A DNA stretch of 64,000 bases, taken from assembly GCF_003337435.1 (NCBI RefSeq), contig NZ_QPJS01000003.1, positions 1-64,000 on the forward strand. Reading direction: 5' to 3'. Each line of letters starts with the position of its first letter. Position 1 is the stretch's first letter. Position numbers and translations under genes: made by a program. Shown one piece after another: positions 1-64,000 of this stretch. Source of the stretch: Schleiferia thermophila. GTDB taxonomy: Bacteria > Bacteroidota > Bacteroidia > Flavobacteriales > Schleiferiaceae. The notes under the pieces are model-generated. The model made no database searches and was not told the DNA's origin. It saw nothing but the letters and a program-made list of their open reading frames with translations.

Positions 1-3000
1 CTGAAAGGCCCATGCGCCAGTACAGGGTAACGGCGTGAACTCAATGGCACCTGGGTCAGGGGTTGTGGTTCTGGGGGTTCCGTTGATGTCGGTAGAGACG
101 ATGGAGAGCAGATTGGCCCCTATGTTGTTAATCGCACCGGAGGATGGGGTGTAGTTGTTTTGAGTAGGATTGAGGAAACCCGGATTGGCGAAGACGGAGT
201 TCTGGTCCTTACCGGTAGCCTGCCATGCAGCAAAGTCGTTTAAGGCTGAGCCATGAAACCAGACGTTGTTTTGGTCGCTGAAGTAGCCGTTGTTGTTGTA
301 GGAGATACCGGTATTGGCAGTGCCCTGGTAGACGACGTATTTGGTACCACCGTTGGTTCGGGTATTGACAAAGAGGTTGTTTCTTACGTCCACATTGGTG
401 AACGTTCCGGTGAAGAAGGCAGCAGCATTGGTGCTGGAACCCGGGAAGAGGGCATCTTCAACGACTATGGTATTGTGGTACACATCCCAGTGCTGAGAGC
501 TGATCATATAGAGGGCATAGAGGAGGCCACCTCCGTTCATGTTGTACACTAAGTTGTTAAATAATCTGTTGCGTTGGCCTGCAGTAGTACTGCCGCTGAT
601 ATAGAGGGGATACATGCTGGCAGTGTTTGCCGTAGTGGAACTTGTATGGGAGTCTCTTACGCGGTTGTTGGAGAAGACCGAGTTGTTTATCCATGAGAAC
701 AGTGTTATGCCATAAAAGGTCGTCACTGTGGTACGGCCGGCTCTGGATATGTCGTTGTTGTTGAAGATCATGGAATCCTGACCTCGGATGTAGGTGCCAT
801 ACACATAAAAGTCTTCGATGAGGCAATTTTCAATTTTGTTACCAATAGCCAGATCAGTGGAAGAGGAACCGCCACCGATGCTCAATCCGTAATATCCTCC
901 ACGTATAATTGAATTGGTAATTTCGATGTAATCACCACCTTTTCCGATAGCTGTGGGTGAGGATTCGTTGGTACCGATGACTACGGGGTTGTAGTTAAGG
1001 GAAGTTAAGGTAGAGTTGACTTCAAATCGGCATTTGTTAAATTTTAGTCTTTGGGAATTTCCTGTGACGAAGAGTGCGGTGCCGAATTGAGTCGTTGTAT
1101 TGCCCTGCGATAGAATTTCAAGACTATCGATTTCAATCCATTGACAATTGTTGAAAGTTAGAGTGGAGCGCTGGGAGGTATTGGTAGAGGTGAACTGCAG
1201 CACATTACCGTTTCCGTTAATTTTTATTGTGTTTACGGAAGAGGTGGACGTAATGTTATTGAAGGCGACTTGCTCGGTGTAGGGTCCCGAAAATGGAGTC
1301 ACATTTACTGTAATGGGGCCACAGACTCCGGAACTGGAGACTGCGCTTGCAAAGTCGTTAAAACTGACAAAGTTGGTACCACTGGGAGCGGAGAGGGCAT
1401 TGATGGTGTAGGTGCCGGCGAGTCCTTTTCGAATGCCGAGTCTTTCGATGGAGTTGTTGGAGGGGTCAGTATCAACGCCTGGTCCGCTGGCGGAGATGGT
1501 GGCGGTCAGGTCGTAGATGGTGGAGCTGTTGATGGCAAATTTTCCGAGGATAATGTCTACGAAGTTACCTGTTGCCAGCACTCCGTTCCATGTGACAGGG
1601 TTTTGGGTTATTGTATTTACCGTCCAGGAGATGGTGAGTGTATTGACGGTATCTTGCCCGACATTGACAGCCCTGACAACTACATCGGCCGAGTCTCCAC
1701 AGAGAGCGCCGGAAGGTTGGATAAAAGTTGTGAGACCGGGATTGGGGCCAGGCGGGGGATCGAATTCATAGACACCGGGATCTGGCAGAAAGGCTCTGGG
1801 CATTGAGTCAAAGTCGAAGGGGACGAGTCCTCCGAGGTTTTTTCCCATTGAGTTGAGTTGGGGGGCCAGAGGCCTGTAGTTGGCCTGAGCCATGTTGATG
1901 AATTGTGGGTCTGTAAATACGCTGTTGGAATCAGCACCGGCATTTTGAAAGTCTTGCAGGGTGTTAAAGGATGCACCTCTGAAGAAAGTAGGCGCTGACA
2001 TAGTGACATTAGGGTCTTTGAAATAGGCATTATTACTGGTGCGTATGTTGTTGGTATTGCTGGTCAGGTAGGTAAGAAATCGTTCACCTGTGCCAGGTCT
2101 GGAGAGGTAAAGGAGGTTGTTTCTGACTTCGCATCCAGCCGTGGGAGTACCTGCCACCCAAATCAGACGGGTAGTAGAAGAGGATGAAGAAATGGTGTTG
2201 AATACGATGGTATTGTGAAAGATTTTGGTGTAATCGGTCGTACCAGACAGATAGATGCCATAGTACACTCCATTGGTTTGGATGTCGTAAATCAGATTGT
2301 TGGCAATGATGTTGGGGCTATTGGCTGTACCGGCTGCTACACTGATAAAGATGGGGTAGGCCGTAAATGTATTGGTGTATGGTGCTGCCCCGTGGGCATT
2401 GTGGATGCGGTTGTTGAAGACTCGGACACCGCTGCCACTGGTTCCCTGGTAGAAGCCGTAAAATGTACTGATGGTAGTCCGGGTAGGGCGGCTGATGTCG
2501 TTTCCAAAGATTTCGAAGTTGTCTTGATTAAGGGCATAAATACCGTAGAGGTAGAAGTCTCGTATGGTGTTTCGGATGATTGAATTGCCGGTGCCGCGGG
2601 CGGTGGAGGAGGATCCGAGTACAGTGATTCCATAGTAACCTCCAATGATCACATTCCGCTCGATGAGATTGTTGTTTCCGTTTAATCCTGCGGTGGTAGC
2701 AGAGGTAGTGCTGTTTGAGAAGGCGATGGCGGCATATGCTATGGAGGTGGAGGAGGAGTTGGAGATGATGGAACAGCGCCTTATTACGTTCCAGTCAGCC
2801 CCGTTTCTAAACAGTACGCTGAAACCCTGAGCACCTGAGTCGCTGCGGATGGTCAGGGAGTCGATGGTCATGTATTTGGTGCCGTTGAGCTCAAGGGTTA
2901 TGCGATCGTTGGTATTGGGGGAGAAAAAGTTCAATACGGCACCATTGCCATTTATGGTAATGGTATTGGTGGCAGAAGTTCCCGTGATGTTGCCAAAGGA

Positions 3001-3990
3001 AACTTTTTCCAGATAAGGGCCTGAGCCTGGTGCTACGTTGACGGTGACCGGACCGCAGACGCCAGCTGAGTTGATAAAATTGGCAAAAGCAGTGAATGTT
3101 TGAAAATTTGTTCCGGAGGTTGGAAGTGCGGAATTAATTGTATAAGTTCCTGAAATAGAAGGTATGAGTGTTGCATTTAGGGTGTCATTGGCATTAAAGG
3201 GGTCATTTACTCCGTTAGGATTGGAGGTCCAGACCTTAATTTGGTAGATTGTATTGGCCATAAAATTCCAGGTCCCTAAAGTCAGGGGCAATTGGCTTGG
3301 TCCTGTACCTCCAACGGTATCTAACGTTTGGGTAAAGAGAATGGGAGTTTGGGGGATTCCGTTCATGGACCAGTTTACGGTAACAGTATCGATTTTATTG
3401 GTTCCAAAATTGGCAACTTTAACGATTATGGGATGGAGTCCGGGACAAAATGCCTTTGGGGAATCGAGTGAGGCAATTCCTGCATCGTTGGGAAGGGTTG
3501 GGGCTGAGATGATTTCCCACTCGCGAAAGTTGGGATTGGAGGTCTGACCCGGACCGGTCATTTGAAAAGAGGTAATCCGAACGCGAGTAGTAGTGACTTT
3601 TGGAAAGCTTACCTGATTGGAGCAAGCCGGGGGTAGGTTGGAAAACGTATGGTGATTGACCCAGTTAGTTCCATCCCATCGTTGTATCAGTCCTCCGGTA
3701 AGTAGTCGAGCGTTGTTTTGAGCATGGTGAATGATGAATTGATCAAAAGTTTTTGGCGAAGTCCATTCAAACATAATCCAGTCTACTCCAGGGGTAGATG
3801 TGGGTGGGTTGGAGGTGGGAATCCACATCTGCTGTGTGCCACAGGTTCCAAAATCCAAATCGTTGAGTGTACTACAGGGTCCGGTGTTGCACTGGCTCGC
3901 AGAAGCCACGGCCTGCGGGGCTATATTAATTTGTGCATAGAGCCCATTGGCTAACAGGATTGCTGTAAGAGATGGTAAAAATTTCTTCAT
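1..3990 (-). CDS. Giant secreted parallel beta-helix surface protein (C-terminus outside window)
   Basis: The reading frame is open from an ATG at 3990 to the window edge (1330 residues), so the C-terminus is missing. It opens with a Sec-type signal peptide (MKKFLPSLTA..., probable cleavage after LYAQ). Next come a domain of about 140 residues, a CARDB-like domain (around residues 168-275) and an Asn/Ser/Thr-rich region with the short repeats of right-handed parallel beta-helices (NNLIYDI, HNTIVF, NNRIHNA). The CARDB-plus-helix block is then repeated: GTYTIN starts at residue 281 and again at 859, 578 residues (1734 bp) apart. Such proteins in Bacteroidota are usually exported by the type IX system and carry a C-terminal sorting domain, which cannot be checked here. 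The role, perhaps adhesion or polysaccharide binding, is unknown. The gene call is secure; the function is not. Confidence 0.85.
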   Translation of the reverse strand, partial: MKKFLPSLTAILLANGLYAQINIAPQAVASASQCNTGPCSTLNDLDFGTCGTQQMWIPTSNPPTSTPGVDWIMFEWTSPKTFDQFIIHHAQNNARLLTGGLIQRWDGTNWVNHHTFSNLPPACSNQVSFPKVTTTRVRITSFQMTGPGQTSNPNFREWEIISAPTLPNDAGIASLDSPKAFCPGLHPIIVKVANFGTNKIDTVTVNWSMNGIPQTPILFTQTLDTVGGTGPSQLPLTLGTWNFMANTIYQIKVWTSNPNGVNDPFNANDTLNATLIPSISGTYTINSALPTSGTNFQTFTAFANFINSAGVCGPVTVNVAPGSGPYLEKVSFGNITGTSATNTITINGNGAVLNFFSPNTNDRITLELNGTKYMTIDSLTIRSDSGAQGFSVLFRNGADWNVIRRCSIISNSSSTSIAYAAIAFSNSTTSATTAGLNGNNNLIERNVIIGGYYGITVLGSSSTARGTGNSIIRNTIRDFYLYGIYALNQDNFEIFGNDISRPTRTTISTFYGFYQGTSGSGVRVFNNRIHNAHGAAPYTNTFTAYPIFISVAAGTANSPNIIANNLIYDIQTNGVYYGIYLSGTTDYTKIFHNTIVFNTISSSSSTTRLIWVAGTPTAGCEVRNNLLYLSRPGTGERFLTYLTSNTNNIRTSNNAYFKDPNVTMSAPTFFRGASFNTLQDFQNAGADSNSVFTDPQFINMAQANYRPLAPQLNSMGKNLGGLVPFDFDSMPRAFLPDPGVYEFDPPPGPNPGLTTFIQPSGALCGDSADVVVRAVNVGQDTVNTLTISWTVNTITQNPVTWNGVLATGNFVDIILGKFAINSSTIYDLTATISASGPGVDTDPSNNSIERLGIRKGLAGTYTINALSAPSGTNFVSFNDFASAVSSSGVCGPITVNVTPFSGPYTEQVAFNNITSTSSVNTIKINGNGNVLQFTSTNTSQRSTLTFNNCQWIEIDSLEILSQGNTTTQFGTALFVTGNSQRLKFNKCRFEVNSTLTSLNYNPVVIGTNESSPTAIGKGGDYIEITNSIIRGGYYGLSIGGGSSSTDLAIGNKIENCLIEDFYVYGTYIRGQDSMIFNNNDISRAGRTTVTTFYGITLFSWINNSVFSNNRVRDSHTSSTTANTASMYPLYISGSTTAGQRNRLFNNLVYNMNGGGLLYALYMISSQHWDVYHNTIVVEDALFPGSSTNAAAFFTGTFTNVDVRNNLFVNTRTNGGTKYVVYQGTANTGISYNNNGYFSDQNNVWFHGSALNDFAAWQATGKDQNSVFANPGFLNPTQNNYTPSSGAINNIGANLLSIVSTDINGTPRTTTPDPGAIEFTPLPCTGAWAFQ

Positions 3991-4346
3991 CGGGAATTTG
4001 ATTTGAATGTTTATACGAATTTAAGGTTTTTTTTAATGTATATAAGAAATATTTATGTGTAATAAAATTTCCATATATCATCATTAAAAGGGCTTGTTTT
4101 GCAAATTAAGATTGTTCTTTTCGAATTATTAAAATCAGCCTAAGTCTTTATTTTTTACTAAGATAAAGTGAAGGCGGGAAGAACGCTTAGGTAATTAGTG
4201 GTATTGGTTGGTTTAAAAAACTTTAAAAATTTGGCAATCATCCTGGTTTTGCGTGGAGAGGTTTGCTGCTTTGGATGGTTTTGTAGCATTCTACTGAACG
4301 AGTTGAACAAGTGCATCTCATCAGAATTGTCGTGTCCATTGATTTT

Positions 4347-4522
4347 TGCGCCAGGGCGTAGGCGGATATGAGCCGCAGCGGGCGGGCAGTGTGGCACACG
4401 GGCGAGGAGGCGGAGCGGCAGCAAGCCACCGCAGCCCAATGTGCCAGGCCCGATCCGCAAGGGGAATAGGAGCCGTAGACCGGCCTCCGGCCGCTGGTGT
4501 CAAGCGGCCGGGGGAGGCGCCC
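4347..4522. other. GC-rich dyad-containing island of unknown nature
   Basis: In the 547-bp gap between the beta-helix gene and the DASS transporter, 3991-4346 is AT-rich and I see no gene in it. From about 4347 to 4522 the DNA turns abruptly GC-rich, with many GGC/CCG blocks. It holds a strong hairpin (4483-4518) and a possible long-range pairing of GCGGAT (4362-4367) with ATCCGC (4453-4458). Open frames cross it in several phases on both strands, as expected from GC-rich DNA lacking stops, and none resembles a known protein. It could be a structured RNA, a dispersed intergenic repeat or an imported fragment. I see no second copy in this window. Confidence 0.5.
4483..4518. repeat. Strong inverted repeat inside the GC-rich island
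   Basis: CCGGCCGCT (4487-4495) pairs perfectly with AGCGGCCGG (4503-4511) around the 7-nt loop GGTGTCA. Beyond a 3-nt GGG bulge, GCCT (4483-4486) pairs with AGGC (4515-4518). No T-run follows on either strand, so this is not a standard intrinsic terminator for the DASS gene, although it lies just past that gene's stop codon. Confidence 0.7.
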
Positions 4523-4537
4523 ACATAATACGCGTGA

Positions 4538-5926
4538 TTAGGAAAAGTTTTTAGAAATGAGCATTAGGGCGGTGAAAATGCCAATGCTGATCAGGTTGAG
4601 CAGCAGTCCTTTGCGCAGCATGGAGCTTTGTGCTATGTGACCGGTGCTGAAGGCAATGGCATTGGGAGGGGTGGCGATGGGCAGCATAAATGCACAACTG
4701 GAGGCCATGGCGATGGCCATACCGGTGTAGAGGAAAATTTGAGTATCGGTGACTGTAAGTGCAGCGGCCACAGGCAGCATCAGACCTGTGAGGGCTACAT
4801 TGGACATGAATTCGGTAAGTAATACGGAGGCTGAAATTAAGCCTAGAGATGCGATGAGATCGGAATTTTCCTGTTGACTGAAAAAGGTGGTGAGTAGTCG
4901 GGTGAGATGTGTTTTTTCGACCATAAGTGCCATGGTAAGTCCTGCGCCAAAGAGCAGCAGGATTCCCCAGGAGAGATTACGGGTGTCGGACCAGTCGAGT
5001 AGAGGTTTTCCGGTGTCTTGGCCTGAAGGGATAAGAAACAGCATCAGGCCACCTGTGAGGGCTATGGTGGTGTCGTTGAGGTAATCAAATGGAAGAAAGG
5101 GAGCCGTAAACCACAGGATGACGGTAAATATGAATATGTAAAACACTCTGTACTGGGCAGTGGAAACCGGGGGTAGCTGGTGGTACAATCGTTTGATGTG
5201 CTCTTGCAGATTGGGGTCGAGGGGTGAAGATTTTTTTGAAAGGAAATACAGAAATAGAAAGGAAAGCAGCAGGAGGCTCACTGGCAAGCCTATGGATGAC
5301 CACTGCAGAAAAGTAATGGGTGGCCAGTGCTGCTCATTGTAAAAGCCGGCAAATACCAGGTTGGGTGGTGTGCCAATAAGGGTGGCAATGCCACCTATAT
5401 TGGCTGCATAGGCGATGGTCAAAAAGATGTTTTCCTTAAACGAGGAGGATATATGTATATGCGATTCGATCACGGAAATCAGGGCGGTGCATATCGGGAG
5501 CATCATAATAGCTGTGGCGGTATTGCTTATCCACATGCTCAACAAGTAGGAGGATAGACCGGTTGCGATTAGTACGGAATTGAGATTTTTGTGAAAATGG
5601 TACAGGAGCCACAAGGCCAGACGGCGATGGATCTCCCATTTTTCTATGGCAAGGGCTAGCAAAAAGCCGCCGAGAAATAGAAAAATGACGGGGTTGGCGT
5701 ATTGAGAAGTGGCTTCCTTGAGGGTGGTTGTACCTGCAGCGGGGAGCACTACGATCGGAAGCAGGGCCGTGACGGCGTAATGAACTACCTGATTGGTCCA
5801 CCATATGAGCATCCACGCAAAGAGGGCCAAGACCAGAGATTGATCAGAGGTAAGAAAATTTTTTAAAAAAATCAAAACAAGAAGGAAAGCAACTACACCT
5901 GAGAGCGCTTTTAAGAATTGTTTCAT
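4538..5926 (-). CDS. DASS/SLC13-family sodium:carboxylate symporter
   Basis: This is an inner-membrane transporter of the divalent anion:sodium symporter family, which takes up dicarboxylates, sulfate or similar anions with Na+. I start it at the ATG at 5926 (462 aa); a frame from an upstream TTG at 5953 is open but less likely. It has about eleven or more hydrophobic segments. The two paired substrate/Na+-binding motifs of the family are visible: SNTAT (about residue 134) with GTPPN (about 185), and SNVAL (about 375) with ATPPN (about 418). The first is the canonical SNT; the second reads SNV. It diverges from the act operon across 172 bp that contains a hairpin in its leader. The substrate cannot be read from the sequence. 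Confidence 0.9.
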   Translation of the reverse strand: MKQFLKALSGVVAFLLVLIFLKNFLTSDQSLVLALFAWMLIWWTNQVVHYAVTALLPIVVLPAAGTTTLKEATSQYANPVIFLFLGGFLLALAIEKWEIHRRLALWLLYHFHKNLNSVLIATGLSSYLLSMWISNTATAIMMLPICTALISVIESHIHISSSFKENIFLTIAYAANIGGIATLIGTPPNLVFAGFYNEQHWPPITFLQWSSIGLPVSLLLLSFLFLYFLSKKSSPLDPNLQEHIKRLYHQLPPVSTAQYRVFYIFIFTVILWFTAPFLPFDYLNDTTIALTGGLMLFLIPSGQDTGKPLLDWSDTRNLSWGILLLFGAGLTMALMVEKTHLTRLLTTFFSQQENSDLIASLGLISASVLLTEFMSNVALTGLMLPVAAALTVTDTQIFLYTGMAIAMASSCAFMLPIATPPNAIAFSTGHIAQSSMLRKGLLLNLISIGIFTALMLISKNFS

Positions 5927-5950
5927 CAAAGAGAAGAGTGAAAATAAAGG

Positions 5951-5977
5951 CAATTTTCAGCAAAGAAGCTGAAATTG
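5951..5977. repeat. Inverted repeat between DASS transporter and actA
   Basis: CAATTTTCAGC (5951-5961) and GCTGAAATTG (5968-5977) are complementary except for one bulged T, around the 6-nt loop AAAGAA. It lies 25 bp upstream of the DASS start codon and about 65 bp before the proposed act promoter. It could be an operator or a hairpin in the transporter leader. No T-run of terminator type follows. Confidence 0.5.
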
Positions 5978-6039
5978 TAAAGGATTCTGAATTGTTTAGA
6001 ACGATTTTAAATTGTGAAGATGCATTTAAACCTGGGCGA

Positions 6040-6067
6040 TTGAAAAATAGTTAGAAACATAAATTTG
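6040..6067 (+). promoter_or_regulatory. Bacteroidota-type promoter of the act-cox operon
   Basis: TAAATTTG at 6060-6067 matches the Bacteroidota -7 consensus TAnnTTTG exactly. A TTG at 6040-6042 lies 17 nt upstream, where the -33 element belongs. The predicted transcript would begin near 6074, giving actA a leader of about 25 nt. Confidence 0.6.
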
Positions 6068-6098
6068 CGAGCAAAGTGTAAAAGCATCGAAATCATTT

Positions 6099-7346
6099 AT
6101 GAAGATTATGAAAAAGTGTGTAAGCAGGCTCAGAATGGTGTGGGTAGTCCTGTGTGTGATGCTGAGCAGCCTGATGGTTTCAGCCCAGGATTTACCTGGA
6201 GATCCAGCCAATGGTAGGAAATTGTTTAATGCGCAGTGTGCAGCTTGTCACAAGCTGGACAGAAGGCTTGTGGGTCCTGCGATGGCTGGGATTACCGAAA
6301 GAAGATCGCAGGAATGGTTGATCCGATGGATCAGAAATAATGCTGAGCTAAGGGCTAGTGGGGATAAAGATGCCATTGCCGTTTATGAAGAGTACAACAG
6401 GTCTGCAATGCCGGCTTTTCCGTTGCTTTCAGACCAGGATATATTGGATATTCTCGCATATACCATAGTCGGTGATCAACCTGCCAGTCCAGCCGGTGAT
6501 GGTCCTGTGACTACACAGGCACCTGCCAAACCTGAGCGGGGTCTCAATGTGTGGGTGTTGGCCGGTTTATCCCTCTTCTTGTTGATTTTGTTGATGATTT
6601 TGGTCAAGGTAAAGAATACGTTAAAAGTAATCAAAGGAGAAGAGCCGACCTCAGTCCTTGAGGATTTTTCAAAAGGTGTACAGGTAGCGGTTAAAAATCA
6701 AAAGCTGATTGTACTCCTTACGGTTGTGGTATCAGTTTTTTTATTAAAGGAGTTGTACTGGGGATTGATGTCAATAGGTGTGGAGCAGGGTTATATGCCT
6801 GAGCAGCCTATCGCATTTTCGCATAAAATACATGCAGGCGAAAATGGTATAGATTGTAAATACTGTCATTACGGTGCTGAGAAAGGAAAGCATTCCAACA
6901 TTCCTTCTGCAGCGCTGTGTATGAATTGTCACAAGTACATACAGGAGGGTCCCAAATATGGCACAGCTGAAATAGATAAAATTTATGCGGCTGTTGGTTT
7001 TGACCGCGAAACACAGTCGTATATCGAAGGTTATGAAGAGAAACCGGTGAAATGGGTAAGAGTGCACAACCTTCCGGATCTGTCTTATTTCAACCATGCT
7101 CAACACGTAAATGTAGCTGGCCTGGAGTGTCAGACCTGCCATGGTCCTGTAGAGGAGATGGAAGTATTGTATCAGTATTCAGAGCTTACCATGGGTTGGT
7201 GTATCAACTGCCACAGAGAGACGGAAGTCAATATCGAAAATGGTTATTACAAAGACCTTCACGACAAATTAAAGGCTAAGTACAAGTCCGATAAAATCAC
7301 CGCTGAAATGATTGGCGGACTGGAATGCGGTAAGTGTCACTATTAA
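6099..7346 (+). CDS. actA: Alternative complex III subunit A, six-heme cytochrome c
   Basis: This is the multiheme electron-exit subunit of the quinol:cytochrome c oxidoreductase ACIII. It has a Sec signal peptide (cleavage near SAQ, residue 30). An N-terminal monoheme cytochrome c domain follows (CAACH, 47-51, with a Met-containing segment near 104), then two transmembrane segments (about 149-171 and 203-222). The C-terminal class III-like domain carries CxxCH motifs at 253, 274, 344, 368 and 410. That is six heme sites, where the Rhodothermus ActA is described as pentaheme; the sixth belongs to the extra N-terminal domain. The gene heads a same-strand run of eight genes behind a TAnnTTTG promoter. 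An in-frame ATG four codons in is a possible alternative start. Confidence 0.93.
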   Translation: MKIMKKCVSRLRMVWVVLCVMLSSLMVSAQDLPGDPANGRKLFNAQCAACHKLDRRLVGPAMAGITERRSQEWLIRWIRNNAELRASGDKDAIAVYEEYNRSAMPAFPLLSDQDILDILAYTIVGDQPASPAGDGPVTTQAPAKPERGLNVWVLAGLSLFLLILLMILVKVKNTLKVIKGEEPTSVLEDFSKGVQVAVKNQKLIVLLTVVVSVFLLKELYWGLMSIGVEQGYMPEQPIAFSHKIHAGENGIDCKYCHYGAEKGKHSNIPSAALCMNCHKYIQEGPKYGTAEIDKIYAAVGFDRETQSYIEGYEEKPVKWVRVHNLPDLSYFNHAQHVNVAGLECQTCHGPVEEMEVLYQYSELTMGWCINCHRETEVNIENGYYKDLHDKLKAKYKSDKITAEMIGGLECGKCHY

Positions 7347-7364
7347 AAAAAATCAAGGCTTAGT

Positions 7365-10300
7365 ATGGCATCAAATAAAAAATACTGGAAATCAGAAGAG
7401 GAATTGTACAATCCTGCTCTGACGGAGCAGCTTGCTGCCGCTGAATTTCCCGCAGATTCGGAATCGCTTTTTACAGCATCCGAATTGCTCCTTCAGTCCA
7501 CGCAGACAAGCAGAAGAGACTTTTTGAAATATCTGGGCTTCAGTACAGCAGCTGCTACATTGGCTGCATGTGAAGCGCCTGTCATAGAATCAATACCATA
7601 TGTAACCGCACCTGATAAGCTTGTGCCCGGAGTTGCTGCATATTTTGCTTCTCTGTACGACGATGGAAATGACTATGCGGCCATACTTGTTAAAACACGT
7701 GAAGGACGACCGATAAAGTTTGAGCCAAATAAGGAGGCAGGGGTAAACAGTGGAACTAATGCAAGAGTACAAGCTGCAGTACTCAATCTCTACGACAGTA
7801 CCCGCCTGAAGTCTCCTTTAAAAGATGGAAATGAAATCAGTTGGGACCAATTTGACAAGGAGATCGTAGAGGGGATTAAAAAAGCTGCCGAAACCGGAAA
7901 AATATTTGCCCTAGTAACACCGACAATCAATAGTCCAGCAGCTCGCTCTATCATCGAGAAATACAGAAGTAACTACAACAACTTTACCCATGTAGAAATC
8001 GATGCATTCCCGACAACCCGTTCATTGGATGCATGGGAAATGGCCACTGGTGTAAGAAAGTTTCCGTTTTATCAACTAGACAAGGCAGATGTAATTGTAT
8101 CTTTTGGGTGCGATTTCATCAATGGAATACATGGCCAGGCTGTAGAAAGTGATTATGCTACCAGAAGAGTACCGGGGCCGGATATGTCAAAACACATTCA
8201 GATCGAAGCTAATATGACACTTACCGGTGCCAATGCCGATAAGAGAATTAAGTTAAGAGCTTCGGAAAATACTGCCGCGTTGCTTTCACTCTACAATGCA
8301 CTTGCCCGTAAGATGGGTGTTCCGACTGGCAAAAATGTTTCGACAAGTATCGATGCAGATATCAATAAAATCGCCGAACTTCTTGCATCCAGGAAAGGAA
8401 AGTCACTCGTATTGAACGGTTATGACAACAAGGAAGCGGAGCAAATAGCCATAGCCATCAACATGCTTCTTGAGAATTTTGGAAGCACCATTTCTCTGAC
8501 CAAGAGAAATAATCTAAGAGCGGGCGACGACAGGAAATTTGCTCAGCTGGTCGATAATATGGAGAAAGGCCTTGTAGGATTGGTAGTATTTGCGGGAGTT
8601 AATCCGGCCTATAACAAAGTAAGTTCAGAGAGACTTGAAAAAGCTTTGGCCAAGGTGCCAGTTACAGTTTGCTTTTCTGACAAACTTCACGAAACCTCCC
8701 GTATCTGCCAGTATGTAGGAGCACTAAGCCATGTCTGCGAATCATGGGGTGATGGATCACCTAGTACCGGTGTGGTGCATTTCATGCAACCTACCATTCA
8801 TAATATATACAATACCCGGCAGTGGCAGCAATGTCTATTGAACTGGTTAGGCATCGATGGGTCGTATTATCACTACATCAGGTCCTTATATGCCGGGAAT
8901 GATTTCAATGAACTTCTGCATGACGGAGTATACAAGACAGATGAAACCACTTCGATTTCACTGGTTCAAACACCCGAAGTACTTGTAAATGTGCAAGTAC
9001 CAAAGACAAGTTCAGCCATCGAGCTTATTGTCTATCAAAAAGTTTCACTTGGAACCGGAGAACTGGCCAACAATCCATGGCTTCAGGAGATGCCAGATCC
9101 AATTACGCGGGCTTCATGGGACAATTATGTAACCATGAGCCGAGCAGATGCCGAGAAGCTAGGAATAATTAATAGAAATGTATCCAACGGAGCCTTGAAC
9201 GGTAGTTACGTAAGTTTATCCGTGGGCGATAGAAAAATTGATAAAGTCCCGGTATTAATACAGCCTGGTCAGGCTGAAGGCACTATTGGCCTGGCGGTAG
9301 GCTACGGACGAGAGGGCATGGGCAGAGTAGCGGATGGAATAGGTGTAAATGCTCATATTCTCGCAGGTAATGCACATGTTCTGACAGGTGTTGAGGTCAA
9401 TAAAGTAGATGGTGAACACGAATTTGCCTGTGTTCAGCTACATCATACCATGATGGGCCGAACTATTGTGAAGGAAGTTTCTCTTGAAGACTTCATCAAC
9501 AGGCCTGCTCAAGATAATGGAAGAGGATGGAATGAGAAACCAAAATTTGAAACCTACAGAGGTCCATTAGATTCAAAAGAAACAAGTCTCTGGGACGAAT
9601 TTGACCACGAAACCGGTCACTTTTGGAATATGTCCGTCGACTTAAATCTGTGTACCGGTTGTGGAGCTTGTGTGATTGCCTGTCACGCAGAAAACAATGT
9701 GCCTGTTGTAGGTAAAAAAGAAGTTCGCGTTTCACGCGACATGCACTGGCTTCGCATCGACAGGTATTACTCGAGCGACATGACTGAGGAAATTGCTGAA
9801 GAACAAGGATTGTCCGGAGTCAAAAAATTTGCATTGATGGAAATCCCCTCCGACAATCCTCAGGTAGTTTTTCAGCCGGTGATGTGTCAGCATTGCAATC
9901 ATGCACCATGTGAAACTGTATGTCCTGTAGCTGCTACTACACACAGCTCAGAAGGTTTAAATCACATGACATATAATAGATGCATCGGTACCCGCTACTG
10001 TGCCAATAACTGTCCATATAAAGTTCGTCGTTTTAACTGGTTTTTGTATAATGAAAATCCGGAACAATTTGAGATAAACTATGCCATGAACGACGACCTT
10101 GGCAAGATGGTGCTAAATCCGGATGTAACGTTGAGGTCACGCGGGGTTATGGAAAAATGCTCTTTCTGTATTCAAAGAATTCAGCTCGGAAAGCTACAGG
10201 CGAAAAAAGAAGGCCGAAAAGTAAAAGACGGTGAGATCCAGACAGCCTGTATGAGTGCTTGTAGCACGGGTGCCATTACTTTTGGGGACGTAAACGATCC

Positions 10301-10412
10301 TGAAAGCCGCATAGCAACACTTAAAAACGAAGAACGTATGTATCACCTGCTCGAGGAGGTTGGCACAAATCCATCCGTATTCTATCAGGTAAAAGTCAGA
10401 AATCTTGTATAA
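7365..10412 (+). CDS. actB: Alternative complex III subunit B, molybdopterin-like iron-sulfur protein
   Basis: This 1015-residue periplasmic subunit takes electrons from quinol and relays them through Fe-S clusters towards ActA. An N-terminal extension precedes the twin-arginine motif SRRDFLK (residues 49-55). That layout is the extended Tat signal of 'TAT-variant-translocated molybdopterin oxidoreductases'. A lipobox with Cys at residue 69 (LAAC) follows, so the mature protein is probably a lipoprotein. The middle resembles a molybdopterin oxidoreductase; family members lack the cofactor. The C-terminal ferredoxin-like part has Cys clusters CTGCGAC (near 763), CQHC...CETVCP (near 841), CIGTRYCANNCP (near 872), CSFC (near 931) and CMSAC (near 961), consistent with four clusters. 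It lies 18 bp after actA. Confidence 0.95.
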   Translation: MASNKKYWKSEEELYNPALTEQLAAAEFPADSESLFTASELLLQSTQTSRRDFLKYLGFSTAAATLAACEAPVIESIPYVTAPDKLVPGVAAYFASLYDDGNDYAAILVKTREGRPIKFEPNKEAGVNSGTNARVQAAVLNLYDSTRLKSPLKDGNEISWDQFDKEIVEGIKKAAETGKIFALVTPTINSPAARSIIEKYRSNYNNFTHVEIDAFPTTRSLDAWEMATGVRKFPFYQLDKADVIVSFGCDFINGIHGQAVESDYATRRVPGPDMSKHIQIEANMTLTGANADKRIKLRASENTAALLSLYNALARKMGVPTGKNVSTSIDADINKIAELLASRKGKSLVLNGYDNKEAEQIAIAINMLLENFGSTISLTKRNNLRAGDDRKFAQLVDNMEKGLVGLVVFAGVNPAYNKVSSERLEKALAKVPVTVCFSDKLHETSRICQYVGALSHVCESWGDGSPSTGVVHFMQPTIHNIYNTRQWQQCLLNWLGIDGSYYHYIRSLYAGNDFNELLHDGVYKTDETTSISLVQTPEVLVNVQVPKTSSAIELIVYQKVSLGTGELANNPWLQEMPDPITRASWDNYVTMSRADAEKLGIINRNVSNGALNGSYVSLSVGDRKIDKVPVLIQPGQAEGTIGLAVGYGREGMGRVADGIGVNAHILAGNAHVLTGVEVNKVDGEHEFACVQLHHTMMGRTIVKEVSLEDFINRPAQDNGRGWNEKPKFETYRGPLDSKETSLWDEFDHETGHFWNMSVDLNLCTGCGACVIACHAENNVPVVGKKEVRVSRDMHWLRIDRYYSSDMTEEIAEEQGLSGVKKFALMEIPSDNPQVVFQPVMCQHCNHAPCETVCPVAATTHSSEGLNHMTYNRCIGTRYCANNCPYKVRRFNWFLYNENPEQFEINYAMNDDLGKMVLNPDVTLRSRGVMEKCSFCIQRIQLGKLQAKKEGRKVKDGEIQTACMSACSTGAITFGDVNDPESRIATLKNEERMYHLLEEVGTNPSVFYQVKVRNLV

Positions 10413-10429
10413 CATAACGAAGAGGAAAT

Positions 10430-11833
10430 ATGCATTACGAATCATCAATTAGAGAGCCATTAATTATAGGTGATAAGACCTATCACGACATAACGGTAGA
10501 AGTGGCTCGTCCTGTGGAAACAAGCGCTCCCAGATCTTGGTGGATAGTATTTTCCATATCCTTATTTGCTTTTTTATGGGGAGTAGGTTGTATCCTCTAC
10601 ACCATTGGAACCGGTATTGGAGTATGGGGACTGAATAAAACTGTTGGTTGGGCATGGGATATTACCAACTTTGTTTGGTGGGTTGGAATAGGTCATGCTG
10701 GTACATTAATTTCAGCAGTGCTTTTGCTGTTTCGCCAGAAATGGAGAATGTCCATCAACCGTTCGGCCGAAGCTATGACGATATTTTCCGTTATTCAGGC
10801 TGCTCTTTTCCCCGGAATTCACATGGGTAGAATCTGGCTGGCATATTTTGTATTTCCGATTCCCAATCAGTTTGGTCCGTTGTGGGTGAATTTCAACTCT
10901 CCGTTGCTTTGGGATGTATTTGCAATTTCTACCTATTTTACTGTTTCCCTGGTGTTTTGGTACACGGGATTAATTCCCGATTTTGCAATGCTGAGAGATC
11001 GGGCAGTCAGACCTGTTCAGAAGCACATTTACAGCATCCTCAGCTTTGGCTGGGGGGGTACTGCCAAAAGCTGGCAGCGATTTGAAGAAGTATCTTTAGT
11101 ACTTGCCGGATTGGCTACTCCATTGGTTTTATCTGTGCACACCATCGTATCGATGGATTTTGCTACCTCAGTGATTCCTGGTTGGCACACGACAATATTT
11201 CCTCCATATTTCGTCGCCGGAGCTATATTCTCCGGATTTGCCATGGTGCAAACGCTGCTTATCATCATGCGCAAAATGTTTAAAATGGAACACTACATAA
11301 CCATACAGCACATTGAGTTGATGAATATCATCATCATGGTGACAGGCTCAATTGTAGGGATTGCTTACATTACCGAGCTGTTTATAGCATGGTACTCGGG
11401 AGTGGAGTATGAACAATATGCGTTTCTCAACAGAGCTACCGGACCTTACTGGTGGGCATACTGGAGCATGATGACCTGCAATGTAATCTCACCGCAAGTG
11501 ATGTGGTTTAAAAAAGTTAGAACCAGCCTGATTGCTTCTTTTGTGATTTCGATAATCGTGAACATCGGAATGTGGTTTGAGCGCTTTGTAATTATTGTAA
11601 CCTCATTGCATCGCGATTATCTGCCATCTTCCTGGACTATGTTTAGTCCGACTTTTGTGGACATTGGAATTTTTATCGGAACCATTGGATTTTTCTTTGT
11701 ACTCTTCCTGCTATATGCCAGGACTTTTCCTGTCATAGCACAGGCTGAACTTAAAACAATTTTGAAATCTTCATCTGAAAAGTACAAAAAACTTCACACA
11801 AAATATGAGCACAGCCATTCAGACGCACACTAA
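10430..11833 (+). CDS. actC: Alternative complex III subunit C, NrfD-like quinol-binding membrane protein
   Basis: This is a 467-residue polytopic inner-membrane protein of the NrfD/PsrC family with about ten hydrophobic helices. In ACIII it sits beneath ActB and contributes a quinol-binding site. The cytoplasmic N-terminus (IREPLIIGDK) and conserved stretches such as GIHMGRIWLAY and SPTFVDIG are typical of ActC. It follows actB by 17 bp, and its last 29 nt overlap actD, which implies translational coupling. Confidence 0.94.
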   Translation: MHYESSIREPLIIGDKTYHDITVEVARPVETSAPRSWWIVFSISLFAFLWGVGCILYTIGTGIGVWGLNKTVGWAWDITNFVWWVGIGHAGTLISAVLLLFRQKWRMSINRSAEAMTIFSVIQAALFPGIHMGRIWLAYFVFPIPNQFGPLWVNFNSPLLWDVFAISTYFTVSLVFWYTGLIPDFAMLRDRAVRPVQKHIYSILSFGWGGTAKSWQRFEEVSLVLAGLATPLVLSVHTIVSMDFATSVIPGWHTTIFPPYFVAGAIFSGFAMVQTLLIIMRKMFKMEHYITIQHIELMNIIIMVTGSIVGIAYITELFIAWYSGVEYEQYAFLNRATGPYWWAYWSMMTCNVISPQVMWFKKVRTSLIASFVISIIVNIGMWFERFVIIVTSLHRDYLPSSWTMFSPTFVDIGIFIGTIGFFFVLFLLYARTFPVIAQAELKTILKSSSEKYKKLHTKYEHSHSDAH

Positions 11834-12368
11834 AACGATAATTTCTGCCATTTTTGATGACGATGACGTAATGCTTAAGGCAGTAAAAAGGGTTAGGGGA
11901 AAAGGTTTTTACATTCGCGAAGCATACACACCATTCCCGGTTCATGGCCTTGACCATGCCATGGGCTTAAAACCCACCAACATAGGCACTGCAGCTTTTT
12001 TCTACGGATTGCTTGGCCTGTCGTTAGCCATCTGGCTTACCTATTATACCATGATTCACGATTGGCCGATGAATATCGGAGGAAAGCCCAGTTTTACATG
12101 GGGTAAAAATATGCCGGCATTTGTACCGGTCATGTTTGAGCTTACGGTCTTTTTTGCAGCTCACCTGATGGTGTGGACTTTTTTTATCATCAATGGCCTG
12201 TATCCGGGAAGAAAGCCCATTAATCCGGATCCGAGAACCACAGATGATAAATTTATGATCGAAATAGAGGCCAATGGCAATGAGAACGACCTGATAGAAT
12301 TGCTGAAAAATGAGGGAGCAATTGAAATCAATAAAAAAGAAGAAGAGACAAATGGGAACCATCACTGA
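11805..12368 (+). CDS. actD: Alternative complex III subunit D (DUF3341)
   Basis: This 187-residue DUF3341 membrane protein carries the family signature FPVHGLD followed by AMGLKPTNIG, then two transmembrane helices (around residues 62-82 and 105-130), and ends in a charged tail. In solved ACIII structures ActD packs against the NrfD-like subunits and carries no cofactor. The ATG at 11805 overlaps the end of actC by 29 nt. Confidence 0.93.
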   Translation: MSTAIQTHTKTIISAIFDDDDVMLKAVKRVRGKGFYIREAYTPFPVHGLDHAMGLKPTNIGTAAFFYGLLGLSLAIWLTYYTMIHDWPMNIGGKPSFTWGKNMPAFVPVMFELTVFFAAHLMVWTFFIINGLYPGRKPINPDPRTTDDKFMIEIEANGNENDLIELLKNEGAIEINKKEEETNGNHH

Positions 12369-12369
12369 A

Positions 12370-12945
12370 ATGAATTCACTAAAAGTTTTTGCTGCAATAA
12401 TTTTCTTATCCGTTTTTGCTTCGTGCAGTAGAGACTATTCCAAACCCGGAAGAGAATATATGCCCAATATGTATAGGGTAGCATCCTACAAGACGTACGA
12501 ACCTAATCCAAATTTTAAAGATAGCCTGGGCGCACGGCCAGTCATAGAGGGCACTGTACCGAGAGGATATTTTGTCTATGAGGCACAAAATACACCTGAG
12601 GCGTATGAAGCTTCCTTAAAGAGGAAGGAGTTTCCTTCCAGATACAGAGAAATCAGCGAAAAGGATTTCGAAGAAGGAAAAAGACAATACACTATTTATT
12701 GCGCTGTGTGTCATGGTGAAAAAGGCGATGGCAATGGCATATTGGTTGAAAAGGAAAAATTTGCCGGAGTACCTTCCTATGCTTCAGCAAGTCGTCCGGG
12801 TCTCACTCCCGTTTCCATCTATCATGTTATAACTTATGGCAAAGGGGTTATGGGTTCACATGCTGCCCAAGTACTACCAGATGACCGGTGGAAAGTTGTT
12901 CACTATGTATTGCATCTAAGAGAAGAATTGGATAAAAACAACTAA
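12370..12945 (+). CDS. actE: Alternative complex III subunit E, monoheme cytochrome c lipoprotein
   Basis: This is a lipid-anchored monoheme cytochrome c. I chose the ATG at 12370 because it gives a compact lipoprotein signal (MNSLKVFAAI, lipobox FASC with Cys19) and lies directly after the actD stop. An ATG at 12352, preceded by the purine-rich AGAAGAG, is a good alternative and would add six residues. The heme motif CAVCH (about 111-115) is followed by a likely distal Met in GKGVMGSHA. In ACIII, ActE provides a further heme c besides ActA. The mature protein is about 172 residues. Confidence 0.93.
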   Translation: MNSLKVFAAIIFLSVFASCSRDYSKPGREYMPNMYRVASYKTYEPNPNFKDSLGARPVIEGTVPRGYFVYEAQNTPEAYEASLKRKEFPSRYREISEKDFEEGKRQYTIYCAVCHGEKGDGNGILVEKEKFAGVPSYASASRPGLTPVSIYHVITYGKGVMGSHAAQVLPDDRWKVVHYVLHLREELDKNN

Positions 12946-12956
12946 AACGACACAAA

Positions 12957-14216
12957 ATGAATTTTACGCTTAGCCCAAGACTAAAAAATATTGGTATAGT
13001 CCTTTTGGTGGTTGGCATTATCTCCCTGATGTATAGTTTTTTTATGGCTGACTACGGGCACCATGCTGGCCACGATTCAACCCATGAAGCTGTACATGCG
13101 GCTGGTCACGAAGACCATTCAGCTCATAATAGACCATGGGCCGCGCTTATGGTAAATACATTCTTTTTCCTCGCCATCGCTCTTGGTTCTCTTTTCTTCC
13201 TTGCCATTCAATATGCTGCACAAGCAGGCTGGTCAGCAGGAATTAAAAGGGTGATGGAGTCAATCGCAGGTTTTCTCCCAATTCCTGCTGCTGTTATGTT
13301 TATCATTGTGATTGCCGGAGTGGTACTTCATAAGCATCACATTTGGCATTGGACGGCTGAGGGCATCAGTGATCCAAATCATCCAAATTATGATGCAATC
13401 ATTGCCGGTAAAACAGCTTATTTGAATACACCCTTTTTCCTGATTCGAACTACTGTCTATTTGATTGGCTGGTACATGTTTTTCTACTTTTTGAAAAAAA
13501 ATTCTATCATCGGCGAATCCTCCGGAAATTGGGAATGGTGGAAGAAAAACTGGAGAATATCCGCAGGTTTTCTTGTGTTTTTTGCCATTACATCCTCCAC
13601 AAGTGCATGGGATTGGATCATGAGTATTGATACTCATTGGTTTAGCACTTTGTTTGGCTGGTATGTTTTTGCCACCATGTTTGTGACTGCTGTTACAGTG
13701 CTAACTTTAGTGGTTTTGTACCTTAAGGCCGAAAACTATTTGGAATGGGTCAACGAAAACCATTTACATGATCTGGGAAAATTTATGTTTGCATTTTCAA
13801 TCTTTTGGACCTATCTGTGGTTTAGTCAATACATGTTGATTTGGTATTCCAACATTCCGGAGGAAGTAACTTATTTTATGCCAAGGTACACTATTTACAA
13901 ATTGCCGTTTTTAACAATGTTAGCTCTGAACTTTGTTTTCCCAATACTGGTGATTATGTCCCGAACAGCAAAAAGAATCGGAGGCTTTATTGTTATAGCC
14001 GGAGTGTCGATTTTGGTTGGTCACTGGCTGGATGTCTTTAACATGATCATGCCAGGCACTGTTGGTGAGAATTATGGTTTTGGAATTGCCGAAATCGGTA
14101 TTTTCCTCGGATATGTTGGGGCTTTTATTCTGGTTGTTGGGCGGAATTTGGCGAAAGCGCCTTTGCTTATGAAAAATCATCCCATGTTGATAGAAAGTAA
14201 ACATCACCATATTTAA
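12957..14216 (+). CDS. actF: Alternative complex III subunit F, second NrfD-like membrane protein
   Basis: This 419-residue protein has about ten transmembrane segments and a His-rich first periplasmic loop (residues 24-55: HHAGHDSTHEAVHAAGHED). ActF is the second, diverged NrfD-type subunit of ACIII. Family landmarks seen are TSSTSAWDWIMSIDTHWFST and the segment around WLDVFNMIMPG. It follows actE by 11 bp and precedes coxB by 13 bp. The His-rich loop could bind metal, but that is inference. Confidence 0.93.
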   Translation: MNFTLSPRLKNIGIVLLVVGIISLMYSFFMADYGHHAGHDSTHEAVHAAGHEDHSAHNRPWAALMVNTFFFLAIALGSLFFLAIQYAAQAGWSAGIKRVMESIAGFLPIPAAVMFIIVIAGVVLHKHHIWHWTAEGISDPNHPNYDAIIAGKTAYLNTPFFLIRTTVYLIGWYMFFYFLKKNSIIGESSGNWEWWKKNWRISAGFLVFFAITSSTSAWDWIMSIDTHWFSTLFGWYVFATMFVTAVTVLTLVVLYLKAENYLEWVNENHLHDLGKFMFAFSIFWTYLWFSQYMLIWYSNIPEEVTYFMPRYTIYKLPFLTMLALNFVFPILVIMSRTAKRIGGFIVIAGVSILVGHWLDVFNMIMPGTVGENYGFGIAEIGIFLGYVGAFILVVGRNLAKAPLLMKNHPMLIESKHHHI

Positions 14217-14229
14217 AAACTAAACGAAA

Positions 14230-15261
14230 ATGATGACATTGATTGGAATTGTAACAATTTTACTTGTACTTTTGGTAGCTTGGCAGTTGATACGAATTGC
14301 CGAACTCTCAGCAGAGATTAAAAAAGAAAACCTTACCGGACTGCCAAATGTCAAAGAAAACGATGTTCAAGGTAAACTGCTTTTTGGCTTTCTAATATTT
14401 TTAATGGCAGGTTTTTTGTACACAGTGGTAGCCTGGGGACCTAAAGTATTGCCCACTCCTGCCAGTGTGCATGGTGAGAAAACCGAATTCCTGTTTTATC
14501 TTTCACTGGGAATAATTACTGCTGCATTTTTAATAACACAGCCGATTTTGTTTTATTTTTCGTACAAGTATCGCGGAATAAAAGGGAGAAAGGCTTCCTA
14601 CATGGAGCACAATAACAAACTGGAACTGATTTGGACGCTTGTACCTGGTGCAGTACTGGTATTGCTTATTTCGTATGGACTGGCCACCTGGGTCAGAATT
14701 ATGAATCCTAAGTTTGATGAAGACCCAATAGTCATTGAGCTATATGCAAAACAGTTTGGCTGGACTGCACGAATTGCCGGAGAGGACAATAAGCTTGGAT
14801 ATGCCAATGCGCGGTACATCGAAGATGTTAATATTCTTGGCATTGATAAAAATGATCCCAACGGCCTAGATGATATTGTAGTACAGAATCTGATAAAGAT
14901 ACCTGTCAACAAACCAATTAAATTAAAAATGCGTTCGCAAGATGTAATTCACTCTGCCTATCTTCCTCATTTTAGACTGCAAATGAATTGTGTTCCCGGC
15001 GCTATTACGGAATTTTCCTTTATACCAAATAAGACTACAGCCGAAATGAGAAATGATCCAATGGTAGTACGGCAAGTGAGTGAAATCAATAATATCAGAA
15101 CAGCAAAAGGCGAAGACCCGTACGAATTTAACTACATTTTACTTTGTAACAAAATCTGCGGCTCTGCACACTATAACATGCAAATGGTTTTTGAAGTAGT
15201 GTCAGAGGAAGAATATAAAGATTGGCTCAAAGAACAAAAAACCTTCGCACAAAGTATATAA
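14230..15261 (+). CDS. coxB: Cytochrome c oxidase subunit II (CuA)
   Basis: This 343-residue subunit has a hydrophobic N-terminal segment, a second TM pair (around residues 55-75 and 87-110) and a periplasmic cupredoxin domain. The CuA site is intact: IHSAYLPH supplies the first His, and CNKICGSAHYNM supplies the Cys pair, His and Met. The usual Glu between the two cysteines is Lys; that residue uses only its backbone carbonyl, so activity need not suffer. There is no C-terminal cytochrome c domain, so this is not a caa3-type fusion and electrons must arrive from another heme protein, presumably ActA. Being downstream of actF suggests an ACIII-oxidase supercomplex, as known in Flavobacterium johnsoniae. 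Confidence 0.95.
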   Translation: MMTLIGIVTILLVLLVAWQLIRIAELSAEIKKENLTGLPNVKENDVQGKLLFGFLIFLMAGFLYTVVAWGPKVLPTPASVHGEKTEFLFYLSLGIITAAFLITQPILFYFSYKYRGIKGRKASYMEHNNKLELIWTLVPGAVLVLLISYGLATWVRIMNPKFDEDPIVIELYAKQFGWTARIAGEDNKLGYANARYIEDVNILGIDKNDPNGLDDIVVQNLIKIPVNKPIKLKMRSQDVIHSAYLPHFRLQMNCVPGAITEFSFIPNKTTAEMRNDPMVVRQVSEINNIRTAKGEDPYEFNYILLCNKICGSAHYNMQMVFEVVSEEEYKDWLKEQKTFAQSI

Positions 15262-15287
15262 TTTAAAAAAATAAATATTCCTGTCCT

Positions 15288-17087
15288 ATGGCTAATGATG
15301 TTTTGACACCCGAAGTAGCTCATCACACTGAGCATCACCATCACAAGGAGACTTTCTGGACAAAATATGTCTTCAGTATGGATCACAAGATGATCGCCAG
15401 ACAATTTTTGATCACGGGTATTGTGATGGGTACCATCGGTATGCTGATGTCGATTTTATTTCGTTTACAACTGGCCTGGCCTGAGCAACCGTTTCCCATC
15501 CTAAAATTTTTTCTGGGTAAATGGGCCAGTGAAGGCGTAATGGATCCATCTATGTATTTGGCTCTAGTCACCATACATGGTACGATCATGGTATTTTTTG
15601 TATTGACGGCAGGATTGAGCGGTACGTTTTCCAACCTTTTAATTCCATTGCAGATAGGCGCCAGAGATATGGCTTCTGGTTTCCTCAACATGTTATCGTA
15701 TTGGTTTTTCTTTGCCAGCAGCCTGGTGATGGTCATTTCCCTTTTCGTACCTGATGGGCCTGCTGCAGCAGGATGGACTGTATATCCACCACTCAGTGCC
15801 CTTCCGCAGGCGATGCCGGGTTCAGGAACTGGGATGACCCTATGGCTTGTATCAATGACTCTGTTCATAGTCTCTTCACTACTTGGAGGCATAAATTACA
15901 TCGTAACGGTACTCAACATGAGGACTAAAGGAATGTCGATGACCCGCCTGCCGCTCACCATTTGGGCATTTTTTGTCACTGCCATTTTGGGTGTTTTATC
16001 GTTTCCTGTGCTGTTGTCAGCTGCCTTACTACTGTTGTTTGACAGAAGCTTAGGCACAAGTTTCTATCTTTCAGATATCATGATTCAGGGAGAAGTATTG
16101 TCCAATACCGGTGGAAGCCCCATTCTCTATGAGCACCTTTTCTGGTTTTTAGGACACCCGGAGGTTTACATCATTTTGCTACCTGCTTTGGGCATTACCT
16201 CTGAGGTAATTTCAACCATGTCCAGAAAACCCATATTCGGATACAGAGCAATGGTGGGTTCCATCCTTGCAATTGCCTTCCTTTCATTCATTGTTTGGGG
16301 GCATCATATGTTTGTTACCGGGATGAATCCCTTCTTAGGTTCAGTATTTACTTTCACTACGCTGCTTATAGCTATACCTTCGGCAGTTAAGGCTTTTAAC
16401 TACCTTACGACATTGTGGAAAGGAAATCTTCAATTTTCACCCGCTATGTTGTTTTCCATAGGTCTGGTGTCTACCTTCATTACAGGAGGTCTTACTGGTA
16501 TTATTCTGGGTAATTCCGCACTGGATATCAATGTGCATGACACGTATTTTGTCGTAGCTCACTTTCATATTGTAATGGGTCTTTCGGCAATTTTCGGAAT
16601 GTTTGCCGGCATCTATCATTGGTTCCCGAAGCTCTTCACCAGAATGATGAACCGAAAGCTCGGCTACTGGCATTTCTGGCTTACTTTCATTTCTGCATAT
16701 GGTGTGTTCTTCCCGATGCATTTCCTGGGAATGAGCGGACTGCCAAGGAGATATTATACCAACACTGCATTCCCTATGTTTGACAATCTTGCGGATATCA
16801 ATGTTGTTATTTCTGTTTTTGCCATAGCTGGAGGTATTGCCCAGTTGATTTTCTTCTACAACTTTATTTACAGCGCTTTCAGAGGACCAAAGGCTCCACA
16901 GAATCCCTGGAAATCCAATACCTTGGAGTGGACCACGCCCGTTGAGCACATACATGGCAACTGGCCGGGTGAGATACCCACCGTGCACAGATGGGCATAC
17001 GACTACAGTAAACCGGGCGCTCCTGAGGATTTTGTACCTCAGACCGTTCCCCTGAGTGATGAGGAAAAGAATACATTTCACAATTAA
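15288..17087 (+). CDS. coxA: Cytochrome c oxidase subunit I
   Basis: This 599-residue catalytic subunit of a heme-copper oxidase has about twelve helices. Heme and copper ligands are visible: IHGTIMVFF (low-spin heme His), GHPEVYI (CuB His with its cross-linked Tyr, and the D-channel Glu), WGHHMFV (two CuB His) and HDTYFVVAHFH (heme ligands). The PEVYI motif marks an A-type enzyme. A His-rich N-terminus (HHTEHHHHKE) precedes the first helix. It is the last gene of the operon. No subunit III or IV gene and no Sco/CtaG assembly gene follows before the terminator, so those must be encoded elsewhere. Confidence 0.96.
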   Translation: MANDVLTPEVAHHTEHHHHKETFWTKYVFSMDHKMIARQFLITGIVMGTIGMLMSILFRLQLAWPEQPFPILKFFLGKWASEGVMDPSMYLALVTIHGTIMVFFVLTAGLSGTFSNLLIPLQIGARDMASGFLNMLSYWFFFASSLVMVISLFVPDGPAAAGWTVYPPLSALPQAMPGSGTGMTLWLVSMTLFIVSSLLGGINYIVTVLNMRTKGMSMTRLPLTIWAFFVTAILGVLSFPVLLSAALLLLFDRSLGTSFYLSDIMIQGEVLSNTGGSPILYEHLFWFLGHPEVYIILLPALGITSEVISTMSRKPIFGYRAMVGSILAIAFLSFIVWGHHMFVTGMNPFLGSVFTFTTLLIAIPSAVKAFNYLTTLWKGNLQFSPAMLFSIGLVSTFITGGLTGIILGNSALDINVHDTYFVVAHFHIVMGLSAIFGMFAGIYHWFPKLFTRMMNRKLGYWHFWLTFISAYGVFFPMHFLGMSGLPRRYYTNTAFPMFDNLADINVVISVFAIAGGIAQLIFFYNFIYSAFRGPKAPQNPWKSNTLEWTTPVEHIHGNWPGEIPTVHRWAYDYSKPGAPEDFVPQTVPLSDEEKNTFHN

Positions 17088-17106
17088 AATTTCCGAATGC
17101 AGTTTG

Positions 17107-17132
17107 AGCCCCGCATATTAGCGGGGTTTTTT
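17107..17132 (+). terminator. Intrinsic terminator of the act-cox operon
   Basis: CCCCGC (17109-17114) and GCGGGG (17121-17126) form a perfect 6-bp GC stem around a 6-nt loop, followed by six T residues (17127-17132). It lies 20 nt after the coxA stop. The next ATG (17137) comes only four nucleotides after the T-run. Confidence 0.9.
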
Positions 17133-17136
17133 GCTT

Positions 17137-20013
17137 ATGAAAGCTGATTTTTTAATGAAAAAGCTGAGGAAGGCTGGTTTTGCCGGCGAAATTTATACAG
17201 ATTTACTCCGAAAGTCACTTTATGCTACGGATGCGAGTATATACAGAGAATATCCCATAGCTGTAACCTATCCGACCGGTGAGAGGGATGTGCAGATACT
17301 CATCAATCTATGCCGTGAATATTCCCTGCCCATCATACCGCGTGCTGCCGGTACTTCGCTTGCCGGGCAATGTGTTGGAACCGGAGTGGTCGCCGATACA
17401 TCAAGGCACATGACTTCAGTGGTCAGATTTGACCAGGTAAATGGTGTAGTAAGGGTTCAACCAGGAGTGATTCGCGATGAATTAAACCGATACCTGAAAC
17501 CTTACCGATGGTTTTTCGGGCCCAATACATCGACTTCAAACCGATGTACGATCGGCGGCATGACCGCCAATAATTCCTCTGGTTCTACTTCCATTAAGTA
17601 TGGTACCACCAGGGATAAACTTCTAGCTGTGAGGGGAGTGCTGTCCACCGGGGAAGTTGTGGAATTTTCGGAAGGGAATCATCCTGATGCAATTATTCAT
17701 AAAATCCGGCAGCTGCTGAGCGAAAGGGATCTTCTGGAGGAAATAGAAAGAAATTACCCCAAAAAATCCATCCACAGGCGCAATACAGGATATGCTCTCG
17801 ACATTATAGCTGACCAACTCAAATCGTCCAAAGGCCTACAGGGCGTGAACCTTGCCAAATTAATAGCTGGCTCAGAAGGTACTTTGCTGTTTCTCACTGA
17901 AATAACACTGAAGCTGGATCCACTTCCTCCACAATATCCGGCTGTGATCTGCGCACATTTTACATCGGTGAAAGACAGCCTTAAAGCTGCCCGTATTGCT
18001 ATGGCTTATGAGCCGTATGCCTGTGAGCTGGTTGATAAGATAATACTCGATTGTACCAAAGAGAACCTTGAACAGAGAGAAAACCGCTTTTTCATTCAAG
18101 GGGATCCAGCAGCCATTTTGGCTATTGAAGTAAGGGCAGACGACAGGGAGGTATTGAAATCAGTGGCTCAAAAAGTCGTGGAGCATTTGCAATCTGAAAA
18201 GCTTGGCTATGCATACCCCGTTCTCTATGGTGAGGATTCAGATAAACTTTGGTCCTTGCGGGCTGCGGGACTGGGGCTGCTGTCAAATATTCCCGGCAGC
18301 GCCAAAGCAATAGCTTGTGTAGAGGACACTGCTGTGGATGTAAAAGACCTGCCTGAATACATTGAAGAGTTCGACAAGATGATGGAAAGTTTTGGTCAGC
18401 GGGTCGTACACTATGCACATGCCGGAGCTGGTGAAATCCATCTCCGTCCGATTCTGAATCTCAGAGATGAGCGTGATTTTAGGCTACTTCGCCAAATCAG
18501 CACATCCTCAGCACAATTGGTAAAAAAATATCGGGGATCGCTATCCGGTGAGCATGGAGATGGGAGAGTAAGAGCTGAATTTATACCTACTTATTTTGGT
18601 GAAAAGATCTTCAATGCATTGGTGCAGGTAAAAAAAATTTTCGATCCCTATAATCTCCTGAATCCCGGAAAAATCATAGAGGCTCCCCCAATGGATATCT
18701 CGCTCAGGGAAGATCCTAAAACCCCACTTCAGCAAGTTTCAACTTTTTTTGATTACAGCAAGGAAGGGGGTTTTTTGGCTGCAGTTGAGAAGTGCAATGG
18801 TTCGGCTGACTGCCGTAAGCCGTTTAGCTCAGGTGGGGTTATGTGTCCGTCCTACCAGGCGACATTGGATGAAAAAGACAGCACACGCGCCAGAGCTAAT
18901 GCACTGAGGGAGTTTGTATCAGGAGTAGCCAATGGACAAAAGGGTTTTGCGCATCCGGAACTGAAAGAGGTGCTCGATTTGTGTCTCGCCTGTAAAGGGT
19001 GCACAAGAGAGTGTCCCAGCAATGTAGATATGGCCTCCATGAAAAGTGAGTGGCTCTACCAATATCAAAAAATTCATGGAAAAAGCATTCAAACGCTCTT
19101 CTTTGGATATTTTGAAAAATTGGCCCCTTTGGCCTCGGCATTTCCAAACCTTTCCAACGGCATTTTGAATTATCCCCTTTCAGAAAAATTGCTGAAAAAA
19201 TTCATTGGAATTACCCCTTCCAGAAGTTTACCGCCTTTTAAACAACCTACTTTATGGAGGCGATTGAAAGAACTGAAGAAAAACAACCCTGCTCATCCGA
19301 AAAAATCGGTTTACCTGTTTGTAGATGAATTTACCAACTACTACGAACCGGAAATTGGCGAGAAAGCAATTTCATTTTTGCAAAAAAATGGATATGAAGT
19401 AAGAACAGTAAAGCATCCCGGGAGTGGCCGGGCGATGATATCCAAAGGACTGCTACCTGCGGCCCGTAAGAATGCCGATACCAATGTAGCCTTATTTTCT
19501 TCGATCCTCTCGGAAAACGTGCCACTTATAGGTATTGAACCATCTGCTATACTGACTTTCAGAGATGAATATCCAAGACTTGTAAGTAAACAATTTCGGG
19601 AAAAAGCTAAATGGATTTCAACCTACACCTTCACACTGGACGAATTCATTCATACCGAATTACGTGCAGGCAATATCTCTGTCTTCAAAAAGCCGGAGTC
19701 AAAAACAATACATTTACACGGCCACTGCCATCAAAAGGCGTTAAGCTCCATGCGCTATACCAAAGAAATACTTCGGGATGTAGGTTACCCCGTTAAGTTA
19801 ATTCCGGCTGGTTGTTGTGGCATGGCTGGAAGTTTTGGTTACGAAGTACAGCATTTTGATATCAGTAGGAAAATTGCTGAAATGGTGCTTTTTCCTTATA
19901 TCCGTCAGTTGGAGGTTACCGATCACTTAGTGGTAGCCACCGGCATATCTTGCCGACATCAGATTCTGGATGGTACCGGTATAAAGGCCTTACATTGGAT
20001 CGAATTACTTTAA
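17137..20013 (+). CDS. FAD-linked oxidase / Fe-S fusion, D-lactate or D-2-hydroxyglutarate dehydrogenase-like (YdiJ family)
   Basis: This is a two-part membrane-associated dehydrogenase (958 aa from the ATG at 17137; the ATG at 17155 is an alternative). The first half is a GlcD/VAO-type flavoprotein: PRAAGTSLAGQ and GGMTANNSSGS bind FAD, and HAHAGAGEIHLRP and SGEHGDGR belong to the FAD-oxidase C domain. The second half is GlpC-like, with Cys clusters CNGSADC...MCPS and CLACKGCTREC, then CCG-type motifs HGHCHQKAL and PAGCCGMAGSF. Fusions of this kind oxidise a D-2-hydroxy acid and pass electrons to quinone or a partner protein. Substrate candidates are D-lactate, D-2-hydroxyglutarate and glycolate; the sequence alone does not decide. 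It directly follows the respiratory operon. Confidence 0.88.
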   Translation: MKADFLMKKLRKAGFAGEIYTDLLRKSLYATDASIYREYPIAVTYPTGERDVQILINLCREYSLPIIPRAAGTSLAGQCVGTGVVADTSRHMTSVVRFDQVNGVVRVQPGVIRDELNRYLKPYRWFFGPNTSTSNRCTIGGMTANNSSGSTSIKYGTTRDKLLAVRGVLSTGEVVEFSEGNHPDAIIHKIRQLLSERDLLEEIERNYPKKSIHRRNTGYALDIIADQLKSSKGLQGVNLAKLIAGSEGTLLFLTEITLKLDPLPPQYPAVICAHFTSVKDSLKAARIAMAYEPYACELVDKIILDCTKENLEQRENRFFIQGDPAAILAIEVRADDREVLKSVAQKVVEHLQSEKLGYAYPVLYGEDSDKLWSLRAAGLGLLSNIPGSAKAIACVEDTAVDVKDLPEYIEEFDKMMESFGQRVVHYAHAGAGEIHLRPILNLRDERDFRLLRQISTSSAQLVKKYRGSLSGEHGDGRVRAEFIPTYFGEKIFNALVQVKKIFDPYNLLNPGKIIEAPPMDISLREDPKTPLQQVSTFFDYSKEGGFLAAVEKCNGSADCRKPFSSGGVMCPSYQATLDEKDSTRARANALREFVSGVANGQKGFAHPELKEVLDLCLACKGCTRECPSNVDMASMKSEWLYQYQKIHGKSIQTLFFGYFEKLAPLASAFPNLSNGILNYPLSEKLLKKFIGITPSRSLPPFKQPTLWRRLKELKKNNPAHPKKSVYLFVDEFTNYYEPEIGEKAISFLQKNGYEVRTVKHPGSGRAMISKGLLPAARKNADTNVALFSSILSENVPLIGIEPSAILTFRDEYPRLVSKQFREKAKWISTYTFTLDEFIHTELRAGNISVFKKPESKTIHLHGHCHQKALSSMRYTKEILRDVGYPVKLIPAGCCGMAGSFGYEVQHFDISRKIAEMVLFPYIRQLEVTDHLVVATGISCRHQILDGTGIKALHWIELL

Positions 20014-20063
20014 TTTGGCCGTAAATATTGATCATAAAACTTCCTTGCAGCATTCCAAAAGTT

Positions 20064-21218
20064 ATGAATAAAGTTTGTTTAGCCATTTGTTTTATTTTAA
20101 TTGGAATGGGTTTAGGACGCTCACAACCCCTGTCGGGAATTTATCAGGGTTCGGAGTGGTTGCCGTTGTTGTATGGGAAGAAATTTGCTGTGGCAGCACA
20201 CCATGCTTCAGTACTCGATAGCGTTCATTTGATTGATTTTTTATTAGAAAAACGCCTAAAACCTGTAATGATTTTCACTCCTGAACACGGGCTATCGGGC
20301 ATGGCATCTGCAGGAGAAAAAATCGTTGATTCTGAGTATAAAGGCATTCCTGTGATATCGTTATACGGCAACAAGAAAAAACCAACAGCCGAGGAGATGA
20401 AATCAATTGATCTTGTGCTTTTCGATATGCAAGACATGGGAGTGAGGTTTTTTACCTACATCTCTACACTGACCTATCTGATGGAGGCATGTGCCGAAAA
20501 CAAAAAGCCAATCATTGTACTTGACCGGCCCAACCCTCATGCTCATTATATTGATGGACCAGTTCTTAAACCGGGATTTGAGTCATATGTAGGTCTTCAT
20601 CCCGTCCCCATAGTATATGGATTGACGATCGGAGAGTATGCGCGGATGGTCAATGGAGAGGGATGGCTGAAAGGCGGGATGAAAGCGGATCTCACCGTAG
20701 TAAAAATCAAAGGATATCATCGAAAGATCCGTTATTTTCCACCCATTCCGCCATCGCCGAATCTGCGTACCAAAGCAGCCATGATTTTATATCCTTCACT
20801 TTGTTTATTTGAAGGGACTCAGGTGAGCGTTGGAAGGGGAACAGAGAAGCCGTTTGAAGTTTTTGGAGCTCCCTTTTTCTCCGAAGGCGATTATTACTTC
20901 ATTCCCGAATCCAGAGCAGGTGCGACTAATCCACCGTATCAAGGTCAAAAATGCAGAGGTTTTGATGTGAAAATTTTTGCTGAAAACTTCATGGCACAAG
21001 CCGAGTTTATTTACCTTGACTGGTTGATTGCAACTGTCGAACTGCATGAGAATCCCCCAAAATTGTTCAATGCATTTTTTGACAAATTAGCCGGTACTGA
21101 CCAACTACGCAAACAACTGCTCTCCGGAAAAAAGGCTTCTGAAATCAGAGACAGCTGGAGAAGTGATTTAGAGCAATACGCAAGAATCAGAAATAAGTAT
21201 TTACTTTATCCGGATTAG
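20064..21218 (+). CDS. NamZ-like exo-beta-N-acetylmuramidase (DUF1343)
   Basis: This is a secreted protein of the DUF1343 family, whose characterised member NamZ removes terminal N-acetylmuramic acid from peptidoglycan fragments. I start at the ATG at 20064 (384 aa) because it gives a clean signal peptide ending near GRSQ; the frame is open upstream to a TTG at 20028. Family signatures are PEHGLSGMASAGE (about 73-85), DMQDMGVRFFTYISTL (121-136), LDRPNPHA (about 153-160) and NGEGWL (about 197-202). It sits 50 bp after the FAD/Fe-S dehydrogenase and 10 bp before an aminotransferase, so it is probably in the same operon. Cell-wall turnover or scavenging is the likely role. Confidence 0.87.
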   Translation: MNKVCLAICFILIGMGLGRSQPLSGIYQGSEWLPLLYGKKFAVAAHHASVLDSVHLIDFLLEKRLKPVMIFTPEHGLSGMASAGEKIVDSEYKGIPVISLYGNKKKPTAEEMKSIDLVLFDMQDMGVRFFTYISTLTYLMEACAENKKPIIVLDRPNPHAHYIDGPVLKPGFESYVGLHPVPIVYGLTIGEYARMVNGEGWLKGGMKADLTVVKIKGYHRKIRYFPPIPPSPNLRTKAAMILYPSLCLFEGTQVSVGRGTEKPFEVFGAPFFSEGDYYFIPESRAGATNPPYQGQKCRGFDVKIFAENFMAQAEFIYLDWLIATVELHENPPKLFNAFFDKLAGTDQLRKQLLSGKKASEIRDSWRSDLEQYARIRNKYLLYPD

Positions 21219-21228
21219 ACGATTGCAA

Positions 21229-22092
21229 ATGGTGTATAATTTCAACGGATCATTATTGGAATCAAAACAGATTGAACTCCCAGTGGATAACAGGGCATTG
21301 CTCTATGGCGACGGTGTGTTTGAAACGATTAGGTATTCCTACGGAAAGTTGCTTTTTTGGGAAGATCACTATTTCAGGCTTATGGCCTCACTGCGAATTA
21401 TCCGGATCAGAATACCCGTGCATTGGACTCCTGAATATCTTCGTGATCAAATACATGAAACACTAGAAGCCAATCATCTGGAAAAACAACCGGCCAGAGT
21501 GCGGCTGACCGTGTGGCGTAAGCCGGGAGGCAGGTATCTACCAGATGTGCATGACCCCGAATTTTTAATCACATGCCATCGACTCATATCCGATGAATAT
21601 GAGGCCCCGGAAAATAAAGTAACTGTAGATATTTACAGAGATATTTTCAAACCTGCCAATTTGTTGTCCAACTTAAAATTAATCGGAAGTCAGCTTTATG
21701 TGATGGCGTCCATTTTTGCCGATGAAAACGGTCTGTACGATGCGCTGCTGATCAACGACGCAAAACAAGTGGTGGAGTCTTCCAAAAGCAATCTTTTTGC
21801 ACTTTATGGGACAGAAGTAGTAACACCACCTCTCACCTCAGGTGCATTGAGAGGAGTAATCAGACAAAGACTTTTAAAAGCGTTACCTGACATTGGTCTT
21901 AAGGCTGTGGAAAAAGATCTTACTCCATTTGACTTGCTGAAAGCGGATGAGCTCTGGCTCACCAATGCGATAGTGGGTATTGTACCCGTACATCAATACA
22001 GAAGCAAAGAATATTCTACCCTCAAAGCCCTGGCAGCCCTTCGCTTGCTGAATGAACTGGCCAGACAGGACACCTTTGACCTTTCATTTTGA
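21229..22092 (+). CDS. Class IV PLP aminotransferase (BCAT / D-amino acid aminotransferase / PabC-like)
   Basis: This 287-residue fold-type IV PLP enzyme starts at the ATG at 21229; a TTG two codons earlier is less likely. It has the N-terminal signature LLYGDGVFETIR, a PLP-binding Lys at residue 150 (SNLKLIGS), the phosphate-binding segment VVESSKSNLF, and TSGALRGVIR near the C-terminus. This superfamily covers branched-chain aminotransferase, D-alanine aminotransferase and aminodeoxychorismate lyase, and I cannot assign the activity from motifs. Its place between a muramidase and an M14 peptidase makes a D-amino-acid role possible, while a PabC-like role is common for stand-alone Bacteroidota members. 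Confidence 0.87.
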   Translation: MVYNFNGSLLESKQIELPVDNRALLYGDGVFETIRYSYGKLLFWEDHYFRLMASLRIIRIRIPVHWTPEYLRDQIHETLEANHLEKQPARVRLTVWRKPGGRYLPDVHDPEFLITCHRLISDEYEAPENKVTVDIYRDIFKPANLLSNLKLIGSQLYVMASIFADENGLYDALLINDAKQVVESSKSNLFALYGTEVVTPPLTSGALRGVIRQRLLKALPDIGLKAVEKDLTPFDLLKADELWLTNAIVGIVPVHQYRSKEYSTLKALAALRLLNELARQDTFDLSF

Positions 22093-22100
22093 CTTAGAAG

Positions 22101-23207
22101 ATGATCAGCAATCTCTCATCCCATATACACCTCACGCCGGAAAGGTGGTATGCCTGGCTTCAACATTTTTTTACCGATAACAACGATTGGTCCATTGACC
22201 GGGGGTTTTCGATCGAAAAAAGACCAATTTATTGTATCTCAGCAGGAAATGGAAGCCAAAAAATCGTATTTTGGTCTCAAATGCATGGCAATGAGGCGAC
22301 AGGTACATACGCCCTGAGTGATTTGCTGACTTACCTAAGCCGCGAAAGACCACTATTTGAAGCATTGAAAAAACACTACACCCTTGTTTTTTTACCAATG
22401 CTCAACCCTGATGGAGCTCAACGATTTTCGCGCTACAATGCTCTGGGCTCAGACCTGAACCGGGAAGGTTTGAAAACCATATCTCCCGAAATGGAGATTC
22501 TTAAAAAAGCACTTGAGAGCTCTACGGCATTGGCTTTTAATCTTCACGACCAGCGGAATATTTTCAGTGTAGGGCGCTCATCCTTACCGGCATCACTTTC
22601 TCTGTTGGCTCCGTCAACCATCACCACAAAGGGGCTTGAAGCAAGAAAGCATTCCATCCGTCTGATTTCAGCCGCATTGGAGAGGTTTACAGTCGAAGAG
22701 ATTCGATACGTGGCCAGATTTAGCGACGAATATTATCCAAAGGCTATGGGCGAATGGTGCACAGATCGCGGTATTTCAGCGATTTTGGTGGAGGCAGGTG
22801 GTTATTACAATGACCCTCACCGGATTTTTGCCCGAAATCTGATGACAAAATTTTTACTCTTTTGCCTGGAAGACCTCCTTACCAAAGACACAGGCCATAA
22901 AAACCTCTATCAAACATTACCCGTCAATGCTCAGGATCTCAGAGATTTGGTAATCAGAAATGTCAGAATGCAGTCACCATCTGGTGAGATTACTTTTGAC
23001 ATTGCTTGTACTGGAAAATATTTACCAGATCAAAACCAATGGAGGTGGATGATAGACGAAATCGGGGATTTAGATATGATATACGGTTATAAGGAGGTTG
23101 ATTTGAAATCTGAAGAACCCATATCTTTTCAATTGTTTAGTCCAGGAGATTTTCTGTACATTGACAAACTTCCCAAAAGCTGGCATCAATGGTTTACCAC
23201 GATTTAA
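22101..23207 (+). CDS. M14-family zinc carboxypeptidase
   Basis: This 368-residue metallopeptidase has the zinc ligands His62 and Glu65 (MHGNEATG) and His149 (NLHDQ), and the catalytic Glu231 (LVEAGGY). PMLNPDGAQRFSR and the substrate-binding GSDLNRE are also typical of M14. No signal peptide is evident, so it probably acts in the cytoplasm. M14 includes the murein peptide amidase MpaA, which cleaves the D-Glu-Dap bond during wall recycling, as well as ordinary carboxypeptidases. The last 19 nt overlap the aldehyde dehydrogenase gene. Confidence 0.88.
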   Translation: MISNLSSHIHLTPERWYAWLQHFFTDNNDWSIDRGFSIEKRPIYCISAGNGSQKIVFWSQMHGNEATGTYALSDLLTYLSRERPLFEALKKHYTLVFLPMLNPDGAQRFSRYNALGSDLNREGLKTISPEMEILKKALESSTALAFNLHDQRNIFSVGRSSLPASLSLLAPSTITTKGLEARKHSIRLISAALERFTVEEIRYVARFSDEYYPKAMGEWCTDRGISAILVEAGGYYNDPHRIFARNLMTKFLLFCLEDLLTKDTGHKNLYQTLPVNAQDLRDLVIRNVRMQSPSGEITFDIACTGKYLPDQNQWRWMIDEIGDLDMIYGYKEVDLKSEEPISFQLFSPGDFLYIDKLPKSWHQWFTTI

Positions 23208-24571
23208 ATTCATTTGAAAGTATTAACCCTTTCACCGGCGAGAAATATGCACGGTTTGAACTGCTGAAATCCTCCGAACTTGAAGAGGTCATCGCCAAGG
23301 CTGCGGAAGCTTCCCGAAAATGGAGAAAAACTTCTCTGAAAGAGCGATTAAAGCACATCGAAAACCTGGCTCAGCTACTGGAAAACGAATCGGAGCATTA
23401 TGGCCAAATCATTACCCTGGAGATGGGTAAACCTCTGAAAGAAGCTGTGGCTGAAGTCAAAAAGTGTGCATTGGCCTGCAGATATTATATAGAGCACAGT
23501 ACTGCTCATTTGAAGGGCAGGAAAGTCTCCCTTGAACCAGGTCGGCAGGCTGAAATCCACTACGAGCCTACAGGCGTTGTTCTTGGAATTATGCCCTGGA
23601 ATTTTCCCTTTTGGCAGGTGATCCGATTTGCGATACCTACTCTGGTGGCTGGCAATACTGTATTAGTAAAGCACGCCCCTAATACACCACGGTCGGCTTT
23701 GATGCTGCAGCAGCTCTTTATTAGAGCAGGATTTCCGCAAGGTGTTTACAACAACATTTTTATTCACACATCGCAGGTAGAAAACCTCATAGCAAAAAGG
23801 GAGATCACAGGAGTGTCGCTTACAGGTAGTACTCGGGCGGGCAGGGCAGTAGCTGCCCTTGCCGGGCGATATTTAAAGCCATCGGTATTGGAACTGGGAG
23901 GAAGCAATACCTTATTAGCCTTGCCAGATGCCAACATAACTAAAGTAGCCGACCAGGCTGTAAATGCTCGCTTTATGAATGCCGGACAAAGCTGTATATC
24001 TGCCAAGCGAATACTGGTACCCGCTGAAAAATACGATGCCTACACTAGAGAACTGACTCTGAGGATAAAAAAATTAAAAACTGGCAACCCCTTGCTTGCT
24101 GATACGCAAATCGGCCCGTTGGCAAGACTTGACCTGGCAGAATTGGCAGAGCGCCAAGTGGAAGAGAGTTTGAGGGCCGGAGCCAGGCTTGTGACAGGTG
24201 GCAGCAGATCAGGTACTCTATTTGCCCCAACTCTACTCACAGATGTAAAGCCCGGAATGGCGGCTTTTGATGAAGAACTCTTTGCACCAGTGGCGGTGCT
24301 TATTTCCTATCGGAATGAAAAGGAAGCAGTGAATCTTGCCAATAATACTTCTTACGGACTAGGAACAGCAATATTTACCAATGACATAGAACGTGCTCGC
24401 AAGCTTATTCCAAAATTTCAGGACGGTGCTGTCTATATCAACGAGTGGATTCATTCGGATCCCAGACTCCCCTTTGGTGGTGTAAAAGACAGTGGCTATG
24501 GACGGGAGCTTTCCAAAGAAGGATTGCTGTCTTTTGTGAACATAAAAACCGTAGTAGTCAACAACAATTAA
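23189..24571 (+). CDS. NAD(P)-dependent aldehyde dehydrogenase (succinate-semialdehyde dehydrogenase-like)
   Basis: This 460-residue enzyme of the ALDH superfamily has the NAD-binding segment GIMPWNFPFW (Asn138), the general base Glu235 in ELGGSN and the catalytic Cys269 in NAGQSC. PFGGVKDSGYGRE near the C-terminus is also typical. Its length and the PWNFP/NAGQSC context fit the GabD/Sad group acting on succinate semialdehyde or related short aldehydes. It overlaps the upstream M14 gene by 19 nt and runs convergently into hemB with a 4-nt overlap, so no terminator fits between them. Confidence 0.9.
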   Translation: MVYHDLNSFESINPFTGEKYARFELLKSSELEEVIAKAAEASRKWRKTSLKERLKHIENLAQLLENESEHYGQIITLEMGKPLKEAVAEVKKCALACRYYIEHSTAHLKGRKVSLEPGRQAEIHYEPTGVVLGIMPWNFPFWQVIRFAIPTLVAGNTVLVKHAPNTPRSALMLQQLFIRAGFPQGVYNNIFIHTSQVENLIAKREITGVSLTGSTRAGRAVAALAGRYLKPSVLELGGSNTLLALPDANITKVADQAVNARFMNAGQSCISAKRILVPAEKYDAYTRELTLRIKKLKTGNPLLADTQIGPLARLDLAELAERQVEESLRAGARLVTGGSRSGTLFAPTLLTDVKPGMAAFDEELFAPVAVLISYRNEKEAVNLANNTSYGLGTAIFTNDIERARKLIPKFQDGAVYINEWIHSDPRLPFGGVKDSGYGRELSKEGLLSFVNIKTVVVNNN

Positions 24572-25548
24572 CGCTCCTGAAGCCAACCGGCTATTTCCGG
24601 GGCAAAATAGCTGGCGATCAGGTCGGCACCTGCTCTTTTGATAGCAAGAGTAGCTTCCAGCACAGCTGATTGATAGTGAAGCCAGCCTTTTTCAGATGCG
24701 GCTTTGATCATGCTGTACTCTCCGCTCACGTGGTAAGCAGCTACGGGTACATGAACCTGATTTTTGACTTCCCTTATTATATCCAGATAGTGTACAGCTG
24801 GTTTAACCATCACAATGTCGGCACCTTCCTTCACATCGTCGAGCACTTCCTTTATAGCTTCAATTCGGTTTGCAGGATTCATCTGATAGGTTTTTTTATC
24901 ACCAAAACCCGGCGCACTGTCGAGGGCATCTCTAAACGGACCGTAAAAGCAAGAAGCATACTTGGCTGAGTATGCCAAAATACCGGTCCTGGTATGGCCT
25001 GACTGTTCCAATGCTCTGCGTATGGCTCCTACTCTTCCGTCCATCATATCGGAAGGTGCGACAAAATCAGCTCCAGCTTCTGCATGCGATACAGCCATTT
25101 CAGCCAATACCTCCACTGTTGGATCGTTTAGAATCTCACCATCTGCCACTATTCCGTCATGGCCATACGTGCTGTAAGGGTCGAGCGCTACATCGGTCAT
25201 CACCACCAGGTCAGGTACGGCAGTCTTTATAGCGCGGATGCTTCGCTGCATCAGGCCTTCCGGGTTCAACGCTTCTGCTCCGGTATTGTCTTTTAGTTCA
25301 TTCTTGCATTTGACAAAAAGCAAAACGCTTCTCAAACCCAGATTCCGGTATTTTATTGCCATTTCAACAGCTACATCGAGCGTATATCTCTTATATCCGG
25401 GCATGGATGGAATGTCTTCCTCTTTCCTATGTCCTTCGATAATAAACATAGGTACTATAAAGTCTTCTGTTCGGAGGGTAGTTTCTTCTACCATTTTCCT
25501 TATACTTTCGTTTTTGCGTAGCGTTCGGTTTCTTCTGTGGAGATGCAT
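24568..25548 (-). CDS. hemB: Porphobilinogen synthase (delta-aminolevulinic acid dehydratase)
   Basis: This 326-residue enzyme condenses two 5-aminolevulinate molecules to porphobilinogen in heme synthesis. The two Schiff-base lysines are Lys196 (AYSAKYASCF) and Lys249 (MVKPAVHY). The metal loop reads DVALDPYSTYGHDG, with Ala/Asp where zinc-dependent enzymes have cysteines, so this is the magnesium-type form. The start MHLHRRNRTLRK fits the family N-terminus. It supplies heme for the many cytochromes encoded upstream but is not in their operon. Confidence 0.97.
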   Translation of the reverse strand: MHLHRRNRTLRKNESIRKMVEETTLRTEDFIVPMFIIEGHRKEEDIPSMPGYKRYTLDVAVEMAIKYRNLGLRSVLLFVKCKNELKDNTGAEALNPEGLMQRSIRAIKTAVPDLVVMTDVALDPYSTYGHDGIVADGEILNDPTVEVLAEMAVSHAEAGADFVAPSDMMDGRVGAIRRALEQSGHTRTGILAYSAKYASCFYGPFRDALDSAPGFGDKKTYQMNPANRIEAIKEVLDDVKEGADIVMVKPAVHYLDIIREVKNQVHVPVAAYHVSGEYSMIKAASEKGWLHYQSAVLEATLAIKRAGADLIASYFAPEIAGWLQER

Positions 25549-25915
25549 AGGGAGTTATTACTAGTGACAGGCAAATGTCTTTATTAAATTCTATTGGTTT
25601 TTTACCTTGTGAAGCAATCAAAAGGTTAAAATAATTTTCGATACATATGCAACCTGTACGTATGCTGAAACAACGACCAAAACCTGCGGACACGCGTTTG
25701 CCAGATTTTTATGGATGTTTCAAGCGGCAAGGTTCGGCCTCATCGATTCGAGGTGTTCAGGAATTTATATTTTTAATCTGAAATTTTTTCAGAGGATCTC
25801 TCGAGTAGTTGAAATTTGTGTAGTGGATTGAATTTTTTCTCAAAAATCCAACTCTGACTGCTGAAGGCACGAAGCAGCTGATGCCTTTACTTTTTGTTTC
25901 TGAAAAAGGTTTTTT
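25549..25915. other. 367-bp intergenic gap, no gene seen
   Basis: The gap separates the glycosyltransferase gene and hemB, both on the minus strand. It is AT-rich with no convincing coding frame and no tRNA. AAGGCA...TGCCTT near 25863-25886 forms a 6-bp dyad without a T-run on the minus strand. It presumably holds the hemB promoter, but I cannot point to a clear TAnnTTTG box. Confidence 0.4.
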
Positions 25916-26974
25916 TTAAATTCTCTCCCGGAGCAGTATTTTTTCATAATGCTTGTAAATAGTGTTCCATTGATGTTCAGCTCTCAGCACAGGAATGCCC
26001 TTGGGCGGATCCAGATGCAACTGATGGGAAAGTTCGTCTGCATTTCTGAATGTTGGAAAACCGTACATATCAGCAAGATATTGGTTGAAGGGATTTCTGT
26101 GTGCCAGGACCCTGCGATGATGGGAAAGTACCTGTATTAATGAAGGATTGGTACCTCCGGCCGAGTGACCATGGAGATAATACCTGCAATTTTTTCGCAG
26201 CCATAGCGCATGCTCCTTTTTGAAAACACTGCCAATAAATTGAATATTCGGAGTCTGACAATATTTTTTTTTGAGAAATCTTCCATGGTTGGTATCGGTA
26301 GAACCGGCGATGATCAGTTCTGCCGGGCTATTTGCTTGAATCCAGCCTTTTATAATGGTTTCAATTTGATTTTCCGGTTCAAGTCGTGCCATTACCAAAT
26401 CAAAGATACGATCCTTCCAGTGCTCGGGAGGCTTCGGAGTCACGGAAGTGTCATCCTCGCCATAGGCGATGTAGGTAATTTGTGCCAAAGGATATTTTTC
26501 TGTCAGATAGGAATGAATCACCGGATGATCCGCTATCAAAATATCAGCTGCTGATGCCGCTGTTCTTTCGCTCCATCTCAAAAAACGTCTGACCGGAGCC
26601 GTGTATTTTTCTCTTTTCCACTCAAGGCCGTCCATATGCTGGACTATCTGGCAGTTACCAGGTAACAGGTTGCTCCAAATTGCTGAACTGGTATAGCCCA
26701 AAAGCAGGATGGCATCAGGTTTCCACTTTCTGGTTTTCATTATTGAAAGCAGGTCGTATATGAACTGGCCTGCTGCTCCTATCGGAGGGTCGAAGATGTT
26801 TACAATGTCAAGATTGGCCGCTGAAGTGTCTTTATCGGGATGTCTTGAAGACCGGCTGACAAGCACCTGATGGCCTGATGCAGAAAAGTAAAGGGCGAGC
26901 TTTTCTGCCAGCCATTCAAATCCTCCATATGCATTGGGGATCCCTCTGCTTCCAAGAATGGCTATTCTTGCCAT
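25916..26974 (-). CDS. Glycosyltransferase, DUF1972 / GT4-like
   Basis: This 352-residue protein opens with the DUF1972 donor-binding start seen in rhamnosyl- and related transferases (ILGSRGIPNAYGGFEWL) and has a GT-B type C-terminal half with HSAGGTNPSLIQVL for nucleotide-sugar binding. It probably adds a sugar to a surface polysaccharide or lipid-linked glycan at the inner membrane; donor and acceptor are unknown. The gene begins one base after the DPP III-like gene ends, so the two are co-transcribed. No other glycan genes stand nearby. Confidence 0.85.
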   Translation of the reverse strand: MARIAILGSRGIPNAYGGFEWLAEKLALYFSASGHQVLVSRSSRHPDKDTSAANLDIVNIFDPPIGAAGQFIYDLLSIMKTRKWKPDAILLLGYTSSAIWSNLLPGNCQIVQHMDGLEWKREKYTAPVRRFLRWSERTAASAADILIADHPVIHSYLTEKYPLAQITYIAYGEDDTSVTPKPPEHWKDRIFDLVMARLEPENQIETIIKGWIQANSPAELIIAGSTDTNHGRFLKKKYCQTPNIQFIGSVFKKEHALWLRKNCRYYLHGHSAGGTNPSLIQVLSHHRRVLAHRNPFNQYLADMYGFPTFRNADELSHQLHLDPPKGIPVLRAEHQWNTIYKHYEKILLRERI

Positions 26975-26975
26975 A

Positions 26976-29000
26976 TCAATTGGTCAAAGGAAGGAAGCTG
27001 TATTGTCTTCCATACTCCAGCATTTGCTCCTTGAAAGATGTAGGATATTCAACCTTGATGTCAACAATTTTTCCGTTGAGCTCTACAGGAACGAGCTTAG
27101 GATTAATAAAACCGGCATAAGGCGGAATATTCAGGGCCTCCGTCCTGCGCAGGACTTCTGCATGCAGTTCTTGGTCTACTTTTACTCCATACAATTCTAC
27201 AAGTCTTTTTGCGGCAGCAAAATCGCCTTCGCTTTTGATGCGTTGTATTTCGCGTAGCAGTTGTCCGATGAGGTTGCGCATTTCATTATAGTCGTTTACA
27301 ATGAAATACGTTTTGCCGTTGAGGGATTTTTTTTCAATTATGTTGTTTGGCTTTCCATGTTCATAGAGCCATTTGGCTATGAGCTGCCGGTTTCTCATAT
27401 GGTCTTCTTCAAGTTGTTCTCCAGGTTTTAGTCTTCTTAACTGAAGCATAAGACCGTTTCTGATATAGCTGTCGTACTCTGCTTTTCCTATTTCGGGGGA
27501 GTCAATCAATCCTAGTTGTAACAGGTATGGGTCGGTAATGAAGTACAGTGCTACAAGGTCTGCGCGGGCTTCTTCGATGGTGGAGTAGTAAAGGGAAAGC
27601 CTTTCGCGTGCATCGTTTATTCCAGGTTTTGGCTGGCCTGAAGCATGGCCAATGACTTCATGCAGGGCGGTATGGAGTTTTGAAGCCTGACCGCCATATT
27701 TAAGTGCTCTTTCCAGTTCAGCGGTGGTAAAGCAGAATTCTTCCAATATAGGTTTTAAACCGGCTTTCTCATATGCGTCTTCGATATTGCCAAGGCTTAC
27801 GGATTTGGAGCCGTATTGTACTCTGATCCAATCTGCATTGGGCAGATTCACTCCGATGGGGGTAGCCGGCGATGCATCACCGGCCTCTCCTGCTACATGT
27901 ACCACTCTGTAAGAGATGCCTACTACCCTTTCTTTTTTGAAGATCGGGTCAATGGGAGAGTTTTTCTCAAACCAGTTGGCGTTTTCAGAAAGTACTCGCA
28001 TTCTTTTTGTCGCCTGAAAGTCCTCGATTTGTACTATGGATTCATAGTTGGCTTTATAGCCTATGGGGTCGTTGTACACTTCAATGAACGAGTTGATGTA
28101 ATCAATGGCGCCGTCGGTGGCTTGCACCCATGCAATGTTGTACTGGTCCCATATGCGCAAGTCACCGGTTTTGTAATACTCGATCAGAAGTTGGAGAGCT
28201 TTTTTTTGTTTTTCATTTTCAGCTACTTCGGTAGCCTTTTCAAGCCAATAAACGATTTTTTCAATAGCTGCGCCGTACATTCCGCCTACTTTCCAGATCT
28301 TTTCTGCCAGAGAGCCATCAGGTAGGCGTACCAGTTTGCTGTTTAATCCATACGATGGTGGAGTAGGGTCATCGGGTTTCATCATTGCTTTGTAAAAATT
28401 TTCGGCTTCTGCAGTGGTGATTCCAGGCTCGTAGAAATTTACTGCACTTTCGAGTACCGGATCGCTGCCCTCGTCGCGTACTACTTTTCTGGCTTCAATA
28501 TTTGGATTGAAAATAAATTCCAGAACATCCTCGGGCAGGCTCTGATGGGTTTTTTTCAGAAGTGTAAGAAAATAATCCCTGGAAAAGCCGGGCTGAAATT
28601 TCTGGTGGGAGTAGTGGTGATGTGCTCCATTGGAAAACCAAAAGCGCTTGACATATTCCTCAAATGCGCTCCACTGGGGGTCAGTTTCTGTATTGTCTAA
28701 CTCGGATATGATTTTGTCAAAGCAGTGTCGTAGCGTGAGGTTGTAGCGGTGGTTTTGGTCGTAGATGATATCACGCCCTGATAAGCCGGCTTGCACGAGG
28801 TAGTATACCAGAAGTTTCTGATTGACTGAAAGGCTGTCAAATTCAGGGATTTGGTATCGAAGAATGCGTATATCTGCGAAGCGTTCTGCTTCCCACTGAA
28901 AGTCATCTGTCATGGAGTTTTGAGTTGGTGTATTGGTGTTGCAGCTTTGAAGAGCTATGGCTGTGGAAACAAATGCGGAGGTAATTTTTTTAGCTACCAT
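26976..29000 (-). CDS. Dipeptidyl peptidase III-like metallopeptidase (M49), lipoprotein
   Basis: This 674-residue protein of peptidase family M49 cleaves dipeptides from the N-terminus of short peptides. The zinc motif HEVIGH (HExxGH, from about residue 447) and the downstream EEARAD motif are intact. The N-terminus is a lipoprotein signal with lipobox LQSC (Cys20), which places the enzyme on the periplasmic or outer-membrane side. Bacteroidota homologues are sometimes misnamed dihydrofolate reductase in databases; nothing here supports that. It lies 61 bp after gldA on the same strand and 1 bp before the glycosyltransferase gene. Confidence 0.9.
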   Translation of the reverse strand: MVAKKITSAFVSTAIALQSCNTNTPTQNSMTDDFQWEAERFADIRILRYQIPEFDSLSVNQKLLVYYLVQAGLSGRDIIYDQNHRYNLTLRHCFDKIISELDNTETDPQWSAFEEYVKRFWFSNGAHHHYSHQKFQPGFSRDYFLTLLKKTHQSLPEDVLEFIFNPNIEARKVVRDEGSDPVLESAVNFYEPGITTAEAENFYKAMMKPDDPTPPSYGLNSKLVRLPDGSLAEKIWKVGGMYGAAIEKIVYWLEKATEVAENEKQKKALQLLIEYYKTGDLRIWDQYNIAWVQATDGAIDYINSFIEVYNDPIGYKANYESIVQIEDFQATKRMRVLSENANWFEKNSPIDPIFKKERVVGISYRVVHVAGEAGDASPATPIGVNLPNADWIRVQYGSKSVSLGNIEDAYEKAGLKPILEEFCFTTAELERALKYGGQASKLHTALHEVIGHASGQPKPGINDARERLSLYYSTIEEARADLVALYFITDPYLLQLGLIDSPEIGKAEYDSYIRNGLMLQLRRLKPGEQLEEDHMRNRQLIAKWLYEHGKPNNIIEKKSLNGKTYFIVNDYNEMRNLIGQLLREIQRIKSEGDFAAAKRLVELYGVKVDQELHAEVLRRTEALNIPPYAGFINPKLVPVELNGKIVDIKVEYPTSFKEQMLEYGRQYSFLPLTN

Positions 29001-29061
29001 CAGAGATGCGGTTTAAATTCGACATGGATTGTATAAAAGCTTGGCGGAGGGGGTGGTACGG

Positions 29062-29979
29062 TTATGTGGATTCTTGTGCGGGCAAAACTTTGGTAAGTTC
29101 TCTGAAGATGTCTTCAATTTTAGTTTCCCTTTGCTGAATATTGAGTATGGCATTTTTTGTCCGCACTGCTTGTTCGAAGATGTTCTTGCGGACATCGACC
29201 TGAGCAGGGGCCTCTATGATCCAGTGCTTGCCCTCGCGTCTGGCCCGAGTGATGCCATCGATGGCTTTGAACCATGCATTTGATACTTCTTTTTCCAGCT
29301 CTACGATCAGGGTTTGTCGGCCGGAGGCTTTTCGTAGGTTTTCTGTAGAAGTGTCGGCTACGATTTTTCCTTTATTGATAATGATGACTCTGGAGCAGAG
29401 AATTTCTACTTCTTGCATGATGTGGGTGGAAAGCATTACCGTTTTCGAATGCCCTAGGTCGCTTATCAGACGGCGGATTTCGACGATTTGGTTGGGATCA
29501 AGACCGGTAGTTGGCTCGTCGAGGATAAGCACTTCTGGGTCGTGAAGCAGTGCATGTGCCAGTCCTACCCTTTGCCGATATCCCTTGGACAGCTGGCCGA
29601 TTCGCTTGCTTACTTCGGGGGTGAGGCCGGTCTTTTCGATCATTTCATCGACTCGAGCTTTTGAGACGCCGGTGATTCCGGCCATAAACTGAAGGAATTC
29701 TCTAACGTACATGTCCAAATACAGGGGGTTGTGTTCAGGCAAATAACCTACTTTTCGCCTGACGGTCAGGCTATGAGTGGATATATCGAGTCCGTCGATT
29801 AGTGCCGTGCCGGAGGTTGGTGGAATAAAACCAGTCAGAATTTTCATCATGGTACTTTTTCCAGCCCCATTGGGTCCTAAAAATCCTACGATTTCTCCCT
29901 TTGATATGGAAAACGAAACTTCATTCAGGGCTTTTTGAGTGCCATATAGTTTTGAAATGTTTTTTACTTCAAGTGACAT
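29062..29979 (-). CDS. gldA: Gliding-motility ABC transporter ATPase GldA
   Basis: This 305-residue ABC ATPase has Walker A GPNGAGKST (35-43), signature LSKGYRQRVGLAHAL, Walker B LILDEPTTGLD and H-loop STHIMQE. The length and C-terminal region match GldA, which with GldF and GldG forms a transporter required for gliding in Flavobacterium johnsoniae. The ATG at 29979 follows the xseB stop by two nucleotides, which fixes the start. gldF and gldG are not in this window, so the transporter cannot be confirmed as complete. It is the last gene of the ruvA-sprA-xseB-gldA run. Confidence 0.85.
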   Translation of the reverse strand: MSLEVKNISKLYGTQKALNEVSFSISKGEIVGFLGPNGAGKSTMMKILTGFIPPTSGTALIDGLDISTHSLTVRRKVGYLPEHNPLYLDMYVREFLQFMAGITGVSKARVDEMIEKTGLTPEVSKRIGQLSKGYRQRVGLAHALLHDPEVLILDEPTTGLDPNQIVEIRRLISDLGHSKTVMLSTHIMQEVEILCSRVIIINKGKIVADTSTENLRKASGRQTLIVELEKEVSNAWFKAIDGITRARREGKHWIIEAPAQVDVRKNIFEQAVRTKNAILNIQQRETKIEDIFRELTKVLPAQEST

Positions 29980-29981
29980 AA

Positions 29982-30230
29982 TCAAGGGATATCGTTGGTG
30001 GTGATTTCCTGCCCTTCATTTTCTGCTTCCTGCAGTCTATTGAGGATATCCTGAACGGTTACTTCCGTTTCAGAGAGTTTATCCCGGCAGAATTTGATCA
30101 GGGTTTCCGCTTGGCGCACCAGTTCTACCAGTTGGTCTGGGTCGATATCGTCCTTTTCCAGTTGACTAGCGATGTCGTGCAGCTGATCCATTGCTTCTGA
30201 AAAGGTAGTCTGTTTCTGTGTGTTTTCCAT
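29982..30230 (-). CDS. xseB: Exodeoxyribonuclease VII small subunit
   Basis: This 82-residue helical protein matches XseB: FSEAMDQLHDIASQLE, then LVELVRQAETLIKFCRDKL, the two-helix hairpin of the small subunit. With XseA it degrades single-stranded DNA. xseA is not in this window. The gene is wedged between sprA (9 bp gap) and gldA (2 bp gap). Confidence 0.9.
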   Translation of the reverse strand: MENTQKQTTFSEAMDQLHDIASQLEKDDIDPDQLVELVRQAETLIKFCRDKLSETEVTVQDILNRLQEAENEGQEITTNDIP

Positions 30231-30239
30231 CGGGCGTGG

Positions 30240-33200
30240 TTATTGAGCCAAATTTACGCGAATTGATATTCCCACATTGGTGTTGGAAGTGGGGAAGGCA
30301 TTGGAAGTTTTATAGGTGGAGATGATCTGGTCATAAAACACTTTTGCATTCACGCGGGCGCTGATGGCATAATCGGCCGATACCTTAATGGTAGTGATGC
30401 GACTGCCGGCTGTTACTTGGTCAACTCTTTCTACGATTCTTCTAATAATGACCTGATTATCACGGATCGACACATCGGCTCTAAGTTCCAGGTTGCTTTG
30501 TGGTTTACGACCGGTTTCGCCCAGACTGACAAATTGGAGTTTAACATCTTTGACTACATATCCTGCTCCTACGACAATTTCATTTCCACGGGAGTCAGTC
30601 AGCTGATTGTTTGCCAGACTGAGGTTTTGCATCCGGTCTTTTTTGTAATCGATTCTGAGGGTCATGGAGTTTTTCATTCGTACATTAAAGCCAATCAGTG
30701 GCGACCATTGCTCTACGATGGTAGCTGAGGCGATCTGGAATTCAGGCAGAAAATCTCCATTTTCGTTGATGGGTGGTTCACCGTCTTCCAATCGCTGCTG
30801 AAGGATGAGATTTGTGTTGAAATTGCCAAGGGTATAGGTGCCCGTATAGCCGTGGCGGAGGGCGATGTTGGTGAAGTGTTTGTTGAAAAAGGGAATCTTG
30901 TTGAGCCCGTCATAAGTAAGCTGCCAATTGGGCAGTGGGATGGAATTCCGGCTGAATCTTGGGTCCAGGTCAATGGTTTTTGGGTCAAGTCCTGCAAATG
31001 CTGCGATGAAAGCCGGTATCAATACATCCTGTGAAGCATAGCTGTAGCCTTGCCATCCGTAGGCAGAGGTATCGGGATTGTCGATAAAGGTGGGATTATA
31101 AGTTGGGTCTGTTTGTTGCCGTTGATTTACCAGTCTTAAAGAAACATCTTCGCGGTATCGCAGGAATCGCTCGTACACATCGCTGCGAAACTCAGGACCT
31201 CTAATCCTTTCGAAGGAAGTGCGAAAAGCCCAGAACGAGGTGGTGTAAGTACCCATTTGAAAAAGGTTTTGCACCTGATAATCGAAAGCTGTGGCATCGA
31301 ACCGGAAAAATCCGTTTTGATTGAAGGTGCTGTTTCGTTGTGAGGTGAGTTCGATTCGAAAGGTATTGATGGGTTCCAGAGTGGCGCGTAGGTTGAGGTT
31401 TTCGGTTAAGGTATTTGAAAATTGATTGTTGAGCAATGGGGTTTTGGTGATCCATTCATTTTCTGCGGCCAGGGGTTTAATGTCTTTTTGTGAGCCGAAG
31501 GCAAAGTCTAGTCCGGGAGCTCTCCCTTGCTGGCCCAGCAGTTCAGGCTGTGGCATGAATCCGGGCAGCAGGGTTCCTCTGGTCAGAGTGTAGCCTCCTC
31601 CAACATTTCTGACGGTCATAAGAATTCGGGCTGATGTCTTTGCAAATTTCCTCAAGACAGATTCCTTATCTTCTTCTTGTTGTTTTTCGGATGGGTTTTG
31701 GTTGGTATTCCCGCGCAGATTGGCTGGTATATTGGGCCTTTGCTGACCTGGTCTTTGGGGTTGTTTAATCTGATTTGCTTCTTTGAAAAATTTAATTTTA
31801 TTGTAGAAATTGACCAGATTGGCCTGTCCGTTTACTTGCCAACTTTGGGAGTTTTGGATGGTGTTGCCCAAATTGAGGGAGTCGTTGTCTACGGCTGTGA
31901 GGGCGAGCAGGGAGTTCGACATCCAGTCGTAATCGGCTGTGTATCGTACGCTGGCGTTTATGAAGTTAAGCAGTGGTATTTTGCCAAATGGCAGGTCGTA
32001 GTTGACATTCAATGTGTGGTGGTAGTTGGTAGGTCTTCCACCGGCCAGGAGGTTTTCACGGATGGCGTTTCTTACGGAGTCAGCTGTCGATGGGCCATCG
32101 GGTTCGTCCACACGGGTAAACATGCGCGCCTGAAAATCAGCTCTTAGGGCCTTGGTAAGATCCCAGCTTAGGTCGTAGATGCGGTTGAAGGTAAAAGCCT
32201 TTTGGTAAGTGGTAGGAAGTCTGAAAGTTGGATTGTCTGTGTTGCGCATTTCGGCTTCGTTGTAGATACGCCAGAGCTCGGTTCTAAAGGTGAAGCGCGA
32301 AGGCATGTAGTTGAAATTAAAGTCCCTGATCAATGCCAGGTGCTTGTTTTGGAGGAATTTGATTTTTTTGAAGGGTTCGACTGGCTTTACCTGTGCCTGA
32401 TAATTGTAATTGAGTGCGCCCTTGTAATCCCGCCTTACATCAGAAACGGTGTTGATATCTCGGAAATAAATTTCATTGAATGAATAGGAGAGTGCAAAAT
32501 TTTCAATGTCGTACAACTGGGGTTTTCGCTTGGTATTGGTGCGTTCTTTTCGAACATTGGCAAAGTTGATACCGCGCCTAAGGGTATAGGTTTGGGCAAT
32601 TCGGCGCAGGGAATCGCGTTCGCGGTTGGTTTCTAGATTTCTAAGTGCATCGGGAAATTCGATGTCCATGTCGAGTGGGTTGAACATGGGATTGCGCCAT
32701 TCTTCGGCATAGCCAAAGAACATGGGAATTCTCAGCCGTACTTTTTCAGAAAAAAACTTCCCAAGCTCAAAGTTCGACTGCAGGTCGTAGGCAATGATTT
32801 CTTCCTTGCTTCTGGCGTTTACATTTTGGTCGATGGACCCGAAGCCTACGGTGGAATAATTTCCTGTAAGGGTAATGTTGGCAAAATCGGCCAGTTGGGC
32901 ATTTACCCTTCCGGCGGCTGCATATCCTCCACGATTGTCAAACCCGCCGAGTCGAAGTTCGTTTACCCAGATTTCGGCACATTTTGGCAGGCCATCGTCA
33001 TTGGGGTCACCGAGTTGTTTTTTGGGATTTCTGACACCTATCATGATGGTCCGTACATTGCCCAGATTGGGCACACCTACGATGGTGATTTTTCGTCCAC
33101 CTCTATCTACTGTGAAGCGGGTTTGCAGCGGCACTCCTGCTCTGTCACGCTCGAGTTTGATTTTTCTGATTTCATCCAGGTCAATGTCAAATTCGTTTTC

Positions 33201-36200
33201 GAGTGGCCAAATTTGTCTTGGGTCGACCTCTCCCCATTGGGTCACGACCAGTGGGATTTCATATTCGTAGTAGTTTTGGCTAAAGTCGGCTCCAAGGCGG
33301 ATGAAGGCGGTGAGGTCCCCGTCTCGAAGGGGATTGGTCAGGTCCCGGGCTTCGGCATGTACAAACATCCTCAACCTTTTGTAAAGACGCATGTCCATTG
33401 CCAGGTTTCTGAATACGGCTCTTGCGTCGCCATCTTTGAGGTCGCAGACCCTGATGGCCAGGGATTGTTCATCCTGCTGCTGGATAGAAGAGGTGGCAAA
33501 GAGTTCCTGCCGCTCGATACCCGGAGGTAATACATAGTTGATGGGTACGCGTTGGCCGTTTTCTTCCAGGTTTACAACATTTACTTCGAATAGGGTGCCA
33601 TCGCTGTCGTCGTTGGCCAGGTCGTCGCGCATGCCGCTCAGGGAAAAAGGATATCGTCGCCATTCGCCCCTTACCAGCTCAAAGGCTGCAAAGCGCAAAA
33701 CGATGGGATTTTCCCAATTGTGCAAAAACAAGCGAATGAATCGGATGGATCTAAAGTCGCTGATAGGACCTATTACTTTGTCGGGCGTAAAAATCGGAAC
33801 CTTAAACTGATACCAGGTTACGGGTTTTCGGCTGCCGTCAGGCAATACATCTGTGGTGGTCTGGTACACATCGGTGATGTGATTTCGGCCAACTTGCAGG
33901 TCTTGAGGTCTGATGGAAATTCGATACTGGAAGTAGGTCTCCGAGCGCTGAAGGGTTTGGTCCATGTTTACATCTTCCATATCAGGGCGGTTGGTAGCAG
34001 TATTTGGGTAACCATCGGGCTGAGAGATGTCGCTATTGCCCTGGGGATTATTCCATTTTTTATACCGCTCGAGAATATCGGCCTGCAGATTATCGTAATT
34101 GTTTGAGCGGTAGAACTCGTAGTTGTCGGCTGCCGGATCGTTGAATACGGCATTGTATACTGCCGAACCCGTTCCAAATTGCGCAGCTAAGCGCTCCAGG
34201 AAGGTTTGATTTCTCAGTTTAAACCATTGTCGCTCTAATTCGTCATTGAGGCCGTCCATACCGACGTCTTGCACTTCCCTGGCTCCGGGTTCATTGTTAA
34301 AGGCTTGTACCTGAGGAACAATTTTCGGTACATAGCCCCAGGCGGTGGAATCAAGTTGTGCAAAGTTGCCATCGATCGGAAGTCCTTGTTCGAATGCCTG
34401 GCGGCCATCTTTCAGAATGTCTTCTGAGATATTGCCCAGGTTGATGTAGAGGTCACCTCCTTTGAGCGTGGGATCTTCCAGAAAAGGATCCAACAACCAG
34501 AATTGGATGAATTCAATGTTTTGTTCCTCAAAATTGTTGGTGAGCAGTTCGCGCATGATTCCTCCCCACCTGGAGCGCGGATTGTTGAGCTTTCCATCTG
34601 AATTAAGTCCGGCCGAAATACCGGGTTCTCCTTCTACATCAAAGTTGTAGGGACCTCTTTCTTCGGGATAGTAGGCGATATCGAGAGTGGGAATGTTTCG
34701 AGGCATGGCCGGGTCGAGCCTTCGGTTGGGGAAAACCTCCTTTACAAGGATTTCGCGCATGTAATGGTTGGACCGCATGACCCGGTCGGCACGCACATTG
34801 GCCGGGGTCTGGGAGTTGGCCTGAAAGAACAGGGGATCAATGGTGTACCAGGCGATCCTTGCCCGGTTAAAGCCGATTCGAATGTCGTTGTTGAGTTCGG
34901 CTTCAGGGAAGAGTTCGCTCTGACCGGAGGGTATACTGGCCAATTGCCATCGCATGGGGTTTCGTATGTCGATGAGTGTTTGTGAGCTTTCGAAATCATC
35001 GATGTAGGTGGTTTCTTCACGGTCTAATTTAATAGCTCTGGGGGAGCCGGGTATCAGCTGTGCAAATTCTCCCTGGGCGTTAATGGTTGATGGGGCTTTG
35101 GTGGAAATAAAGGGCAGTGCATCGACGAGTTTTGTAAGGATGGGAGCTTCTTTACTGTATTGGGTATTGAGTCCCCAGATGGTGTTGGCAATGGGTTCGA
35201 AGCCTAGATTTACTTTTTGTGTAAACGGACGTTCTCTCAGGTGTAGAAGGGTACCGCCAATGTTCCAATGTTCGCTTACACGGTGATCTACGTTGATTCC
35301 GGCAAAGGATTTCACATTCGCACCAAAGAGGGCATTGTTTTCAAAGTCCACTCTTATGGGTAAGCCAGAGTTGATGATGCCCTCGTCAAGTATCCTCACA
35401 CGCCCAAGGTTGTAATCTACGGTGTATTGTGTGCCTTCCTGGAGTTTTACTCCACCGGCAGTCACGGATACGGAGCCTCGCGGAATGTTAATGGCATTCA
35501 GTTGTATTTCGCTGCCTGATGCCGACTTATACCTTCCTCTCAGAAAAAATTTATTGAGTTTGGTCATCTCCTGTGCTCTGAACCGTGTACTGTCGTAGAG
35601 CTGCTGAAAGACGTATCGCTGCCTTAGTTCATCGTTTTCGAGTTTTGAAGCCAGATGCCGCCCGAAGGGTTCCACCACGGGAAAGTAAATTCTTCCTGTT
35701 TGTGGATTAATGGTCACATTTGGCACGAAGTCGAAAAATCCGTCGGGAAAGGGGTCGTTGTTGTTGTTCAGCCGGTCGAGCCCCATTACACGAAGCAACA
35801 GTTCATTTCGGAGATTTCCCTCTGGCAGAAAGGGGATGGGCACGCCGGTCTCATCGTTCCAATAGAGCACATCGAGTTTAAAGTCTTGAGGATTAATCTG
35901 GAATGCGTTAAGAGAGTAAACATTTTTCATCATCAGATGCCAGATAGGCACGCGTACATTGAGCAGGGTGGCTTTGAGCAATTTCAGTACAAGGGTAGCG
36001 GGTGGAGATACACCATCGTTGCTAAATTCACCGACCTGATAGGTCTTTCCATTAGCAGTGTATTGAAAGGCGACTGCCAGCACTTCGTCCTGGTTGAGGG
36101 CCTGGTTTAGAGAAATGTACCCGAGCTGTGGGTGAAAAGTATATTCATTAGGTGAAAGGAGGCGTGCATTGGTTAGGTCTTCGAAATCGATACCGGGTTC

Positions 36201-37517
36201 AAATCCTGCCTGGGTGAGCAATGCATTAGCCTGGGCAATGTTTCGAATGCCGGGGTATTCGTTTTGCAAAATGGTGGGGTTAAGTTTATTCATTTGGTTG
36301 TGAGGCAGTTCAGGGTCTCTCCTGTCTATTGTGCCTGAGAAGATGTCGGGTCCTGCCGGTCCGGATTGGGTGTTTCTGTAAGCCCAATCCACAATATCTG
36401 CCTCTCCAAGGTCCATAAAGGCAACAATATTTCTTACATTTTCTGTGACATTTCTTCGATTGGTGACCCATACTTCAATTCTGGTGATTTGAACAGGAGA
36501 GGTAATGACGGGCAGATTGTTCAAAAATCTTTCGTAGTTGGCTCTGAAATAATGGGATAGAAAGTAATGCCTGTTGGCTTCGTACTGATCTGCCTGAATG
36601 AAAAATTCCTGTACAGCACCGCCCCCTTGCAGATTGATGGAGGATGTCTGGCTCCTTTGCTCCGAAAAGACGGTAGTAACAGTTGTTTTACCAAATTGCA
36701 TTTGTGCCTTGATGCCAAAGAGGCTTTGCACACCAGTAATCAATGAACTGTTGAGCGGCATGTTTACATTGCCAAACTCGAGTTTTTTCAGAATTTGATC
36801 TTCTTCGCCGGTGAATTGGGTTTTGATTTGGTTGTCGAAGGCAAAAGTGGCCTGGGTGTCGTAATTAAATCCGAGATTTAGCCGGGTACCGATGCGCCCG
36901 TTTACGTTCATTTGGATGCGCTGGTTAAAGACAAGGTTGAAGGTACGGCGGTTACGGACAGGTATCATGGGATTTTCCAACCGTTGAAATCTCCCGCCAA
37001 GGGTGAGCGTGGCCGAACCTTGAGGGCGGATTTCAATGGTATTACTCCCAAAGATGTTTTTAAACGTCTCTCCTTTTACTTCGATCAAAGGCAATAGTGC
37101 CGACGCATTGTCGCGCGGGTCACCTCCGGTATTTCGATCGCGAAGTCCGCTCCCGCTTCCCGATTTTTCTGTCCAGTACTTTTGGTCTTCTTTTTCAAAA
37201 AATGTTTTCTTGTACTCTTCAGGTGTAAAGTACTGTGTTTCAATAACTGTGTTTCCTATCAGACGTCGTACGATGTACAGGTTTTTGACCGGGTCATAGT
37301 CGAGCTCTGTTCTGAAATTGGCGGGGTCTTTCAGGTTGAGCGATGATGGGCTCCTTGGATTGTATCGGGTAGAGTCTTTGGTAGTATCTGTGATGGCTTT
37401 TACAGCAATTTTTGAAGACGCACTTCCGGAAAAAAAATAGGGGATTTTAAAGGAGGAAAGGACTAACGAAAAAACAAGTATAGCCAGAAATTTCCCAAAA
37501 TTTTCTGCAATTTTCAC
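30240..37517 (-). CDS. sprA: Type IX secretion system outer-membrane translocon SprA
   Basis: This 2425-residue protein is the giant beta-barrel through which T9SS cargo crosses the outer membrane; the F. johnsoniae SprA is of similar size. It has an N-terminal signal segment (FLAILVFSLVLSSF) and then long stretches of alternating beta-strand residues with many aromatic strand ends. Recognisable segments include FNLVFNQRIQMNVNGRIG and ETTYIDDFESSQTLID. The last residues (ISIRVNLAQ) look like a closing barrel strand. It is uninterrupted. It begins 6 bp after ruvA, an arrangement also seen in other Bacteroidota, and is followed by xseB. The two giant secreted proteins at the ends of the window are plausible cargo. 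Confidence 0.96.
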   Translation of the reverse strand: MKIAENFGKFLAILVFSLVLSSFKIPYFFSGSASSKIAVKAITDTTKDSTRYNPRSPSSLNLKDPANFRTELDYDPVKNLYIVRRLIGNTVIETQYFTPEEYKKTFFEKEDQKYWTEKSGSGSGLRDRNTGGDPRDNASALLPLIEVKGETFKNIFGSNTIEIRPQGSATLTLGGRFQRLENPMIPVRNRRTFNLVFNQRIQMNVNGRIGTRLNLGFNYDTQATFAFDNQIKTQFTGEEDQILKKLEFGNVNMPLNSSLITGVQSLFGIKAQMQFGKTTVTTVFSEQRSQTSSINLQGGGAVQEFFIQADQYEANRHYFLSHYFRANYERFLNNLPVITSPVQITRIEVWVTNRRNVTENVRNIVAFMDLGEADIVDWAYRNTQSGPAGPDIFSGTIDRRDPELPHNQMNKLNPTILQNEYPGIRNIAQANALLTQAGFEPGIDFEDLTNARLLSPNEYTFHPQLGYISLNQALNQDEVLAVAFQYTANGKTYQVGEFSNDGVSPPATLVLKLLKATLLNVRVPIWHLMMKNVYSLNAFQINPQDFKLDVLYWNDETGVPIPFLPEGNLRNELLLRVMGLDRLNNNNDPFPDGFFDFVPNVTINPQTGRIYFPVVEPFGRHLASKLENDELRQRYVFQQLYDSTRFRAQEMTKLNKFFLRGRYKSASGSEIQLNAINIPRGSVSVTAGGVKLQEGTQYTVDYNLGRVRILDEGIINSGLPIRVDFENNALFGANVKSFAGINVDHRVSEHWNIGGTLLHLRERPFTQKVNLGFEPIANTIWGLNTQYSKEAPILTKLVDALPFISTKAPSTINAQGEFAQLIPGSPRAIKLDREETTYIDDFESSQTLIDIRNPMRWQLASIPSGQSELFPEAELNNDIRIGFNRARIAWYTIDPLFFQANSQTPANVRADRVMRSNHYMREILVKEVFPNRRLDPAMPRNIPTLDIAYYPEERGPYNFDVEGEPGISAGLNSDGKLNNPRSRWGGIMRELLTNNFEEQNIEFIQFWLLDPFLEDPTLKGGDLYINLGNISEDILKDGRQAFEQGLPIDGNFAQLDSTAWGYVPKIVPQVQAFNNEPGAREVQDVGMDGLNDELERQWFKLRNQTFLERLAAQFGTGSAVYNAVFNDPAADNYEFYRSNNYDNLQADILERYKKWNNPQGNSDISQPDGYPNTATNRPDMEDVNMDQTLQRSETYFQYRISIRPQDLQVGRNHITDVYQTTTDVLPDGSRKPVTWYQFKVPIFTPDKVIGPISDFRSIRFIRLFLHNWENPIVLRFAAFELVRGEWRRYPFSLSGMRDDLANDDSDGTLFEVNVVNLEENGQRVPINYVLPPGIERQELFATSSIQQQDEQSLAIRVCDLKDGDARAVFRNLAMDMRLYKRLRMFVHAEARDLTNPLRDGDLTAFIRLGADFSQNYYEYEIPLVVTQWGEVDPRQIWPLENEFDIDLDEIRKIKLERDRAGVPLQTRFTVDRGGRKITIVGVPNLGNVRTIMIGVRNPKKQLGDPNDDGLPKCAEIWVNELRLGGFDNRGGYAAAGRVNAQLADFANITLTGNYSTVGFGSIDQNVNARSKEEIIAYDLQSNFELGKFFSEKVRLRIPMFFGYAEEWRNPMFNPLDMDIEFPDALRNLETNRERDSLRRIAQTYTLRRGINFANVRKERTNTKRKPQLYDIENFALSYSFNEIYFRDINTVSDVRRDYKGALNYNYQAQVKPVEPFKKIKFLQNKHLALIRDFNFNYMPSRFTFRTELWRIYNEAEMRNTDNPTFRLPTTYQKAFTFNRIYDLSWDLTKALRADFQARMFTRVDEPDGPSTADSVRNAIRENLLAGGRPTNYHHTLNVNYDLPFGKIPLLNFINASVRYTADYDWMSNSLLALTAVDNDSLNLGNTIQNSQSWQVNGQANLVNFYNKIKFFKEANQIKQPQRPGQQRPNIPANLRGNTNQNPSEKQQEEDKESVLRKFAKTSARILMTVRNVGGGYTLTRGTLLPGFMPQPELLGQQGRAPGLDFAFGSQKDIKPLAAENEWITKTPLLNNQFSNTLTENLNLRATLEPINTFRIELTSQRNSTFNQNGFFRFDATAFDYQVQNLFQMGTYTTSFWAFRTSFERIRGPEFRSDVYERFLRYREDVSLRLVNQRQQTDPTYNPTFIDNPDTSAYGWQGYSYASQDVLIPAFIAAFAGLDPKTIDLDPRFSRNSIPLPNWQLTYDGLNKIPFFNKHFTNIALRHGYTGTYTLGNFNTNLILQQRLEDGEPPINENGDFLPEFQIASATIVEQWSPLIGFNVRMKNSMTLRIDYKKDRMQNLSLANNQLTDSRGNEIVVGAGYVVKDVKLQFVSLGETGRKPQSNLELRADVSIRDNQVIIRRIVERVDQVTAGSRITTIKVSADYAISARVNAKVFYDQIISTYKTSNAFPTSNTNVGISIRVNLAQ

Positions 37518-37523
37518 CCTTCT

Positions 37524-38108
37524 CTACAGATTCTTTAGCGCTAATTTTATTATTCCCTCAACATCCAAATCCGGATTCTCAATTGTTATTTTTTCTATCA
37601 CTTTACCGGCCACAGGTCTTGGGTAGCCCAAAACCTCTAGAGCAGATAACGCGTCTTTAGCGGCTTTATTATTTGATGAAATTGTTTTGATTTGCAAGGA
37701 TTCGAATGCGCTCCCAGCCTTGTCGCGCAGGTCCACGATGATTCGTTCTGCTGTCTTTGCCCCTATGCCTTTGACGGCTTTTAGTCTGGCCACATTGGAG
37801 GAGGAAATCACATCGAGCAGCTCGTCTGATCTGAGGTGGCTCAGGATCAATCGGGCTGTGTTGGCTCCTACCCCTGATACCGTGATAAGCAGTTGAAAAA
37901 GGATGCGTTCGGCCTCGTCTTTGAAGCCATACATAATGTGAGCGTCTTCGCGTACGATAAAATGAGTGTAAAGCTTGTGTTTTTCTCCCTGTTTGAGTTT
38001 TTCAAAAGTGAAAACACTTATCTGAACTTGCCATCCTACTCCATTGCAGTTGAGCACACAGTATGTAGGAGTTAGTACTTCAACTATGCCTTCCAGAAAA
38101 TAATACAT
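37524..38108 (-). CDS. ruvA: Holliday junction branch-migration protein RuvA
   Basis: This 194-residue DNA-binding subunit of the RuvAB motor starts at the ATG at 38108 (MYYFLEGIVEV), where the family's OB-fold begins. The frame stays open 43 codons further upstream, but those residues are not RuvA-like, and a TAnnTTTG box at 38142-38135 would place the transcript start downstream of them. Helix-hairpin-helix motifs are visible in ISVSGVGANTA-like (TVSGVGANTARLIL) and AVKGIGAKTAERII, followed by the flexible linker and the C-terminal RuvB-binding domain (ALEVLGYPRPVAGKVI). Confidence 0.95.
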   Translation of the reverse strand: MYYFLEGIVEVLTPTYCVLNCNGVGWQVQISVFTFEKLKQGEKHKLYTHFIVREDAHIMYGFKDEAERILFQLLITVSGVGANTARLILSHLRSDELLDVISSSNVARLKAVKGIGAKTAERIIVDLRDKAGSAFESLQIKTISSNNKAAKDALSALEVLGYPRPVAGKVIEKITIENPDLDVEGIIKLALKNL

Positions 38109-38134
38109 TATTATTTGCAGAAATCGATTGCCGA

Positions 38135-38142
38135 CAAATGTA
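38135..38142 (-). promoter_or_regulatory. TAnnTTTG -7 box for ruvA-sprA-xseB-gldA
   Basis: The minus strand reads TACATTTG, an exact match to the Bacteroidota -7 consensus, ending 26 bp before the ruvA ATG. No clear -33 TTTG is present at the usual distance, which lowers confidence. Confidence 0.45.
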
Positions 38143-38270
38143 AAGCAATCATGTGGTAGTAGCTGAATCAGAAGGTATGGCTGAAGTAGGTACTTTGAAA
38201 CCGAAAAACTCTTAAACCAATTTTTTAAAGCGTACAATACAGAACCTGAGTGACAAACTCTCTTTTCAGC

Positions 38271-38600
38271 CTAAGATTGAAAGGAAGTGAAGATTCTTAC
38301 TTTATCCAGCATAGAATTCTTAGTCAGATTATAAGGTGTGAAAGTTGATAAGCATTTGTATTTCTTCCATCCAGGAAATTGTCTTAATTGATATGGCTTG
38401 CCTATGCATGAAGTCATTGGGATAATCCAAAACATTGTAAGTTTTTTACCGCATTCATTCAAAAGACACTCTGCTTTTCCATCCTTTCCTACTAGGGCAT
38501 CCTTATTATTTGGTGGTCTGTATCTGAATGGATACGGCTGATTCATTTCACTTAATCGGATTATATATCTGATGTAATTTTCAAAAAAAGAAAAACTCAT
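38271..38600 (-). CDS. Possible small hypothetical protein
   Basis: A 109-codon frame begins at an ATG (MSFSFFENYIRY...) and contains four cysteines and several aromatic and basic residues. I do not recognise it. It is the only reasonable frame in the 759-bp stretch between ruvA and the DUF2797 gene, but has no clear ribosome binding site or promoter. The second Met (MNQPYPFRYRPP) is an alternative start. It could equally be chance in AT-rich DNA or the remnant of a lost gene. The rest of the stretch (38601-38867) shows nothing I can name. Confidence 0.3.
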   Translation of the reverse strand: MSFSFFENYIRYIIRLSEMNQPYPFRYRPPNNKDALVGKDGKAECLLNECGKKLTMFWIIPMTSCIGKPYQLRQFPGWKKYKCLSTFTPYNLTKNSMLDKVRIFTSFQS

Positions 38601-38867
38601 ACTTCTAAAGCGATAAAGAGGACTTTGTTCAAAATATTTTTTTAATTTTTAAATGCATTAGATTGCGTAAATCTTCGATATTTCTGCCAGGCCATTTGAG
38701 AAGATTAAAATTTTTCTGTAGTAAGGGACAACAATCTCAATAAGTGAATCTAATAGCAGGTGTGTACCATTATCCTTTAAGTAAAAAATATTTATAAATG
38801 GAGAAAAAAGGGAATATTTGTGGGTAAAATTTGTTTATACGGCATTCATATAAATTTAGATCAAACA

Positions 38868-39662
38868 TTATGTGATTTCTATCTCAACATGCCTTCCTTC
38901 ATACGTCCGGATATTAAACACTTTGTTGTTGTCAAGTATTAAATATTGGCCTCTGATGCCAGTAAGTATTCCTTCTACTGACTTTTTGGTTTCGATGTTT
39001 ATTGTAGTGATTTTATCTGGTTTTTCCAAAGAAGGATACTCAAAAGTAAATAGTTCTGAATGGTCAAGAAATTCATTTTGTCTGTCCCTGAAAGTTTCCA
39101 GTATTTTGTTTTTTTCAGCAAGTAAATCTACATCTGGGTCGTTCCATCTCAACATTTCTCTCCATGCAGTTTTATCTGAAAAAATTTTTTTCAATTCTAC
39201 CTCCCATACACCGGCCTCATACCTGTTGGAAGTATGGAGTATTGGCAATGCTTTAATGGCGCCCTGGTCTATCCACCTTGTGATTTGCTGGGAGGTCCGC
39301 GTCACACCCACTTTTAAACCTCCGGATATGGCCAGATAAACTGTATGAGGTTGCAGCTGGTATGCTTTTTCAGATTCCAGGTCTCTTTCTTCGATGCCCA
39401 GATGCGCTTTGCTCAATTCTGGTTTTAGGATGGCTTCTGATGCTTCAGGCAATGTGTAATAGCAATTGTAGCAGAAATTCATCCGAAATACATTATTTAC
39501 CAATTTGCCACAAAAGCACTTTATATCGCCTAAGTACGTAATTTTGAATTTCCGGCCCATAAGCTCGTTAAGAAAGAACAAATCTTCTTCAGTATTGAGA
39601 TAATATTTGACAGGTTTATCCTGATAAACAGCCATTTTATGTAAAAATCCCGATGATATCAT
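38868..39662 (-). CDS. DUF2797 family zinc-ribbon protein
   Basis: This 264-residue protein of unknown function is conserved in Bacteroidota and actinobacteria. The family N-terminus is GxLxKM...PVKYYL; GFLHKMAVYQ at residues 5-14 fits it and so supports the start at 39662. Four cysteines in CFC (49-51) and CYNC (64-67) suggest a zinc site. Further family motifs are ELSKAHLGIEERDLE, HTVYLAISGGLKVGVTR and TRWIDQGAIKALP (here ITRWIDQGAIKALP). It diverges from the GH3 gene across 46 bp that contains a 23-bp palindrome. Confidence 0.85.
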   Translation of the reverse strand: MISSGFLHKMAVYQDKPVKYYLNTEEDLFFLNELMGRKFKITYLGDIKCFCGKLVNNVFRMNFCYNCYYTLPEASEAILKPELSKAHLGIEERDLESEKAYQLQPHTVYLAISGGLKVGVTRTSQQITRWIDQGAIKALPILHTSNRYEAGVWEVELKKIFSDKTAWREMLRWNDPDVDLLAEKNKILETFRDRQNEFLDHSELFTFEYPSLEKPDKITTINIETKKSVEGILTGIRGQYLILDNNKVFNIRTYEGRHVEIEIT

Positions 39663-39677
39663 ACATTAATACTTCCT

Positions 39678-39700
39678 TAATTTTACACACGGTAAAATTA
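39678..39700. promoter_or_regulatory. Perfect 9-bp palindrome between divergent DUF2797 and GH3 genes
   Basis: TAATTTTAC (39678-39686) and GTAAAATTA (39692-39700) are exact inverted copies around the spacer ACACG. They nearly fill the 46-bp divergent gap. Each arm starts with TAATTTTA, close to the -7 consensus TAnnTTTG, so the palindrome could be two face-to-face -7 boxes, or an operator for a dimeric repressor, or both. Confidence 0.5.
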
Positions 39701-39708
39701 GATAGTGC

Positions 39709-41226
39709 ATGCTGAAATCTTTAATAAACAATGTGTTGAAATGGAATTTACAATGGAGGCTCGATGAAATTGAGTTTTTTAAAGAATTTCCGGAGAAAAT
39801 TCAGCGTAAAGTACTCAAAGAACTTGTTGAGAATGCAAAATATACTGATTATGGTGTACGACATCAATTTCAAAAAATCGGATCCTATGAAGACTTTCGC
39901 AAAAATGTTCCCATTGTACAATATGAAGACATAGAACCGTATATCGCCCGGGCCAAGCGAGGTGAGCATAATGTACTCTGGCCCGGAGAGGTAAATTATT
40001 TTGCCAAATCATCAGGAACCACCAACGACCGGAGCAAATACATCCCGGTCAGTATAGATGCTTTGGAAGAGTGCCACTACAAAGCAGGCAGGGATATGTT
40101 GGGAATATATTTCAGCCTTTTTCCGGAGAGCAGGTTATTTCATGGGTTGAGTCTGAGAATAGGAGGTAGCACACAGTTTATCAACGAAGCCAACGGGAGC
40201 TATTCCGGTGATCTGAGCGCTATATTGATTAAAAACTTTCCTGCATGGGTACAGTGGCGCTCTACTCCGGATCAAGAGATTGCCCTGATCAGCGATTGGG
40301 AGGAGAAAATTGAAAAAGTAATAGAAATAACCATCAAACAGGATGTCACCAGCATGGCAGGTGTACCATCATGGCTTTATGTGATGGCTCAAAGGATTAT
40401 CCAAAAGACTGGTGTGCGCCATCTACATGAAATTTGGCCCAATATGGAGTTGTATATTCACGGTGGAGTCAGCTTTGTGCCCTACCGCCATGCGTTTCAG
40501 AAATTGTTTCCGGGCGACAGAGTGCATTACCTTGAGACATACAACGCGTCTGAAGGCTTTTTTGGAATTCAGGACCTCAAAGAGCCGGGTGCAATATTGC
40601 TAATGCTTGACTACGGGATTTTTTACGAATTGATACCCGTGGAAAAACTTGATGGAGCTGCAGAGCATATAATACCTATCTGGGAAGCACAGACCGGTGT
40701 CAATTATGCATTGGTGATATCAACCAATGCCGGACTTTGGAGGTATATGCCAGGTGACACCATTATTTTCTCTGAAACCAAGCCTCTCAGATTTTCGATA
40801 TCCGGCAGAACGAAACTGTATATCAATGCGTTTGGGGAAGAGCTCATGATTGATAACGCAGAGAGGGCCATTCGAAAGGCTTGTCTTGAAACGCAAGCTG
40901 AGGTCAGGGATTTCACTGCTGGTCCACACTATTTTGACGGACATGGCAGCGGTGCTCATGAATGGATCATCGAATTTGAGAGAAAACCTCGGGATTTTGC
41001 TGCATTCTGCACTATTCTTGACGAGGAATTGAGAAGACTTAATTCGGACTATGATGCCAAAAGGTATAAAGATATGACGCTTAAAGCTCCCATTGTTCAT
41101 CAGGCACCCGACCAACTCTTCTACAATTGGCTTAAAAGTAAAAATAAACTTGGAGGCCAGAATAAAGTTCCTAAACTTAAAAACGACAGGGTCTTACTGG
41201 ACGAATTGCTAAACCTGATGAAATGA
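39709..41226 (+). CDS. GH3-family acyl-adenylating enzyme (auxin-responsive promoter-like)
   Basis: This 505-residue protein of the GH3 family belongs to the ANL-type adenylating enzymes; the plant members join carboxylic acids to amino acids. Visible motifs are the ATP-binding SSGTTNDRSKYIPVS (around residues 103-117), the central ETYNASEGFFGIQD and the hinge SGRTKLYINAFGEEL. Bacterial members are widespread in Bacteroidota, with no settled substrate. It overlaps the next gene by 4 nt (ATGA), which couples translation. Confidence 0.88.
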   Translation: MLKSLINNVLKWNLQWRLDEIEFFKEFPEKIQRKVLKELVENAKYTDYGVRHQFQKIGSYEDFRKNVPIVQYEDIEPYIARAKRGEHNVLWPGEVNYFAKSSGTTNDRSKYIPVSIDALEECHYKAGRDMLGIYFSLFPESRLFHGLSLRIGGSTQFINEANGSYSGDLSAILIKNFPAWVQWRSTPDQEIALISDWEEKIEKVIEITIKQDVTSMAGVPSWLYVMAQRIIQKTGVRHLHEIWPNMELYIHGGVSFVPYRHAFQKLFPGDRVHYLETYNASEGFFGIQDLKEPGAILLMLDYGIFYELIPVEKLDGAAEHIIPIWEAQTGVNYALVISTNAGLWRYMPGDTIIFSETKPLRFSISGRTKLYINAFGEELMIDNAERAIRKACLETQAEVRDFTAGPHYFDGHGSGAHEWIIEFERKPRDFAAFCTILDEELRRLNSDYDAKRYKDMTLKAPIVHQAPDQLFYNWLKSKNKLGGQNKVPKLKNDRVLLDELLNLMK

Positions 41227-42053
41227 AGACAATTACTCCACTAGTAGTATGCCTTCTCTCCATAGGTACATCCTATTCTCAAAGCCCATATGCCGAGGGT
41301 ATTGATACAATACTTTGGATAGATGATCTGGAGCTTCAAACTTTTACCACAGACAATCTGGGAAATGTGTATTTAATTTACGAAAATGAAATAAAAAAGA
41401 TAGCACCATATCCGCAATCTCAGGGACTAACCATTAGTTTTTCTGAACCGCCTCTTGGTCGGGTAGCTTCAGTAGACGCCTTTAACCCGATGAGGATTCT
41501 GGTGCGATACCAACCGTTCAATCAGCTGATATTATTGGATAATAAATTAAATAAAATACAGCAAGCTTTTCAATTAGAAGATATTGGATTGATGGATGTC
41601 CAACTTGCCTCAATGACTACTCAAAATCGTATTTGGCTCTACGACCAGGTCCTGGACCAGGTAATGCTCTACAATCCAAGGCTTGAAAGCATTGAGTTTT
41701 CAACTCAAAACTTAACTCAACTGCTCGGACAGGAAAATACACCTGTATACTTGCAAAGCGATGCCACGGGTTTGTATATTTATGCACCTGAGACCGGCCT
41801 TATGGTTTTTGATGTCTTTGGAAATTTTGTGAAAAATGTGGCTGTCAGAAACTTGAAGTCCGTACAGGTGAAAGACCGGAAATTGATTGGGCTGGATGGA
41901 AGAAACATTCTTATTTCAGGCCTTACTGTCAATTTCATCAGGAGAATCGAACTGCCCTTTAAAGAGCCAGTAAAATCCATCAGAGTGGAGAATCAGTTGA
42001 TGTTTCTCCATTTTGAGGGCAAAGGCCTTTTGATAGCCCTCTTCCCGGGTTAG
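41223..42053 (+). CDS. Secreted protein of unknown function, propeller-like
   Basis: This 276-residue protein has a Sec signal peptide (MKTITPLVVC..., cleavage near SYSQ). The mature part is beta-rich with blade-like repeats (TTDNLGNVYLIYENEI, VKDRKLIGLDGRNILI), suggesting a beta-propeller. I do not recognise a family name. Similar proteins are common beside cell-envelope genes in Bacteroidota. It is coupled to GH3 by the ATGA overlap and runs convergently into mtgA with a 4-nt overlap. Confidence 0.75.
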   Translation: MKTITPLVVCLLSIGTSYSQSPYAEGIDTILWIDDLELQTFTTDNLGNVYLIYENEIKKIAPYPQSQGLTISFSEPPLGRVASVDAFNPMRILVRYQPFNQLILLDNKLNKIQQAFQLEDIGLMDVQLASMTTQNRIWLYDQVLDQVMLYNPRLESIEFSTQNLTQLLGQENTPVYLQSDATGLYIYAPETGLMVFDVFGNFVKNVAVRNLKSVQVKDRKLIGLDGRNILISGLTVNFIRRIELPFKEPVKSIRVENQLMFLHFEGKGLLIALFPG

Positions 42054-42748
42054 TAGCAGCATTCATTTAGATGCAAATACTGAGTACCGCCAAACATTTT
42101 CATTTGTTTTTGAATCCATTGTGACCGTCTGGCTACGTAGGGGCCTGGTGGTTGAGCCCTCCATTTGCGGGGGTTAGGCAAAATTGCTATGATTTGCGAG
42201 GCTTCTTCTCTGGTGAGATTTTTTGCAGGTTTTCTAAAATAATATCGGGCAGCAGCTTCTATTCCATAAATGTGTTTTCCCATTTCAATCACATTCAGAT
42301 AGGTGTGAAGTATTCTTTTTTTTGGCCAGTAAAATTCTAACAATGTTGTAAAATACGCTTCCAAACCTTTTCTGAACCAGCTTCTTCCGGGCCACAAAAA
42401 GAGATTTTTAGCCAATTGCTGAGTGATGGTACTGGCTCCCCTGAGTTTTTTCCCTTTTTTAGTATTTTCCAAAGCTTTTTTCATGGCCTGGAAGTCAAAA
42501 CCAGAGTGTTTGAAGAAATTCTGGTCTTCGGACACTATGGCGGCCAGATAAGCGTATTCACTTATTTCATAAGCTTTGGACCATTGGTACTGCAATGGCA
42601 AAGAACTACCTGCAAATTCAATGGACCGGATCAACATGAGAGGGGTACCGGGTATGGGGATAAATTTGTACAAGATCACCAGCGCATTGGTCAGGAGAAA
42701 AAACGATACAATAATCTGAAATATCAGCCTGGCAAATTTTTTAATCAT
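42050..42748 (-). CDS. mtgA: Monofunctional peptidoglycan glycosyltransferase
   Basis: This 232-residue GT51 enzyme polymerises lipid II into glycan strands. I start at the ATG at 42748 (MIKKFARLIF); the frame extends upstream, but the extra residues are unlike the family and overlap maf. One N-terminal TM helix (about 7-30) anchors it. GT51 motifs follow: catalytic Glu74 in VSEDQNFFKHSGFD, RGASTITQQLAKNL (103-116), KRILHTYLNVIEMG with Glu155, and GIEAAARYYF. It overlaps maf by 8 nt, so the MFS-maf-mtgA run is an operon. Confidence 0.94.
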   Translation of the reverse strand: MIKKFARLIFQIIVSFFLLTNALVILYKFIPIPGTPLMLIRSIEFAGSSLPLQYQWSKAYEISEYAYLAAIVSEDQNFFKHSGFDFQAMKKALENTKKGKKLRGASTITQQLAKNLFLWPGRSWFRKGLEAYFTTLLEFYWPKKRILHTYLNVIEMGKHIYGIEAAARYYFRKPAKNLTREEASQIIAILPNPRKWRAQPPGPYVARRSQWIQKQMKMFGGTQYLHLNECCY

Positions 42749-43346
42749 TCTCACTGTCAATTGAGCGAATAAAATTCCTGAGCTGTATATACAACTCCGC
42801 TGTAGGCAGGCCCACCACATTGGTGTATGAGCCCTTGATTTTGCTCACCTTTACCACTCCCAGCCATTCCTGCATGCCATATGCTCCAGCTTTGTCAAAA
42901 GGTCTGTAATCATCTACGTAAAACTCAATTTCCTCATCGGTAAGCGTCTCAAAATATACCTCTGTACACACAGAAAAGGTGGTCTGCAGGCTGAGGTGAG
43001 CCAGTGTGACTCCTGTGAAGACCTGATGCCAGTCATTTGAAAGCCGATGCAGCATTTCTATGGCGTTTTGCCGGCTTTCTGGCTTTTCCAGAGCTTCGTC
43101 TTTGTGCCATACAATGGTGTCGGCCGTTACTAAAATTTCTTTATCCGTGAGATTTTTAAAATATGCCATTGATTTTTTTCTGGAGAGATATTCGGCTATA
43201 TCTGCTCCTTTAAGATGTAGAGGATAAGATTCATCTACACGCATTTTCACTATTCGGTATGGCAGATTCATCAGATAGATCAACTCATGTCTGCGCGGAC
43301 TTGCCGAGCCGAGCAGCAGCTGGTAGTCTTTTAACATGGATTTCAT
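42741..43346 (-). CDS. maf: Maf-family nucleoside triphosphate pyrophosphatase
   Basis: This 201-residue Maf/YhdE-type house-cleaning enzyme hydrolyses non-canonical or excess nucleoside triphosphates (dTTP/UTP in the YhdE group). Motifs are LLGSASPRRHELI near the N-terminus, the catalytic region TADTIVWHKDEALEKP, and KAGAYGMQEW. A second ATG three codons in is also possible. It lies 10 bp after the MFS gene. Confidence 0.92.
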   Translation of the reverse strand: MKSMLKDYQLLLGSASPRRHELIYLMNLPYRIVKMRVDESYPLHLKGADIAEYLSRKKSMAYFKNLTDKEILVTADTIVWHKDEALEKPESRQNAIEMLHRLSNDWHQVFTGVTLAHLSLQTTFSVCTEVYFETLTDEEIEFYVDDYRPFDKAGAYGMQEWLGVVKVSKIKGSYTNVVGLPTAELYIQLRNFIRSIDSEND

Positions 43347-43356
43347 AGCTGTGAAA

Positions 43357-44679
43357 CTAAATGTATCTGGAAGCTTTTTTCTTTCGGACTTCTCTCATTT
43401 TCACTCCTGATAAGAAGATGATGGCCAGTAAAAAGAAAACGGCCAACATAAGTGCTGATGATTTCATACTGCCTGTGATGCCAATGATGGCCCCGTAGAG
43501 GAAAGTACCCACTACGATTGCAATTTTTTCAGTTATGTCATAAAAACTGAAAAAACTTACTGTGTTTTCAGTAGGGGGGATCATTTTGGAATAAGTGGAG
43601 CGTGCCAGGGACTGAATGCCCCCCATTATAAGTCCGACGGTACTCCCCAGGGCAAAAAATTTGTACATCACATATGCATCGTTTGCGTCAAGGAAGTATG
43701 CCATAGTGGATACAGTAATCCAGATACTTACATTCACCATCAGCGCTCGGATGTTGCCTACTTTTGAGGAAATAAAAGCAAACAATTGTGCTCCGGCTAT
43801 TCCAAAAAACTGTATCAGAAGTATGGTGAGAATTAGTTGATTGCTCTCGAGCTTTAGCTCCTGACTGCCAAACAAGGTGGCAATCAAAATAATGGTTTGC
43901 ACACCGACGCTAAAGAGAAAAAAAGAAAACAGATACAATTTTACATATGGCATTCGCATGATTTGTTTAAAGACTTGCCTGATTCGGATATATCCTGATA
44001 CCAGGTATCCCCTTCTGAATCGGTTTGTTCTATGGGTCTTGGGCAGGTATTTAAACGTAATCTGAGCAAAACCCGCCCACCAGATGCCAACGGTCAGAAA
44101 GCTAAATCTGGTAGCGTGAGCTGCATTTTTAAAACCGAAAGTTTCGGGATAAGTGATTGTAATTAAATTTATAATCAGCAGCAAGCTGCTTCCGAGGTAA
44201 CCTAATGAATAACCTCTGGCACTCAGTTCATCATGTTGTTCAGGTGGTGCTATTTCCGGTAAATAGGAATTGTAAAATACAATACTGCCCCAAAAACCAA
44301 TACTTGCTAAAATACTGAGCGCCAAGGCTGCAATTACCTGATTTTCGCTCGTAAAAAAGTACAATGCCGTTGAGCTCAAGGCTCCCAGGTAGCAGAAAAA
44401 TTGCAAAAATTTCTTTTTGCTACCGGTAGAATCCGCTATACCCGATAAAATAGGGGATACAATTGCTACCAACAAAAAGCTCAAAGACAGAGAATAACTG
44501 TAAATTTCGGAATTGGCAAAAGTTCTGCCGAGAAACTGAACCGCCCCATTACCAGCTGACGTGACAGAAGCGAAATAAATCGGAAAAATCGCTGTGCCAA
44601 TTACAAGTGAATACACAGAATTTGCCCAGTCATAAAATGCCCATGTCCATTGTTCTTTAGGCAGCTTGCGTCTGTACAT
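43357..44679 (-). CDS. MFS transporter, UMF1 family
   Basis: This 440-residue protein has about twelve TM helices and the UMF1-type N-terminus (WAFYDWANSVYSLVI). The group is related to the yeast vacuolar effluxer Atg22, which exports amino acids, but bacterial substrates are not established. GYLGSSLLLIINL and GGIQSLARSTYSKMIP are further family segments. It heads the run MFS-maf-mtgA. Upstream the minus strand has TATCTTCG (44702-44695), one mismatch from the -7 consensus. Confidence 0.87.
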   Translation of the reverse strand: MYRRKLPKEQWTWAFYDWANSVYSLVIGTAIFPIYFASVTSAGNGAVQFLGRTFANSEIYSYSLSLSFLLVAIVSPILSGIADSTGSKKKFLQFFCYLGALSSTALYFFTSENQVIAALALSILASIGFWGSIVFYNSYLPEIAPPEQHDELSARGYSLGYLGSSLLLIINLITITYPETFGFKNAAHATRFSFLTVGIWWAGFAQITFKYLPKTHRTNRFRRGYLVSGYIRIRQVFKQIMRMPYVKLYLFSFFLFSVGVQTIILIATLFGSQELKLESNQLILTILLIQFFGIAGAQLFAFISSKVGNIRALMVNVSIWITVSTMAYFLDANDAYVMYKFFALGSTVGLIMGGIQSLARSTYSKMIPPTENTVSFFSFYDITEKIAIVVGTFLYGAIIGITGSMKSSALMLAVFFLLAIIFLSGVKMREVRKKKASRYI

Positions 44680-44902
44680 GCAAAAAATTTCGGGCGAAGA
44701 TAGGGAGGTGCTTTTACTTTAAAAATAAATAGTCATTTTTAAGAGGACATCACTTCTATTGCTGTATTGAATGGGGCTCCATGCTGATCCATACTTCTGG
44801 TCATTATCTTTGAAATGCATTCATGGGCATTATTGCACAATTGAAACCCATGGTTATCGGCCATTAAAATTCATTTTATTTAGAGTGCTCTCTTAAAAGC
44901 CT

Positions 44903-44910
44903 TACTTTTG
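44903..44910 (+). promoter_or_regulatory. TAnnTTTG -7 box for rocD
   Basis: TACTTTTG matches the Bacteroidota -7 consensus exactly. The transcript would start near 44917, after the upstream in-frame GTG at 44910 and before the ATG at 44940, so it decides the rocD start. The rest of the gap (44680-44902) shows only a weak long-loop dyad, CATGGG...CCCATG. Confidence 0.5.
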
Positions 44911-44939
44911 TGACAAATACTTGTATAAAGAATTTTGCT

Positions 44940-46190
44940 ATGATTTCTCAAATGGAAGAGATTACCTCTGCATTGGCCATCGAATTGGAATACAAATACG
45001 GCGCACACAATTATCACCCCATCCCGGTGGTGATTGACCGGGGAAAAGGGGTCTATGTCTGGGATGTAGAAGGAAAAAAATATTTTGACTTTCTCTCAGC
45101 TTATTCTGCTGTTAATCAGGGGCATTGTCATCCGAAAATAATCAATGCTCTTATCGGACAGGCACAGAAACTCACCCTCACTTCCCGAGCATTTCACAAC
45201 AGTGTATTGGGCATCTTCGAAAGATACATCTGCGAACTCTTTGGTTATGAGCGGGTGCTACCGATGAATACCGGAGTAGAAGGGGGTGAAACTGCCGTCA
45301 AACTCGCTAGGAAGTGGGCCTATGAAATAAAGAAAATACCCCAAAATCAGGCAATTATACTCTTTGCTGAAAACAATTTCTGGGGGAGGACACTTGCAGC
45401 CATCAGCTCGTCCACTGATCCGGAAAGCTATACTAATTACGGCCCATTTTTGCCCGGCTTTCAGATTATACCGTACAATGACCTTGCAGCATTGGAAGCA
45501 CATCTTTCGTCCAATCCCAACATAGCTGCCTTTATGGTAGAGCCCATTCAGGGAGAGGCCGGAGTGATTGTCCCTGACGAGGGATATCTGGCAGGAGTCA
45601 GAAAATTGTGTACCAAATACAATGTCTTATTTATAGCCGATGAAGTACAAACAGGAATTGGCCGCTCTGGCAAGATGCTGGCCACTGACTACGAAGACGC
45701 CCGCCCTGATATACTTATCCTGGGCAAAGCTCTTTCAGGTGGTGTGATGCCAGTCTCTGCAGTCCTGGCAGATAGTGAGGTGATGCTCACCATCAGACCC
45801 GGGCAACACGGCAGCACCTTTGGTGGCAATCCTCTGGCGTGCACTGTAGCTATGGCAGCTCTTCGTGTGGTCATAGATGAGGATTTACCAGCTAATGCCC
45901 GAATAATGGGAGAGATGTTCAGACAAAAAATGACGGAAGTGATGAATCAAAGACCTGATTTGATTTCAGATGTGAGAGGAAAGGGCCTGCTAAATGCCGT
46001 TCAGATTAATGATAGCCCGGACAGTAAAACTGCCTGGAATCTATGTCTGTCGCTTAAAGATAAAGGCCTTCTGGCAAAACCTACACACGGAAATATTATT
46101 CGGTTTGCACCTCCTCTGGTCATAGATAAAGAACAAATGCAGGAAGCTCTCGATATACTGACTGAAGTTTTTCTTGAGTTTAAAAAATGA
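44940..46190 (+). CDS. rocD: Ornithine--oxo-acid transaminase
   Basis: This 416-residue class III PLP aminotransferase transfers the delta-amino group of ornithine to 2-oxoglutarate, giving glutamate semialdehyde. It shows the ornithine aminotransferase start [22 protein letters not shown]-like region (residues 21-42), [16 protein letters not shown], the PLP-ring Asp234 ([11 protein letters not shown]) and the Schiff-base Lys263 (ILGKALSGG). Its stop overlaps the start of the thioredoxin-like gene (ATGA). Confidence 0.94.
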
Positions 46191-46807
46191 TAAGCACTAC
46201 TACAGACCGTAAGCTTTGGCTCTCTTCAAAAGTTGCCAAAGCTTTTTCTTTTGATGAATATCTCTATCAGATTGAACAAATTTTATCCCAACCATACCCG
46301 GAAAGTGTTCAGAAACAGAATAGCTATCATACTTATATAGCAATGAATTACCAGCGAATGAATCGCTGGTTAAAAGTATTGAAGCCAACATCTTTTACAT
46401 TCAGCTTTTCGGTACAAAAGTCTCTCGTACTTCTCACACTCACAGAAAGCTGGTGTGGGGATGCAGCGCATATCCTTCCAATACTTTACTTTATCTGCAA
46501 ACAGAATGGCCTTGAATTGAAACTCCTTTACCGAGATGAGCATCCGGATTTGATGGACGCTTACCTGACAAATGGCAGTCGCAGCATTCCTAAAGTAATC
46601 ATACTCGACACTGAACTCAATGAGTTGGGCAGCTGGGGTCCCAGACCAGCTGATGCGCAGAAATTGTACAACCGCCTGAAATCCAGTACAAGCGATTTGA
46701 ACACTATCATTCACAAACTTCAGCTATGGTATAACCGAGATAAGGGGGTGCATACTTTTTTGGAAGTACAGGAAGTTTTAAAGTCACATTCCAGTACGTA
46801 CTTTTAA
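46187..46807 (+). CDS. Thioredoxin-family protein with a single active-site cysteine
   Basis: This 206-residue protein has a thioredoxin-like fold. [13 protein letters not shown] sits where thioredoxins have WCxxC, but only the first Cys remains (CGDA), and the cis-Pro segment SIPKVIILD follows. It has no signal peptide, so it is probably cytoplasmic. Related Bacteroidota proteins are annotated only as 'thioredoxin family protein'. It is translationally coupled to rocD by a 4-nt overlap. A monothiol site argues against a general disulfide reductase. Confidence 0.75.
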
Positions 46808-46823
46808 TCTTTAATACAATACC

Positions 46824-47339
46824 CTACACTCTGCTTTTTCGACGTTTTAATTCAAAGGCAAACTTAAGAATCAGCAAAATAATCGGAACAGATAAAATTA
46901 CAAAGACGATAATCGAAAACAAATTAGGCGATAATGGATCATAACCTATTGGAAACCAAATGGATCGGTAGACGATTATCAAACTACCTGTAGAAACAAT
47001 CAGCTTACAAATCGTAAGGAGTTTAATTAGAAATCTTTCCGAAATATCTCTTCTATGATCATCATTGGTATTTGGCGATAGCAGAAGATCTGGATTTTTC
47101 TGAAGGGATGAGAGCAATGCGTACAGCAGTAAAGCCATGAATGGAAGAAAGTAAAGATTCGATTTGTGACCTGCTTTGTCGGGTAGTCCATTCAGGCCGT
47201 AAGATATGTAGATTTCATCCGGAAGCCTGGAATAAGAATCAAATACGATAAAAAACGATATAATTATCAGCACAATGGCCAGACTCTCAAGCAGATAATC
47301 TATCACAAGTAAGAGCTTTAGAGGCTTTTTCACGACCAT
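46824..47339 (-). CDS. DUF1648-like membrane protein
   Basis: This 171-residue protein has about four TM helices. The loop after the first helix, YSRLPDEIYISYGLNGLPD followed by AGHKS, matches the DUF1648 pattern (LPDxIPxHFNxxGxPDxWGxKS). Related domains occur in SdpI-type immunity proteins, but this protein is shorter and its role is unknown. It is transcribed alone, convergent with the thioredoxin-like gene. Confidence 0.7.
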   Translation of the reverse strand: MVVKKPLKLLLVIDYLLESLAIVLIIISFFIVFDSYSRLPDEIYISYGLNGLPDKAGHKSNLYFLPFMALLLYALLSSLQKNPDLLLSPNTNDDHRRDISERFLIKLLTICKLIVSTGSLIIVYRSIWFPIGYDPLSPNLFSIIVFVILSVPIILLILKFAFELKRRKSRV

Positions 47340-47524
47340 TGCTTTAAAGCATCAAAGAAATAGCTTCACAAATATATATGCAATACTCACAAAAAAAATT
47401 ATTGATTTGAAAAAGTAAATACACCTTTTTACATGAAATAAAAACAATTTCTTTACTTACAGTTTAAACAAGGTTCATTAAAAAAGAAAACAATCCTATG
47501 AACTTTCACTTTTGATTGCGCCTG

Positions 47525-47532
47525 TACATTTG
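47525..47532 (+). promoter_or_regulatory. TAnnTTTG -7 box for the Nif3-DUF164-TPR operon
   Basis: TACATTTG is an exact -7 match, 38 nt before the ATG at 47570. No clear -33 TTTG stands at the usual spacing; a TTTG at 47511-47514 is too close. The rest of the 230-bp gap is AT-rich with nothing else recognised. Confidence 0.4.
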
Positions 47533-47569
47533 AGTACATAAAAAGAATAGAAAGCAAACGGGAATAAAT

Positions 47570-48667
47570 ATGGAAAAATTAAAGAACATTTTAGCCAGTT
47601 TGTCCACGCATATACCTGATAGCATGAGTGAAAGCTATGACAATACAGGGCTTCTTATAGGTAGCGATGATATGGAAGTACACAAAGTATTGGTCGCATA
47701 TGAAATCACAAACGAGGTCATAGATGAAGCCATTTCATTGGGCTGTCAGGTGATTTTGACTCACCATCCTCTTATATTTAAGCCTTTAAAGAAGATTACC
47801 GGACAGAATGAAGTCCAGAGAATGGTCAAACGAATGATAAAGTCAGGTCTAGCCCACATTGCGGTTCATACCAACGTTGACAACATCGTCAGCGGTCTTA
47901 ATAAATCGCTTTCAGACCAAATCGGCCTTACTAACTTCAGAATCCTTAAATCGGGTAAAGACCGGTTATTTAGTCTTGTCGTATTTGTTCCGAAAGGAGA
48001 CTTTGAAAAGGTCGAGCAGAGCATATTTAAGGCTGGAGCAGGACATATCGGCAAGTATTCCCATTGTGGTTATTCCGTTGATGGAAAAGGGAGTTTTCTA
48101 CCTTTGGAGGGCTCTAACCCGGCCATTGGGCAGCTGGGTCAGCTGGAACGTGTGGATGAAAAAAGACTTGAAGTAATAGTACCAGGCAGAAAACTCACAT
48201 CTGTACTATCAGCTATGAAAAAAGCCCATCCATATGAAGAGGTTGCGCATTTCATAATTCCGTTGGAGAATGTAGATCCGGAATCGGGCTCCGGAGGCTT
48301 GGGTGAGCTTAGTCAAGCAATGGATTTTGATGACTTTATTGTTCATCTCAAATCTGTTTTAAATTTAAAATCAATAAAAATCTCAGTAAAGCATCCGGAA
48401 AAAATACAAAAAGTAGCAATATGTGGAGGATCAGGAAGTTTTCTTATACAGGAGGCTAAGGCCTCCGGCGCCGATGTCTTTATCACGGCTGATGTAAAGT
48501 ATCATGATTTTTTTGAAGCAGACGATTCCTTTGGTATTATTGATCCGGGGCATTATGAGAGTGAAATAATGATTGTCAATGAATTTGCAAAATTTTTGGA
48601 GAAAAATTTCCATACATTTGCAGTCCTACTTTCAAAAGTTAATACAAACCCCGCAATAACAATTTAA
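47570..48667 (+). CDS. Nif3-like dinuclear metal-centre protein
   Basis: This 365-residue protein of the NIF3/YbgI family forms toroidal hexamers with a two-metal site. The conserved metal residues are seen in LTHHPLIF (His65, His66), HTNVDNI, and the C-terminal ADVKYHDFFEA and PGHYESE. The extra middle domain (about residues 130-230, with AHPYEEVAHF) is the CutA-like insert of the longer form. Proposed roles range from GTP cyclohydrolase 1 type 2-like to metal chaperone, and none is settled. It heads a three-gene run with gaps of 6 and 0 bp. Confidence 0.92.
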   Translation: MEKLKNILASLSTHIPDSMSESYDNTGLLIGSDDMEVHKVLVAYEITNEVIDEAISLGCQVILTHHPLIFKPLKKITGQNEVQRMVKRMIKSGLAHIAVHTNVDNIVSGLNKSLSDQIGLTNFRILKSGKDRLFSLVVFVPKGDFEKVEQSIFKAGAGHIGKYSHCGYSVDGKGSFLPLEGSNPAIGQLGQLERVDEKRLEVIVPGRKLTSVLSAMKKAHPYEEVAHFIIPLENVDPESGSGGLGELSQAMDFDDFIVHLKSVLNLKSIKISVKHPEKIQKVAICGGSGSFLIQEAKASGADVFITADVKYHDFFEADDSFGIIDPGHYESEIMIVNEFAKFLEKNFHTFAVLLSKVNTNPAITI

Positions 48668-48673
48668 CACTTT

Positions 48674-49450
48674 ATGAGCCAGGAAGTTACCGTAGAAATG
48701 AAACTTCGAGCACTCTACGATTTACAACTGATAGATTCCAGAATCGATAAGATAAAAGCTATTCGAGGAGACCTGCCACTAGAAGTTCAGGACTTAGAGG
48801 ATGAAATAGAAGGATTGCATACAAGAGTCGATAAGCTTAAAAATGAAATTTCCGAGCTGGAAAACGACATAAAAGCCAAGAAGATTTTTATAAAAAGCTG
48901 TCTCGATAAAATAACAAAATATAAAGAACAGCAAAAAAATGTAAGAAACAACAGAGAATTCGAAGCAATATCCAGAGAGATTGATTACCAGGAGCTCGAG
49001 ATCCAGCTGGCTGAGAAAAGGATGAAAGAGGCCAAATCCAGAATCGAAAACAAAAATGCTCAAATAGCCACTGCCGAAGAGAAAATAAAAGAACTGTCAA
49101 ACCATCTTGACTTCAAAAAACAGGAACTTGAATCCATAATGAGCGAAACTGCCAAGGAAGAAGAACTCTTGAAAAAGAAATCAGAGGAATTCGCATCTTT
49201 GATAGAACCTAGATTGTTGGCAGCCTACCGTCGCATCAGAGAACGGATGAAAAATGGCTTAGCTGTGGTGCCTGTCGAAAGAGGAGCATCAATGGGGTCA
49301 TTTTTCACCATTCCGCCTCAGCGTCAGCTTGAAATTCAATCGAGAAAAAAAATCATCATCGATGAACACAGTGGCCGGATTCTGGTGGATTCTGATTTGG
49401 CGCGTGAGGAAGAGGAAAAAATCAATCATCTCATCTCTTCCGTATTGTAA
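48674..49450 (+). CDS. DUF164-like coiled-coil protein with degenerate zinc ribbon
   Basis: This 258-residue protein has a long antiparallel coiled coil (about residues 10-180, rich in Glu/Lys/Leu heptads) followed by the C4-zinc-ribbon region of the DUF164/CT398 family. In canonical members that region has two CxxC pairs (CGGC and CEHC type). Here the matching segments read GASMGSFFTIPPQ and DEHSGRILVD, so all four cysteines are absent. I recall similar cysteine-less forms in other Bacteroidota, so the loss may be lineage-wide. Such proteins usually sit next to Nif3, as here. The function is unknown. Confidence 0.87.
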   Translation: MSQEVTVEMKLRALYDLQLIDSRIDKIKAIRGDLPLEVQDLEDEIEGLHTRVDKLKNEISELENDIKAKKIFIKSCLDKITKYKEQQKNVRNNREFEAISREIDYQELEIQLAEKRMKEAKSRIENKNAQIATAEEKIKELSNHLDFKKQELESIMSETAKEEELLKKKSEEFASLIEPRLLAAYRRIRERMKNGLAVVPVERGASMGSFFTIPPQRQLEIQSRKKIIIDEHSGRILVDSDLAREEEEKINHLISSVL

Positions 49451-50956
49451 TTGAAGACGTTTTCAAAAATATTTGGGAGGGGTTTCGTATCGAAATCCCT
49501 TTTTTTGTTTATTTTAAATATCTCACCCGATCAGACAAACGGATATTTTGATCACTCTCGCAGGATAGTACTTGCCTACGAACGGATTCAGGATTTTTAT
49601 CTAGCTGACGCTTCTAAACTTTTACAAGCTGAGGCCAGGCAAGCTCCGAAAAATGTGGCTGTGGAAGCTGCTATGGCTGCATTGATCTTTGCAGAAGCTA
49701 CGGCTCGCGATGAAGACGTATTTACAAAACAGAGCATTATAAGACTTAAAAAGATACAGTCAAAAATCAATAACGATACAGCTAGTAATGTTCATCACCT
49801 AATAGCCGAAGTTGAAATAGCCATTTATTGTGGTCTGCTGCAGGTTAGGCTAAATAATCGGCTCAGGGCAGCTTCAGAATTCCTAACCGCATATACTACA
49901 TCCAAAAATGCATATAAAATGCACCCTCAAAATCCAGTTGTGAAACTTCTTTGGGGTAATATGATTGCAACTATTGGAAGTTTACCTCCCGAGCTAAGAA
50001 AATATTTGTCCTTTGTGGGGTATACAGGCGATGTAAAAAAGGGGGTGGATCTGATGAAAGAGGCACATCGACGCATACTAAACAACAAGACTTACAAAAT
50101 CTATTCGACCAGGGCCAATATTCTGTTTTTAATATCTGCAAAACAATTAGTGGATAATGAGGAAATCCTCCCGGAGAGTTTTGGAATTGATCCGATGGAA
50201 AATTATGTAACTGCAATTGTATCGGCTAAGGTACTCATGGAGCAGGGCTATAATGATACTGCACTTAAAATCCTCAAACAAATCCAACCAAAAGAAGGGC
50301 AGTTTCCCCTCCATTATTTTCATTATTTGTTTGGTAAAGGGTTGTTAGCTGCCGGAGATTCGGAGTGTGAAACAAGTCTTTTGACGTTTTTACAGAATTA
50401 TAAAGGCATGCATCATGTAAAAGCTGCACATCGTCTGTTGGCATGGCACTACCTGCTGGCAAATGATATAAAAAAAGCGGATTCATTGATGGCTTTGGTG
50501 CCAACTGTTGGGCTGTCGGTTATAGGACCTGATCAACAAGCTGAAAGAGATGCAGAAGAACGGTTAAATCTAACTCTTATCCGCTCGAGAATATTGTTTG
50601 ATGGAGGATATTTGGATGAAGCTTTGGAAATTCTCTTGTCTGATTCTGGAAAGAAGTGCTGTAAAGATCCCATCGAAATGGCTGAATACCATTATCGACT
50701 TGGAAGGGTATACCAGAATAAAGGATGGATATATCCGGCGATTGAAAACTTTGAAAAAGCATTTTCTCAACACCAACAGCCTGCTTTTAACAGAGCCAAC
50801 TCGGCCTTACAGGCCGCTTTACTCTATGAGAAACTTGGAATACATGGTAAGGCGACATATTATTATTCCAAATGTTTGGAATTGAAAAATTTTCCTTACC
50901 AAGAGGGCATTCATCAAAAAGCAAAAGCCGGTCTCATCAGAATGGGTGCTTACTGA
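49451..50956 (+). CDS. TPR-repeat protein with possible signal peptide, TTG start
   Basis: This 501-residue protein starts with a TTG immediately after the stop of the upstream gene; no ATG occurs until far into the protein, so TTG is the likely start. A basic n-region and hydrophobic stretch (KSLFLFILNI) could be a signal peptide. The rest is helical with tetratricopeptide-like repeats, clearest at the C-terminus (AEYHYRLGRVYQNKGWIYPA, then AALLYEKLGIHGKATYYYSK). Its partner and function are unknown. A bidirectional terminator follows. Confidence 0.75.
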   Translation: MKTFSKIFGRGFVSKSLFLFILNISPDQTNGYFDHSRRIVLAYERIQDFYLADASKLLQAEARQAPKNVAVEAAMAALIFAEATARDEDVFTKQSIIRLKKIQSKINNDTASNVHHLIAEVEIAIYCGLLQVRLNNRLRAASEFLTAYTTSKNAYKMHPQNPVVKLLWGNMIATIGSLPPELRKYLSFVGYTGDVKKGVDLMKEAHRRILNNKTYKIYSTRANILFLISAKQLVDNEEILPESFGIDPMENYVTAIVSAKVLMEQGYNDTALKILKQIQPKEGQFPLHYFHYLFGKGLLAAGDSECETSLLTFLQNYKGMHHVKAAHRLLAWHYLLANDIKKADSLMALVPTVGLSVIGPDQQAERDAEERLNLTLIRSRILFDGGYLDEALEILLSDSGKKCCKDPIEMAEYHYRLGRVYQNKGWIYPAIENFEKAFSQHQQPAFNRANSALQAALLYEKLGIHGKATYYYSKCLELKNFPYQEGIHQKAKAGLIRMGAY

Positions 50957-50982
50957 TCGAAAAGTGATTTTTTTTGAAAAAC

Positions 50983-51020
50983 AAAAAGGCTATTGTCATA
51001 GAACGAACAATAGCCTTTTT
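50983..51020. terminator. Bidirectional intrinsic terminator between TPR and exbD genes
   Basis: AAAAAGGCTATTGT (50983-50996) and ACAATAGCCTTTTT (51007-51020) form a perfect 14-bp stem with a 10-nt loop. T-runs flank it on both strands, so it can stop transcription of both convergent units. Confidence 0.9.
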
Positions 51021-51042
51021 TCAAGTGATAATCTTTTAAAAG

Positions 51043-51522
51043 TTACTTTTCTCCGAAGGGTTTTCCTTTTATGGTCGAATAATTAATTTTTAATGCCTGT
51101 GCTCTTCTTAGTTCAAATTTAAGGTCTGTGATCAATCCCATTTTCACTGTTTTATCCGCCTTTATTGAAACCGTCATAAGTGGCCTTTCAGCTTCATTTC
51201 TGCGCTCTCTTTCGTCTGCAATATATGGGCCTATGTCGTTCAGCGTGGCAAATTGATCATTAAGCTGAATTCTGGGTTCTGTACCGAACTGGGCTTGTAG
51301 CGATTTGATCGGAGGACCAATATAGATGTATGATACAAGCGATCTCCTTTCGAGCTTTACAATCTCAGTAGCAAAGGGTTTTCTGTTTTGCACCAGAAGA
51401 GTAACTTCTCGCATTACAGTTGTAACCATAAAAAAGAAAAGCAACATAAATACAATATCTGGAAGCGATGCAGTGGAGATTGCCGGTTGACTTTTACCTG
51501 TTTTTCTTCTAAATTTTGACAT
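51043..51522 (-). CDS. exbD: ExbD/TolR-family protein
   Basis: This 159-residue protein has one N-terminal TM helix with the proton-path Asp in SLPDIVFMLLFFFMVTT, then a periplasmic domain. With ExbB it converts proton flow into work on a TonB-type protein at the outer membrane. It is the last gene of the exbB run and follows the other exbD copy by 1 bp. Confidence 0.9.
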   Translation of the reverse strand: MSKFRRKTGKSQPAISTASLPDIVFMLLFFFMVTTVMREVTLLVQNRKPFATEIVKLERRSLVSYIYIGPPIKSLQAQFGTEPRIQLNDQFATLNDIGPYIADERERRNEAERPLMTVSIKADKTVKMGLITDLKFELRRAQALKINYSTIKGKPFGEK

Positions 51523-51523
51523 G

Positions 51524-52057
51524 TTATTTGAGTTTTACAGGTTCTGCTTCTGAAATTTTCATTGGATAGTAGTCTGCTATTTCTTTTGCCTGGTTCTCTG
51601 TCAGCAGATTAAATTTTCTCCCAAATCTCTTTAAGGATTCTTCGTCTCTGAGTTCATTGTAAGCTGCTGTCAGTTCATTCTGCACCGCTACATACATTTC
51701 GTATGAGGTACCTCTGTCGTTTTGAAGGGAAATGACGTGTTTCTCCGGACTTTCAGAAAGGTTATCCTCTTTACCGAAGTTTGAAATGTGTCTTTTTGCA
51801 TAATCTTTCAGATCTTCGAGTTTCATGTATTGGTCGTCTACTAGCAAGAGGTCCTGACTATTGACCAATACCCTGAGGATGTTTCTCTCTTTGATGGGGG
51901 GTTGCTCCGGTGGTTCACGTTCGTCATAGGGGGGTAATTTTCGGGAAATACCGGAATCCACATCCATTGTGGTAGTTACCAAAAAGAAAATCAAAAGCAG
52001 GAAGGCAATATCTGCCATGGAGCCTGCATTGATTTCCGGGGCTGCTCTTCTTGCCAT
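51524..52057 (-). CDS. exbD: ExbD/TolR-family protein, second copy
   Basis: This 177-residue ExbD/TolR protein has a TM helix and Asp in SMADIAFLLLIFFLVTTT, followed by a longer periplasmic part with a proline-rich start (PPYDEREPPEQPP). The two ExbD copies differ strongly outside the helix, so they are not a recent duplication and may form heteromers. It follows the small membrane protein by 1 bp. Confidence 0.9.
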   Translation of the reverse strand: MARRAAPEINAGSMADIAFLLLIFFLVTTTMDVDSGISRKLPPYDEREPPEQPPIKERNILRVLVNSQDLLLVDDQYMKLEDLKDYAKRHISNFGKEDNLSESPEKHVISLQNDRGTSYEMYVAVQNELTAAYNELRDEESLKRFGRKFNLLTENQAKEIADYYPMKISEAEPVKLK

Positions 52058-52058
52058 T

Positions 52059-52379
52059 TTATTTGAATATTTTCGAAACTTCTACATACAATATTGCCAC
52101 AATTGACAATAGCGTAAGAATATAGAAAGTCGTAAGACCTGTTGCTACCATTTTTGAGGTTACTTCCGTAATGTTCATAGAAGCGGGATAATTGACATAG
52201 TCGCTTCCATCAGCAGAGGTGTACCCAACCAAAGAAATTATCAACAACACAGCAATCCCGATTAGAGCATTCTTTACTTTGCTGAAATGGGTAAAAACCT
52301 TTGATATAGCGAACCCAACTATTGTAGCTACGCAAATGCCTATCAATATGTAGGTCAATGTGATACCAAAATCTATCAT
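52059..52379 (-). CDS. Small three-helix membrane protein in the exbB-exbD operon
   Basis: This 106-residue protein has three predicted TM segments (about 6-28, 36-53 and 80-101) and the short loop GYTSADGSDYVNYP between the second and third. I know no name for it, although small membrane proteins occupy this position between exbB and exbD in other Bacteroidota. The context suggests an accessory subunit of the ExbBD motor; that is inference. Confidence 0.75.
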   Translation of the reverse strand: MIDFGITLTYILIGICVATIVGFAISKVFTHFSKVKNALIGIAVLLIISLVGYTSADGSDYVNYPASMNITEVTSKMVATGLTTFYILTLLSIVAILYVEVSKIFK

Positions 52380-52401
52380 AGGTCGAGGTTTTCAGTTTTT
52401 T

Positions 52402-53223
52402 TTATTTACTTTGTTTATGGTTGTATTTGACCAACAGGTCTATCAGAGAAATGGAAGCCTCTTCCATAGAGTTGGTGATGCTGTCGATTTTGGCAATGAT
52501 GTAATTGTAAAACACCTGAAGAATCATGGCTACGATAAGACCAAATACAGTGGTAAGCAGCGCTACCTTAATACCACCAGCTACCAGTGAAGGAGAAATA
52601 TCGCCAGCAGCTTCAATTGCATCGAACGCTTGAATCATACCAATTACTGTACCCATAAACCCCAGCATTGGAGCAAGTGCGATGAAGAGCGAAATCCAGG
52701 ATACTCCTCTTTCGAGTTGTCCCATCATTACCCCTCCATAGGAAACGATTGATTTTTCTACAATGTCGATTCCTTCACTGTATCTGTCAAGTCCCTGGTA
52801 GAAGATGGATGCGACAGGCCCACGAGTGTTGCGGCAAATTTCTTTGGCTTTTTCAATACCGCCACTATTGAGCGCATCTTCTACTTTGGCGATAAGTTTT
52901 TCATTATTTGTATTGGCCAGGTTGAGATATATTATTCTTTCAATACTGATGGCAAGACCCAGGATTAAGGCTATAAGAACAATTCCCATAAACTCCGGAC
53001 CACCTTCAATGAATTTTTCTTTGATGATTTGGTGGAAAGTTTTTTCTTCCTGTACTTCTTCCACCGGAGTAGCCTGGATTGATGTTTCACTTTGTTCCTG
53101 GGCCTGTGCTTCTGTCTGCTCAGATTGTACCTCTGTGGTTTGTTCGTCCTGAGCTACAATGGAGGTAGAAGAAAACATCAGCATTAAAGCTGAAATTGCA
53201 AGTGCAGAGAGCGCTTTTCTCAT
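52402..53223 (-). CDS. exbB: ExbB/TolQ/MotA proton channel with N-terminal extension
   Basis: This 273-residue member of the MotA/TolQ/ExbB family has a signal-like N-terminus (ALAISALMLMFSS). A Gln/Glu/Thr-rich, low-complexity stretch of about 40 residues (25-65) follows, then the three-helix channel core with LAPMLGFMGTVIGMIQAFD, the conserved motif lining the proton path. No TonB gene is nearby. The tRNA-Ser 3' end lies 40 bp upstream on the same strand, so the two might share a transcript. Confidence 0.92.
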   Translation of the reverse strand: MRKALSALAISALMLMFSSTSIVAQDEQTTEVQSEQTEAQAQEQSETSIQATPVEEVQEEKTFHQIIKEKFIEGGPEFMGIVLIALILGLAISIERIIYLNLANTNNEKLIAKVEDALNSGGIEKAKEICRNTRGPVASIFYQGLDRYSEGIDIVEKSIVSYGGVMMGQLERGVSWISLFIALAPMLGFMGTVIGMIQAFDAIEAAGDISPSLVAGGIKVALLTTVFGLIVAMILQVFYNYIIAKIDSITNSMEEASISLIDLLVKYNHKQSK

Positions 53224-53263
53224 ACTGTTGTTGATTTGGGTTATTAAATTTAGTAAAATTTAG

Positions 53264-53351
53264 CGGAGAGAAAGGGATTCGAACCCTTGATACCCTTTAG
53301 GGGTATACACGCTTTCCAGGCGTGTTCCTTCAACCACTCGGACACCTCTCC
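53264..53351 (-). tRNA. tRNA-Ser (anticodon GGA)
   Basis: This 88-nt minus-strand tRNA has acceptor GGAGAGG/TCTCTCC with discriminator G, anticodon loop CTGGAAA (GGA, reads UCC/UCU), a long variable arm (TACCCCTAAAGGGTA) typical of serine tRNAs, and T-arm AAGGGTTCGAATCCCTT. The 3' CCA is not encoded. Confidence 0.97.
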
Positions 53352-53355
53352 AATA

Positions 53356-53376
53356 TTTTACGAATTAATCGTAAAA
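53356..53376. repeat. 8-bp inverted repeat upstream of tRNA-Ser
   Basis: TTTTACGA (53356-53363) and TCGTAAAA (53369-53376) are perfect inverted copies around ATTAA. The pair lies between the ansA stop and the tRNA 5' end on the minus strand. It could be a weak terminator for ansA or part of the tRNA promoter region. Confidence 0.5.
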
Positions 53377-53422
53377 ACGGGCGCAATTTAACAAAATTTC
53401 ATTTTCATCAACAAGGCTTAAA

Positions 53423-54451
53423 TTATTTTACCGTTAGTTCACCGGATATTGATGTCTGAAACATTTTTCTGAAATCATTAGGATTTTTGATCTGTGGTAA
53501 AATGTTCATCGTCTTGGTGATAGCTGCTTCTCGAGTCATATCGTATCCGCTGATTACATCCAAATCCATGAGCCATCGGCTTACTTCGTATTTTCCCATC
53601 TTCACCGATCCCGATTTACACTGAGATATATTGATTACGGGGATATTTCTATCTCTGAAACTTTTTAAAAGTATTCCTAGCTCCGGGTCTTTGGGGGCGT
53701 TGCCTGAGCCGTAAGTTAGTAGAATCAGCGCTTTGAGTTCGGCTGAGTTTTCAAGTACTTTTCGAATCCATTTGAAGTTTATACCAGGAAAAAGACTTAT
53801 ATTCAAAATATTTGAATCAATCTGCGGCTGGAACTCCAGGGGGTTTACCGGCGCAGGCATCAGATACGGATGATTGAGAGTAATCTCGAGTCCTGCCTCT
53901 CCAAGCAATGGATAGTTTGGACTGGAGTAGGCTTTGAAGGATTCAGAAGAATGCTTGTACGTGCGATTTCCTCGATAGAGTTTATATTCAAAGTAAATGA
54001 CGGATTCTCGTATAGCTGGTGTACCATCAGGATCTTCCAAAAGTGCTAATTCAATACTGGTGAGCAAATTTTCCTTTCCATCCGTACGGATGATGTTGAT
54101 GGGGAGTTGAGAGCCGGTAAAAATTATAGGTTTATTCAGATTTCTGAGCATAAAACTCAAAGCCGATGCGGTAAATGCCATAGTATCGCTCCCATGTAAT
54201 ACCACAAAACCATTGTAGTGATTGTAATTTTCATAAATCTGTGTTGCGAGCTTTACCCAAAGTTCTGGAGTCATCTCTGTAGAGTCTATTGGCTGCTCCC
54301 AACTGTGGAAATCGATAGATGCCGGAAGGTCATTCAATTCCGGAATCAGCTTGTAGAGTTGTTCAAATTCGACAGGTATCAGGGCACCATTTGTACCTGT
54401 TTTGGACATTCCGATAGTACCGCCGGTATAGATAACCAGAATTTTTTTCAT
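53423..54451 (-). CDS. ansA: Type I L-asparaginase
   Basis: This 342-residue enzyme converts asparagine to aspartate and ammonia. The N-terminal catalytic motif YTGGTIGMSK and the second threonine motif VLHGSDTMAFTASAL are both present, with MLRNLNKPIIFTGSQ between subdomains. It has no signal peptide, so it is the cytoplasmic type. I prefer the ATG at 54451 because it forms an ATGA overlap with the tatD stop; the ATG at 54457 would add two residues. Confidence 0.93.
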   Translation of the reverse strand: MKKILVIYTGGTIGMSKTGTNGALIPVEFEQLYKLIPELNDLPASIDFHSWEQPIDSTEMTPELWVKLATQIYENYNHYNGFVVLHGSDTMAFTASALSFMLRNLNKPIIFTGSQLPINIIRTDGKENLLTSIELALLEDPDGTPAIRESVIYFEYKLYRGNRTYKHSSESFKAYSSPNYPLLGEAGLEITLNHPYLMPAPVNPLEFQPQIDSNILNISLFPGINFKWIRKVLENSAELKALILLTYGSGNAPKDPELGILLKSFRDRNIPVINISQCKSGSVKMGKYEVSRWLMDLDVISGYDMTREAAITKTMNILPQIKNPNDFRKMFQTSISGELTVK

Positions 54452-55227
54452 CGCCATGCTATTGGGAAGAGATTTTTAGCATTGTTCCAAGTGATGCTCG
54501 CCAATTCGCTAAAGGTTTTTGAGTAAATTTCTGAAAGTTTTTTTACGGTTTCCACCATTAAGGCCGGCTCATTTCTCTTGCCTCTATGAGGCATCGGGCT
54601 GAGGTAAGGAGCATCTGTTTCCGTCAAAATTCGCTCCAGTGGAACATGTTTTAAAACATCGGGTAGAGTAGTTTTTTTATAGGTTACAACCCCACCTATG
54701 CCCAAATAAAATCCAAAATCTACTATCCAGGCGGCTTGCTCTTTATCTCCGGTGAAGCAGTGAAAAACACCTTTAAGACCAGTATTGCGAAAGGGGTTGA
54801 GTACCTCGGCGATTTCATTAAATGCATTTCTAGAATGAATGACTAATGGTAAATCAAATTCCAATGCCCAGCGGATTTGTTCTTTAAATGAGGCAATTTG
54901 GACTTCTAGTGTTGAAGTATCCCAATAGAGGTCAATACCCGTTTCGCCAATAGCGATGATTTTATCAGAATTGGCTTTCAGGTAAGAATAAATTTTGGCT
55001 AGCTGGATTTGATAGTCTTCTTTTACAGAGGATGGATGAAGGCCTGCCATCGGATACACATCCATGTGGTCAATCACAAGACGGTGAAGGGGTTCAAGTG
55101 TGGTGGCATCGATATTTGGTAAAAAAAACTTCTCTACTCCAGCTGTTCTGGCTTTTGAAAGCACCTCGTCGAGGTCTTGATTAAAATCGTTAAGATAGAT
55201 ATGGCAATGCGTGTCTACCAGTTTCAT
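54448..55227 (-). CDS. tatD: TatD-family metal-dependent hydrolase
   Basis: This 259-residue TIM-barrel deoxyribonuclease-like hydrolase keeps the TatD metal ligands: DTHCHIY (His7, His9), IGETGIDLYWD, LVIHSRNAF, VFHCFTG and LTETDAPYLSP. It overlaps ansA by 4 nt and is the first gene of that pair. TatD proteins are 3'-5' nucleases for DNA or RNA. Confidence 0.93.
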   Translation of the reverse strand: MKLVDTHCHIYLNDFNQDLDEVLSKARTAGVEKFFLPNIDATTLEPLHRLVIDHMDVYPMAGLHPSSVKEDYQIQLAKIYSYLKANSDKIIAIGETGIDLYWDTSTLEVQIASFKEQIRWALEFDLPLVIHSRNAFNEIAEVLNPFRNTGLKGVFHCFTGDKEQAAWIVDFGFYLGIGGVVTYKKTTLPDVLKHVPLERILTETDAPYLSPMPHRGKRNEPALMVETVKKLSEIYSKTFSELASITWNNAKNLFPIAWR

Positions 55228-55252
55228 GCGGCAAAATAAAGCCCATTGCCTA

Positions 55253-55768
55253 CTATTGCGGAAATTGTATGCGAATATCCGGACTTAAGGCTTTCACAGA
55301 GACGTTTAAAGCGCGGTCTACTAGCTGCATTCCTATTCGGATGGAATCTCCATCAGCCAGGCCGTCCACAGGTATTTCATATTGAATTTCGCCCTCGAGA
55401 CTTTTAACTTGTCCTTTCGGAGTAATATTTTGAATTCGCGCATTGAAATTGAAAGTGTCCTCAATATTCCCCATTTTCAGACTGTAAAGTTCTATCCAGA
55501 GGTTGTGGTAAAATGGACTGGCCTTGTCGAAGGGGGGAAGGGTATCTTCCTGGTTCAGGCCAATATCACCGTCACCATCTCTAAAAGTCATTTCAATTTT
55601 CAACATTCTGATTTCCAATGGTGAAGAGATGAAAAATTCGTGATTTTTATATTCAATCACTGGGATTGGATCGAAACTGCTGAATTTCCGGCAACCCTGA
55701 AACAGGGTTGGGACTAAAATGGTTAAAAAGGCAAGTTTGATTAATTTTGTGAACCAGCGGATATCCAT
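55253..55768 (-). CDS. Lipoprotein of unknown function
   Basis: This 171-residue protein has a lipoprotein signal (MDIRWFTKLI, lipobox LFQGC with Cys near residue 26). I start at the ATG at 55768; the frame stays open further upstream, but the added residues are not signal-like and overlap the divergent gene. The mature part is beta-rich, with the acidic segment FRDGDGDIGLNQEDTLPP that resembles a Ca2+-binding loop. Proteins of this kind are common in Bacteroidota with no known role. It ends 25 bp before the tatD start. Confidence 0.75.
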   Translation of the reverse strand: MDIRWFTKLIKLAFLTILVPTLFQGCRKFSSFDPIPVIEYKNHEFFISSPLEIRMLKIEMTFRDGDGDIGLNQEDTLPPFDKASPFYHNLWIELYSLKMGNIEDTFNFNARIQNITPKGQVKSLEGEIQYEIPVDGLADGDSIRIGMQLVDRALNVSVKALSPDIRIQFPQ

Positions 55769-55789
55769 CGCTGCTAAATTAAAAACAAT

Positions 55790-56773
55790 TTGTTGAAATT
55801 CGATCCAAACGAACTTTTGAACCCAGATCTTCAGGCAGATAAATTTACCGAACTTGCCTTGGAGGTTTTTAAATATCAATACGCGCATAATTCAGTATAC
55901 CGTCAATATTGCAACCTGCTCGATGTATCGGTCAGTTCAGTCACTGATATTGACAAAATCCCCTTTTTACCGATAGAGTTTTTCAAACAATTCAAGGTCG
56001 TTTGCGACGATGCACCTGTCGAAGCGATATTTAGAAGTAGCACTACTACCGGGTTTATCCCTTCGGAACATCATGTATCGCTCGACTGGTATGAGAAAAG
56101 TTTTTTAGGAGGTTTTATGTACTTCTATGGGATGCCCGGTGCCTATTGCATTATCGGTGTATTGCCTTCCTATCTTGAAAGGGGCGATTCGTCACTGGTG
56201 TATATGGTCGATCGCCTGATGCGTATCAGCGGACACAAGGATGGGGGATTTTATCTGTATAACTACAGCGAATTAGAAGATAAGTTACAGAGGTTGACAG
56301 ACAAGGGTGTTCCTCTGATACTATTTGGGGTCACTTTTGCCCTACTGGATTTAGCGGAGAGAAGAAACCTTGAATTGAGCACTACAATCATTATTGAGAC
56401 CGGGGGGATGAAGGGAAGGAGAAAGGAGCTGATAAGGTCTGAACTTCATGACATATTGCATTCAACGCTTCGACCCAAAAGAATTGATTCTGAATATGGT
56501 ATGACGGAGCTTCTGTCGCAGGGGTATAAAATTGGAGATGCTCCTTTCAGACCGGTGCCATGGATGAAGGTGTTGGCAAAAGAAGTTAATGACCCATTTG
56601 GAACATTTACCGACAAAACCGGATTGCTGCACATCATTGACCTCGCAAACATATATAGCTGTTCTTTTATAGCTACGAAGGATTTAGGCAGGGTTTATCC
56701 AGATGGAACTTTTGAGGTATCAGGGAGGTATGATCATTCTGAAGCTAGAGGGTGCAACCTAATGGTCATGTGA
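55790..56773 (+). CDS. LuxE-like acyl-protein synthetase
   Basis: This 327-residue protein resembles LuxE, the acyl-protein synthetase of the bacterial luciferase fatty-acid reductase, which activates an acid as acyl-AMP. Typical segments are FLPIEFFKQF, RSSTTTGFIPSEHHVS and the C-terminal SEYGMTELLSQ. There is no ATG near the start; TTG at 55790 or 55793 must be used, since a stop lies in frame at 55775-55777. No luxC, D, A or B gene is present, so light emission is not implied. Only 21 bp separate it from the divergent lipoprotein gene. Confidence 0.8.
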   Translation: MLKFDPNELLNPDLQADKFTELALEVFKYQYAHNSVYRQYCNLLDVSVSSVTDIDKIPFLPIEFFKQFKVVCDDAPVEAIFRSSTTTGFIPSEHHVSLDWYEKSFLGGFMYFYGMPGAYCIIGVLPSYLERGDSSLVYMVDRLMRISGHKDGGFYLYNYSELEDKLQRLTDKGVPLILFGVTFALLDLAERRNLELSTTIIIETGGMKGRRKELIRSELHDILHSTLRPKRIDSEYGMTELLSQGYKIGDAPFRPVPWMKVLAKEVNDPFGTFTDKTGLLHIIDLANIYSCSFIATKDLGRVYPDGTFEVSGRYDHSEARGCNLMVM

Positions 56774-56832
56774 GTGCCATCGTGTTGTAGTTAGCAGAAG
56801 TTTTCTTCTCCCTTTACACCAGTACAAAAGAA

Positions 56833-56861
56833 AAAAGCCGTCTTTTAAGAAGACGGCTTTT
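56833..56861. terminator. Bidirectional intrinsic terminator
   Basis: AAAAGCCGTCTT (56833-56844) and AAGACGGCTTTT (56850-56861) form a perfect 12-bp stem with loop TTAAG, between the convergent LuxE-like and T9SS-cargo genes. A-rich and T-rich flanks let it work in both directions. Confidence 0.9.
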
Positions 56862-56884
56862 GTGGGGGCAATCTTTTTCTTGAA

Positions 56885-59800
56885 CTACCTTACCAGGGTA
56901 AGCTTTCTGTTGATTAGACCATTGCTGCTATGTATTCTGAGCAGATAATTACCTGCTGGCAGATGGCCGAGGTCCAATTTTTCTGCAAAAACTCCGGATG
57001 CGCTCAGCCAAATCCTATGTAGGAGAACTTTACCGGTCAAATCCGTGATTTCAACTGGGATGGCAGCTTGATCATCACTGAAAGTTATTTCAAAAATACC
57101 GGTACTAGGGTTTGGATATATGCTTATCCTGTCGGCAAGCCGGTTCTCATCCACTCCAATGTTGAACTTCAAAGTGTCGCAATATGTAGCGGCTCCGCAC
57201 TTGTTAAAAGCAGTAAGACAAACCGGATATACGCCATTGGAGGGGAATGTCACTGTAGGATTGAACTGGCTGCTGTTTCCAGCTGACCCAAATGTCCAAT
57301 ACACAGAGTCAGCGTGCGTCACTGCGGAGTTGAAATTCACTACATAATTGGTAACGGAGTATGTAAAAGAAGCAGTAGGTATAGGCTGTATACCTACGGT
57401 CACTGGAGTGCGAATGTTTGAACAACCGGTGGTACCGTAGTGAATGTAACCATTGAAATTTCTGGGCTGGAAGGTAGCACCAAATGGATATGATTTACCT
57501 ACTCCTTCCAGTATGTCCAGTTCGGCATTTGAAGCAAGTATATTTCCCACTGCTGTTCCATTGGTGTAGTTGACATTGGTCGAACCAGTGGTGGTAACAT
57601 AGAACGCGTGAGTGCCTTGGGAGAGAGTTATTGGAGTGGACAAAGTCAGCTTGGTAAAAGGCCCGGTTTGAGTGACATTGACTGCTGTAAAAGTCTGTAG
57701 TAGGGTCCATGCACTTGCATTGGATTCAAATCCCACATGCGTGCCGGTTTTGTGATAAATCTCAAATGTTTGGGGACCAGTAGTTTGTGGCGAAACAGTA
57801 AATCCTGTGATGGTAAGTGTTGATGATTTTACCACTACATTAAACATATTTCCATTTTGCCCGTTGCCGGCTGCTGTAGTAGTTAACAGGGAGTCGGCCT
57901 GTGAGGAGTATCCGAGGTAGTAGGTATTTTGAGCTGAAATACTTGGAACAAAAAATGTATTTCCACTTGCCAATGGAGTGGCAGCTGTGGCTGATGCAAA
58001 CCAATGATAGCCCACCCCAGGGAGGTTTTTGGCTTTCAATGTGATGGTATCAACACCCTGGCAGGCGATGGCTGTATCGGCCTGAGGAGCAAATGGTACA
58101 AATACAGCGGCAAGGCTGATGGTATCGTTGCTTTTGTTTTGATCTACCGAAAGATTGGAATAAGCCACAGCCTGAATGCTTCCACCTACGGATGTATTAA
58201 TTGTGCCAATGGTAATGGTATCGGTAGCATTAAATGCTATAGGCCCCGGATGTGTATAGTTTAAAGTTTGGGTTATGTCACCGGTTAAATTGACCACAAA
58301 AGGAATGTTTACAGCTGGATTGAATCCGTTGTTTCTAACGACGGCTTTGATCAGATGGTTTGTTGAACCACATTGTATTGGGTTTAACCCTTGTACATTC
58401 AGCACTTCGATATCGTGTTCAAAAGGAAGACAGATGTTAACAGGACCAATATATGCACTTGAATCTTGAACTGTAGCGCATTTAGCTCTGACGTAAATAT
58501 CGATACAGGATCCAGCAGGTAAACCGGAAATGGTGGCTGGATTGGTAGTTACATTTACCACAGTACCCACGGCAGAGCCTGGTGAAAATCCCGTTGGTCC
58601 CCATTCCAGATCCCAACTTGTGGCATTACTGCCAGATTGTGTCCAGCTTAAGGTGGCTGTCGTAGCTGTGTTAGAATCCAATGTGAGGTTCATAGGATCA
58701 GGACATGGAGGAAGAGCTTCAATAATCACATCGTCAATAAATAAATACGGACCCCAACCACTGCGGGCGTGAAACTCGATCCTTGCAGTATCGCCCGTAT
58801 AGGCCGGAGGAAGTACGAGGATGCTCTGACTCATTGTAGAAGATGGAGTTAAAGTGCCTGCTCCAGGTGTGTCAAAGGAGGCTCCCTGTAGCATGAGCAG
58901 GGTATCTGAAGCCCCTGAAAGTTTTCTGGCAATGACCACCAGGGTATCTGGCCACGATGATATATATTGATGAGACCATTTAAACTTTACCTGTGCAGGA
59001 ACGCTCAAAATTGCATAAGGGGTATTCATCAGAGCAACGTTGCCAGAAGGAAATGACCAAAACTGGGCTACAGCCATTTCTGCTGTGGCATCGTGCTGCC
59101 AGTTGAAGTTTCCATTAGAACTCAAAGTAAAGCAAGAGGGGGGCCAGGTAGTAAAATCTTCTGATACCGGCAAGGACAAAGCTGCACAAGGAGTACTTAT
59201 GGCCAGAGGTCCGACCCATGGGCTCAAGCCCGAGGTACAACTATCACGTACATATACATGGTAACTTGTATTGGGTGAAAGTCCACTGATCGTAAAACTC
59301 AATCCCGTAAACGTACCGGAACCCAGCTCCAGTCCGGCTCCAGGAAGGAAGCCGATGGTACCGTATTCGTATTTTCTGACAATGCCTTGACCGGCAGTAG
59401 CAATATTGATCGTAGCACTAGTAGGACTAATGGATGTTAAAGCTGGATTAGTTGAGGGAACACAGGCAGGAACATTCTCATAATTAAAATTGTCAATAAA
59501 ATAGGTTGCATAAGCAGAGCCAGTTAGCATAAATCCAACATAACGTGTTGAGCTTACGGTATCCATGAAATATACAATTTTTTCCTGATAGGATGAATTC
59601 AATCCTGTAATGGAATCGACAACCGTCAGACCAGCGAGGCTGCCCTCATTTTGCAGTCTTACCACGGTAATTTTGCCGTTTGGTACTGAACTGGCGAAAC
59701 GGGCTCTGATTTGCTTCCCTCCCTGGCCAAGGTCAGCAAATTTTGGCGTGATCAACACGAAAGTATCTGCACCTGACTGATTGATGACAAGGTGATTGGG

Positions 59801-61513
59801 ATTGCTGAATGGTTGTGTAGTCTGCCATGTTTGGCCTTGCTCCACAACTGCATTGGGTCCGAATCCACCGACGTTGGCAATGCTCCAGCATTCCGGTCGC
59901 TGACCGGTAGGCAGATTGTCAAAGTCTTCCTGATAAATTACTGTAAATGGGGCACATTTGGTGCGGAAGGAAACCGGGGCCGACCATGTGCTTAGGCCAT
60001 TGTTGTTATTTGTACAGTTGTTTTGAACAGACACCTGATAGTTGGTCGTAGGCATCAAGCCGGTAATGAGATAAGAAGTAGTGTTGGAAGTAGCTACAGT
60101 AGTACCGGGAACATTTCCGGGGGCTCCCCAAGAAATATTATATGAACTGCCGCCAGAGGCAACCCAGGTGACCAGTGCTGAAGTATCCGTAATATTGGTG
60201 ACCGTAATGCCCGTCGGAAACGGACAAGGTGGCACTTGCTCGACTATGATGTCCTTTACAAAAACATCAGGTCCAAAACCAGAAATAGCTAAAAATCGTA
60301 TTTCCACAATCTGACCAGTGAACTTAGCAGAGTCCAGCAACAGGATTTCTTCCTGATAGTCGCCTGGGCTTACGGAACTTGAATTGGGTGTGTTGAATGT
60401 CGGACCTTGATGAATTTTCAGTGTATCCCACGTGGAGGATGTAGTAGCTTTTGCCATTACGATGAGCCTGTCATCGGGATAAAAAGACATGTACTGATGA
60501 GACCACTTGTATCGAAGCCATGCATTTGCGCTTACATTTACTGCTCCGGTAGTCATCTGAAAAGTGGTACCCGACACATAAGACCAAAAATTAGCTCGTG
60601 CAGATGAATCCGACTGATTGAAGGTCCATGGTTGCTGCCCTTGATTCACAGCAAAGCATACAGGTGGCCAAGGTGCTAAAGAAGGAGTGTAAGGAAGCGC
60701 AGCAGGTACGCAAAGCGTCGAGACTGTGGGGCCGGAGCTCCATGGGCTGTTTCCTCCTGTACAGACCGCCTGAACATTGAACTTATAAGTAGTGTTCGGA
60801 CTTAAACCTGTAACTGTGTAGGGAGGGGTTACATTATTGACAATGGTTCCGGTCCCCGGTGTAAAGGTACCTGTACCATATTCTACGTTATAAGTACTTG
60901 TATTGCCAGACCAATTCAGAGTGACAGAGTTAGTGCTGACATTCTGAACAGTAATGTTGGAGGGTGGCAAACAAGAGGGCGCGGGGTTCACTAGTATGGT
61001 GTAGTCGTGAGTTTCACCGTATGTAAAAGTAGAGCAGGAGGCTGTAGCAGGAATTGCCGAGAAGTAATTGCTCCTGATCCTGAATCTAAATGTACCGGTA
61101 GGGGTACTTAGAGGAACAGTAACTTGTGTACTGAAAGTCAATGTCGATGGTGAATTCGATGCCCAGATAAATTCGCCTGGATCATCAAAGTCACCATCAT
61201 TGTTGGTATCAATCCAGATGGCAAAATACTGATTTTGGAAATTGGTCGTAATACTTAGCGTGTAGGTTAATCCTTGGTTAACGATAATGGTATCGTTTAG
61301 ATAAGAAGAATATCCCACATTTCCAGACGGACAACCGGTAGCAGTCTGCGAGACGTTTGCAAATGAAAAATTGTCGATATCATCACCAAAGGAACATCCT
61401 GAAGTGTACAAATTCGTCGTGCAGTAAGTTTGCCCGAAAATTTTGGGTGGAAAAGTTGTTCCTAAAACAGCTAAAAATAGAAGTAGAAACCCTCGGTGTA
61501 CTGTTCGTGCCAT
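56885..61513 (-). CDS. T9SS-exported multidomain surface protein (GEVED, Fn3, PKD, type A sorting domain)
   Basis: This 1542-residue protein has a signal peptide (cleavage near FGQ, residue 28) and a GEVED domain (about 30-175). Three alternating pairs of fibronectin III and MAM/jelly-roll-like modules follow (Fn3 about 180-270, 430-520, 685-775; jelly-roll-like about 275-425, 525-680, 780-935). After a fourth Fn3 (about 940-1030) come a CARDB-like domain (1035-1140), an Ig-like region, a PKD domain (about 1378-1450) and a C-terminal sorting domain (1455-1542; SIYPNPSTG, LPAGNYLLRI). The motif KWSHQY recurs in the first and third jelly-roll modules. It is a typical T9SS type A cargo, probably an adhesin or binding protein at the cell surface. 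Confidence 0.93.
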   Translation of the reverse strand: MARTVHRGFLLLFLAVLGTTFPPKIFGQTYCTTNLYTSGCSFGDDIDNFSFANVSQTATGCPSGNVGYSSYLNDTIIVNQGLTYTLSITTNFQNQYFAIWIDTNNDGDFDDPGEFIWASNSPSTLTFSTQVTVPLSTPTGTFRFRIRSNYFSAIPATASCSTFTYGETHDYTILVNPAPSCLPPSNITVQNVSTNSVTLNWSGNTSTYNVEYGTGTFTPGTGTIVNNVTPPYTVTGLSPNTTYKFNVQAVCTGGNSPWSSGPTVSTLCVPAALPYTPSLAPWPPVCFAVNQGQQPWTFNQSDSSARANFWSYVSGTTFQMTTGAVNVSANAWLRYKWSHQYMSFYPDDRLIVMAKATTSSTWDTLKIHQGPTFNTPNSSSVSPGDYQEEILLLDSAKFTGQIVEIRFLAISGFGPDVFVKDIIVEQVPPCPFPTGITVTNITDTSALVTWVASGGSSYNISWGAPGNVPGTTVATSNTTSYLITGLMPTTNYQVSVQNNCTNNNNGLSTWSAPVSFRTKCAPFTVIYQEDFDNLPTGQRPECWSIANVGGFGPNAVVEQGQTWQTTQPFSNPNHLVINQSGADTFVLITPKFADLGQGGKQIRARFASSVPNGKITVVRLQNEGSLAGLTVVDSITGLNSSYQEKIVYFMDTVSSTRYVGFMLTGSAYATYFIDNFNYENVPACVPSTNPALTSISPTSATINIATAGQGIVRKYEYGTIGFLPGAGLELGSGTFTGLSFTISGLSPNTSYHVYVRDSCTSGLSPWVGPLAISTPCAALSLPVSEDFTTWPPSCFTLSSNGNFNWQHDATAEMAVAQFWSFPSGNVALMNTPYAILSVPAQVKFKWSHQYISSWPDTLVVIARKLSGASDTLLMLQGASFDTPGAGTLTPSSTMSQSILVLPPAYTGDTARIEFHARSGWGPYLFIDDVIIEALPPCPDPMNLTLDSNTATTATLSWTQSGSNATSWDLEWGPTGFSPGSAVGTVVNVTTNPATISGLPAGSCIDIYVRAKCATVQDSSAYIGPVNICLPFEHDIEVLNVQGLNPIQCGSTNHLIKAVVRNNGFNPAVNIPFVVNLTGDITQTLNYTHPGPIAFNATDTITIGTINTSVGGSIQAVAYSNLSVDQNKSNDTISLAAVFVPFAPQADTAIACQGVDTITLKAKNLPGVGYHWFASATAATPLASGNTFFVPSISAQNTYYLGYSSQADSLLTTTAAGNGQNGNMFNVVVKSSTLTITGFTVSPQTTGPQTFEIYHKTGTHVGFESNASAWTLLQTFTAVNVTQTGPFTKLTLSTPITLSQGTHAFYVTTTGSTNVNYTNGTAVGNILASNAELDILEGVGKSYPFGATFQPRNFNGYIHYGTTGCSNIRTPVTVGIQPIPTASFTYSVTNYVVNFNSAVTHADSVYWTFGSAGNSSQFNPTVTFPSNGVYPVCLTAFNKCGAATYCDTLKFNIGVDENRLADRISIYPNPSTGIFEITFSDDQAAIPVEITDLTGKVLLHRIWLSASGVFAEKLDLGHLPAGNYLLRIHSSNGLINRKLTLVR

Positions 61514-61530
61514 ATGATTTTCATTTTTAT

Positions 61531-61538
61531 CAAAGGTA
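61531..61538 (-). promoter_or_regulatory. TAnnTTTG -7 box for the T9SS cargo gene
   Basis: The minus strand reads TACCTTTG, an exact -7 match 17 bp before the ATG at 61513, so the leader would be only about ten nucleotides. It lies in the 33-bp gap to the divergent lipoprotein gene. Confidence 0.4.
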
Positions 61539-61546
61539 TTAGTTTA

Positions 61547-63217
61547 ATGAAATGCTTATTTAATATGATAATGGAGGTGGTTAAATTTCTTCTGAATTTG
61601 CTGTTTTTTTTCACGAAATCTAAAATAGTTATATTTGTAACAATATTTCTGATTTCCGCATGCGCAAACATTGGTGTAATTACAGGTGGTGAAAAGGACG
61701 AAACACCTCCAAGGGTTGTTAAGGAAATTCCTGAAAATTTTAAAAAAAATTTCGACTCGAAAACCATCATTATTCAATTTGACGAATACCTGGCTACTAC
61801 CAATTTAAGAAGTGAAATAACAATATCCCCTGAGCCTGATTTCAAGCCAGTTTACTCCATAAAAGGAAAGAATTTGATTATAAAATTTGATGGCGAATTA
61901 AAGCCAAACACCACATACACAATATCCTTTGGTCGAGGAATAGCTGATTTAAATGAAAATAATGTCTTGCTCAATTACACTTATGTGTTCTCAACAGGAA
62001 GTTTTATTGATACCAATTCAATTTATGGCTATGTCAGAGACATCGTTTCTTTAAAACCAGCTGTAGGGTTTTTGGTAGGCTTAATACCATATTCAGAGAC
62101 TTCTTTGGATTCATTAGTATTTAAAAAACCTAGATATTATTCACTCTCTGATTCTATTGGTTTTTTTAAAATTAATTATTTACCTTCCGATTCTTTTTTT
62201 ATATTAACATTTGAAGATAAAAACAAGAGCTTTCAATTGCAGCAAGATGTTGAAAATGCGGGATTTTTGCCATTGAAATTATCATCCGATACTGCTTTGG
62301 TCGTACTTTATTCAGCACCTCAAATAAAAAAGCCCAGGCCTTTGATGGCCAAATTAACTTCAGATCATTCCATGTATTTTACATATCAGGTTCCTATTAA
62401 AAACATTTCTGTTAGGGATGTTAAAAACTATGAAGACATAAATTTTTTTAAAAATCAGACTGCTGATACTATTGAGGTATTTTTTAACAATCTGATTAAA
62501 GATTCTGTTTTGGTTGAAGTTAAATCTGAGCTTGGTACAGATACAATACTACTCAGAAAAAGAGAGCCTTTGAAGGGCAAAATTGCCTTAAAACAGATTT
62601 CAAGATCTCAAATTTCAGGTCTTGATAGCCTGGTCCTATTTTCGAATTTTCCCATCTCTCATATGGATACAACAAAAATTTCAATATTCCAGGAAGACAC
62701 CTTACCTATTTCGTTTAAAGATGTATATTTTGATGAGCGAATTGTTGTTATAAATTTCAACAAAAAACCCAATAGTTCCTATAAGATACGATTCCTTCCA
62801 GGAGCTGTATTTTTCAATTCTTCTGTCTACAATGAGGATACTCTTTTTTTTGCTATAAAAGTGCTACAAAATGAGGACTTTGGGATATTGAGATTACATA
62901 TATCTTTGGATACTTTACCTAAAGGAACTGTTTTAAAATTAATGACAGGTAATAAAACACTTTTTCAACAAACAATAAAATCTGAATTTCTTGATCTTGT
63001 AGTGGAGAATCTACTACCTGGGAATTATAGTTTGCAATTGTTTGTGGATGAAAATGAGGATGGACTGTGGAATGCAGGGGACATATTTTCCGGAAAATTA
63101 CCCGAGCCAATTCTCTTGTACCCGGAAGAGATTTCTTTGAGAGCAAACTGGGAGCTTGATATTGAATGGACTATTTCTATAAAGGAATTGCTTGTCAGGT
63201 TCGTATCTCCTCAGTGA
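61547..63217 (+). CDS. Ig-like (Big_5/SbsA-type) domain lipoprotein
   Basis: This protein of about 556 residues is a predicted lipoprotein (hydrophobic FVTIFLISAC, then ANIGVITGGEKDETPP). That TGGxKDxxPP stretch after the lipid Cys is characteristic of a Bacteroidota family with an N-terminal Ig-like domain (FDEYLATTNLRSEITISP..., TYTISFGRGIADLN). The rest is beta-rich. The start is uncertain: ATGs at 61547, 61565 and 61571 are possible and give signal regions of 31-39 residues. The codon use is more AT-rich than its neighbours. It overlaps the rsgA end by 7 bp, convergently. Confidence 0.82.
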   Translation: MKCLFNMIMEVVKFLLNLLFFFTKSKIVIFVTIFLISACANIGVITGGEKDETPPRVVKEIPENFKKNFDSKTIIIQFDEYLATTNLRSEITISPEPDFKPVYSIKGKNLIIKFDGELKPNTTYTISFGRGIADLNENNVLLNYTYVFSTGSFIDTNSIYGYVRDIVSLKPAVGFLVGLIPYSETSLDSLVFKKPRYYSLSDSIGFFKINYLPSDSFFILTFEDKNKSFQLQQDVENAGFLPLKLSSDTALVVLYSAPQIKKPRPLMAKLTSDHSMYFTYQVPIKNISVRDVKNYEDINFFKNQTADTIEVFFNNLIKDSVLVEVKSELGTDTILLRKREPLKGKIALKQISRSQISGLDSLVLFSNFPISHMDTTKISIFQEDTLPISFKDVYFDERIVVINFNKKPNSSYKIRFLPGAVFFNSSVYNEDTLFFAIKVLQNEDFGILRLHISLDTLPKGTVLKLMTGNKTLFQQTIKSEFLDLVVENLLPGNYSLQLFVDENEDGLWNAGDIFSGKLPEPILLYPEEISLRANWELDIEWTISIKELLVRFVSPQ

Positions 63218-64000
63218 GAGGATCGGTATGGTCCATTTTCTTCATCGTTTAGCATAGCAAGATAGGATTGGTATCTTGTTTCTGATATCTTGCCAAAGCT
63301 CAATGCTTTTAACACTGCACATTCAGGCTCATTTATGTGCAGACAATTATTGTATCGACAATTGGTCTTTTCACGGAAAATTTCTGGAAAATAATCACCA
63401 ATTTCTTCTGGTTGCATCTCTACCAGACCAAATCCTTTTATCCCCGGAGTATCGATGACAAATCCGCCAAAGCTTAATGGGTGCATTTCTGCATAAGTGG
63501 TAGTATGTTTTCCTTTAAAGTGATATTCGCTGATGTCTCCGGTTTTAAGATTTAGTCCGGGTGAGATTGCGTTGATCAATGTAGATTTTCCTACTCCCGA
63601 GTGACCACTCAATAAGGTTACTTTATCTTTAAGCAAATTTTTTAAAATTTCAAGACCGGTACCATTAAGTGCTGAAGTACGGAGGGTGGTGTATCCGATG
63701 GTTTGGTAGACGGCTTCATAGTTGGCAATCAGTTCTTCCATATCGCCTTGAAACAAATCTACTTTGTTGAATACGAGAATGGCTGGTATGGAATACGCTT
63801 CGCAAGTAACCAGGAAGCGGTCAATAAAACCAAAACTTGTTTCCGGAAAAACAGGAGTGACCAGCAAACATGCCAGGTCGATGTTGGAGGCTAAAATGTG
63901 AGTTTGTTTCGAAAGATTGACACTTCTTCGGATAATGTAGTTTTTTCTCTCCAACACATGTACAATCAGGTAATCTCCATTTTTATCAGTTGCAAGCTCT
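63211..64000 (-). CDS. rsgA: Ribosome biogenesis GTPase RsgA (N-terminus outside window)
   Basis: The frame runs from its stop at 63211 to the right edge (262 complete codons). Residues of the N-terminal OB-fold (GDYLIVHVLERKN) reach the border, so the true start lies outside. The circularly permuted GTPase motifs appear in order: FNKVDLF, then the P-loop LSGHSGVGKST, then DTPGIKGFG. The C-terminal zinc site is CRYNNCLHINEPEC. RsgA helps mature the 30S subunit. Confidence 0.94.
   Translation of the reverse strand, partial: ELATDKNGDYLIVHVLERKNYIIRRSVNLSKQTHILASNIDLACLLVTPVFPETSFGFIDRFLVTCEAYSIPAILVFNKVDLFQGDMEELIANYEAVYQTIGYTTLRTSALNGTGLEILKNLLKDKVTLLSGHSGVGKSTLINAISPGLNLKTGDISEYHFKGKHTTTYAEMHPLSFGGFVIDTPGIKGFGLVEMQPEEIGDYFPEIFREKTNCRYNNCLHINEPECAVLKALSFGKISETRYQSYLAMLNDEENGPYRSSH

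Follow-up and report, generated by a model that had tools for sequence, protein, structure and literature searches.

In a 64,000-nucleotide stretch of the Schleiferia thermophila genome (hereafter the window), positions 4347 to 4522 stand out by base composition, and the question raised by this locus is whether they hold a dispersed repeat, a structured RNA or a foreign remnant, the three possibilities offered by an earlier note made from the sequence alone. The GC content is 0.72-0.73 over positions 4350-4499 as against 0.20-0.43 over 3950-4349, which bears out the GC-rich island described in that note. Its picture of an AT-rich gap holds for the left flank only, because the gene to the right of the island is mostly 0.42-0.56 GC. 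As the note also had it, no protein is recognizable, and no protein-like frame stands out.

A dispersed element with fixed ends

When the genome of the window (2.6 Mb; G000) was searched with the island by blastn, as the note had proposed, 26 places were found, far beyond chance: 25 full-length copies, that is, the window copy and 24 others, and one partial copy of 76 bases. The other copies are 83-92% identical to the window copy, and comparison of the blastn matches and their flanks revealed sharp, common ends. The copies start and stop at the same bases, nothing obvious is common to the flanks, and the true span of the element is window 4347-4524. Among 40 genomes, including G000 itself, blastn with the island DNA gave matches in three; besides G000 these are G001 and G019, which come from a different genus within the family and whose copies are 72-80% identical over the longer matches.

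Three related copies or pieces lie inside 4.5 kb at C1:140222, C1:140517 (the partial copy) and C1:144475, a cluster that suggests local duplication. A second subfamily is also present in G000 (C1:517854, C2:477366, C2:499977, C2:508573, C3:173099 and C4:57436), with copies of 121-131 bases that run from GCGTGAGGGATGCG to GGGGCACGC. A literature search with sequence strings of the element returned no publication that was relevant as judged by title.

The features of the locus are as follows. The first was also matched, over window 4346-4524 and at 170.3 bits, by a covariance model built from long copies only (R1).

4347..4524, + strand (the folded strand): dispersed structured element, a long-arm relative of Flavo-1, delimited by the common copy boundaries and the fold
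4348..4352, + strand: 5' side of the closing stem P1, GCGCC, pairing with 4516-4520
4354..4380, + strand: 5' strand of the conserved core, made up of helices 2-6, which are short and set apart by purine-rich internal loops
4381..4455, + strand: variable arm, whose main stem is here 4392-4398 with 4440-4446
4456..4483, + strand: 3' strand of the conserved core, whose short-form counterpart is GAGGACTTGNAGCGGATAGCCCG
4484-4495/4503-4514, + strand: terminal hairpin of 12 bp with a 7-nt loop; the stem is kept and the loop varies among copies
4516..4520, + strand: 3' side of P1, GGCGC, from covariation and the fold
4521..4537, + strand: gene-side flank, weakly A-rich in the window copy
4538..5953, - strand: convergent neighbour, a Na_sulph_symp transporter of 471 aa (Pfam PF00939, E 6.4e-54)
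1..7001, + strand: local GC-skew peak (excess of G over C) that contains the element and reaches +0.30 in 1.5-kb windows

The + strand folds into a closed structure

The + strand of the element folds into a closed structure that is kept by compensatory changes. RNAalifold applied to the 25 copies from G000 gave a rod of 54 pairs, 14 of which show compensatory changes. An alignment of 39 long copies (A3) was then assembled from the 25 of G000, the 10 of 22 R1 matches in G001 that have compact arms and all four matches in G019; here 36 pairs were predicted, 22 of which carry changes on both sides. In A3, 96.8% of cells are paired, compared with 36-49% in slid-partner controls, and none of 500 shuffles reached any of five measures of covariation. 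This covariance analysis, also proposed in the earlier note, sets the island apart from a single copy with neither homologues nor covariation.

The structure consists of an end-to-end closing stem, a core with purine loops, an exchangeable arm and a terminal hairpin. P1 (A3 columns 4-8 with 186-190) joins the very ends of the element; two of its five pairs have double changes, in 12-13 sequences, and the stem switches as a unit between subfamilies, GCGCC/GGCGC in one and GCGTG/CACGC in the other. In 123 short forms, preselected for a closing stem found with at most two mismatches, the last two closing-stem positions (4-5) take all four Watson-Crick pair types. Inside the closing stem follow short helices with conserved purine loops between them, then the variable arm and the terminal hairpin. 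The 5' strand of the core contains columns that are invariant both in the 25 copies and in the 39. The arm, which is swapped for other arms in other lineages, covaries in its own right: 14 of the 15 pairs of helices 7-9 show double changes in the 39-copy alignment. Two pairings had been noted from the window alone. The hairpin at 4483-4518, given there as 13 bp, is real, and the minimum-energy fold makes it 12 bp (4484-4495 with 4503-4514); the possible closing stem at 4362-4367 with 4453-4458 is absent from the conserved structure, which is closed instead by 4348-4352 and 4516-4520.

Folded as RNA, the + strand of the window copy has a z score of -3.66, which none of 200 shuffles equalled, and the - strand one of -2.24 (5 of 200); folded as DNA, the + strand has -2.35 (3 of 200). 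The + strand is the better RNA folder in 24 of 25 copies from G000, 12 of 14 from G001 and G019 and 87 of 123 short copies, and the - strand in 0, 1 and 15 of the same sets, respectively.

Relationship to the Flavo-1 motif

The general form of the family is GCGNN-AGGGATNGNAGCGGAWAGCCCG-arm-GAGGACTTGNAGCGGATAGCCCG-hairpin-N'N'CGCCC, with other arms allowed. A scan of species genomes for relatives gave at least 119 stretches, and the 80 of these that were titled include many groups of Bacteroidota and several Spirochaetes. In 13 chosen genomes, pattern matches with at most two mismatches numbered up to 56 (Limnovirga soli) and 629 (a Spirochaetales bin), and the reversed-pattern control gave none. 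The bin (G110, the genome of stretch L231, JAISAF records) holds its 629 matches, which are to the 5' half of the short form, in 3.1 Mb. Two other repeats were noticed: the arms of L066 and L070 (both G004) hold a common AT-rich stretch that resembles a further dispersed repeat nested there, and positions ~710-771 of stretch 3600-4750 in L222 carry another short dispersed repeat that is 87-98% identical in many Mucilaginibacter genomes.

Rfam gave no match on the island at gathering level, and at E<=10 on window 4250-4600 only implausible matches, none of them to Flavo-1 (RF01705). In contrast to the window copy, all eight short-form loci tried give a full-length RF01705 match at the element, with scores of 30.4-39.7 bits that fall under the cut-off of 42. 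Of 60 relatives, seven have Flavo-1 matches above the cut-off, and one of the seven has at least 65. At E<=0.1 the model gave none in G000, G001 or G019 among the 65 first-look candidates scored per genome (65 of 412 in G000). The one second-subfamily copy tried in Rfam (L375) likewise gave no Flavo-1 match.

R1 approaches the same comparison from the other side. Run against 80 short-form loci at E<=1, it matched 66 and left 14 without a match. The matches number 85, of which 68 reach E<=0.001 and 83 run end to end. It matches all seven of the loci shared with RF01705 matches, which RF01705 itself scores below cut-off, and its match at G025:C42:21067-21225 overlaps an RF01705 match above cut-off. 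The scans of relatives scored only 27 (R1) and 65 (RF01705) first-look candidates per genome under stricter filters, so that their counts are lower bounds and absences, that in G003 included, carry limited weight. Because a model made from long copies only also matches the short Flavo-1 elements, the island is, on model comparison, a Flavo-1 homologue that has a grown, lineage-specific arm and is missed by the Rfam model. The remark in the earlier note that the sequence seemed familiar from other Bacteroidota gaps was apt, since many Bacteroidota carry related elements and these coincide with Flavo-1 of Rfam.

Flavo-1 was presented in 2010 as a Bacteroidetes motif that is likely to be an RNA and not cis-regulatory (passages of PMC2864571), and the passages on it in PMC2864571 and PMC9723704 state no function.

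A zone of strand asymmetry follows most copies in G000

In G000, most copies are followed by a zone of more G and less A on the folded strand. A scan for the stem in the 672.7 kb of G000 examined gave 33 candidates, from which C2:223177 and C2:352046 were dropped as they share only the stem, leaving 31 copies from both subfamilies; as the 5' flank of C3:173099 is incomplete, 30 of the 31 were used for the 5' side and for the promoter test described below. Over the 1.5 kb 3' of the copies, GC skew is positive in 30 of 31 and above 0.2 in 25, with a mean of +0.27 that none of 20000 random draws reached. By comparison, only 4 of the 941 G000 windows that lie over 9 kb away from the nearest copy exceed 0.2. 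Six copies are exceptions and do not exceed 0.2 on their 3' side; the only negative value among them, -0.12, belongs to a copy that another one faces from 3 kb away. Among the 39 aligned long copies, the skew is positive in all 39 of the 3' flanks and in 38 of the 5' flanks. Most second-subfamily copies also sit at skew peaks.

The mean profile in G000 rises within about 0.5 kb ahead of the copy, is close to +0.29 over the kilobase that follows the copy and fades by 5-6 kb. On the folded strand of the zone, G goes from about 0.23 to 0.34, A falls from 0.27 to 0.19, C goes slightly down and total GC goes up, with G over C and T over A. In convergent genes, folded-strand G at third codon positions is 0.54 in the first kilobase and 0.32 beyond 5.5 kb. 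The profile and codon sets use the 26 blastn matches including the 76-base partial C1:140517, whose neighbourhood is therefore counted twice, and the codon-position work relied on a crude longest-ORF script. Since T also drops at third codon positions in the zone, simple deamination is insufficient as an account. Genes of the + strand share the trend. Those that lie upstream and within 1 kb show G 0.29 and C 0.21, as against 0.20 and 0.22 in a control region; downstream, two + genes confirmed by Pfam show G 0.58 and C 0.06 (Mem_trans, ATG-initiated part) and G 0.37 and C 0.22 (cyclophilin-FKBP). The set used for + genes omits copy C4:56786, because an opposite-facing copy of the second subfamily lies about 480 bases upstream of it; the profile, codon and 31-copy sets include it.

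Two parts of G000, a 240-kb control without long copies and the window, were chosen independently of the copies. The control has a single peak above 0.22, and a GCGTG-ended second-subfamily copy lies at its foot. Overall, 42 partly overlapping peak segments were listed. On our reading, 38 of them lie next to a copy of the corresponding orientation (in one case on the 5' side of the copy), a share that is not unbiased because most G000 stretches were chosen around copies. The remaining four comprise two at the ends of contigs, where assembly may have been interrupted by a copy, and two that represent one weak place in the window. This place, window 30751-32751, is a weak skew peak of +0.23 with no recognizable copy.

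The convergent transporter provides a comparison across genomes. Its stop codon is 13 bases from the element and its coding-strand GC skew is -0.28, whereas its homologues in 27 relatives have values of -0.13 to +0.12, those in the two closest relatives being +0.03 and +0.07. The comparison covers 28 of 30 matching genomes, our own included (L493 and L494, with weak or split matches, were left out), and none of the 27 relatives' transporters has a stem-scan candidate copy within 900 bases past its stop. As homologues without a copy lack the skew, the bias is a property of the place and not of the gene. Two general causes were rejected: a replichore-wide skew, as the skew is local and centred on copies, and the codon preference of highly expressed genes, as + and - genes both gain + strand G and homologues elsewhere are without the bias.

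The zone in G000 agrees with that in two other genera. In G004, a third genus with short forms, the zone is present in 14 of 15 copies and peaks at about +0.2 (15 of the 20 copies have enough flank and were used). Limnovirga shows no skew zone (15 of 25 copies). Pooled short forms give a weak gradient that runs the same way and by inspection is most evident in 27 Spirochaete-titled copies; stretches L244-L282, which lay beyond the 80 titled ones, were assigned to the 'Bacteroidota' skew set by default. Peaks can also arise otherwise, because G003, in which no copies were detected, has eight listed peak segments in 200 kb, all negative, and in 400 kb of G001 there are two peaks with no candidate copy, one of them at -0.38. 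G058 has one copy-less peak in 200 kb.

Such copy-less peaks in G003 and G001 lend themselves to a reversal of cause, in which the G-rich, C-poor zones were there first and insertions are drawn to them or kept in them, for instance if one strand is often single-stranded in such zones. The copies, moreover, are fairly alike, while a zone that reaches the level of codons must be old. We nevertheless regard the reversal as distinctly unlikely, given the rarity of skewed windows remote from copies in G000, the copy at the sole peak of the 240-kb control, the presence of the zone around two different subfamilies and a profile that is centred on the copy.

Gene context and transcription

In G000, the gene on the 3' side of the element is convergent in 21 of 24 rows (one row per locus, with genes called by the crude longest-ORF script), and in 14 of these 21 its stop lies 8-28 bases from the element; for G001 and G019 the count is 9 of 14. 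The gene-side flank is A-rich on the + strand, that is, T-rich in the orientation of the gene, in most G000 and G001 copies. In that orientation many copies are directly preceded by T-rich sequence, which in some cases forms the tail of a terminator-like hairpin. The family as a whole follows no fixed rule of placement: across 109 rows of the broad family, in which short forms were kept only if the closing stem was found and genes were called with the same crude script, the two orientations relative to downstream genes number 53 and 48, with eight rows without a neighbour.

This placement in G000, together with the T-rich tracts and terminator-like hairpins that precede many copies, is what one would expect if the element acted on the opposite strand at the 3' ends of genes, as a terminator aid, an mRNA stabilizer or a Rho-loading site, with C-rich, G-poor mRNA selected for Rho. 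The - strand folds worse, however, and the + genes beside copies are also enriched in G, the wrong direction for a C-rich mRNA; the zone extends about 5 kb into coding DNA, and the broad family lacks such placement. We consider a 3'-end function quite improbable.

A second alternative is that the copies encode members of a non-coding RNA family or processed parts of them, and that + strand transcription, often running antisense into the convergent gene, exposes the non-template strand and so creates the G-rich zone. Exposure of the non-template strand would give G over C and T over A, the direction seen on the + strand. Rfam types Flavo-1 as an sRNA, the + strand is the better RNA folder, and G-U pairs exceed A-C mismatches by 27 to 8 (a hand count) in the pair table of the 39 copies, although the two stand at 4 to 4 in the closing stem of the short forms. 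Against this reading, in the 500-base regions upstream of 30 copies, a promoter pattern occurs 10 times on the + strand versus 10.9 in mononucleotide shuffles and the -7 box alone once versus 9.8, while the full pattern on the minus strand occurs 3 times versus 1.0. An upstream promoter was rejected on this lack of + strand enrichment in the 30 regions. Hundreds of copies in one bin would also be unusual for an sRNA. In Flavobacterium psychrophilum, passages of PMC9723704 report several 5' transcribed regions that coincide with Flavo-1 matches, but they place such matches sense or antisense to transcribed regions alike, and many in none. The RNA-gene reading seems unlikely to us.

Probable mobility and a possible origin of the zone

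We consider it on balance probable that the island is a copy of a non-autonomous, dispersed, structured DNA repeat related to Flavo-1; the least certain part of this reading is that the process behind the skew zone may start at the element. A DNA repeat is favoured because there is no orientation rule, copies number in the hundreds and promoters are not enriched on the + strand. The first of the three possibilities from which we started, a dispersed repeat, accordingly describes the 26 places with fixed ends. From the second, a structured RNA, we retain a structured nucleic acid with covariation and prefer DNA to RNA. The third, a foreign remnant, finds no support: the copies are dispersed and keep their structure, and blastn against plasmid records gave nothing for the window copy. 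The same search gave nothing for one short form, for which phage records were also negative, and the short-form pattern was found in two viral contigs only.

Several points weigh against the DNA repeat. Its mobilizing enzyme was not found: the repeats beside the Y1 transposase differ, and RVT_1 has no match in G000, G001 or G019 (the last 70% complete). The flanks show by eye no target duplication. No clean empty site is available either; in Mucilaginibacter the flanks are too diverged for an empty-site comparison, and one copy is common to two species. The window copy folds less significantly as DNA than as RNA, a mostly convergent 3'-side gene is also expected of a functional 3'-end element, and several 5' transcribed regions do coincide with Flavo-1 in the passages of PMC9723704. 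The six copies at or below 0.2, Limnovirga with no zone and the copy-less peaks elsewhere count against the element as the source of the zone.

Three candidate drivers or carriers were rejected. The sole Y1_Tnp match in G000 (C1:430618-430959, L053:1485-1860) belongs to a transposase whose flanking repeats are unrelated to the element; short palindromes of a different sequence, CCAACGATTAAAATCGTTGGG, are repeated around it and make up a REP-like system distinct from the element. At L053:2040-2107, about 180 bases past the stop of this transposase and by the end of an opposite-strand gene, there is a truncated member of the element family that retains only the 3' module, with the 3' strand of the core, the hairpin and the end. 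Insertion of a SINE-like element at T-tracts by a reverse transcriptase, attractive because the 3' flank is A-rich, was discarded given the absence of RVT_1 in the three genomes. An ORF for an S23 four-helix-bundle or GxxExxY protein nested in the arm was not seen at the 60 best loci (30 PF05635 and 30 PF13366), none of which carries the element halves at 3-4 substitutions. The 23S-IVS family PF05635 itself is found in 26 of 40 relatives, often in several copies, and the 30 loci examined are without the element.

If the element is a DNA repeat, it would spread as DNA, and its folded strand may be recognized by an enzyme acting in trans, in the manner of REP and MITE elements. As our most speculative step, a strand-specific process might begin at the folded element and run on past its 3' end. 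Such a process could be repeated single-strand exposure, or nick-primed resynthesis, of the folded strand, and the skew zone would then be the record of biased mutation left behind; the loss of A and C would fit damage or error on the folded strand. That the folded repeat is the cis-acting start of a strand-specific process that rewrites kilobases of 3' genes toward G on one strand is a proposal we advance tentatively. It is equally a matter of conjecture that this process might be nick-primed synthesis, strand displacement or hybrid formation, by which the element would impose a local mutation bias.

Comparison with known systems

The window family shares with Flavo-1 (RF01705) the ends GCGNN...N'N'CGCCC, the closing stem, a core with AGGG and AGCGGAWAGCCCG, and the terminal hairpin, whereas the window copy bears a long GC-rich arm and has no RF01705 match. 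These results suggest that Flavo-1 is a dispersed, structured and probably mobile DNA repeat family that includes long-arm members missed by Rfam and extends to a Spirochaetales bin with more than 600 pattern matches.

REP, BIME and REPIN sequences are in general intergenic, folded, dispersed and multi-copy. REP/BIME elements with their Y1 transposases (RAYT) and REPINs (PMC3116915, PMC2817692, PMC3733652) resemble the present element as dispersed, intergenic, folded repeats with no ORF and with many copies. The element differs in length (~45-250 bases versus 20-40) and in its multi-helix fold with a closing stem, and the Y1 transposase of its own genome is flanked by unrelated repeats. MITEs and the RU-1/RU-2 elements are likewise non-autonomous, non-coding or nearly so, multi-copy and of similar length (PMC2759123, PMC10969869). 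Clear terminal inverted repeats accompanied by a target duplication, as in MITEs, are not seen in the element, whose ends are complementary over five bases only, and no insertion sequence was identified as its parent; it has instead a conserved internal core with covariation.

Strand-specific excess of G over C and T over A is known from transcription, R-loops and the asymmetric replication of mitochondria. The zone described here is distinguished from these by a gradient centred on a dispersed bacterial repeat and by genes of both directions within it. Such zones offer a natural mark of a strand-specific DNA or RNA process on a bacterial chromosome, and the link between a copy and a kilobase-scale skew zone, of which we found no description in the literature searched, is testable. 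In summary, the island represents a known motif in a new, long-armed form, with a strong association with local strand asymmetry.
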